Of a DNA stretch of 26,475 nt, positions 1-26,475 are shown piece by piece. The notes under the pieces are model-generated. The model was not told where the DNA came from, ran no database searches, and saw nothing but the letters and a program-made list of their open reading frames with translations. Position 1 is the first letter of the stretch, and every line of letters starts with the position of its first letter. This stretch comes from a virus: positions 1 through 26,475 of the IMG/VR virus record IMGVR_UViG_3300005664_000066. One strand, given 5' to 3'. A program made the position numbers and the translations under genes.

Positions 1-986
1 TTCTTTGCGTCCTCATCAAGAACGCCGACGAATTCCAAAAGCTTCAAGCCTTGGCCAACCATGGCGCCAATTGTGTTGGTCCAAATCGTTTGCGCAACTT
101 GGATTGCAACACCGATGCCAGCAACGCCAGTGCCGACGAATTGCAGAACGTCAATCAAGCCTTCAAGCGCCACGCTGGCGCCAATGATTCCGTTCACAAT
201 CCAACTATTGAGCGTTTCCTGATTGTCTTTGACGAACGCTTCCAAGTCAGCAAATAGGTCGGCAACCTCGCCAATGGCGGCAGTCAGCGCCGGACTATTT
301 ACGATGACCTCACCGATTGATTCTTGGAAGTTGCCAAATGAGTTTTGCGCGCGGGTAATCGCGCCGCTGAAAGTCTCAAGCTTTGCCGCCGCCGTCCCGC
401 CGTAACGGTCCAACACAACGCGAATTGCCTCACCGTTTTCCAGTTCGGCTTTGGTCAACCCCTTCATTGCGTCAATGGAATCGTCAAGCGGTCCAAGCGT
501 TCCGCTTAGGGACTTGCCAAGCGTCCTGACTGACGCTTCCAGTGACTTGCCGGTGACCGCTGACAGTTCGGTTGCGGCTTTCACCAACTCGGTTGCTTGG
601 TCATTGCTGACGCCGAAAGATTTGGCGAGCGCCAACTGATTCAAGATTACGTCATCACCGATTCCGGTTGTCGCTTCCATGACGTTGGCGAATTCAGCGA
701 AGCCGTCAAGCGCCGCTTGGCTTGCCTCACCTGTCAGCGCTAGTTGTTGCTCAAGTCCTCGCAAGGCATCTTGTTGAGCAATCGCGGAATCAACGCCAGC
801 TTGAAGGAAGTCAACAATTTCGCCAGCGGCAAGGAACGCAACCGCCGCGCCAATGACGCCTTTTAAAGCGCCAAATGACGCGCCGATTCCGTCACTGGAT
901 TTCTTGGCTTTGTCGGCGAATTTATCAAGGGACTTTGTTGCATCGTCAGTCTCTAATACAACCTTGCCCTTGATTTCCGTTGTCAT
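1..986 (-). CDS. Tail tape measure protein (N-terminal part, runs off left edge)
   Basis: The reading frame is open from an ATG at 986 to the left edge, giving about 328 residues. It begins MTTEIKGKVVLETDDATKSL, followed by a hydrophobic Ala/Gly-rich stretch near residues 37-60 and long Ala/Leu/Glu/Gln-rich helices. This pattern is typical of tape measure proteins, which set tail length and help DNA entry. The ATG overlaps the stop of the upstream frameshifted tail chaperone frame (ATGA at 983-986), which is the classic chaperone-to-tape-measure order. The C-terminal part lies outside the window, so total length and any lytic domain cannot be judged. Confidence 0.88.
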   Translation of the reverse strand, partial: MTTEIKGKVVLETDDATKSLDKFADKAKKSSDGIGASFGALKGVIGAAVAFLAAGEIVDFLQAGVDSAIAQQDALRGLEQQLALTGEASQAALDGFAEFANVMEATTGIGDDVILNQLALAKSFGVSNDQATELVKAATELSAVTGKSLEASVRTLGKSLSGTLGPLDDSIDAMKGLTKAELENGEAIRVVLDRYGGTAAAKLETFSGAITRAQNSFGNFQESIGEVIVNSPALTAAIGEVADLFADLEAFVKDNQETLNSWIVNGIIGASVALEGLIDVLQFVGTGVAGIGVAIQVAQTIWTNTIGAMVGQGLKLLEFVGVLDEDAK

Positions 987-1237
987 TTTTTGGTCCTCAT
1001 TTTGGCGCGGCGCTCTTGTTCTTTCGCCGTCAACTCATTCCATTTGCCGTCGATAACAATCATGCGGTCAACGTAGTAACCCGGTAACGAATCAACTGCC
1101 GTTGTGAAACCAAGCCGCGCTAACTTCCGCCGTTCCAAATAATCCACAACGTAACTTTGCAGAGGGCTAAGGTATTGGCGGTGACCGTGAAAGATTGCCG
1201 CCGTTGCGCGCCTTAGTTCTGCTTCAATTCCGGGCCA
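983..1237 (-). CDS. Tail assembly chaperone, downstream frame (T-like, expressed by -1 frameshift)
   Basis: An 84-codon frame lies in the -1 frame relative to the preceding gene and has no ATG near its beginning. It is open right after a TGA at 1238-1240 and ends at 983, overlapping the tape measure ATG. The product contains ...ELRRATAAIFHGHRQYLSP... and ends in a lysine/arginine-rich tail (RRAKMRTKK). The position between tail tube and tape measure genes, the missing start and the -1 phase match the G/GT chaperone arrangement of lambda-like phages. Internal GTG starts remain possible, so frameshifting is an inference. Confidence 0.65.
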   Translation of the reverse strand, partial: WPGIEAELRRATAAIFHGHRQYLSPLQSYVVDYLERRKLARLGFTTAVDSLPGYYVDRMIVIDGKWNELTAKEQERRAKMRTKK

Positions 1238-1683
1238 TCAGGACCAATCTCAACCTTGGCAAAAATTGCCCCTGCCAATTCCTCAATCAGCGCGTTGCAA
1301 CCCTCATCACAAAGCAATTCGTCAAACGATTTGTATTTGTAACTGTCGCGGACACGCGAAATATGAATTTCTTTGACGTATTCAGGCAACATTTTGACCG
1401 CCGCGCGCGTGACGCTGACGCCAGCGCTGGAACCACTGGCCAAGATTTCGTCAGCGGCTTGCTCTTTGGTGATTTCACCGGACGCAATTCGCATGGAAAT
1501 CCTAAGCATTGCTTTATCAGCGGAAGCAACCCGGTCCCGCATTTCGCAACGTTCGTCATAGGTCGGAACCCTCATGACAACATGACCGGAAAACTTTGGT
1601 TCAATGACCCGCTCGGGAGTTTCGTCCTTCGCGGGAATGGTCACCGGCTTGCAAAGTTGTGGCGTGTATTTGACTGTGAACAT
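1213..1683 (-). CDS. Tail assembly chaperone, upstream frame (G-like)
   Basis: The protein has 156 residues from the ATG at 1683 (MFTVKYTPQLCKPVTIPAKD), preceded by a strong AAAGGGG site. It is acidic and mostly helical after residue 45. It lies directly downstream of the tail tube gene and upstream of the tape measure gene, where dsDNA phages encode the protein that coats the tape measure during tail assembly. Its last codons overlap the downstream -1 frame at 1213-1237. The assignment rests on position, size and the overlapping -1 frame rather than on a recognised motif. Confidence 0.62.
   Translation of the reverse strand: MFTVKYTPQLCKPVTIPAKDETPERVIEPKFSGHVVMRVPTYDERCEMRDRVASADKAMLRISMRIASGEITKEQAADEILASGSSAGVSVTRAAVKMLPEYVKEIHISRVRDSYKYKSFDELLCDEGCNALIEELAGAIFAKVEIGPDGPELKQN
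1228..1234 (-). other. Candidate -1 ribosomal frameshift site (CCCGGAA)
   Basis: The two chaperone frames can only be joined between the TGA of the -1 frame (1238-1240) and the TAA of the zero frame (1213-1215). In this 22-nt window the most slippery-looking run is CCCGGAA, read as CCG GAA in frame 0 and CCC GGA after the shift. It is not a textbook X-XXY-YYZ heptamer, so the exact site is uncertain. Confidence 0.35.
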
Positions 1684-1714
1684 TGGGTTGTGGCCCCTTT
1701 CAAAAAAGTTTTCT

Positions 1715-3229
1715 TTACAGCATACCGAGGAACATTTCGCCAGCGCCGCCGTCACCAACGGAAGGTTCAAGCGTCATGTTCAGCGTTGCCAAACCATCGT
1801 CATTCGTAATCGTCAGTTCAATGATTTTGCACGTTGGTGCAAACGAGTAACCGCAAAAGCCAGGGTTCCAGTTGCCGCCGGTTTTCGTGCCGAAGCTGTA
1901 TTGAAACCGAACGGTGTCATTCTTGCGGTAACGTGCAAACTGTTTTGCATCGTACTGATTCAAGAGTGACACAACTTGAATTTGACCTTCACGCGAAGTG
2001 ATGACCGAACCGGACCGGCCAGATTCGGCGCACAAGGAACCGATTGGACGGCGACCGTTGCTTGATGTCCAGTCAATGGCTGACGCGTCAAAGCAAATGT
2101 AATCGTCCACGGTGCCAATCATGACTTCATGAAACTTTGCCGCGAGCGGGTCGCTTGCGTCATACGTTGGCGTGTATGGCGCGGCGTAACTTTGCGCGTT
2201 GTCGGCGGTGTAACCCGTTGTCGCAACCGTTCCAGTGTCATCGGCGGCGGTTGAGAAACCAAGCTTGTCACCAATTGTGTTGGCGGCGTTGGTGCCAGTG
2301 TTCCAAAGCAATTCAAGCAACGTGCCGGTTGTCTTGATTGTGTATTTGCCGGTCGTGTCCGAATAGGTCACGGTTGGCGTTTGCAGTGGGTTGGCGGCAA
2401 GCATGGCGGCTTGCAGCGTTTCAGCAACCTCATGCGGGTCTTTGTAGATTCGGACCGGAATTTGAGCGGCCCAAGTCCCGTCATCGTCCTCAAAGTCCAA
2501 ATAGATATCGGTTGAAAGAATTGTGATTGGGTCAAAGTAGTACGCCAAACCTTCAAGGGAAAAGTTTGCGTTGACCAATTCGCCAGCGTTTGCCGAGTAA
2601 CCGAATTCGGTCACCTTGGCGCCTGCAACCATATCGGTTGCGCCAGCGTTGCCAATGTAACGCCATACGGTCAGCGATTGGTGACCAACGTTAGCCGGTG
2701 ACCAATAGACGCATTTGCCGGTATTGACGCCCGTTGCTGGCGCAACTGGCACCGCGAACGAAAGCGGGACGTTGTTTGAACTGTTACCCATGCTCACGCG
2801 AATACGCGAACCGTTGACCGGGTCCTTGATGAGCAAGCCAGCGCCGAGAGGGAAATCAGAACCGCCAGCGCCAAGAACCAATTGCGAGGTTGTCGAACCA
2901 ACCGTTGTGGTCCGCTGAGTTGAGTTGACCGTTTCGTTTCCAAAGAAACCCTTTGGAATGTGGTGATAGTTCGGCGCCTGACCTTCAACGCCGCTGGCGC
3001 GTAGGTAATGCGACAGAGTGACCGGCGGGTTTTCAGCGCCCGGAATACTAGGCGCCTTGCCGATGGAAGCTTTTATTTCAGCATTCTCAAGTGAGTCCCG
3101 TTGCGGCGTCATATCGAAGTCATCTTGAATGGCGATGAAATCGGCGCCGGACGCTGGCGCAACTGGAACGCCTTCGGTCACTTCCGGTTTGAACGCCACA
3201 ACTGTATTGCGATATGGAATTGCGGTCAT
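1715..3229 (-). CDS. Major tail tube protein
   Basis: The protein has 504 residues and starts at the ATG at 3229, behind a good AAGGAGTG site. The N-terminus (MTAIPYRNTVVAFKPEVTEG, then SGADFIAIQDDFDMTPQRD) is characteristic of the larger phage tail tube proteins. Near residues 240-345 is a region with the pattern LQ..L, YS..TGKYTI, LLW.TG, IG.KLGF, a module seen in many phage tail proteins. The C-terminus (ELTITNDDGLATLNMTLEP) looks like a closing beta strand region. It sits upstream of the tail chaperone pair. Its length is well above a minimal tube protein, consistent with an inserted surface domain. Confidence 0.8.
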   Translation of the reverse strand: MTAIPYRNTVVAFKPEVTEGVPVAPASGADFIAIQDDFDMTPQRDSLENAEIKASIGKAPSIPGAENPPVTLSHYLRASGVEGQAPNYHHIPKGFFGNETVNSTQRTTTVGSTTSQLVLGAGGSDFPLGAGLLIKDPVNGSRIRVSMGNSSNNVPLSFAVPVAPATGVNTGKCVYWSPANVGHQSLTVWRYIGNAGATDMVAGAKVTEFGYSANAGELVNANFSLEGLAYYFDPITILSTDIYLDFEDDDGTWAAQIPVRIYKDPHEVAETLQAAMLAANPLQTPTVTYSDTTGKYTIKTTGTLLELLWNTGTNAANTIGDKLGFSTAADDTGTVATTGYTADNAQSYAAPYTPTYDASDPLAAKFHEVMIGTVDDYICFDASAIDWTSSNGRRPIGSLCAESGRSGSVITSREGQIQVVSLLNQYDAKQFARYRKNDTVRFQYSFGTKTGGNWNPGFCGYSFAPTCKIIELTITNDDGLATLNMTLEPSVGDGGAGEMFLGML

Positions 3230-3242
3230 CGTTTGACACTCC

Positions 3243-3707
3243 TTAAGTTGTTATGTCCTCGAAATATTCAACGCTGAATTCTGACGTCAGAACCAAAAAG
3301 CGACCGGCTTGCGTTTCAGTTGTCAAAACCTCAATGCCGCCGTCAGCAACGAAAAGAATCTTTGCCTTGCGATTGGCCAACGAAACTTCACGTTCCCAAT
3401 TTTTAATCAGTATGAACTGTTTTTCTAAAATCGCCTTTTGAGCGTTGCTGAAACCAGTTGTGTCAGTGTTATGAGCGGCAACCCTTTCAGTCAGGATGAC
3501 GCCGAAATTACGCTCAATCGACAGTTGGCAATCAAGCTGGCGGTTGGTGTTGACCGCTGGACCGATGACCACGCCGAAGCCTGACGCCAATAGCATTGGG
3601 CTTTGAACGTCAAGCGCCAGCACGTCAGGAATCTGAAATTGAGTTGCGCCAAGCAACGCTTGAATCTCAGCGTTGACGTCATCAAAGATTTCAGAAATCT
3701 TGCTCAT
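3243..3707 (-). CDS. Putative tail terminator / tail completion protein
   Basis: This 154-residue protein (MSKISEIFDDVNAEIQALLG) is encoded immediately upstream of the tail tube gene, and its ATG overlaps the stop of the preceding gene (ATGA at 3704-3707). Size, position and the alternating beta/helix pattern (GFGVVIGPAVNTNRQLDC; FLVLTSEFSVEYFED) suit a tail terminator or neck protein, which caps the tube and joins tail to head. No diagnostic motif was recognised; the role is inferred from gene order. Confidence 0.5.
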   Translation of the reverse strand: MSKISEIFDDVNAEIQALLGATQFQIPDVLALDVQSPMLLASGFGVVIGPAVNTNRQLDCQLSIERNFGVILTERVAAHNTDTTGFSNAQKAILEKQFILIKNWEREVSLANRKAKILFVADGGIEVLTTETQAGRFLVLTSEFSVEYFEDITT

Positions 3708-4549
3708 CTATAAATTTCGCTTTGCTCAAAGTTTCGCGCGCAAGGGTCAGCGCGTCCGCGTCCCGCCTTGTCAATTTCGTGATAACGCATGTTGATTGCC
3801 TTGGAGTATGACGCCAAAGCCGCTTTCAGTTGGTCGGCGTGACCGTTCAAGCCGCCATAAATGATTGCCGCCGTTTGGTGAATCGCGGCTTGAGTGTAAA
3901 GCGTTTCGTCCATGATTTGGTCGCGACGAACCAACACGCCGCGCGCGCGCAAGTCAGCAACGATGACCTCAGCGGCGTTCAGGTGTTGCTCACGCCAATC
4001 GTTTTTGACCACGCCAGCATTGAAAGCCAGGCGCAAGGTTGCGTTGTTCAAGTCAGGATAAAAGCCATAAAGGCCAGGGTCAGAACTGAACAACTGGCCA
4101 ACATATTTGATTGCGGCGGTGCCAGTCAGTGACGCCGAAACTTTGAAGCGTGACCAATAGAGGTCATAAATTCTCAGCGTGGCGAGCGCCGGAATTCGCT
4201 TGGTGTCATCCTGGCATGACCAACCCGGCTTGTCGTTGTCAGGGACAAACGAGACTTTCCCGCTCTTGGCGAGCAAGGCGCCAGCGGTTGCCGTTTCGTC
4301 CACAAGGTCAACAACCGTTTGCCACGCCGCGCCGTCCCAATACTGAACGGCGAACACCGAAGCCAGCGCGTTCGCAACGCTGATTTCAAAATGCTTGTGA
4401 TTGAATGGAAATTCACTGCCGATATAAATGTAATCGTCAGCCGCCAAATCAATGACCGCAACGCCTTCTTTGTAATCGTTGACTAACGTGCTGATATCAG
4501 TCAGCGCGCCTGACTTGCTCAAGATTACTCTTTGTTTGCGGTCCAACAC
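3704..4549 (-). CDS. Connector-region structural protein of unknown exact role
   Basis: The protein has 281 residues and a probable GTG start at 4549, with AAAGGAAA about nine bases upstream; the next codon, TTG, is an alternative start. Residues 20-180 look like a beta-rich domain (VAVIDLAADDYIYIGSEF; FAVQYWDGAAWQTVVDLVD). Residues 185-265 are helical (NAAEVIVADLRARG; ADQLKAALASYSKAINMRYHE), resembling head-tail adaptor proteins. It lies in the head-to-tail block between the decoration candidate and the tail terminator candidate. It may be an adaptor, a stopper or a fused version of both. A long structured leader precedes it. Confidence 0.45.
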   Translation of the reverse strand: MLDRKQRVILSKSGALTDISTLVNDYKEGVAVIDLAADDYIYIGSEFPFNHKHFEISVANALASVFAVQYWDGAAWQTVVDLVDETATAGALLAKSGKVSFVPDNDKPGWSCQDDTKRIPALATLRIYDLYWSRFKVSASLTGTAAIKYVGQLFSSDPGLYGFYPDLNNATLRLAFNAGVVKNDWREQHLNAAEVIVADLRARGVLVRRDQIMDETLYTQAAIHQTAAIIYGGLNGHADQLKAALASYSKAINMRYHEIDKAGRGRADPCARNFEQSEIYR

Positions 4550-4570
4550 TTTGGCGTTTCCTTTCGGTGA

Positions 4571-4620
4571 TTGTGGCGTGTCCCGGTCAGCTAATTGGCC
4601 ACAACAAATAGTGACCGGGA
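4571..4620 (-). promoter_or_regulatory. Two interlocking inverted repeats (possible pseudoknot) upstream of the 4549 gene
   Basis: TTGTGGC at 4571-4577 is complementary to GCCACAA at 4598-4604, and TCCCGGTCA at 4581-4589 is complementary to TGACCGGGA at 4612-4620. The pairs interleave, so they can form together only as an H-type pseudoknot, or alternate. The element lies in the 92-base gap before the GTG at 4549, just upstream of its ribosome binding site. No T-run follows on the transcribed strand, which argues against a simple terminator. Confidence 0.5.
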
Positions 4621-4641
4621 ATCACGTTTGACCCGCTGTTA

Positions 4642-5070
4642 TTAACAGCGAATGAAACCAACGGTGTATTCAATGGAACCGGCGGTCAGCGCGGCGGTGC
4701 CAATGGTTTGAATGATCTTGTCGCCAGCCGCCATGATATGCGGGAAAGCCAGCACGTTTGGCGTTCCTTCAACTGGCAGCGGCGTCAGGCAAGCATTGGC
4801 AACCAAGTTGGCAACCGCGCCTTGCGTTGCGGTCAGAAACTTGGTCAGCGCGCCCGTTGGGCCAACTGCAACCGTGGCGGAACCGCCAGAGGTGCAAGCC
4901 GTTTTGACCGTGGAGTGAAAGTCCACAACCTTCACTTTGTCGGACGCGGTGAAAATGTCCAGCGCGCCAACGGCGCCAGCGTCCTTGGTGAAATCGTAGC
5001 GAACACGTTTGTATTCAACGTGGTTGCCAAACGTGTTGCCAATCGCCTCATGTTTTTTCAGTGCAGTCAT
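4642..5070 (-). CDS. Putative capsid decoration or minor structural protein
   Basis: This 142-residue protein (MTALKKHEAIGNTFGNHVEY) is rich in small and beta-forming residues, with the end pattern ...TAALTAGSIEYTVGFIRC. Such short Ala/Gly/Thr-rich proteins encoded two genes after the major capsid gene are often head decoration proteins. No motif proves it; a small tail or neck protein is possible. Confidence 0.45.
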   Translation of the reverse strand: MTALKKHEAIGNTFGNHVEYKRVRYDFTKDAGAVGALDIFTASDKVKVVDFHSTVKTACTSGGSATVAVGPTGALTKFLTATQGAVANLVANACLTPLPVEGTPNVLAFPHIMAAGDKIIQTIGTAALTAGSIEYTVGFIRC

Positions 5071-5072
5071 GG

Positions 5073-5279
5073 TTAGTCGTTCCCTTCCGCGCTTTCAGGC
5101 GCATTCGTGTTTTCGGTTTCTTTTGGCTTTGGTCCACGCTTTGCCTTCGGTTCTTCAACCTCAACAATCGCGTAGTGGTGATAGCCTTGAGCATATGCCG
5201 TCACGCTCTTGACGTTTTCGACGGCATTGATTCTTTTCACCAACTCGCCAGCGTCCATAACGGAAATTGAAATGAACAT
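5073..5279 (-). CDS. Small hypothetical protein after the capsid gene
   Basis: The protein has 68 residues from the ATG at 5279 (MFISISVMDAGELVKRINAV), with GAAAGG about ten bases upstream; an earlier in-frame start lies in the capsid-gene spacer and lacks a good site. The N-terminal half looks like a compact beta/alpha fold. The C-terminal half is a charged low-complexity tail (KPKETENTNAPESAEGND). The stop is two bases from the next ATG. Function is unknown. Confidence 0.6.
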   Translation of the reverse strand: MFISISVMDAGELVKRINAVENVKSVTAYAQGYHHYAIVEVEEPKAKRGPKPKETENTNAPESAEGND

Positions 5280-5317
5280 GATATGTGGCCTTTCATGCAA
5301 CCAAACGCGCAATTGCG

Positions 5318-6190
5318 TTAGGTGTTGTAAATCCGAATATGTTTCGCGGCGCCTTCAAGTCCGACCTTCGCGCCAGCAATCATTTTTGCCGACAGGACAT
5401 AGCCGAATTGTTTGTTGGCGTGGAGCGAACTGATTTCAAATTCCGGTTCTTGTTGCAGAACCAGATAGAGGAAATCAGGGTGGAAAGCCAAAGCCAGTTG
5501 CGAGGTTTGGCCGGTTGGAGACAGTTGCGACATTGCCGCTGAGTTATCTTGCAGAATGTTGAAGTTGAATTTTTTCTGCAACATTTTGCCAGCGACAACC
5601 GGACGGTCATCAACGAAGTCACTGTCGGTCAGCGTTTGGCTGGACAACAGGTTGCCGTGATAAACCGGGTCAGCCAAGAGATACCAAGGGTCCATTTCTG
5701 GCCACTTTTTCTGACCGGCTTGAACGTTCAGCGCAATCAGTTGGCTTGCGTTGAAGTCCGTCACGCCAGTGTTCGACGTGGTCGGCGCGGCTGCAAGGCC
5801 ATACAGATATTCGTTGAGGCTGATAATCATTGCCTCAACAAGTCCCTGGCGAATCGTTGAATCTTGGCTTTGGATTTGGCTTTGCAGCGTCACGAGGTTT
5901 TCAATTTCGTAACCGGCGCTGATAACTTGGTCGGCGACAACTTCAACTTGCTGTGTTTGAAGCTTTTGCGTGGTGAAAACGCTGGTGTCATCAACACCAA
6001 CCTGACGGCGTTGCGCCGTTGGACGGATAATCTGACTGACCTTGACGCGGTCACCTTCGGCCAGAATTTGGCCTTGATATGCTCGGTTGACCAACGCGGC
6101 CAAACGGGCATTTTCCAAAAGTTGTGGAACGAAAACAGAAGACCAAAAAGCCTTCACTTGCGCGCGGACATCTTCCAATTGAGTAATCAA
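5318..6190 (-). CDS. Major capsid protein
   Basis: The protein has 290 residues and a probable TTG start at 6190, with GAAAGGGG eight bases upstream. The sequence has the layout of an HK97-fold coat protein without a delta domain: early FWSSVFVPQLLENARLAALV, then EGDRVKVSQI, a VFTTQKLQTQQVEVVADQ strand, a central WYLLADPVYHGNLL segment and a closing AKMIAGAKVGLEGAAKHIRI. It is preceded by a coiled-coil scaffold gene, the usual order. HK97-like lattice formation is family knowledge. Initiation at TTG and the overlapping alternative hairpins suggest tight translational control. Confidence 0.87.
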   Translation of the reverse strand: MITQLEDVRAQVKAFWSSVFVPQLLENARLAALVNRAYQGQILAEGDRVKVSQIIRPTAQRRQVGVDDTSVFTTQKLQTQQVEVVADQVISAGYEIENLVTLQSQIQSQDSTIRQGLVEAMIISLNEYLYGLAAAPTTSNTGVTDFNASQLIALNVQAGQKKWPEMDPWYLLADPVYHGNLLSSQTLTDSDFVDDRPVVAGKMLQKKFNFNILQDNSAAMSQLSPTGQTSQLALAFHPDFLYLVLQQEPEFEISSLHANKQFGYVLSAKMIAGAKVGLEGAAKHIRIYNT

Positions 6191-6234
6191 GGTCGGTCCC
6201 CTTTCAAAGTTGGGAACCGACCTATTCGGTTCCC
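6191..6234 (-). promoter_or_regulatory. Three-element alternative hairpin over the major capsid gene ribosome binding site
   Basis: In the minus-strand RNA, element 3 (6226-6234) pairs perfectly over 9 bp with element 2 (6212-6220, loop of 5). Element 2 extended (6212-6222) also pairs over 11 bp, with one G-U, with element 1 (6191-6201, loop of 10). Element 1 holds the GGGG of the Shine-Dalgarno site and touches the TTG start. The two hairpins exclude each other: 3:2 leaves the site open, 2:1 hides it. Confidence 0.6.
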
Positions 6235-6235
6235 G

Positions 6236-6889
6236 TTATTTATTTTCCCATTTCACTTCCGTCATGCGTTTTTTCTGTTCCGCATAAGGAAGCTTTTTCC
6301 ATTCCTCAACGGTGAGAGTTTTTTCGGTGCCATGAACGCCGTCATCTGGCGGCAATTTCTTTGGCGTCCCGATAATTTCACCGTACTGTTTCCGAAAGTT
6401 GGAAGCGTATTTGGTTACGCTTGCCTCTGTCGGATTGCCTTCGGCGTCCACGTCAATTTCGTCCAACTCAACGAGTGAACGGAATTTCTCTGGAACCTCA
6501 GCACCAAGAACACGCCTGAAAGCCTGCATTTTGCGAACGTTTTGCAAGAGCGCTGAGTGTTCGGCAAGCTTGCGGTCCTTTTCGGCGAGTTGTTCCTTGA
6601 GTGTTTTCTCAAGGGTTTCATAATCGCCAGCCGCTTTGGCCTTCAACAATTCAGCTTCCGCTTGCTTGTCACGGAACGCTTTCAGTTCCGCTTCTTGCGC
6701 AGCGAATTTCTCTTGAAGCGCTTTCTTTTCAGAAATGACGCGTTCAGCAAACTCTCTGGACACTGTTTCGGGTTTTGGTGTCTCGGTCCCGCCGGGACCG
6801 GTGCCGCCGCCTACAGGCTTGGGCTCACCGTTTTCGTCACTTAGTCGCCGACCGAGTGAACGAAAGAAATAACCTGACTTGATAATCAT
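6236..6889 (-). CDS. Capsid scaffolding protein
   Basis: The protein has 217 residues from the ATG at 6889 (MIIKSGYFFRSLGRRLSDEN), chosen because TTGGAG lies a suitable distance upstream; a TTG five codons earlier is less likely. After a Gly/Pro-rich linker come about 100 residues of highly charged coiled coil (SEKKALQEKFAAQEAELKAF; KTLKEQLAEKDRKLAEHSAL). The C-terminus is basic (WKKLPYAEQKKRMTEVKWEN), as in scaffolds that bind the coat protein through a charged tail. Its place directly upstream of the capsid gene supports the call. No protease motif was seen. Confidence 0.82.
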   Translation of the reverse strand: MIIKSGYFFRSLGRRLSDENGEPKPVGGGTGPGGTETPKPETVSREFAERVISEKKALQEKFAAQEAELKAFRDKQAEAELLKAKAAGDYETLEKTLKEQLAEKDRKLAEHSALLQNVRKMQAFRRVLGAEVPEKFRSLVELDEIDVDAEGNPTEASVTKYASNFRKQYGEIIGTPKKLPPDDGVHGTEKTLTVEEWKKLPYAEQKKRMTEVKWENK

Positions 6890-6909
6890 TGTGGCTAACT
6901 CCAATTAGG

Positions 6910-7389
6910 TTAACTAAAGCCTTTGCGTTTTGCAAGGGCATCAAAACGTTGTTGAGCGCGCCGGTCCAATCGCTTGATTTCGGCGCTACTAAGGAATAGG
7001 AAGGGACGCGCTTTAGAAACCCAACCGGCAATCTTGGTGCGGTCACTACTTGGCTGAATCGTCCAAACGCCTTTGCTTTCGCGCTTGTAATTCAGCTTGT
7101 CCAGCAACTTGCCGGTGAAGGTGAGGTTGCTCATTCCGGCGCTGGTTTGCGGTGAAAGCAACCGCGAGTTGAGTTGCCGATAACGAACATATTTTCTTGA
7201 AAGTTTCTCAAGGGGTTGGCTTGAAGCGCCGTCCTTGGCAACTCCAAACCCCGCTCTTGTCCGTTCGCGGATTGCTTCAACCGCTTCCGCTGCGTAGTCA
7301 CGCGCAATGCCGTCAACGCTCGCTTCAACAAAGCGCGTTACGTCATCCATCCAAGTCCGAATTTGCGCGCCCATTGTTCGTTCAGCCAT
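6910..7389 (-). CDS. HK97 gp10-like / head-closure-type protein, copy 1
   Basis: The protein has 159 residues from the ATG at 7389, with GAGG about nine bases upstream. It has the pattern of phage gp10-like or virion-morphogenesis proteins: an N-terminal helix, RTRAGFGVAKDG, a strand FTGKLLDKLNYK, then KARPFLFLSSAEIKRLDRRA. The next gene upstream (7485-7910) has the same order of motifs, so the two look like tandem paralogues. The assignment to the neck/tail-completion group follows motif style. Its location before the scaffold gene is earlier than usual, so a minor head role is possible. Confidence 0.55.
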   Translation of the reverse strand: MAERTMGAQIRTWMDDVTRFVEASVDGIARDYAAEAVEAIRERTRAGFGVAKDGASSQPLEKLSRKYVRYRQLNSRLLSPQTSAGMSNLTFTGKLLDKLNYKRESKGVWTIQPSSDRTKIAGWVSKARPFLFLSSAEIKRLDRRAQQRFDALAKRKGFS

Positions 7390-7454
7390 TCCATCGGCCT
7401 CACTTGCTATGTTACAATCACTTCACCTTTTGGAAAAACCATGTGCTTTTTTTG

Positions 7455-7478
7455 GTCCCGCTCTGCAAAGAGCGGGAC
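7455..7478. other. Strong perfect hairpin in the gap between the two gp10-like genes
   Basis: GTCCCGCTC (7455-7463) and GAGCGGGAC (7470-7478) form a perfect 9-bp stem with a six-base loop. On the plus strand it is followed by TATTTTT, so it resembles an intrinsic terminator for antisense (plus) transcription. On the minus strand it is followed by an A-run and is not a terminator; it could act there as an RNA-stability or processing element. Confidence 0.6.
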
Positions 7479-7484
7479 TATTTT

Positions 7485-7910
7485 TCATTCTGTTTCGTAT
7501 GCGGCTAGTATTGCGTCAGCTTCCTCATCGGTCAAACCTAAAAACGGTCGCGCCTTTTTTGGATTTGGTGCGCGTCCATAACTTCCAATCTGATTGCCTT
7601 CGGCTTTGGCGTTCACTTCGCTACCGGCTTCAAAACCAATCGTCACCTTGCGACCGCTTATTTTCAGAATCTCTATTGAGTTGAGCATTTCGTCTGACAA
7701 CGTCAAGTCAACGCGGCGCTGACCGCCTTTGACGTTCTTGCGATAATCGTCATTGTATTCAGGGAATCCAAACACCTTGCCGTTCTTGACGCCAAACCCG
7801 GCTTGGCTTCGGTCCTTGATAAAAACTCGAATATCATTGGCAATAGCCTCAAGGTCCTCAGCCTTGTAGCCTTCGGGCAATTCCCAAACGAATTTTTGTT
7901 GCTTAGCCAT
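7485..7910 (-). CDS. HK97 gp10-like / head-closure-type protein, copy 2
   Basis: This 141-residue protein (MAKQQKFVWELPEGYKAEDL) carries RSQAGFGVKNGK, a central DLTLSDEMLNSIEI and KVTIGFEAG, and the ending PNPKKARPFLGLTDEEADAI. The AGFGV and KARPFL blocks recur in the same order in the gene at 6910-7389, which indicates an old tandem duplication. Proteins of this pattern bind the head-tail interface in other siphoviruses. The ATG overlaps the preceding gene by eight bases. Function is inferred from pattern, not proven. Confidence 0.55.
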   Translation of the reverse strand: MAKQQKFVWELPEGYKAEDLEAIANDIRVFIKDRSQAGFGVKNGKVFGFPEYNDDYRKNVKGGQRRVDLTLSDEMLNSIEILKISGRKVTIGFEAGSEVNAKAEGNQIGSYGRAPNPKKARPFLGLTDEEADAILAAYETE

Positions 7911-8130
7911 TTTTCTTTTTGACCTTCGGCGCGGCGCGGCGCTGACGGCGGTTGCCGCGAATCAATGCCTTGAGCAAATCGGCGTCAACCCGCTTGGCAA
8001 CGTCCAGCTTGCGCCCGTCAGGCAAGGTGACGAACCTCGGCATTTGGTCCATTTTCATTCCGTTGGCCAAGCCACGGCGCAATTCGTCCAGGGTCAGCGT
8101 GTTATCTTTGATTTGTGGCGTTTCATTCAT
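7903..8130 (-). CDS. Small basic protein between portal and gp10-like genes
   Basis: This 75-residue protein (MNETPQIKDNTLTLDELRRG) ends in a very basic stretch (RGNRRQRRAAPKVKKKNG). The ATG overlaps the portal stop (ATGA). The middle reads MPRFVTLPDGRKLDVAKRVD. The basic tail suggests nucleic acid or acidic-protein contact, for example during packaging or assembly, but no family was recognised. Confidence 0.6.
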   Translation of the reverse strand: MNETPQIKDNTLTLDELRRGLANGMKMDQMPRFVTLPDGRKLDVAKRVDADLLKALIRGNRRQRRAAPKVKKKNG

Positions 8131-9560
8131 GCGGCTGGTTCCGGATTAGGGGTTGTGGTTGGCGCGGCTGGCGGTGCCTTTGCGGCTTTCTCAGCTTCAA
8201 TTTCTGCAATCAGTTCGTCCAACTCATCGCTTGATAGCTCAACATGATATTGCGCCAAGGCGCGCTTGCGCGTGTTGAACCCTTCGGTCACTTCCGCCGC
8301 CAAGTCTTTGAGCAACTGACCACGGCGCAGCAATGGAATTTGGTCAACAAAGCGCGTCAACACCGTGGCTGTTTCTGAAACCTGAGACTTAAATTCAAAG
8401 TCAGGGTTCTTGATCCACTGAGGATTCAAGTAATGCAACACCAAGTCCCACAACTCACGTTCAGCCGCTTGCATGACTGGAATTTGGTCTTTGCGATTCT
8501 CTGACGTGTCCATTTCGTCAACGATTTTCGAAATACCAGAACTAAAGTTGGTTGCGCTGATCTCACCAATTGCACCCGGCTTGACGTCTTTCGTTTGCAG
8601 CCAGAAAGCCAACTGGTTTGCGACCAAGTTGAGAGTGTTGTTGGTGTCAGCGGTTGGCGTGAGCGTTCCAACTTGCGGTGTCTTTTGCATCGCAGGGTCA
8701 GACTTGAAAGACCAACGGGCGTTTGGCGCGTAACGGAACGAACCGTCATCAACGTCAACGGTATAGATAATGCTGAAAGACTGAAACATATTTGCAAAGT
8801 TGGCGTCAGTCAGAATCAGCGGGACAAGTGTCGCCATTTGCGCGGTGTCACTGTCTTGGATCGGCATGACGTGTTGCGGGTCTTGATTGATATAGACCAT
8901 AGGAATCACGCCCAACTCGTTGACGCCTTCCGGGTTATCGGCTGGCGCGAACGCGCTTGTCACGTCATCGCCATCCGAAGTGAAGTAACCGAATTCGTCT
9001 TTCTCAATGACGTAATACAGTTTTGTTTTCTTGCCTTGAACGTCAACGGTGCCTTTGCAAATGATAAACCCGGTCGCTTTTTCCGGTTCATTCTTGCTTG
9101 TTGAATAGGCAATGAACGAGTGAGAGGGAATGACGCGCAATGATGGAATTGGTTTGCCGGTGACCATGGACAAATAAGGTTGGATCAAAGCGCGCTTGGT
9201 GAGGTTGACGAACTGGCAAGCAATGGTCATCACTTGGTCCGGTCGCATTTGTTCTTGATAGAACTGCAATGCTGTTTCGTCAGCTTCCTCAGTGTTGGTG
9301 TTTTCAACTGACCGCGCCACGCCGCCAGCGTAAAGGCGTGACAACTTGTTGATAATCTTTTGCAGCACGTTGATTGGCGGAATCCGTTTCTCAGCAATCT
9401 TTGCCGATTGTCCGCTCATTTGCTCATACAAAGCTTTGATGACGAATTGAAGCAACGCGCCTTTGTAAATCAAATAAAGCTTGTGGTCATACTCAAGGTG
9501 TTCCCGATATTCGGCAACCTTGGATTGCAAGAATTTTATCTTCGCAGGTGACAACGCCAT
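8127..9560 (-). CDS. Portal protein
   Basis: The protein has 477 residues and starts at the ATG at 9560 behind GAAAGGG. It has portal features: an N-terminal helical region (KLYLIYKGALLQFVIKALYE), a middle alpha/beta wing (VIPSHSFIAYSTSKNEPEKA; VIPMVYINQDPQHVMPIQDS), then the stem and crown helices with ATNFSSGISKIVDEMD. The C-terminus is a long acidic helix (LSSDELDELIAEIEAEKAAK) followed by a Pro/Ala tail. It directly follows the large terminase gene, the standard order. The portal ring is the DNA entry channel and the docking site for terminase. Confidence 0.87.
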   Translation of the reverse strand: MALSPAKIKFLQSKVAEYREHLEYDHKLYLIYKGALLQFVIKALYEQMSGQSAKIAEKRIPPINVLQKIINKLSRLYAGGVARSVENTNTEEADETALQFYQEQMRPDQVMTIACQFVNLTKRALIQPYLSMVTGKPIPSLRVIPSHSFIAYSTSKNEPEKATGFIICKGTVDVQGKKTKLYYVIEKDEFGYFTSDGDDVTSAFAPADNPEGVNELGVIPMVYINQDPQHVMPIQDSDTAQMATLVPLILTDANFANMFQSFSIIYTVDVDDGSFRYAPNARWSFKSDPAMQKTPQVGTLTPTADTNNTLNLVANQLAFWLQTKDVKPGAIGEISATNFSSGISKIVDEMDTSENRKDQIPVMQAAERELWDLVLHYLNPQWIKNPDFEFKSQVSETATVLTRFVDQIPLLRRGQLLKDLAAEVTEGFNTRKRALAQYHVELSSDELDELIAEIEAEKAAKAPPAAPTTTPNPEPAA

Positions 9561-9579
9561 TTAAATTCCCTTTCAAAAA

Positions 9580-11034
9580 TTACATTTCAGTTGTGCCGCC
9601 AGCCTTGCGGTTGAACCAAATAGTGTTTGCGTGAAGCGCGTAACCCAATGCCGTTGTGCAATGCTGATAGGCAAAGCTATCGTTCTCGCAAAGGACCGCG
9701 CCTTTTTTCAATTCTGTCAATCGTAAGCCTTGGTCAATTGTAAAGGCGTCCTTGTAAACAAACAAGCGGCGTTCGCCAAGCGAGTTGCAGCAATAGGCGT
9801 TCACAAGGTTGTGGCGGTTTCTGATTGGCGGGTTGCTGACGGGAACCCAAAACTTGAACTGAATCGCCTTGCCTGCTTTGGTCTTGTAGTTGGCAAAGAA
9901 TTTTTTGACGATATCCCAATCAGATTGGTTGTTGCGGGTGTCCTTGTGCATACCGGAAGCGTCACCGCAAACAATGAAATGAGGCACGTCAAGGTCAAGG
10001 ATTCCTTTTTCAGCCAGTTCGTCGCAACTCTGACCCGTCCTCATGCCTTCAACGATGACTTGGTTGAACCAATGATATTCGTCATCAATGAACTGACCAA
10101 CGATGACGCTGAGGGGTTTGTTCTTGCCTATGTTGAAGTCCCAAGAAATATAAACCGGGTGACGCTTGTCGATTTCATAGGGACGATTGCGGAAGTTGAA
10201 CGCGCTGGCATAGGCATAGTAAACACCGTCCGCGCTGATATCCAACCATTCACCGCCCAAGTCACGGCGAGCGCGCCGGGCGTCCATGCTCTTGTAAAGA
10301 CCACGAATATAAATCGGGTCCAGAAAAATATTATCTTCGGTGCGCGAGTAGAAAACGCGGCGGGTTTCGTGTTGCTTGCCGCCGCTATTGGGTTCAATGA
10401 AATAGCTATAAAGCCAGTGCTTCGGCGAATCGGGGTTAGTCGCCACAATCATGACGTTTTCTTTGACGCCCGGAACGCGCCTCAACCGCTTGCCTAATTC
10501 AATGAACGCTTCCTTGTCTTGTTCGTCGTTTTCCGTTCCCTCATCAATGATGACCATGCTGTATGGTTTTGAACGAAACTTTTTATATTTGCGGTCCGCC
10601 CAACTCAAGCAACGAATCATGCTCTTGTTGGCAAAGCGAATTGTCCCGCGTGTCTCGTTGACCCAATAGTCAACGCCGCGCCTCAATCCGTGACGGTTGC
10701 CGTCATCGTCAAAGTATTCCTCTATATGGTCCAGAATCTCTTGCCATAGCGTGTCACGCAAGTCCGGCATTGACCGGCGACCAATACCGCACCGCGCTTT
10801 AGGATTTTCCAGGCAATGAGTGACGGCAAGGTGAGCGAGCAACTTTGACTTGGCCGAACCGACCGCGCCGCTCAAAAGAATTTCTAGGTTGCCGGTTGTG
10901 TAATCAAAGTCACGGCGAACCAAGCGAAGGCAAGCGCGTTGTTGAGGTATGGCGTCAGGACAAAAGTGTTGAAGCGCGCCGTTGAACTGGCGGGACAATT
11001 CCCAAGCCTTCGGCAACGCTTCGGCGGCGCTCAC
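9580..11034 (-). CDS. terL: Terminase large subunit
   Basis: The protein has 484 residues and a GTG start at 11034. The Walker A motif SGAVGSAKSK is at residues 55-64, Walker B VIIDEGTE at 161-168 with D164/E165, and the coupling motif VATN at 197-200. The C-terminal RNase H-like nuclease domain shows YISWDFN with D299 and a second acidic strand CGDAS with D358. The protein pumps DNA into the prohead and cuts it at the portal. It follows a 75-aa gene by four bases. A small subunit gene lies further upstream, separated by several small genes, which is unusual. Confidence 0.93.
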   Translation of the reverse strand: MSAAEALPKAWELSRQFNGALQHFCPDAIPQQRACLRLVRRDFDYTTGNLEILLSGAVGSAKSKLLAHLAVTHCLENPKARCGIGRRSMPDLRDTLWQEILDHIEEYFDDDGNRHGLRRGVDYWVNETRGTIRFANKSMIRCLSWADRKYKKFRSKPYSMVIIDEGTENDEQDKEAFIELGKRLRRVPGVKENVMIVATNPDSPKHWLYSYFIEPNSGGKQHETRRVFYSRTEDNIFLDPIYIRGLYKSMDARRARRDLGGEWLDISADGVYYAYASAFNFRNRPYEIDKRHPVYISWDFNIGKNKPLSVIVGQFIDDEYHWFNQVIVEGMRTGQSCDELAEKGILDLDVPHFIVCGDASGMHKDTRNNQSDWDIVKKFFANYKTKAGKAIQFKFWVPVSNPPIRNRHNLVNAYCCNSLGERRLFVYKDAFTIDQGLRLTELKKGAVLCENDSFAYQHCTTALGYALHANTIWFNRKAGGTTEM

Positions 11035-11038
11035 TCAG

Positions 11039-11266
11039 TTAATTCCGTTCATAGGTAGCAACGCCGTTGTCAACCATGTTGCAGGTTGCATACTTGATTG
11101 ATTCCAAGTCACGACAAGCTTGCATCAATAGCAACGTGTCAATGTTCGCCATTCCCGACAAACTATAAAGGTCATCGTCAAGTATGCGTCGAACGGCGGC
11201 GTCAAATTCCGCTCTGACGGTTATGATTGGCAAGTCAACGTTTGGTTCTTGTGGCGTGTTGCTCAT
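11039..11266 (-). CDS. Small acidic hypothetical protein upstream of terL
   Basis: This 75-residue protein (MSNTPQEPNVDLPIITVRAE) is mostly helical (DAAVRRILDDDLYSLSGMAN) and has two cysteines. Its ATG overlaps the stop of the preceding gene (ATGA). It ends four bases before terL, so the genes are probably translated together. No family was recognised. Confidence 0.65.
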   Translation of the reverse strand: MSNTPQEPNVDLPIITVRAEFDAAVRRILDDDLYSLSGMANIDTLLLMQACRDLESIKYATCNMVDNGVATYERN

Positions 11267-11601
11267 TTGCGGTCCCGCCGTGGCTTGCGTGGTTCGCGCT
11301 GGCGTCCTTGCTCACGCAACACTGGCGGGTTACGGTCCATATCCCACCAACTCTCTTGACCGCACGTTGCACAATCAAAGAGCGACCCGCGCAAGCCGTC
11401 ACGCTTCCAAACACCGACTTCAACCAAGTTGGTGACGTATGACGGTTTTCCTTCGGGTTGCTGATAACAACCAACGGTCGGGCAAGGCGCGTATTTGTCT
11501 TTGAAACTATCCAACCTCTCAGCGCGCTTCCATGAGCGCCGAACCATGAGGAACATACAAAGCCCAAACACCAACGCGCCAATGATCCAAAATAGCGTCA
11601 T
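11263..11601 (-). CDS. Membrane-anchored small protein with a cysteine (zinc-ribbon-like) domain
   Basis: The protein has 112 residues from the ATG at 11601 (MTLFWIIGALVFGLCMFLMV), with AAAAGGAAAA upstream. One N-terminal transmembrane segment is followed by arginines, suggesting a cytoplasmic C-terminal part. There the pairs CPTVGC and CATC could bind zinc. The tail is highly basic (REQGRQREPRKPRRDRK). Its function is unknown; its place among other membrane and zinc-type mini-genes suggests a host-takeover role, but that is only an inference. Confidence 0.65.
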   Translation of the reverse strand: MTLFWIIGALVFGLCMFLMVRRSWKRAERLDSFKDKYAPCPTVGCYQQPEGKPSYVTNLVEVGVWKRDGLRGSLFDCATCGQESWWDMDRNPPVLREQGRQREPRKPRRDRK

Positions 11602-11864
11602 GCTGTTTTCCTTTTCCAACTGACAGGTTTTATTACGTCACCCCAACATAGGTTGACGCATTGCGCGTAACGGTGAATTGAGAAACCCCAACGTTCAATG
11701 ACAACGCGCTTGTTCATTGGTCGCCACGCTGGCCCAACGCGAATGAACAAGCCGAATAGGTCAAGTAACGTCCCGCTTGGAAGCAAGCAAAGCGCCAGCG
11801 AGAGGCGCAAGCCGCAACACTCAACCCAACGAACGCCGTCAATATCTAAACTTAAGTCGAACAC
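11598..11864 (-). CDS. Hypothetical protein with GTG start
   Basis: The protein has 88 residues and begins MFDLSLDIDGVRWVECCGLR if GTG at 11864 is used; a stop lies five codons upstream in frame, which limits other choices. It has a hydrophobic middle (LALCLLPSGTLLDLFGLFIR) and several cysteines. The stop overlaps the next ATG (ATGA), while its beginning overlaps a 47-aa gene by 26 bases. No family was recognised. Confidence 0.55.
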   Translation of the reverse strand: MFDLSLDIDGVRWVECCGLRLSLALCLLPSGTLLDLFGLFIRVGPAWRPMNKRVVIERWGFSIHRYAQCVNLCWGDVIKPVSWKRKTA

Positions 11865-11982
11865 GCTTGCACCAATCTAAAAAGTTGTGGAACGGGTCAT
11901 ATAGAAACATATAGCCGAACGCCGCGAAGTAGCACGTTGCAACAAACATTTGGTGACACAACCAAAGCCAAGCGCGATTCAT
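11839..11982 (-). CDS. 47-aa single-pass membrane miniprotein
   Basis: The protein starts MNRAWLWLCHQMFVATCYFA and has one strongly hydrophobic, aromatic helix followed by an ending with five basic residues in eleven. The start overlaps the preceding stop (TGATG), a sign of translational coupling. It is short, but the overlap pattern matches its neighbours. Its role is unknown. Confidence 0.5.
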   Translation of the reverse strand: MNRAWLWLCHQMFVATCYFAAFGYMFLYDPFHNFLDWCKRVRLKFRY

Positions 11983-12275
11983 CACAAGTCAATGCCTTCA
12001 TCCAAACGCTTGAACGCTTCGGAAGGTTTCTCACCGGGACGAATAGTTGTTGAACGCGGTTCGCTGAGGGTTGCCGGGTATTTGTCCAAGATTGGACCAC
12101 TGTCTTTGAACCAGTGCCACAAGTTGACCAACCCGATAATCAACCCAATCGGCAACCAACCAAGCGTTACGATGACGCCGATTTGCCAGCCATTGCGAAA
12201 GGTCAGCTTCATGATTGGCATTGCAATCAGAAAGCCGATGACCAAATAAATGATTCCAATTACTGACCAAAGCAT
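11982..12275 (-). CDS. Two-helix membrane protein
   Basis: The protein has 97 residues from the ATG at 12275 (MLWSVIGIIYLVIGFLIAMP), with AGGAAT eight bases upstream. Two transmembrane helices lie at about residues 3-20 and 32-52 (WQIGVIVTLGWLPIGLIIGL). A soluble C-terminal tail of about 40 residues follows (TIRPGEKPSEAFKRLDEGID). The topology could suit a holin-like or superinfection-exclusion protein, but it is far from the endolysin gene, so function stays open. Confidence 0.6.
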   Translation of the reverse strand: MLWSVIGIIYLVIGFLIAMPIMKLTFRNGWQIGVIVTLGWLPIGLIIGLVNLWHWFKDSGPILDKYPATLSEPRSTTIRPGEKPSEAFKRLDEGIDL

Positions 12276-12279
12276 TGTT

Positions 12280-12540
12280 TCATTCCTGACTTGTGACGTG
12301 GTAGCCGTTGCAAAAAATACAGTAGTAGGCGCGAAACGGTTTGTTGGGACGCGGGTCAAGCGCAATGTTTTGCAGCGCCGCCTTGGCTTCCTCTTTGTCT
12401 CTGAATCGGCTTTTGCCAGTGCACTCACGGTGCACCGCCGCGCCGTTCTTGAATGACCGTTTTGAAAGTTGGTCTTTCTTGTTTTTCTTTTTGAGTTTCT
12501 GGAATCGCGGATAGCGGTCCTCTAGGTCATGAGCGTTCAT
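12280..12540 (-). CDS. Small zinc-finger-like basic protein
   Basis: The protein has 86 residues from the ATG at 12540, which overlaps the previous stop (ATGA). The N-terminal half is very lysine-rich (KLKKKNKKDQLSKRSFK). The C-terminal half ends AYYCIFCNGYHVTSQE, a C-x2-C...H pattern common in small phage proteins of the 'YxCxxCxxxHxTS' type, with another Cys in HREC upstream. Zinc and nucleic acid binding is likely by pattern; the target is unknown. Confidence 0.62.
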   Translation of the reverse strand: MNAHDLEDRYPRFQKLKKKNKKDQLSKRSFKNGAAVHRECTGKSRFRDKEEAKAALQNIALDPRPNKPFRAYYCIFCNGYHVTSQE

Positions 12541-12770
12541 TTGGCGGTCCGACACTTCATTGCAGCAAGCAAGGCGTCCTTGCAAGCGCGGCGCTCTGTC
12601 GCAACTGGATAGGCGTCAGCGTCACAAAACGATTCGTCCAGCGTCACGGTGTTGGTTGTCCCGCCGCTGACCTTCACGTCATGGTCGCCGTCAACGTTGC
12701 AAGCCGCGCCGATAAATGCCCAAAGCAAGAACCAAAGCGCGAACACCGATAGAGGACCAATGACTTTCAT
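12537..12770 (-). CDS. Small phage lipoprotein
   Basis: This 77-residue protein (MKVIGPLSVFALWFLLWAFI) has a signal peptide ending in IGAAC at residues 20-24, a plausible lipobox with Cys24. The mature part of about 54 residues has three more cysteines (FCDADAYPV, RRACKDALLAAMKC). It lies directly downstream of the small terminase gene with a four-base overlap. Phage lipoproteins of this size can be superinfection-exclusion proteins or outer-membrane spanin subunits; nothing in the sequence decides. Confidence 0.6.
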   Translation of the reverse strand: MKVIGPLSVFALWFLLWAFIGAACNVDGDHDVKVSGGTTNTVTLDESFCDADAYPVATERRACKDALLAAMKCRTAK

Positions 12771-13243
12771 ACGTCACCCTTCTTTGTTGCTGGCGCGTCC
12801 AGATTGTAATTGAGGTTGAAGGTCACCCCTTTGGTGTCATCGTCCTCACCGTGGCGTTCAAGCCAGCGTTCGCGGTCACGGTTCTTTAGCCAGAAAATAC
12901 AAGCGGTCGTGTCCGGCGGGAATCGTTCGCGGTATTTCTGGCTGACAACGGTCCCGTTCTTTGCATCAAAGAAAAACTTGACGCCCGGTTGCGAGTAACC
13001 AACGGCGCGTTGAAATAGCGCGGCTTCAACTAATTGGTTGGCAACGTCTTTGGCATCTTTTAAGGCGTCCAAGAAATCAGGGTGTTTTGATTTCCAGTTG
13101 CTTAGAGTTGATAGCGCAATAGAGCATTTTGCAGCGATTTGCGCGTCAGTCATGCCTGACTTTGCCATTTCCAAGATTCGCATAGCCAAGCGGTCACTGA
13201 ACCCGCTAGGGCGTCCCGCTTGCTTTGGTTTTTTTGTGGCCAA
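12767..13243 (-). CDS. terS: Terminase small subunit
   Basis: The protein has 158 residues and a TTG start at 13243 with AAGGAAGGGG upstream. The N-terminal helix-turn-helix (MTDAQIAAKCSIALSTLSNW) would recognise the packaging site. Then come a helical oligomerisation region and the block SQKYRERFPPDTTACIFWLK with KNRDRERW, typical of small terminases of this class. It forms the packaging motor with the large subunit encoded at 9580-11034. The two genes are split by six small genes, which is uncommon. The 87-base gap upstream has only a weak 6-bp hairpin. Confidence 0.85.
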   Translation of the reverse strand: MATKKPKQAGRPSGFSDRLAMRILEMAKSGMTDAQIAAKCSIALSTLSNWKSKHPDFLDALKDAKDVANQLVEAALFQRAVGYSQPGVKFFFDAKNGTVVSQKYRERFPPDTTACIFWLKNRDRERWLERHGEDDDTKGVTFNLNYNLDAPATKKGDV

Positions 13244-13330
13244 GCTTCAACCCCTTCCTTGGGTTTTTTGGTTGGCAGTTTTTCGACGTGCCAAGGTCGT
13301 TGCCCGTCCCGCCTTAGAGACAAGCTGAGG

Positions 13331-14362
13331 TCATTTCCTTGCGACTAGTCCCGCGTCAACTTCCAGCGGGTCACTACCGTTGTTGGTGATAACGATTTGC
13401 GTTTGAACGAAAGGCCAGCCGCTTAGGGTTTCCAATTCAAACCCGTCCGCAACGATTGCGGTTGTGCTGGCGTCATGCCATTGCGGGTTTGGTTGGCCTT
13501 GTTGCGTCATTGAACCGCGTGGCAGTAGTGAAGCGTCAACCGCACCGCCGCCGGAATAGTTCAGTTCGTTTGAACCAGTGCCGTAGCTTTCAATTCCGAT
13601 GAGGCTTCCGCCGCCGCCTGGAACGTCCCACAACTCAATTTGGTCAGCGTCAACAACGCCAATATAGTACGGCGTTGCTTCGGCAAGTCCTGACGGCAAT
13701 GTTCCAATTTCGGTCAACGTGATTTCTTGGTCTTGCAACAAGCCGTGACCGGGAATTTTCAAGCGGTCGTTCTCAGGGTCAACTTGTCCATCGGTTCCCG
13801 ATTGCGTGGTTGCAATGTTGATTCCGCCGCTATTTGAAACGGCGGCTTGCAAATCCTTGGTGTAACCGCTGGCTGGATAGTTGGCCAAAGATGACCAAAC
13901 GCCGCCAACCGCCGCCGTGACACCAAACTTGTCAATGAATGACGGTGACGCTGAGAAAGACCCGCGAGCGCCGCGAAACTCCGAAGCAACTTGTTGCGCG
14001 GTTGTTGCGCCTTGCAAATCAACTTCCACCTTGTGGTCAGAATCAAGCAAGTCCCAATCAGTGTCATCACCCGGATTTGGTTCGGTGCCGCCGCCGGTCA
14101 CGTTTGCCCAAAAACCCCAGCCTTGATTGTCCTCATCGTAAATAATGAGAATATCGCCGTCATTGAAAACGGCTTTGGCGCTGAACGTGTATTGTTCAAT
14201 ACGAATCAGACCACTATCAAAGCTGAACGAACCGCCGCCGCCGCCACTGCCAGTGAATTTTGCAAAGTATGAAACAACATTTGCGTTCGCTGAGTTGACG
14301 GCAAGCGTCATTGATTCGCCGTTTTGCAGCGTCAGCTTTTTTCTATCGCGTCCAACAAGCAT
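13331..14362 (-). CDS. Large virion-type protein with nested FCCH-like insertion
   Basis: The protein has 343 residues and starts with ATG at 14362 behind AAGGGG. Residues 1-36 and 274-343 match the whole of the neighbouring 109-aa protein (LTLxxGESxTL; RGSMxxQGxPxPxxH; WPFVQTxxVITNN). Between them sits a ~237-residue insertion flanked by glycine runs (TGSGGGGGS and YSGGGAVD). The insertion holds IPGHGLLQDQEITLT with GTLPSGL and YYIGVVDADQIELW (residues 203-246), a module widely found in phage virion proteins and often labelled FCCH-like. A surface-exposed head or tail adornment is likely; the exact role is unknown. Confidence 0.62.
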   Translation of the reverse strand: MLVGRDRKKLTLQNGESMTLAVNSANANVVSYFAKFTGSGGGGGSFSFDSGLIRIEQYTFSAKAVFNDGDILIIYDEDNQGWGFWANVTGGGTEPNPGDDTDWDLLDSDHKVEVDLQGATTAQQVASEFRGARGSFSASPSFIDKFGVTAAVGGVWSSLANYPASGYTKDLQAAVSNSGGINIATTQSGTDGQVDPENDRLKIPGHGLLQDQEITLTEIGTLPSGLAEATPYYIGVVDADQIELWDVPGGGGSLIGIESYGTGSNELNYSGGGAVDASLLPRGSMTQQGQPNPQWHDASTTAIVADGFELETLSGWPFVQTQIVITNNGSDPLEVDAGLVARK

Positions 14363-14365
14363 GGT

Positions 14366-14695
14366 TCAACCCCTTCCAATCAAGGCGGCGTTCAAAACCA
14401 AATCGTCAGCCGAATTGTTTGTGATGACCAATTCGGTTTGCACGAATGGCCATTGGTTGAGTGTTTGGATTTCCTCGCCTTCCGCTGAAACCGTTGACGG
14501 TGTTGGTTCGTGAAAGAGCGGTGTTGGTTCGCCTTGCAAATACATGGAACCACGCGCTTGAACCGTGGCGTCAACGGTGCCAGCGCTTTCAAACTTGGCG
14601 TAATACTGAACCAGCGTTGAATGTTCTGACGCAATCTTGAGCGTCAAGCTTTCGCCTTGCTCTAAAACTATTGCCCGGTTGTCGAGTGAAAACAT
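14366..14695 (-). CDS. Small beta-rich virion-type protein, paralogue of the next gene
   Basis: The protein has 109 residues from the ATG at 14695, with GAGG upstream. It shows alternating strands typical of a small beta sandwich (LEQGESLTLKIASEHSTLVQ; FVQTELVITNNSADDLVLNA). Its two halves match the N- and C-terminal parts of the 343-aa product encoded just downstream, which carries an insertion at about residue 36-39 of this protein. It is the first gene of the packaging and head block. It may be a capsid or fibre-attached protein; no family was recognised. Confidence 0.6.
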   Translation of the reverse strand: MFSLDNRAIVLEQGESLTLKIASEHSTLVQYYAKFESAGTVDATVQARGSMYLQGEPTPLFHEPTPSTVSAEGEEIQTLNQWPFVQTELVITNNSADDLVLNAALIGRG

Positions 14696-14738
14696 TTTTC
14701 AAACCTCAGTTGATTTTATTTTGAGCGTGGCGCTTGAC

Positions 14739-14957
14739 TTATTCTAGCCGCTCAATGCCCCAATGGTCAAACACCGCCTTGACCGCCGCCTTGTGGCGTG
14801 GTCCGTCTTTCTTTTCTCTGTATGCTTCCGACACTTCGCGCCGAAGCTTGTCAGGCAATCGGCACCAATGAAAGCCGCAAGCCATTTGCCATTGCGCGCG
14901 TTCCCTTGTGCAACCATGGACGCCGCAAGCGGTGGCGCTTTGGCGGTTTGGCTTCAT
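14739..14957 (-). CDS. Small protein with twin CxxHxC motifs
   Basis: This 72-residue protein (MKPNRQSATACGVHGCTRER) has two matching clusters, CGVHGC at 11-16 and CGFHWC at 27-32, which look like one zinc site. A basic helical C-terminus follows (REVSEAYREKKDGPRHKAAV). Its ATG overlaps the previous stop (TAATG). DNA- or protein-binding is likely by pattern; the role is unknown. Confidence 0.65.
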   Translation of the reverse strand: MKPNRQSATACGVHGCTRERAQWQMACGFHWCRLPDKLRREVSEAYREKKDGPRHKAAVKAVFDHWGIERLE

Positions 14958-15115
14958 TATCCTGGCCCCAAGCTGGCAATCATTCGCTTCCGTTCTTTTT
15001 CCGCTAGCTCAAGCGCGACAACCAAACGCCGAATGATTGAGGTTGCTGAACCAACCCGGTAACCAGATTGAAGCCAATTGTTCGCTTCATTTATTAATTC
15101 TTGGTTGACGTTCAT
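14957..15115 (-). CDS. 52-aa helical protein
   Basis: The protein starts MNVNQELINEANNWLQSGYR and ends RKRMIASLGPG. It is predicted to be two helices with a basic/acidic pattern (IIRRLVVALELAEKERKRM). The start overlaps the previous stop (ATGA) and the stop overlaps the next start (TAATG), so it sits in a chain of coupled genes. No family was recognised. Confidence 0.6.
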   Translation of the reverse strand: MNVNQELINEANNWLQSGYRVGSATSIIRRLVVALELAEKERKRMIASLGPG

Positions 15116-15303
15116 AGTCCGTTTTCCATCCAAATATCGTTGCCGAACGTTTCGCGCAAAGCTTCCTCAATGCAATCACCGCAAGCGATTAGCTTCGGTT
15201 CGTCAACTTTGACAACGGCGCAACGGTGGACGTCATCTTGGTCAATCTCTTTGTTGCAAATCATACAGTCCTCGCCTTCATAGAACCGCCGACCTAATGG
15301 CAT
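15112..15303 (-). CDS. Small CxxC zinc-binding protein
   Basis: The protein has 63 residues from the ATG at 15303 (MPLGRRFYEGEDCMICNKEI), chosen because AAAGGG lies eight bases upstream; an ATG six codons earlier would overlap that site. CMIC, HRC and CGDC can form one treble-clef or ribbon-type zinc site. Its role is unknown. Confidence 0.65.
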   Translation of the reverse strand: MPLGRRFYEGEDCMICNKEIDQDDVHRCAVVKVDEPKLIACGDCIEEALRETFGNDIWMENGL

Positions 15304-15307
15304 AACG

Positions 15308-15469
15308 TCAACCCTTTGCAAAAATGATTGCGAGAAAAAACAAGCCGCCGATAATCAGCAACGTTATCCAAGCTGGCGACAAAACCCAAAACCAAGGCCA
15401 ATCAATCACGTCAGTCAACTTGAAAACGATAAATAGAAATTGCAGTAAACCCAACCAACCCTTCGGCAT
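15308..15469 (-). CDS. Two-helix small membrane protein ('Fragile-X-F'-like)
   Basis: The protein has 53 residues from the ATG at 15469, with TTGGAG eight bases upstream. It has two transmembrane helices joined by FKLTDVIDWPWFWVLSPAWI, which resembles the short phage family annotated as transmembrane Fragile-X-F proteins (a KLTGVI.WSWWWVL.P.W pattern). That family has no established function; the name is historical. It lies just after a hairpin at 15490-15520. Confidence 0.65.
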   Translation of the reverse strand: MPKGWLGLLQFLFIVFKLTDVIDWPWFWVLSPAWITLLIIGGLFFLAIIFAKG

Positions 15470-15489
15470 GAAAAACTCCAATGAGTGAA

Positions 15490-15520
15490 CAAGGCGGCGG
15501 GTTGTGGCCACGCCGCCTTG
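15490..15520 (-). terminator. Hairpin, possible weak terminator
   Basis: CAAGGCGGCG and CGCCGCCTTG form a perfect 10-bp stem with an 11-base loop. It lies just after the stop of the 15529-16215 gene on the transcribed strand. TTTTT follows only 14 bases later, so it may attenuate transcription or protect RNA ends rather than terminate fully. Confidence 0.5.
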
Positions 15521-15528
15521 CAGTTACT

Positions 15529-16215
15529 TCAAACGTTTGCCGTTGCTCCGGCTTTGATTGAAGTGACTTTCGGTGTTTTGTTGACGGCGGTCCCGTCACC
15601 TTTGGCGCTGACTACTGCAAGTCCACCGTTGGCTTTGGCGTCCTTCATAGCTTCACGCATGACGCCGCTGGTTTCCTCGCCTTGCTTTTCGTTGGCGTCA
15701 TTGTCTTTGATTCGCGTTGCAATGGCGGCGTCCTCGGCAACACGCTTTGCCAGTTCGTCGCCGTTCAAACGGTCACTGACCTTTTCAGGGTCACCGCCGA
15801 TTCCGTCACTGAACAAGCCGCCGCGCGATTGCAACTCCTTCAACTCGGTAATGTCCATAGCGCGCCGCTCTTGAACCTCACCGCGATATTCAAGCCAGGT
15901 TGTCCGCGTCACCGGGTCAAAGTGTTTGGTGCAATCAACGCGCTTAGTCTCGCGTCCAGTGTTGGCGCAAGTGACCAAGCGGCGCTTGTGGCCTTCCATT
16001 TTTTTAATTTCGTCTTTGATAAATTGCGCTTCCGCTTTCAGCGATTCCTTTTTTTCCTCAATCTTGCGGTCAAGGTCGGCGGCTTCGCAAGCGGCGGCGT
16101 TGATTTCGTCTTTGGTCAGAGGAACGTCAAATTCTTGTTTGATTGGCATCGTCCAAGCTTTGACGTCTTTCGGGTTGACCTTCTTTTTGTCTTTGCACAA
16201 TTCGTGCAATGACAT
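15529..16215 (-). CDS. Coiled-coil hypothetical phage protein
   Basis: The protein has 228 residues if the ATG at 16215 is used (MSLHELCKDKKKVNPKDVKA). The start is uncertain: no clear ribosome binding site is present and this start overlaps the upstream gene by 89 bases. ATG at 16148 (MPIKQEFDVPL) would reduce the overlap to 22 bases. A coiled coil spans about residues 48-80 (DRKIEEKKESLKAEAQFIKD), followed by RRLVTCANTGRETKRVDCTK and TTWLEYRGEVQERRAM. The C-terminal third is disordered and Ala/Gly/Lys-rich. Function is unknown. Confidence 0.6.
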   Translation of the reverse strand: MSLHELCKDKKKVNPKDVKAWTMPIKQEFDVPLTKDEINAAACEAADLDRKIEEKKESLKAEAQFIKDEIKKMEGHKRRLVTCANTGRETKRVDCTKHFDPVTRTTWLEYRGEVQERRAMDITELKELQSRGGLFSDGIGGDPEKVSDRLNGDELAKRVAEDAAIATRIKDNDANEKQGEETSGVMREAMKDAKANGGLAVVSAKGDGTAVNKTPKVTSIKAGATANV

Positions 16216-16468
16216 ATGTGATTGGCGTTTGTGATTTGTCCATTTGCTCTTGATAAACGTCAAGCGTGTTTCCTTGTTCGTCCATTTCAGCAAAGCCCAA
16301 CTCAACGGCGTCAGGGTCGCAACCGGCTTCCTCAGCAAACTTGTGGCGGTCGGTGAAATCGGAACGCCATTTTAAATTGACCAACACTGAATCTTTGTTG
16401 GTCCGATGCAAAGACACTTGCTTTGACTCAACCAACACGTTTGATGACTTCGCTTTTTTCTTGCTCAA
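16127..16468 (-). CDS. Hypothetical protein with TTG start
   Basis: The protein has 113 residues from TTG at 16468 (MSKKKAKSSNVLVESKQVSL), with AGGGG upstream. The middle is acidic (DRHKFAEEAGCDPDAVELGF) and the end basic. It overlaps the next gene by up to 89 bases. No family was recognised. Confidence 0.55.
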   Translation of the reverse strand: MSKKKAKSSNVLVESKQVSLHRTNKDSVLVNLKWRSDFTDRHKFAEEAGCDPDAVELGFAEMDEQGNTLDVYQEQMDKSQTPITYVIARIVQRQKEGQPERRQSLDDANQTRI

Positions 16469-16491
16469 GGTTGTGGCCCCTAGCTTTGTAA

Positions 16492-16511
16492 TTTTGGCTT
16501 GATTGCCAAAA
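16492..16511. other. AT-rich hairpin between two genes
   Basis: TTTTGGC (16492-16498) and GCCAAAA (16505-16511) form a perfect 7-bp stem with a six-base loop, directly after the stop of the winged-helix gene. There is no T-run after it on the minus strand, so it is not a clear terminator. Confidence 0.4.
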
Positions 16512-16513
16512 AG

Positions 16514-16939
16514 TTATTTTTTGAAAATCACTTCACGAACTTTTATAAATTCCCAACCTGGACCCGGTTCGCCTGGCCAGCGCGCGTGGTCAACGTGAAT
16601 CGGTTCGCCGTCTTTGGCGGCAACCCAAAACTCACGGCGCTTCGGCTTGCCTTGCATGACGCCCGTTGGAATCGTTGCGACGAACGCCGCCGCCCTAAAG
16701 CCGGTGACGCGGCAAGTCCGGTTTTCGGCTGGCTTGGCCAACCCGAGTGACTGCAACTCGCTGACGCGCGCCGACAGGCTTTTCAGTTTGGCCAACCCGC
16801 CTTCGCATACTCTGGTTAATTCTTGCACAGTGATTGGACCGTGAGTCCTAAGCAACTGCCAAGCTTCCAGTTGGGTCCTTGCCAGGATGCCGCTGGCGGA
16901 AAGGGCATTGTAAGCGTCCAGACTGTTTTGGTTCGTCAT
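16514..16939 (-). CDS. Winged-helix DNA-binding protein
   Basis: The protein has 141 residues and an ATG overlapping the stop of the replication initiator gene (ATGA). Residues 18-72 read as a winged helix-turn-helix (LEAWQLLRTHGPITVQELTR; KLKSLSARVSELQSLGLAKP), the type common in phage genes near replication initiators. The C-terminal part (KPKRREFWVAAKDGEPIHVD) may be a second small domain. Likely roles are replication or transcription control; the target is unknown. Confidence 0.65.
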   Translation of the reverse strand: MTNQNSLDAYNALSASGILARTQLEAWQLLRTHGPITVQELTRVCEGGLAKLKSLSARVSELQSLGLAKPAENRTCRVTGFRAAAFVATIPTGVMQGKPKRREFWVAAKDGEPIHVDHARWPGEPGPGWEFIKVREVIFKK

Positions 16940-17721
16940 CCTATGACCTCATCGGGTTGCGTCGATTGTGGTTGGATTGTGCAACGTTCAGCGGCAATCA
17001 GATTCTCAACCTCGGTCACGGTGTCGGCTTTGAACAACAACACCTGACGCCGCTTGCGCGCCTTTGCATAGGAAACATAAAAAGATTCCATGCTGACTAT
17101 CGCGGTTTTAAAATGACGCCAGTCAGCGCCAAGCGCCGCCGATAGCGAGTTGGTCAAATCACCAAGTTTTGGTTTCGGTCCGCCGCCGTCAACGGTGCAT
17201 AGGCAATCGTCAAGAACGCTGAACGCTTTTGAAACGGCGACACTTGCCCTAGCCGCCGCCGTCCCGGCTTCTTTAAGTCTCTCAGTCTCTTTTCTCCTAG
17301 TCTCTCTATGTGCCCCGTCAGTGGCCCCGTCAGTGGCCCCGTCAGTGGCCCCGTCAGTGGCCCCGTCAGTGGCCCTATCGTCATCGCGCATGATTTGATA
17401 TTTATCGTAATTGCAAACGGTTATGACCGTTCCACAGTGGCCCCTTTTCATACTCAAAATTCCGTCTTTTTCGAGCATTTGAAGCTTCCGATCTATTGTG
17501 TTCTTGCTCACGTCGAACCGTTCGGCCAACTCGTTGCGTCCGGTCGCAACCTGACCACGCTCAAGCGTAACAAGCTGACGGCGCAAAGGTTCTAGGCCAC
17601 GCTCACGCCTTGCCCAAAGAACCAAGGTGCAAAGGACAATGAACGCAATTGGGTCAACGCCAACCCAACTGTTCAAAATTTTTCGGTGCAACTTGACCCA
17701 GCCGCCCGTTGGACGCGCCAT
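16936..17721 (-). CDS. Replication initiator-like protein (winged helix, DnaD/O type)
   Basis: The protein has 261 residues from the ATG at 17721. Its N-terminus GGWVKLHRKILNSWVGVDPI is the signature of phage replisome-organiser proteins. It continues with GQVATGRNELAERFDVSKNT and LQMLEKDGILSMK, a winged helix. Residues 117-137 are five ATDG repeats from a 12-bp tandem DNA repeat. The C-terminal half is basic and helical. By analogy with lambda O, the protein would bind an origin inside its own gene and load the replisome. It follows a Cro/CI-like gene in the leftward transcript. Confidence 0.72.
   Translation of the reverse strand: MARPTGGWVKLHRKILNSWVGVDPIAFIVLCTLVLWARRERGLEPLRRQLVTLERGQVATGRNELAERFDVSKNTIDRKLQMLEKDGILSMKRGHCGTVITVCNYDKYQIMRDDDRATDGATDGATDGATDGATDGAHRETRRKETERLKEAGTAAARASVAVSKAFSVLDDCLCTVDGGGPKPKLGDLTNSLSAALGADWRHFKTAIVSMESFYVSYAKARKRRQVLLFKADTVTEVENLIAAERCTIQPQSTQPDEVIG
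17312..17371 (-). repeat. Five perfect 12-bp tandem repeats inside the initiator gene (candidate origin iterons)
   Basis: The unit GCCCCGTCAGTG occurs five times without a change, followed by a degraded sixth copy (GCCCTATCGTCA). It codes for ATDG repeats on the minus strand. A pyrimidine-rich tract lies beside it at about 17270-17308. In lambda, iterons bound by O lie inside the O gene, so this is the best origin candidate in the window. Confidence 0.55.
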
Positions 17722-17723
17722 GG

Positions 17724-17948
17724 TCAGTCTCTCGGTTTCAGTTCGTCGATTTGGTCAAGGTCAGCGGCGGTGACGCCAAGGCTGGAAAGCGCGTCCCTGA
17801 GTCGGTTCGCATATCCGATTGTCCAAATTTTTCCGTTGACAATCTTTGATAAATCGGCTGGCCAAATCGCGGCGCCAAGCTTCAAGGTTGCGCGGTGCAA
17901 GTCCATTTGAGTGATTCGGCGCTGATATAAAAATTCCAAAAGCGGCAT
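17724..17948 (-). CDS. Cro/CI-like helix-turn-helix regulator
   Basis: The protein has 74 residues from the ATG at 17948 (MPLLEFLYQRRITQMDLHRA), with TTGGAAAA upstream; a TTG three codons earlier is possible. It reads as a five-helix HTH_3-type fold: RRITQMDLHRATLKLG, then the recognition region IWPADLSKIVNGKIWTIGYA, then LRDALSSLG. Its position at the divergent point of two operons is where phages keep their Cro or repressor gene. Which of the two it is cannot be decided. Confidence 0.62.
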   Translation of the reverse strand: MPLLEFLYQRRITQMDLHRATLKLGAAIWPADLSKIVNGKIWTIGYANRLRDALSSLGVTAADLDQIDELKPRD

Positions 17949-18046
17949 TTTTTCCAACCATAGTGAGTATTTAAAAATCAGTTGCGGTGTCTTGTGTGTT
18001 TAGTCTAAGGTGATTCCGCCTAACCTGCAACAACTATGGAGCAAAA
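17949..18046. promoter_or_regulatory. Divergent intergenic region, likely promoters and operators
   Basis: This 98-base gap separates the leftward and rightward operons, so both need a start signal here or nearby. It is AT-richer than its flanks (TTTAAAAATC near 17972). I see no convincing -35/-10 pair on either strand and only a short odd palindrome (TTAGTCTAA, near 18000). GGAG before the ATG at 18047 is a good ribosome binding site. Confidence 0.5.
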
Positions 18047-18766
18047 ATGGACGTAACCCTTGAGGAGCGTAGCGTTGAGCTACATGACCCGTCACCGCCG
18101 GACGGGTCAACCGAAATTGCTTTGACAGATTTGGTTCCGGCTGATTCAGAAATCGTCCTTGAACCTATCGACTATTCCAACCTGACCACTGACCAATTGT
18201 GCGCCGAATGGCTGACGATTGGCCCCAACGATTTGCGGCGTGAAGCGAAGCTGGACGAAATCGCGCGGTGTCTCAGCGGCAAGGTTGACCGGCTGGACGA
18301 ATTACACGCCAACTCCGAAGCCAACGCGGACGCGTTTGACGCCATGGCGGCGCGTTACCACAAGCGATATTGCGAACCGCTTGAGAATCGCGCGCAACAA
18401 GAGCGCAACCGCGCCAAGGGCATTGAGGACTTGTTGCTATTCGTCATGAGCAAAAACGATTTGATGGAATTGAGCGGCGCCAACGCAATCGCCAAACTCA
18501 AGAGCAATGACCACAACCCGAAAGCGATTTGGAAGCGCGAAGCGACCGCCGCCGATATGGCGAAATATGGCGAAGCGTTCGTTGAAATGATTCCGCATCG
18601 CTTCGCGTTCATTGAAAAGAATTGCAAGAAAGCGGTCATGGAAAAACAGCTAACCGATTTGGACGCATTGGAGTTGAAGCCAAAAAAATCAATCAAGTTT
18701 GAAGTTGCCGTTGAAGTGATAGCGATTCCACCGAAACAGAAAAAATTGAAAAAGGTGAAAGCATGA
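18047..18766 (+). CDS. Gp157-like phage protein
   Basis: This 239-residue protein (MDVTLEERSVELHDPSPPDG) is the first gene of the rightward operon. The layout matches siphovirus Gp157-type proteins: a helical coiled region (LDELHANSEANADAFDAMAA; RYCEPLENRAQQERNRAKGI), a short beta region with a lysine-rich stretch, then a helix and a basic C-terminus. Gp157 family members are linked to phage DNA metabolism and resistance traits, but their activity is poorly known. The match is by pattern only. Confidence 0.5.
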   Translation: MDVTLEERSVELHDPSPPDGSTEIALTDLVPADSEIVLEPIDYSNLTTDQLCAEWLTIGPNDLRREAKLDEIARCLSGKVDRLDELHANSEANADAFDAMAARYHKRYCEPLENRAQQERNRAKGIEDLLLFVMSKNDLMELSGANAIAKLKSNDHNPKAIWKREATAADMAKYGEAFVEMIPHRFAFIEKNCKKAVMEKQLTDLDALELKPKKSIKFEVAVEVIAIPPKQKKLKKVKA

Positions 18767-19089
18767 GAATTTGGAAGGATGCCAAGGAAGCCGATTTAAA
18801 GTTGCTGGAAATCAATGCTGGCGTTCAAGTCACGTTGGTCAACGGTGACGTGAAGGAACTGATTTTCCCGTTGCCAAATGGCAAAGCGTTACGCGTTTCT
18901 GGCGCTTGGGACAGTTGCAAAGTTGCGATTCAGCAACCGCCAACTATGGTCAAAAAATACCGCGTCACTGGCGTCCTTGCCGCCGCTGACACCGAAGTGA
19001 CCAAAGACTTTGACAGTGAACGCGAAGCCGAAAGCTTTTCTGATTGCCTTGTGAACCCGAAAACCGAACCATTTGAGGTTGAAGCATGA
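18763..19089 (+). CDS. Hypothetical early protein
   Basis: This 108-residue protein (MRIWKDAKEADLKLLEINAG) overlaps both neighbours by ATGA. It is beta-rich (VQVTLVNGDVKELIFPLPNG), ending acidic (KTEPFEVEA). It lies between the Gp157-like gene and the 333-aa gene, so it may act with them. No family was recognised. Confidence 0.6.
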   Translation: MRIWKDAKEADLKLLEINAGVQVTLVNGDVKELIFPLPNGKALRVSGAWDSCKVAIQQPPTMVKKYRVTGVLAAADTEVTKDFDSEREAESFSDCLVNPKTEPFEVEA

Positions 19090-20087
19090 ATGACCTAGCC
19101 GTCAGAGAAAAAGAAACAGCCGTTGCGCCAGCGTCAACACAAGCCATGGTTGCAGGTGTTGAAAAAGAAATTGAAGCCGCCGTCATTATCGCTCACCGAT
19201 TCCCTCGGGACCAAGGACGCGCGCTGAAAAACATTGAATCAGCTTGCACCAATACGCGCCTGGCTGAACTGGCTGAGTATTCATATCCGAAAGGCGGGAC
19301 CACGGTTGAAGGACCGTCAATCAGGTTGCTTGAAGCCATTGTTCAATCTTGGGGCAATGTTCGCGGCGGCGTCAAGATAACGCATCAAACACTTGAGGAA
19401 AGCCACGCAACCGCTTGGGCTTGGGACTTGGAAACAAACGCGTATTACGCCATTGACATTATCGTTCCGCATATTCGGGACACGAAAAAAGGAAGCTATC
19501 CAATCACCGACAAGCGGGAAATTTATGAGTTAGTCGCCAACCAAGGCGCGCGCCGCTATCGCAAATGCCTGGAAACAATCATTCCACGCCATATCGTTGA
19601 CGCCGCGCGTGACGCCGCCAACCAAACAATGAACAACCTTGGTGACCTCGAAACGCGCCGCGCCAAAATGATTGAAGCGTTCAAGAAAGCTGGCGTCAGT
19701 CAGGACCAAATTGAAAAGCGCCTTGGCAAAAAGATCGTTGGCGTTGGCAACGCCGAACTGACGGCAATGAACAAAATTTACAACTCATTGCGTGACGGCA
19801 TGACCAAGGTTGCCGATTGGTTTGAATCAACTGACCCTGAAATGATTATCAAAGAGCAAACGGAAGGCGTGAAGGCTGACCCGGCGCAAACTTTGGCGCT
19901 GGCGCAAAAAATGTTTCACAAGGCGAGCGCTGACGCCAAGAACGCTGGCGCTGACCCGCTGGCATTGTTGCGCGCCGCGATTCCCAACCCGAAGCTGACG
20001 CAAGCGGACGTTGACAAGGCAACTGGCGCGGTTCTGACGGCATACGCTGAACTGATTGACCAATGGGTTAAGGCAAACCAACCATGA
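19086..20087 (+). CDS. Conserved phage protein, possible DNA recombination or single-strand-binding role
   Basis: This 333-residue protein begins MNDLAVREKETAVAPASTQA. Residues 34-180 have a conserved core I have seen in many phage early operons: FPRDQGRALKNIESACTNTR, YSYPKGGTTVEGPSIRLLEA, AWAWDLETN, PHIRDTKKGSYPITDKREIY, ELVANQGARRYRKCLETIIP. The C-terminal half is helical. The family usually carries no name. Its place beside a Gp157-like gene is where phages often keep RecT/Redbeta/ERF-type annealing proteins, so a recombination role is an inference. Confidence 0.55.
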   Translation: MNDLAVREKETAVAPASTQAMVAGVEKEIEAAVIIAHRFPRDQGRALKNIESACTNTRLAELAEYSYPKGGTTVEGPSIRLLEAIVQSWGNVRGGVKITHQTLEESHATAWAWDLETNAYYAIDIIVPHIRDTKKGSYPITDKREIYELVANQGARRYRKCLETIIPRHIVDAARDAANQTMNNLGDLETRRAKMIEAFKKAGVSQDQIEKRLGKKIVGVGNAELTAMNKIYNSLRDGMTKVADWFESTDPEMIIKEQTEGVKADPAQTLALAQKMFHKASADAKNAGADPLALLRAAIPNPKLTQADVDKATGAVLTAYAELIDQWVKANQP

Positions 20088-20341
20088 GCAAAGAACAAGC
20101 ACCCGCAAAATTTGTTGAGGATGCAAAGGCGTTAGGTGTTGCGTTCAACAAGCTGGCGAAAGATTGGGGTTATGCCATGGCGCTGAACGGCGTTGCCTCA
20201 ATCATTGCAGTTGCGGCATTGCAACAACCAATGCCGGGACACGCCTTGATGCAATTTTTTGGCGTTTGCACCGACAAGCTTGACGCCGCCGTTCAAGCTT
20301 CGGCAAAGATTCAAGCGGCAATGAAAGGCACCAAGCTATGA
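20084..20341 (+). CDS. Small helical hypothetical protein
   Basis: This 85-residue protein (MSKEQAPAKFVEDAKALGVA) is Ala-rich and helical, with overlapping start and stop codons on both sides (ATGA). A mildly hydrophobic middle (LNGVASIIAVAALQQPMPGH) could be a buried helix rather than a membrane segment. No family was recognised. Confidence 0.6.
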   Translation: MSKEQAPAKFVEDAKALGVAFNKLAKDWGYAMALNGVASIIAVAALQQPMPGHALMQFFGVCTDKLDAAVQASAKIQAAMKGTKL

Positions 20342-20649
20342 GTGAAGCGCCGCGCGGGTACAACGGATTTGCCGAGTTTGACAAGCAATCGCCAGCGGTG
20401 AAAGCGCTGACAATTTCTTTCATTGACGGCATTGACGCCATGACGATTCGAGCGGCTAGGGCATATCCTGACCTTGCCAACAACACCACTGAGTTTTATG
20501 GCGCGTTGATTTCCGCGCTGACGGACCAATTCATAAACATTTGCGCAATGACCAAGGAACCAGAAAAGTCCTTGAAAGATTTGGCGTCAACGCTGACGTC
20601 ACTTCACGTTGTTCACGAAACTTTGCAACGCAAGAAAGGCATATTTTGA
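20338..20649 (+). CDS. Small helical hypothetical protein
   Basis: This 103-residue protein (MSEAPRGYNGFAEFDKQSPA) is helical throughout (ALTISFIDGIDAMTIRAARA; KSLKDLASTLTSLHVVHETL). Its start overlaps the previous stop and its stop overlaps the next TTG start. No family was recognised. Confidence 0.6.
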   Translation: MSEAPRGYNGFAEFDKQSPAVKALTISFIDGIDAMTIRAARAYPDLANNTTEFYGALISALTDQFINICAMTKEPEKSLKDLASTLTSLHVVHETLQRKKGIF

Positions 20650-20972
20650 ACACTCAGCTTATGAAAATCAGCCGCGCCGAATTCGGTTACGGCGGCTATC
20701 AGGATGCAATGGTTGGCGTCGATTTCACGTTTTCGTCGCCGGGTTGCGGTTGCGGTGACTTTTGGGGCACTTGGGCAATAGAGCGCTCTGAACACGCCAA
20801 ATGGACCGAACAAAGCCGAATCGACACGCTAGGCGGCGTGGTCATGCGGCTTGCCAAGATTCTTGACCAAGCCAAAAAAAGACACGTTGGCGAATTGGTT
20901 GGCGTTCCGGTTGAAGTGACCTTTGAAGGCAACGCGCTGAAATCTTGGCGCGTGTTGACAGAGGTCATATGA
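20646..20972 (+). CDS. Conserved small phage protein (GYGGYQDAMxG type)
   Basis: The protein has 108 residues from TTG at 20646, chosen because AAGAAAGGC lies seven bases upstream; ATG at 20661 lacks a site. The core ISRAEFGYGGYQDAMVGVDF, then EHAKWTEQSRIDTLGGVVMR, VGELVGVPVEVTFEGNALKS and WRVLTEV is a conserved phage pattern without known function. It probably forms a small alpha/beta domain. Confidence 0.65.
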   Translation: MNTQLMKISRAEFGYGGYQDAMVGVDFTFSSPGCGCGDFWGTWAIERSEHAKWTEQSRIDTLGGVVMRLAKILDQAKKRHVGELVGVPVEVTFEGNALKSWRVLTEVI

Positions 20973-21166
20973 CCATTCAAATAGGAAACCAATTCACAGA
21001 AAACAAACCAATGCCGGGACGAACTGACCGCCGTTGCGTTTGCGTTTGGCGCGTGACTGATTATTACATTTTCTTTTTTGAAACCGCCGGGCGTTGCTAT
21101 CGGAGTAGAAAGTTGCGTTCGGAATTTGAAAAACAATTCACAAAAGTTGAGGTCAACATTGGCTGA
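20969..21166 (+). CDS. Small hypothetical protein
   Basis: The protein has 65 residues from the ATG at 20969, which overlaps the previous stop (ATGA). It begins MTIQIGNQFTENKPMPGRTD and contains RRCVCVWRVTDYYIFFFETA, a beta strand pair with two cysteines. It ends basic. No family was recognised. Confidence 0.55.
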   Translation: MTIQIGNQFTENKPMPGRTDRRCVCVWRVTDYYIFFFETAGRCYRSRKLRSEFEKQFTKVEVNIG

Positions 21167-21263
21167 CCTTGAACCAATTGACCCGGTTGACCTTGCGATT
21201 TTCACCGCTGGCGTTGTCATGGCGCTGGCAATCATTCTGGTTTTTATCTTGGGCTTTTCTTGA
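21159..21263 (+). CDS. 34-aa single-pass membrane protein
   Basis: TTG at 21159 overlaps the previous gene's end, and GAGG lies six bases upstream. The product is MADLEPIDPVDLAIFTAGVV plus a hydrophobic helix (MALAIILVFILGF) to the end. This is a typical small phage inner-membrane protein with the acidic end outside the helix. Its role is unknown. Confidence 0.5.
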   Translation: MADLEPIDPVDLAIFTAGVVMALAIILVFILGFS

Positions 21264-21300
21264 CGTGCCGGGTGTCAAAAGATTGGACGGTGCAATGAAA

Positions 21301-21363
21301 TAGGCCAGCTAAGGGCGCCCCCGCAAAGGCGTTTTTGGCTGGCCTAAAGTTTTGGCGCAAAAC
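21301..21363 (+). ncRNA. Structured RNA element in the 155-base gap of the early operon
   Basis: TAGGCCAGC (21301-21309) pairs perfectly with GCTGGCCTA (21338-21346). Inside is a small CGCC/GGCG hairpin (21316-21319 with 21328-21331) followed by TTTTT. Two bases later, GTTTTG and CAAAAC form a second stem with a 3-base loop (21349-21363). No gene is seen from 21264 to 21418. A terminator, attenuator, leader or small RNA are all possible. Confidence 0.5.
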
Positions 21364-21418
21364 ACCCGAAAAGTCTTTTGTGAGGTGAGTGAGACAGGCA
21401 ACAACGGGGGGTTCTTTG

Positions 21419-21724
21419 ATGACGGTCAAACGCAACTATCAAATCATGATTGCAGTTGGCGCGGCAAAGGGTTGTGGCCTTTATGAGGTTTGGTCAGAAT
21501 CGGTCAGCAAGCCAGTTGAGTTTCAGCATATGGGTTATTTTCAAACTCGCGTTGAAGCACAAGATTGGATTGAACGCCGCGTTGAAAGTGACTGCCCAAG
21601 CAATAGCGGTCAGCTTCAAACGGTTTTCGACACAACCATGAAACCATGCGGACACGTTGCCCCGCTTGACCGGCGCCAGTGGTGTCCGATTTGCGAGCGC
21701 AAGCGCCAGGGTCATTCAATATGA
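21419..21724 (+). CDS. Small protein with C-terminal zinc-ribbon-like motif
   Basis: The protein has 101 residues from ATG at 21419, with GGGGGG upstream; a GTG ten codons earlier is less likely. The N-terminal half looks like a strand-rich domain (MTVKRNYQIMIAVGAAKGCG; WSESVSKPVEFQHMGYF). The end carries KPCGHVAPL and WCPICERKR, giving C, H and a CxxC pair for one zinc site. Its role is unknown. Confidence 0.6.
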   Translation: MTVKRNYQIMIAVGAAKGCGLYEVWSESVSKPVEFQHMGYFQTRVEAQDWIERRVESDCPSNSGQLQTVFDTTMKPCGHVAPLDRRQWCPICERKRQGHSI

Positions 21725-21870
21725 CGCCCATGAAACAGTGCAAAGACCAAAAATGCCGGACTATTTTTTGGTCTTTGCCCAAGTCAGCCAAGCTGAACGA
21801 ACTAGGCTTTTGGTTCCAATGCCGTTGCAACTCAACCCTTTTTATCAGAACGATTGAGGTCAAATTTTGA
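21721..21870 (+). CDS. 49-aa cysteine miniprotein
   Basis: The start overlaps the previous stop (ATGA). The sequence begins MTPMKQCKDQKCRTIFWSLP and later has FWFQCRCNST, giving C-x4-C and C-x-C pairs that could form a zinc site. Together with its neighbour it forms a pair of small zinc-type genes. Its role is unknown. Confidence 0.5.
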   Translation: MTPMKQCKDQKCRTIFWSLPKSAKLNELGFWFQCRCNSTLFIRTIEVKF

Positions 21871-22046
21871 CCGCTGAACATTATAAATGGTTAGACAACG
21901 TGGCTTTTCTAAACCATATGCGAGAAACGCAAAACGAATTGAGGTCAACCGCCGCGCAAAATCAGCATGACGATGAGGCACAAACATACTGGAACGAGTT
22001 ACTAGACGAACTGACCCGTAGGGGTTTCAACCTAGGAGATTTGTAA
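21867..22046 (+). CDS. 59-aa hypothetical protein with TTG start
   Basis: TTG at 21867 overlaps the previous TGA, and GAGG lies about eight bases upstream. The product begins MTAEHYKWLDNVAFLNHMRE and is charged and helical (AQTYWNELLDELTRRGFNLG). Its stop overlaps the next ATG (TAATG). No family was recognised. Confidence 0.5.
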   Translation: MTAEHYKWLDNVAFLNHMRETQNELRSTAAQNQHDDEAQTYWNELLDELTRRGFNLGDL

Positions 22047-22315
22047 TGACAATGAAAGCTGACCCAAACTTTTGCCCTTTGCCGATTAGCGCCGCCATTG
22101 ACCGTTTTGTTCGTGACCGCTTGCGACCCGGCGGGTTTGTCAACGCCATTTTGGAAAATGATTTGCTCGGCGCAATCAACGCGGCTGATAGTGCCAACCT
22201 ATTTTTGATTCCTCATATCGTTGCCTATATGGCTGAACATGTTCCAGCCAGCGCGAGAGGTTCAGCCGCTGAGGTTGAGGGTTGGCTGAAAGGCGGCAAC
22301 AATGGCGCAAATTGA
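22046..22315 (+). CDS. Conserved small phage protein
   Basis: This 89-residue protein starts MTMKADPNFCPLPISAAIDR, with GGAG upstream. The segment FVNAILENDLLGAINAADSA and the ending HVPASARGSAAEVEGWLKGG match a recurrent small phage family (ENDL...A..AD..N...I..y....P....GS...v..W). Function is unknown. Confidence 0.6.
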   Translation: MTMKADPNFCPLPISAAIDRFVRDRLRPGGFVNAILENDLLGAINAADSANLFLIPHIVAYMAEHVPASARGSAAEVEGWLKGGNNGAN

Positions 22316-22538
22316 ACGCGAGTTGAAAACAGAATTGGTTGCCGCGCTGGCGAGCATCACCGTCGAAACCGAAAACGATTTAGAAATGAAACTGGCCGAA
22401 GCGGTCATGGCGGTCATCACTGAACGCTCTGATTCAAAGGCGTTTCAAACGGCGTGGCGCTATGTTGTGACGCGCGGTGATGAGGCTTTCAGCGCGCGAA
22501 TAATGGAACGCAACGCCAAGGTTTGTGACACGCCTTGA
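22302..22538 (+). CDS. Last gene of the rightward operon, hypothetical
   Basis: This 78-residue protein (MAQIERELKTELVAALASIT) is helical and acidic. It overlaps the preceding gene by 14 bases and stops one base before the convergent endolysin stop. A terminator follows at 22571-22603. No family was recognised. Confidence 0.55.
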   Translation: MAQIERELKTELVAALASITVETENDLEMKLAEAVMAVITERSDSKAFQTAWRYVVTRGDEAFSARIMERNAKVCDTP

Positions 22539-22539
22539 T

Positions 22540-23070
22540 TCACCAAGGCGCCAGAAACCCCTTAACCCGCAAAGACCCGTGGCCACTATGGCTTCGGGTT
22601 TTTAAATAAACCCCGTCACCTTCGCGTCCGCTATCACTGCCAGTATTTCCCTCGACAGTTTGGAACCCGGAACGCGCCACGGCAATCACAATGCCAGCGT
22701 GGCCTTGCAGCGTTCCAACGTTGTTGGCGTCAACGTGTTGCCAAATCACAATGCAACCTTCATGCGGCTTGGCTAGGCGTTGTTCAACTGGCGTTTTGTT
22801 CCATACGGTCAAGCAATGTTCTGACGCGTGAAGGCGCGCTTTCGTTTCCAAGCCCAACCCCATGGCGCCGCCGAGAGTGTCAATGTAATTGACGCAAAAC
22901 TGAACGAACGCCATACACCACGCTTCGCCGGTCGCCTTGCCGTCAACGGTTTGCTGGAACTTTTCGACGGCCCAACCCGCGTTGCGCGAAGTCTCACGAA
23001 CGCCAACCCAACGCAAGGCTTCCAGCGCCAAAGCATTACACTTGGCGCGGCTGATTTGCGGGTATGTCAT
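22540..23070 (-). CDS. CHAP-domain endolysin
   Basis: The protein has 176 residues. Catalytic-type motifs are GEAWCMAFVQFC with C52, GHAGIVIAV with H124, and TVEGNTG with E140/N142, in the order and spacing of a CHAP amidase or endopeptidase. It has no signal peptide and no separate cell-wall binding domain, so release would need a holin. CHAP enzymes cut peptidoglycan peptides or the amide bond; which one applies here is unknown. The ATG at 23070 overlaps the previous stop. The 3' end also carries the terminator for the convergent plus-strand operon. Confidence 0.82.
   Translation of the reverse strand: MTYPQISRAKCNALALEALRWVGVRETSRNAGWAVEKFQQTVDGKATGEAWCMAFVQFCVNYIDTLGGAMGLGLETKARLHASEHCLTVWNKTPVEQRLAKPHEGCIVIWQHVDANNVGTLQGHAGIVIAVARSGFQTVEGNTGSDSGREGDGVYLKTRSHSGHGSLRVKGFLAPW
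22571..22603 (+). terminator. Intrinsic terminator of the rightward operon, inside the endolysin 3' end
   Basis: AAAGACCCG (22571-22579) pairs with CGGGTTTTT (22595-22603), with an inner GCCA/TGGC stem (22582-22585 with 22589-22592) and CTA at the tip. The T-run is on the plus strand, about 33 bases after the stop at 22538. The same bases code for residues near the endolysin C-terminus on the minus strand. Confidence 0.75.
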
Positions 23071-23312
23071 GGCGGCTGGCCTTGCGTCCGAACGAGAAAG
23101 TCAATCTTGTAGTCCATAGCTGCAAGCTTGGCTTTCACGTCAGAAAGTTGCTCGGCGACATTTTCCATTTTTTCAACGCGTTGTTGAAGCGTGTCAGCCT
23201 TGGCTTGAATAGCCGCAATCCAAAGAGCGCAACCGACAACGGCAGTGACAACCGAAGCGACCATGCCCAATGGAATGCGGGTATTCAAGTCAACAACGCT
23301 TAGCATTTGCAT
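23067..23312 (-). CDS. Membrane-anchored coiled-coil protein, lysis-cassette candidate
   Basis: The protein has 81 residues from the ATG at 23312 (MQMLSVVDLNTRIPLGMVAS). One transmembrane segment (about residues 16-37) is followed by a coiled coil (LQQRVEKMENVAEQLSDVKA; KLAAMDYKIDFLV). This layout is seen in XhlA-type accessory lysis proteins and some inner-membrane spanins. It overlaps the endolysin start (ATGA), supporting a lysis role. Which one is unknown. Confidence 0.6.
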   Translation of the reverse strand: MQMLSVVDLNTRIPLGMVASVVTAVVGCALWIAAIQAKADTLQQRVEKMENVAEQLSDVKAKLAAMDYKIDFLVRTQGQPP

Positions 23313-23514
23313 CGCATTTCTTTTTGAGGTTGTCGCGCAAATCAATCAGAGGACGCTTGTCCTTGAACAATTTGTAATTAGCGTGAGCGGCTTTCAGCTT
23401 CGCTTCGGCTTCCTTGCGTTCCTCTGGCGTCAGTTCTTTGAACAACGCAATGATTTCCCGAATCAGAGAAATTAGCGCCGGACCGTATTGGAACAAAAGC
23501 AAAAGCCATTGCAT
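23290..23514 (-). CDS. Small amphipathic membrane protein, possible holin
   Basis: The protein has 74 residues from the ATG at 23514 (MQWLLLLFQYGPALISLIRE). One hydrophobic N-terminal helix is followed by a long charged helix (FKELTPEERKEAEAKLKAAH) and a basic Cys-containing end. It overlaps the next gene by 23 bases. One membrane helix with a charged tail is compatible with a class III-type holin, but no family was recognised. Confidence 0.5.
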   Translation of the reverse strand: MQWLLLLFQYGPALISLIREIIALFKELTPEERKEAEAKLKAAHANYKLFKDKRPLIDLRDNLKKKCDANAKRC

Positions 23515-23517
23515 GAT

Positions 23518-24024
23518 TTACTCCAAGGTTGAAGTTGGCGCCGATAGCAACTGACGAATCTTGGCTTTCTTTGCCGCCGACCAAACGCCGACAGAGGACC
23601 AAACCCGCTTGTGGTCTTTGTCCAAAACGATTGTTGTTGGATAGCTGGACACGCCAAGCGATTGGCCTAGCGCTTCGCCGTCACAATCGTTCAGAACCGG
23701 ACCGTCAGCGGCGTAACGCTCAATCCAGTTGGCATAGTCGGACAACTCGCAGTCAATGGAAATTTCCAAAACTTGCGCGCGGTCGCCATGCCATTCCGTC
23801 GAAAGCGCTTTGACGTTTGGTGAGTTGTCCCGGCAATACCGGCAACCGTTGAAATAGAATTCGAGGACCATTGGCTTGCCGAGGTGAGCGGCGGTGTCAT
23901 ACCGACCGCCTTGGTCAGCCATATCCTGCAACGAGAAATGAACGGGTTCAGCTTGCGCCAGGGTCACGCAACCGGCCAAACCCATGGCGATGCCAACCAA
24001 GAGAAACAAACGCGCCAGATTCAT
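23518..24024 (-). CDS. Thioredoxin-fold (TlpA-like) lipoprotein
   Basis: This 168-residue protein begins MNLARLFLLVGIAMGLAGCV. The lipobox LAGC with Cys19 predicts lipid anchoring on the outer side of the inner membrane or in the outer membrane. The mature part is thioredoxin-like: VLEFYFNGCRYCRDNSP with active site C61-R-Y-C64, then SYPTTIVLD with the cis-proline P129. Extra cysteines are C92 and C114. Such proteins exchange disulfides in the periplasm. The start overlaps the upstream gene (ATGA), putting it in one operon with the Cys-rich lipoprotein and the lysis genes. Confidence 0.82.
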   Translation of the reverse strand: MNLARLFLLVGIAMGLAGCVTLAQAEPVHFSLQDMADQGGRYDTAAHLGKPMVLEFYFNGCRYCRDNSPNVKALSTEWHGDRAQVLEISIDCELSDYANWIERYAADGPVLNDCDGEALGQSLGVSSYPTTIVLDKDHKRVWSSVGVWSAAKKAKIRQLLSAPTSTLE

Positions 24025-24212
24025 GATTTTGCCCCTTTCTGGCGCCGTTTCAGAGCGGCGCGGCCCAAGATAACGAACACCTTTGGCGATTCAGCGACCA
24101 AATCGCAAAGGCAACGCAAAACTTCCTTGACTTGTGCGATTGACAAAGGCTGTTTCATGCCTTCCTTGGCGGTCACCGCCTTTGCCAAATCGTTCAGATT
24201 GTTGATTCTCAT
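24021..24212 (-). CDS. Small helical protein, faintly HU-like
   Basis: This 63-residue protein (MRINNLNDLAKAVTAKEGMK) has its ATG overlapping the previous stop (ATGA). The block LNDLAKAV..KEG....LSIAQVKEVLRCLCDLV resembles the helical first half of HU-type proteins, which occurs alone in several phages. It ends strongly basic (LGRAALKRRQKGAKS). DNA binding is possible, not shown. Confidence 0.5.
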   Translation of the reverse strand: MRINNLNDLAKAVTAKEGMKQPLSIAQVKEVLRCLCDLVAESPKVFVILGRAALKRRQKGAKS

Positions 24213-24640
24213 AGGCAACGCAATCTGTCGCCTAGCGTCCCGTCCGGCGCTTGGCTGTATTCAATCGCGTGGCATTGCGACCAATTGACGAAAGGCTTGC
24301 AGCTTCCGCCGGGACAACCACCGCCGTCACCGCCGTCAACGTGACCGTCATTGCCGCCGTCCACGGTTCCGCCGTCATCGTCAGACTTGCAACCGCATTC
24401 ACAACCCGGTTCGCAATCGCAAGCGCCCATGGCGCAATCGTCACCGTCACAACCGTCCTCACAACAAACGGTTGGACACTCGCAATCGGTGCAAATGCAA
24501 CTGCCGTCCTCGTAACACTCGCAGGTGTTACAAATGCAACCGTCCTCAGCCGGTTCGTCCGGTTGGGCTTTGCCTTGGTTGAAGTCACCGCCGCACGAAA
24601 CAAGAAATAGCGCCGCCAAGGCGCAAAGAAACTTGTTCAT
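24209..24640 (-). CDS. Extremely cysteine-rich lipoprotein
   Basis: The protein has 143 residues from ATG at 24640, with AAAGGGG upstream. The signal peptide MNKFLCALAALFLVSC has the lipobox LVSC, Cys16. It has 23 cysteines in total, 17 of them in residues 35-84, mostly as CxC and CxxC pairs between Asp and Glu. The first part shows an imperfect repeat (GCICNTCECYEDG then SCICTDCECP). A Gly/Asp linker follows (residues 87-110), then four more cysteines. Metal binding or a disulfide-rich surface protein are the two readable options. It is encoded one coupled gene before the thioredoxin-like lipoprotein. Confidence 0.75.
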   Translation of the reverse strand: MNKFLCALAALFLVSCGGDFNQGKAQPDEPAEDGCICNTCECYEDGSCICTDCECPTVCCEDGCDGDDCAMGACDCEPGCECGCKSDDDGGTVDGGNDGHVDGGDGGGCPGGSCKPFVNWSQCHAIEYSQAPDGTLGDRLRCL

Positions 24641-24643
24641 TGC

Positions 24644-24832
24644 TCAACCCCTTTCTTTGCGATGGACCAAACGGAAAATGGTTCCGGCTTTCGGAATTTT
24701 CGTGGTAATGCGACCGCGCAAACCGTGGCGCACGTTCAGATAGTCACCGTCATCAATTGTTTCTTTGACGAACCAGCAACGGCGGAAAAAAATGTTATGT
24801 GGAGTTTTGTAGACGACGCGAACAAGTTTCAT
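24644..24832 (-). CDS. Small basic beta-rich protein
   Basis: The protein has 62 residues from ATG at 24832 (MKLVRVVYKTPHNIFFRRCW), with GGGGGG upstream inside a hairpin. It reads as a five-stranded SH3/KOW-like barrel (VRHGLRGRITTKIPKAGTIF). It is very basic at the end. Nucleic-acid or protein binding is possible. It is the first gene of the run leading to the lysis genes. Confidence 0.5.
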   Translation of the reverse strand: MKLVRVVYKTPHNIFFRRCWFVKETIDDGDYLNVRHGLRGRITTKIPKAGTIFRLVHRKERG

Positions 24833-24833
24833 A

Positions 24834-24856
24834 GTGCCCCCCGTTGAGAGGGGCAC
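24834..24856 (-). promoter_or_regulatory. Hairpin over the ribosome binding site of the 24832 gene
   Basis: GTGCCCC (24834-24840) pairs with GGGGCAC (24850-24856) around a nine-base loop. On the minus-strand RNA the second arm contains most of the GGGGGG Shine-Dalgarno and ends one base before the ATG. No T-run follows, so translation control is likelier than termination. Confidence 0.45.
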
Positions 24857-24872
24857 CACAAAAGGGTGACCC

Positions 24873-25877
24873 TCAGTTTCTCATACACTGACTAAAGCGC
24901 TGATATTTTTCGTGGCAGCTTTCTTTAGTATATGGCACCGCTGGCGAATCAACAATACACTCAGACAACTCCAAATAGAGTTGCTGGCAATCAAGAGGTT
25001 GCGGCGGCGTGGTCGGTTCAACCTCGAAAAACAATGCCGCGTCACCGGGTTCATTGGCCAAGCGGTTGCAACCTTGTTTTGACCAAGCGAAGCCGCCAAG
25101 GCCCCAACTTGTGCCCCAACTATTTGCAATCAGAAACTCATAGCCGCCGCCGCTCGGCGCCGGACGATAACCAACCAACGTGACCATATGGTTGATTGAG
25201 CGTGAGTTACAGCCGGTAATCCGACCTTCGCCGTTTGGCGAGAAAGAACCGCCAGCGGCAACGGTCACCGCCAAGGCGCCCTTGTGATAAATGGCGGCGC
25301 GTAGGTCATCGGGCGTTGGCGCCGTTGAGCTATTGGCACCAACCATGGACCAACTCACCGGCTGGCTGGCTTTCGGCTTGTTGCAAGCATACCGGCTTGA
25401 CGCGCGATAGGGGCAATCAACTTCAAGTGACTGGCCTTTCTCAACTTCATAACGCCCGTCCATAAAGCCGCCGTTGCAACCGTATGCGGTCCTGTCATTC
25501 ACAAGCGTGTCTTGTTCAGCAAGGTCAAGCGCCAGCACGTTGCCAGCTTTCAGCCAAGCTGATTCATGCGCCTTGGTGCGAGCAAATGCCCAACACGAAC
25601 CGCACGAACCTTGGTTGACGATTGGCGTTGTCAAACCGTGGTCACGCAAGTCATACGCTTCCGGCAACTGAGCAATTTCAGATTGCGTTGGCTTCCAATA
25701 TGACGCGCCAAGCGGACCGCCTTCGCGTGGTCCAAGATAGCCGGTCGCATAGCGCCGACCTTCAATGACCGTCGAAAGGTTTGGTTCTAAGGCGGCGTCA
25801 AATGGCGCGGCGTATGCCTCACCGCAAGCGACAACCGAAAATGCAAAAGCCAAAAGAAGATTTTTGAAACGGCTCAT
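24873..25877 (-). CDS. Secreted papain-family (C1A) cysteine protease with C-terminal twin CX9C motif
   Basis: The protein has 334 residues from ATG at 25877 (MSRFKNLLLAFAFSVVACGE), with GGGGGA upstream. A signal peptide ends at AYA/AP (residue 23/24); VVAC at 15-18 could instead be a lipobox. A short spacer follows, then the papain domain: YDLRDHGLTTPIVNQGSCGS with oxyanion Q89, catalytic C95 in GSCWAFA, H230 in NHMVTLVGY and N252 in ANSWGTSWG. GCNGGFMDG is also typical. The end has C297-x9-C307 and C321-x9-C331. The spacer may be too short for a full inhibitory propeptide. Likely target: host envelope or incoming proteins; unknown. Confidence 0.88.
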   Translation of the reverse strand: MSRFKNLLLAFAFSVVACGEAYAAPFDAALEPNLSTVIEGRRYATGYLGPREGGPLGASYWKPTQSEIAQLPEAYDLRDHGLTTPIVNQGSCGSCWAFARTKAHESAWLKAGNVLALDLAEQDTLVNDRTAYGCNGGFMDGRYEVEKGQSLEVDCPYRASSRYACNKPKASQPVSWSMVGANSSTAPTPDDLRAAIYHKGALAVTVAAGGSFSPNGEGRITGCNSRSINHMVTLVGYRPAPSGGGYEFLIANSWGTSWGLGGFAWSKQGCNRLANEPGDAALFFEVEPTTPPQPLDCQQLYLELSECIVDSPAVPYTKESCHEKYQRFSQCMRN

Positions 25878-25922
25878 GTTGGATATTTCCCCCGAAATTT
25901 TTGCCAAGGACACCGCTCTTGA

Positions 25923-26207
25923 TTACGCTTGCTTGAGCGTTTTGAGCGCTTCAACCGCCGCGTTCGCGTCAATCGCCAAACCGGCAAAGTCATCAATCAG
26001 CGTGTCCAACTCAGCGGCGTCAACGTCTTTCATTTCAGAAATGACTTGTTCCGCGCCTTGCACCGCCGCCATGGTTGCTTTGATTGGCGCAAGCATATGG
26101 CGAGCGTCCAGCAAATTCAGCTTGCCGTCAGCGCAAGATTTGACAACGGCAACGCAATACGAACGACCGGCGGCAATGACTTCGCGCGTTTCTTTAATCG
26201 TACTCAT
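25923..26207 (-). CDS. Small helical hypothetical protein
   Basis: The protein has 94 residues from ATG at 26207, with AGAGG eight bases upstream. It begins MSTIKETREVIAAGRSYCVA and is helical and acidic (AEQVISEMKDVDAAELDTLI; AGLAIDANAAVEALKTLKQA). It lies 45 bases upstream of the protease gene. No family was recognised; a cytoplasmic role is likely because no signal peptide is present. Confidence 0.6.
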   Translation of the reverse strand: MSTIKETREVIAAGRSYCVAVVKSCADGKLNLLDARHMLAPIKATMAAVQGAEQVISEMKDVDAAELDTLIDDFAGLAIDANAAVEALKTLKQA

Positions 26208-26257
26208 GTTTTGAACCTCTGAAAAAATTGGTTGGGAAACAGAACACAAATTCTAAA

Positions 26258-26350
26258 TCACCAAGGCGTTCCGAACAAGATGCAAAGGAAAACGAAAAAT
26301 ATAAGCGGCGCCGCCATGCCAGCGGCAACGAACGCAACAAATTCGTTCAT
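26258..26350 (-). CDS. 30-aa single-pass membrane peptide
   Basis: The ATG overlaps the preceding stop (ATGA). The product begins MNEFVAFVAAGMAAPLIFFV, continues as one hydrophobic helix and ends FGTPW. It is short, but its coupled start supports translation. Its role is unknown. Confidence 0.4.
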   Translation of the reverse strand: MNEFVAFVAAGMAAPLIFFVFLCILFGTPW

Positions 26351-26475
26351 TTCTTGGCTGAACATTTACGTTTGCGCGCTTTCGCTTCGGCGTGGAAAAA
26401 TTCGGCGCCAACCCAAAAAAATAGTGCGGTCGCCAAGCCTAGTCCGATCATGCCAAGAGGCAACGATTGACGAAC
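26347..26475 (-). CDS. Small membrane protein, possibly truncated by the right edge
   Basis: The frame is open to the window end. From the first ATG (26451) it reads MIGLGLATALFFWVGAEFFH then a basic tail (AEAKARKRKCSAKK). No ribosome binding site precedes that ATG, so the true start may be outside the window. It has one transmembrane helix with a positive cytoplasmic end. Confidence 0.45.
   Translation of the reverse strand, partial: VRQSLPLGMIGLGLATALFFWVGAEFFHAEAKARKRKCSAKK

Follow-up and report, generated by a model that had tools for sequence, protein, structure and literature searches.

Gene content and order at the locus

The window, i.e. the whole stretch of DNA analysed, is a viral record of 26,475 bases from IMG/VR. 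The genes it carries, for the large and small terminase subunits, the major head protein and, in part, the tape measure protein, mark it as a tailed phage whose record is incomplete, breaking off at base 1 inside the last of these genes. The terminase is about 25% identical to those of named phages; the window's capsid and tail protein have no match to named phages, and no tRNA genes were found in a search for clues to the host. The segment of interest lies on the minus strand and runs from 26201 to 22540. At its core are genes for a papain-type protease, a Cys-rich lipoprotein and a TlpA-like lipoprotein, which are present on the minus strand at 25877-23518, where a first-pass annotation of the sequence had placed them. 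The genes of the segment, in their order on the minus strand, are given below; L002 and L003 are two other viral records that hold the same three genes.

25923-26201, minus: small helical protein preceding the protease, of a family that recurs near viral papains
24873-25877, minus: exported papain-type (C1A) cysteine protease (PF00112) with a C-terminal twin CX9C helical hairpin
24644-24832, minus: small conserved open reading frame (ORF), 62 aa, 83% identical to its L002 counterpart over 60 aligned residues, absent from L003
24209-24640, minus: Cys-rich lipoprotein of no known family, with the motif CxCxxCECxxDGxCxCxDCxC, recognised by sequence, lipobox and conservation in L002 and L003
24021-24218, minus: small ORF, 65 aa, overlapping both neighbours, present in L002 and not in L003
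23518-24024, minus: TlpA/ResA-like thiol-disulfide oxidoreductase lipoprotein (AhpC-TSA, PF00578, E 2e-11; Redoxin, PF08534, E 5.9e-9)
23290-23514, minus: small membrane protein with a hydrophobic N-terminus, holin candidate, of a family found near the papain in about nine phages
23067-23312, minus: membrane segment (hydrophobic 17-35) plus coiled coil, candidate i-spanin or holin accessory
22540-23070, minus: CHAP-type endolysin, last gene of the operon (PF05257, E 8.7e-6; phrog_9589 endolysin, E 1.2e-8), a modest assignment at 26.6 bits against a cut-off of 26

From the papain to the endolysin, adjacent genes overlap or are separated by gaps of 40 bp or less, and a consensus scan of the minus strand found no promoter-like site within this stretch. 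The simplest reading of such packing is one late operon with the endolysin at its end; an operon shared with the endolysin, as judged by packing and strand, would place the genes in a phage lysis module. The coupling of the three genes described in the first-pass annotation is amended in one respect: the packing is indeed tight, but the ORFs at 24644-24832 and 24021-24218 intervene, both in the window and in L002. As for the smaller neighbours, the window and L002 members of the 23290-23514 family have two cysteines near the C-terminus, and the coiled-coil protein gives a weak Rz-like match (phrog_214, E 0.042). Relatives of the small helical protein at 25923-26201 also lie near papains, on either strand, in L002, L004, L005, L006, L007, L024, L025, L028 and L033.

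The protease and the two lipoproteins

The protease (334 aa) matches Peptidase_C1 at E 1.1e-34, with 120.9 bits against a cut-off of 20.7. The complete Q-C-H-N active site claimed for it by the first-pass annotation is in place, and its residues Q89, C95, H230 and N252 are identical in 46 of 46 aligned, non-redundant viral papains, as are C92, C134 and C165. An AlphaFold (AF2) model with a mean pLDDT of 85 has a cathepsin fold resembling cathepsins K, L and S, and Foldseek returns a best E of 3.3e-18 and a TM-score by target of 0.84. By domain, catalytic residues and modelled fold, the protein is therefore assigned to Peptidase C1A, the group of papain and of cathepsins K, L and S, and its enzymatic activity is predicted. 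It differs from these in being encoded by a phage, in its placement by endolysins and in its short N-terminal segment; the I29 inhibitor propeptide, which is common in C1A and not strictly defining, has no Pfam match in the protease. A further difference is the C-terminal hairpin, formed in the AF2 model by helices 297-308 and 321-333 and bearing the twin CX9C cysteines C297/C307 and C321/C331, which is shared by the window and L002 proteases; the C-terminal end of the L003 protease differs in sequence. The signal of the window protease is ambiguous, with either a lipoprotein signal (SVVAC) or a signal peptidase I cut (AYA), and the proteases of L002, L003 and L004 have no lipobox. A bacterial source for the protease was considered and rejected, the nearest genome matches being no more than 39% identical over the matched segment, among the matches listed; the bacterial neighbourhoods inspected (L058, L063 and L111, three in all) are unlike prophages.

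The precursor of the Cys-rich lipoprotein (143 aa) does contain the 23 cysteines first counted in it; its lipobox is LVSC, and the mature form would keep 22 of them, including the acylated one. It has no match among Pfam families. A metallothionein family was rejected for lack of a Pfam match even at E 10, a test that composition filters may weaken. The reading frame is not an annotation artefact: the protein is conserved despite saturation at its synonymous sites.

The TlpA-like lipoprotein (168 aa, lipobox LAGC) bears the CRYC motif and cis-Pro attributed to it earlier, as C61-R-Y-C64 and P129, and so has a thioredoxin-fold domain with both hallmarks. It matches DsbE/ResA structures by sequence, and its CxxC, P129, C92 and C114 are invariant among the three sequences of the window, L002 and L003. 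The likeness to TlpA, ResA and DsbE thus extends to fold family, CxxC, cis-Pro and lipoprotein nature. On the other hand, this protein is phage-encoded beside a protease, carries the additional invariant C92 and C114, and scores below the curated cut-off of every NCBIfam equivalog (ResA, TlpA, DsbE). Its structure model, made from three sequences only, is poor (pLDDT 54) and was set aside.

Distribution of the set and of viral papains

The first-pass annotation had treated the three genes as one unit and had proposed co-occurrence in other phages as a check; the set survives it, since L002 and L003 carry all three genes with their order unchanged. The phage of L002 is related to that of the window along the whole record, and the protease (79% identical) and TlpA-like protein (72%) rank with the most conserved proteins of the pair, compared with 55% for the terminase and 47% for the major head protein. 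The L003 record (39.6 kb) is otherwise unrelated: tblastn against the window and the L002 record finds the papain and TlpA-like proteins only, the Cys-rich protein being related to those of the window and L002 by direct alignment, and here the three genes are contiguous, without small genes between them. Chance association was ruled out by this shared order in a record with no other shared protein. For the same reason, the three genes appear to behave as a mobile cassette, a reading based on three records, of which two are related. Comparison of the window genes with their L002 and L003 relatives gives pS of 0.66-0.86, near or at saturation, against pN of 0.17-0.40, and all three proteins are thus under protein-level constraint in these relatives. 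Alignment searches of 2.9 million viral contigs found no carriers of the TlpA-like or Cys-rich proteins beyond L002 and L003, and scanning the DNA of the viral collection for the TlpA-family motif YPTTIVLD recovered the same two records only; in viral contigs, both families are seen only with the papain.

The papain is far more widespread. A profile search of the viral collection identifies it in 54 viral contigs, a few of which resemble eukaryotic-virus or other non-phage records (e.g. L046 and L055). Signal sequences are present in nearly all of the 46 non-redundant viral papains and a possible lipobox in about a third. When 47 papain records were searched whole, near-identical ones having been removed, a PF00578 protein above cut-off was found in the window, L002 and L003 only, and the record with the next closest protease, L004, has no TlpA-like gene. 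Since most viral papains are without it, the TlpA-like partner cannot be a general requirement for them.

Endolysin families were also searched in the papain records, the CHAP domain of the window being taken from Pfam and PHROG in a search confined to the window. Of the 28 records having an endolysin, 19 have it no more than 2.5 kb from the papain (on the same strand in 15), compared with a mean of 4.0 and a maximum of 12 in 20,000 trials of random placement. With one clade collapsed, the count is 13 of 22 against 3.1 expected, a figure that may still be too high through kinship between the records that are left. The endolysin is farther away in nine of the 28, one of which, L004, is counted as distant through an artefact of the record ends, as its protease runs across them, with genes for a small membrane protein and an amidase coming next. 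The neighbouring endolysins are of unrelated kinds (CHAP, M15, GH24, GH108 and amidase), an argument for more than one origin of the association. Export and a tie to lysis, both proposed from the window alone, thus gain support from signal sequences in nearly all relatives and from endolysin proximity across unrelated phages.

Other exported proteins accompany the papain elsewhere. In six non-identical loci (L039, L040, L041, L044, L047 and L048), the gene immediately upstream of the papain encodes an amidase, and one for an exported HExxH protein, weakly M48-like in one member, lies 55-71 bases downstream (e.g. L040:6337-7158, L047:7237-8043 and L044:7249-8010), giving a three-enzyme set. In L038, a trypsin-family protease gene (5119-5976; Pfam E 2.9e-17) ends seven bases before the papain, and its product, like the window papain, has a twin CX9C segment at the C-terminus. 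An exported helical family of about 230-280 aa, with no Pfam or PHROG match in the members tested, adjoins the papain in about ten loci (L005, L007, L017, L018, L020, L021, L023, L024, L028 and L050). In L034 (6932-7168, 14 bases after) and L050 (8090-8395), the papain is followed by an exported Cys-rich protein; these phages have no nearby TlpA-like gene, and their Cys-rich proteins are grouped by composition, not homology. Because the HExxH, trypsin-like, helical and Cys-rich partners differ between loci, the protease is the constant element and its exported neighbours the variable one.

Proposed role in phage exit and competing explanations

We hold with moderate confidence that the set is a late lysis-module cassette that would add digestion of envelope proteins to the usual digestion of the cell wall. 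The papain would be exported to the periplasm via the Sec pathway and would cleave host proteins, most likely of the outer membrane or periplasm, that hold the envelope together or would otherwise capture progeny or bind them again. In the oxidising periplasm, disulfides are reduced or exchanged by proteins of the TlpA/ResA type, and a C1 protease works only with its thiolate free. Spanin function in lambda and T4 requires disulfides, which in lambda are made via the host Dsb system (PMC6139136, PMC5295617). Together, these points would account for a phage that brings its own oxidoreductase for its protease. The TlpA-like lipoprotein, predicted to reside in the outer membrane, would form or re-reduce disulfides, and such thiol exchange would allow the protease, which has several structural disulfides as well as the reactive Cys95, to be folded and active in the oxidising compartment. 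The Cys-rich lipoprotein may work with it as a thiol buffer, a metal sink or a cognate substrate, although our confidence in any such particular task is much lower than in the lysis-linked envelope role. These data are compatible with the earlier suggestion, in which the thioredoxin protein would fold or reduce its two companions; nothing was found in favour of a block to superinfection, the other role then suggested. One unit, export and the tie to lysis are all supported. The lysis role we infer from gene position; expression timing, protein location, targets and the redox relation of the three proteins are likewise inferred.

Lysis by phages of Gram-negative hosts is usually described as the work of a holin, an endolysin and a spanin. 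Yet a survey of 677 phages detected no spanin in 91 of them (PMC6139136). An exported protease that recurs next to endolysins of several unrelated kinds is a concrete candidate for a further step, or an alternative one, in breaking the envelope. The thiol cassette would provide a secreted cysteine protease with redox help encoded by the phage itself. Since the trio recurs in an unrelated phage and papains adjoin lysis enzymes elsewhere, the genomic evidence points to an undescribed protein-cutting step in the exit of some phages. More tentatively, and as a possibility rather than an expectation, there may be a class of lysis systems in which an exported papain, often with a second exported protease, breaches the envelope by proteolysis, helping or replacing spanins, with its activity set in the present case by a phage-borne thiol-disulfide pair. 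The individual folds are known; it is the setting, a variant of the phage lysis module with an exported protease and thiol lipoproteins, that differs. A cysteine protease has likewise been predicted beside the holins of transposable prophages of Leptospira, where it was read as a putative endolysin (PMC8705779), but the available part of that report states no family for it and describes no thiol lipoproteins. The 'Peptidase_C1' proteins of uncultured Caudovirales in BFVD have the same fold and are database annotations without described function or context. In agreement with the novelty first claimed for the combination, a literature search, from which most preprints and subscription papers were absent, found neither the cassette nor a papain recurring in lysis modules described before.

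Position alone does not prove a role in lysis, because the boundary between tail and lysis genes is a common landing site for accessory genes. The set might accordingly be a moron cassette that alters the host surface, by receptor removal or phage exclusion, and takes no part in lysis. Its movement between unrelated phages and its location near an integrase gene in L003 fit this view, as does the general knowledge that lipoproteins near phage lysis genes often serve superinfection exclusion. We nevertheless consider it unlikely, given the tight packing with the endolysin in one operon lacking a minus-strand promoter-like site, the papains near endolysins in many lineages and the lack of a PADLOC match, on which ground a defence system was also rejected. 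The protease could also act outside the cell after lysis, like a receptor-destroying enzyme, freeing progeny from debris, matrix or surface receptors, with the lipoproteins merely maturing it. Signal sequences without a lipobox in the L002, L003 and L004 proteases agree with such release, and the neighbouring exported HExxH and trypsin-like proteases resemble a general digestive set; however, the third or so of viral papains with a possible lipobox would remain membrane-bound, and we regard this explanation as quite improbable.

A spanin-like set, in which the Cys-rich lipoprotein would be the outer-membrane subunit, 23067-23312 the inner-membrane coiled-coil subunit, the TlpA-like protein the maker of their disulfides and the protease a separate helper, is very doubtful: two-component spanins do need intermolecular disulfides via the host Dsb system (PMC6139136, PMC5295617), and the window resembles Rz/Rz1 in having a lipoprotein and a coiled-coil membrane protein, the latter with its weak Rz-like match, by the endolysin, but there is no recognisable, Pro-rich o-spanin, a protease and a thiol oxidoreductase being present instead, the coiled-coil protein has no periplasmic Cys, and the L003 protein at 5032-5334 is at most a tentative counterpart of it. 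The Cys-rich and TlpA-like proteins are the sole clear lipoproteins of the lysis region in both the window and L003, the exceptions in the window being the possible lipobox of the protease and a sequence resembling a lipobox within the membrane segment of the 23067-23312 protein. The two clear lipoproteins have a residue other than Asp after the lipid Cys, and outer-membrane sorting is predicted.

Two minor observations concern other parts of the records. The large terminase of L003 (9895-12288) is apparently split by an intein-like segment, and the window has at 17308-17398 a tandem repeat encoding TDGATDGATDG inside a DnaD-like helicase loader gene.
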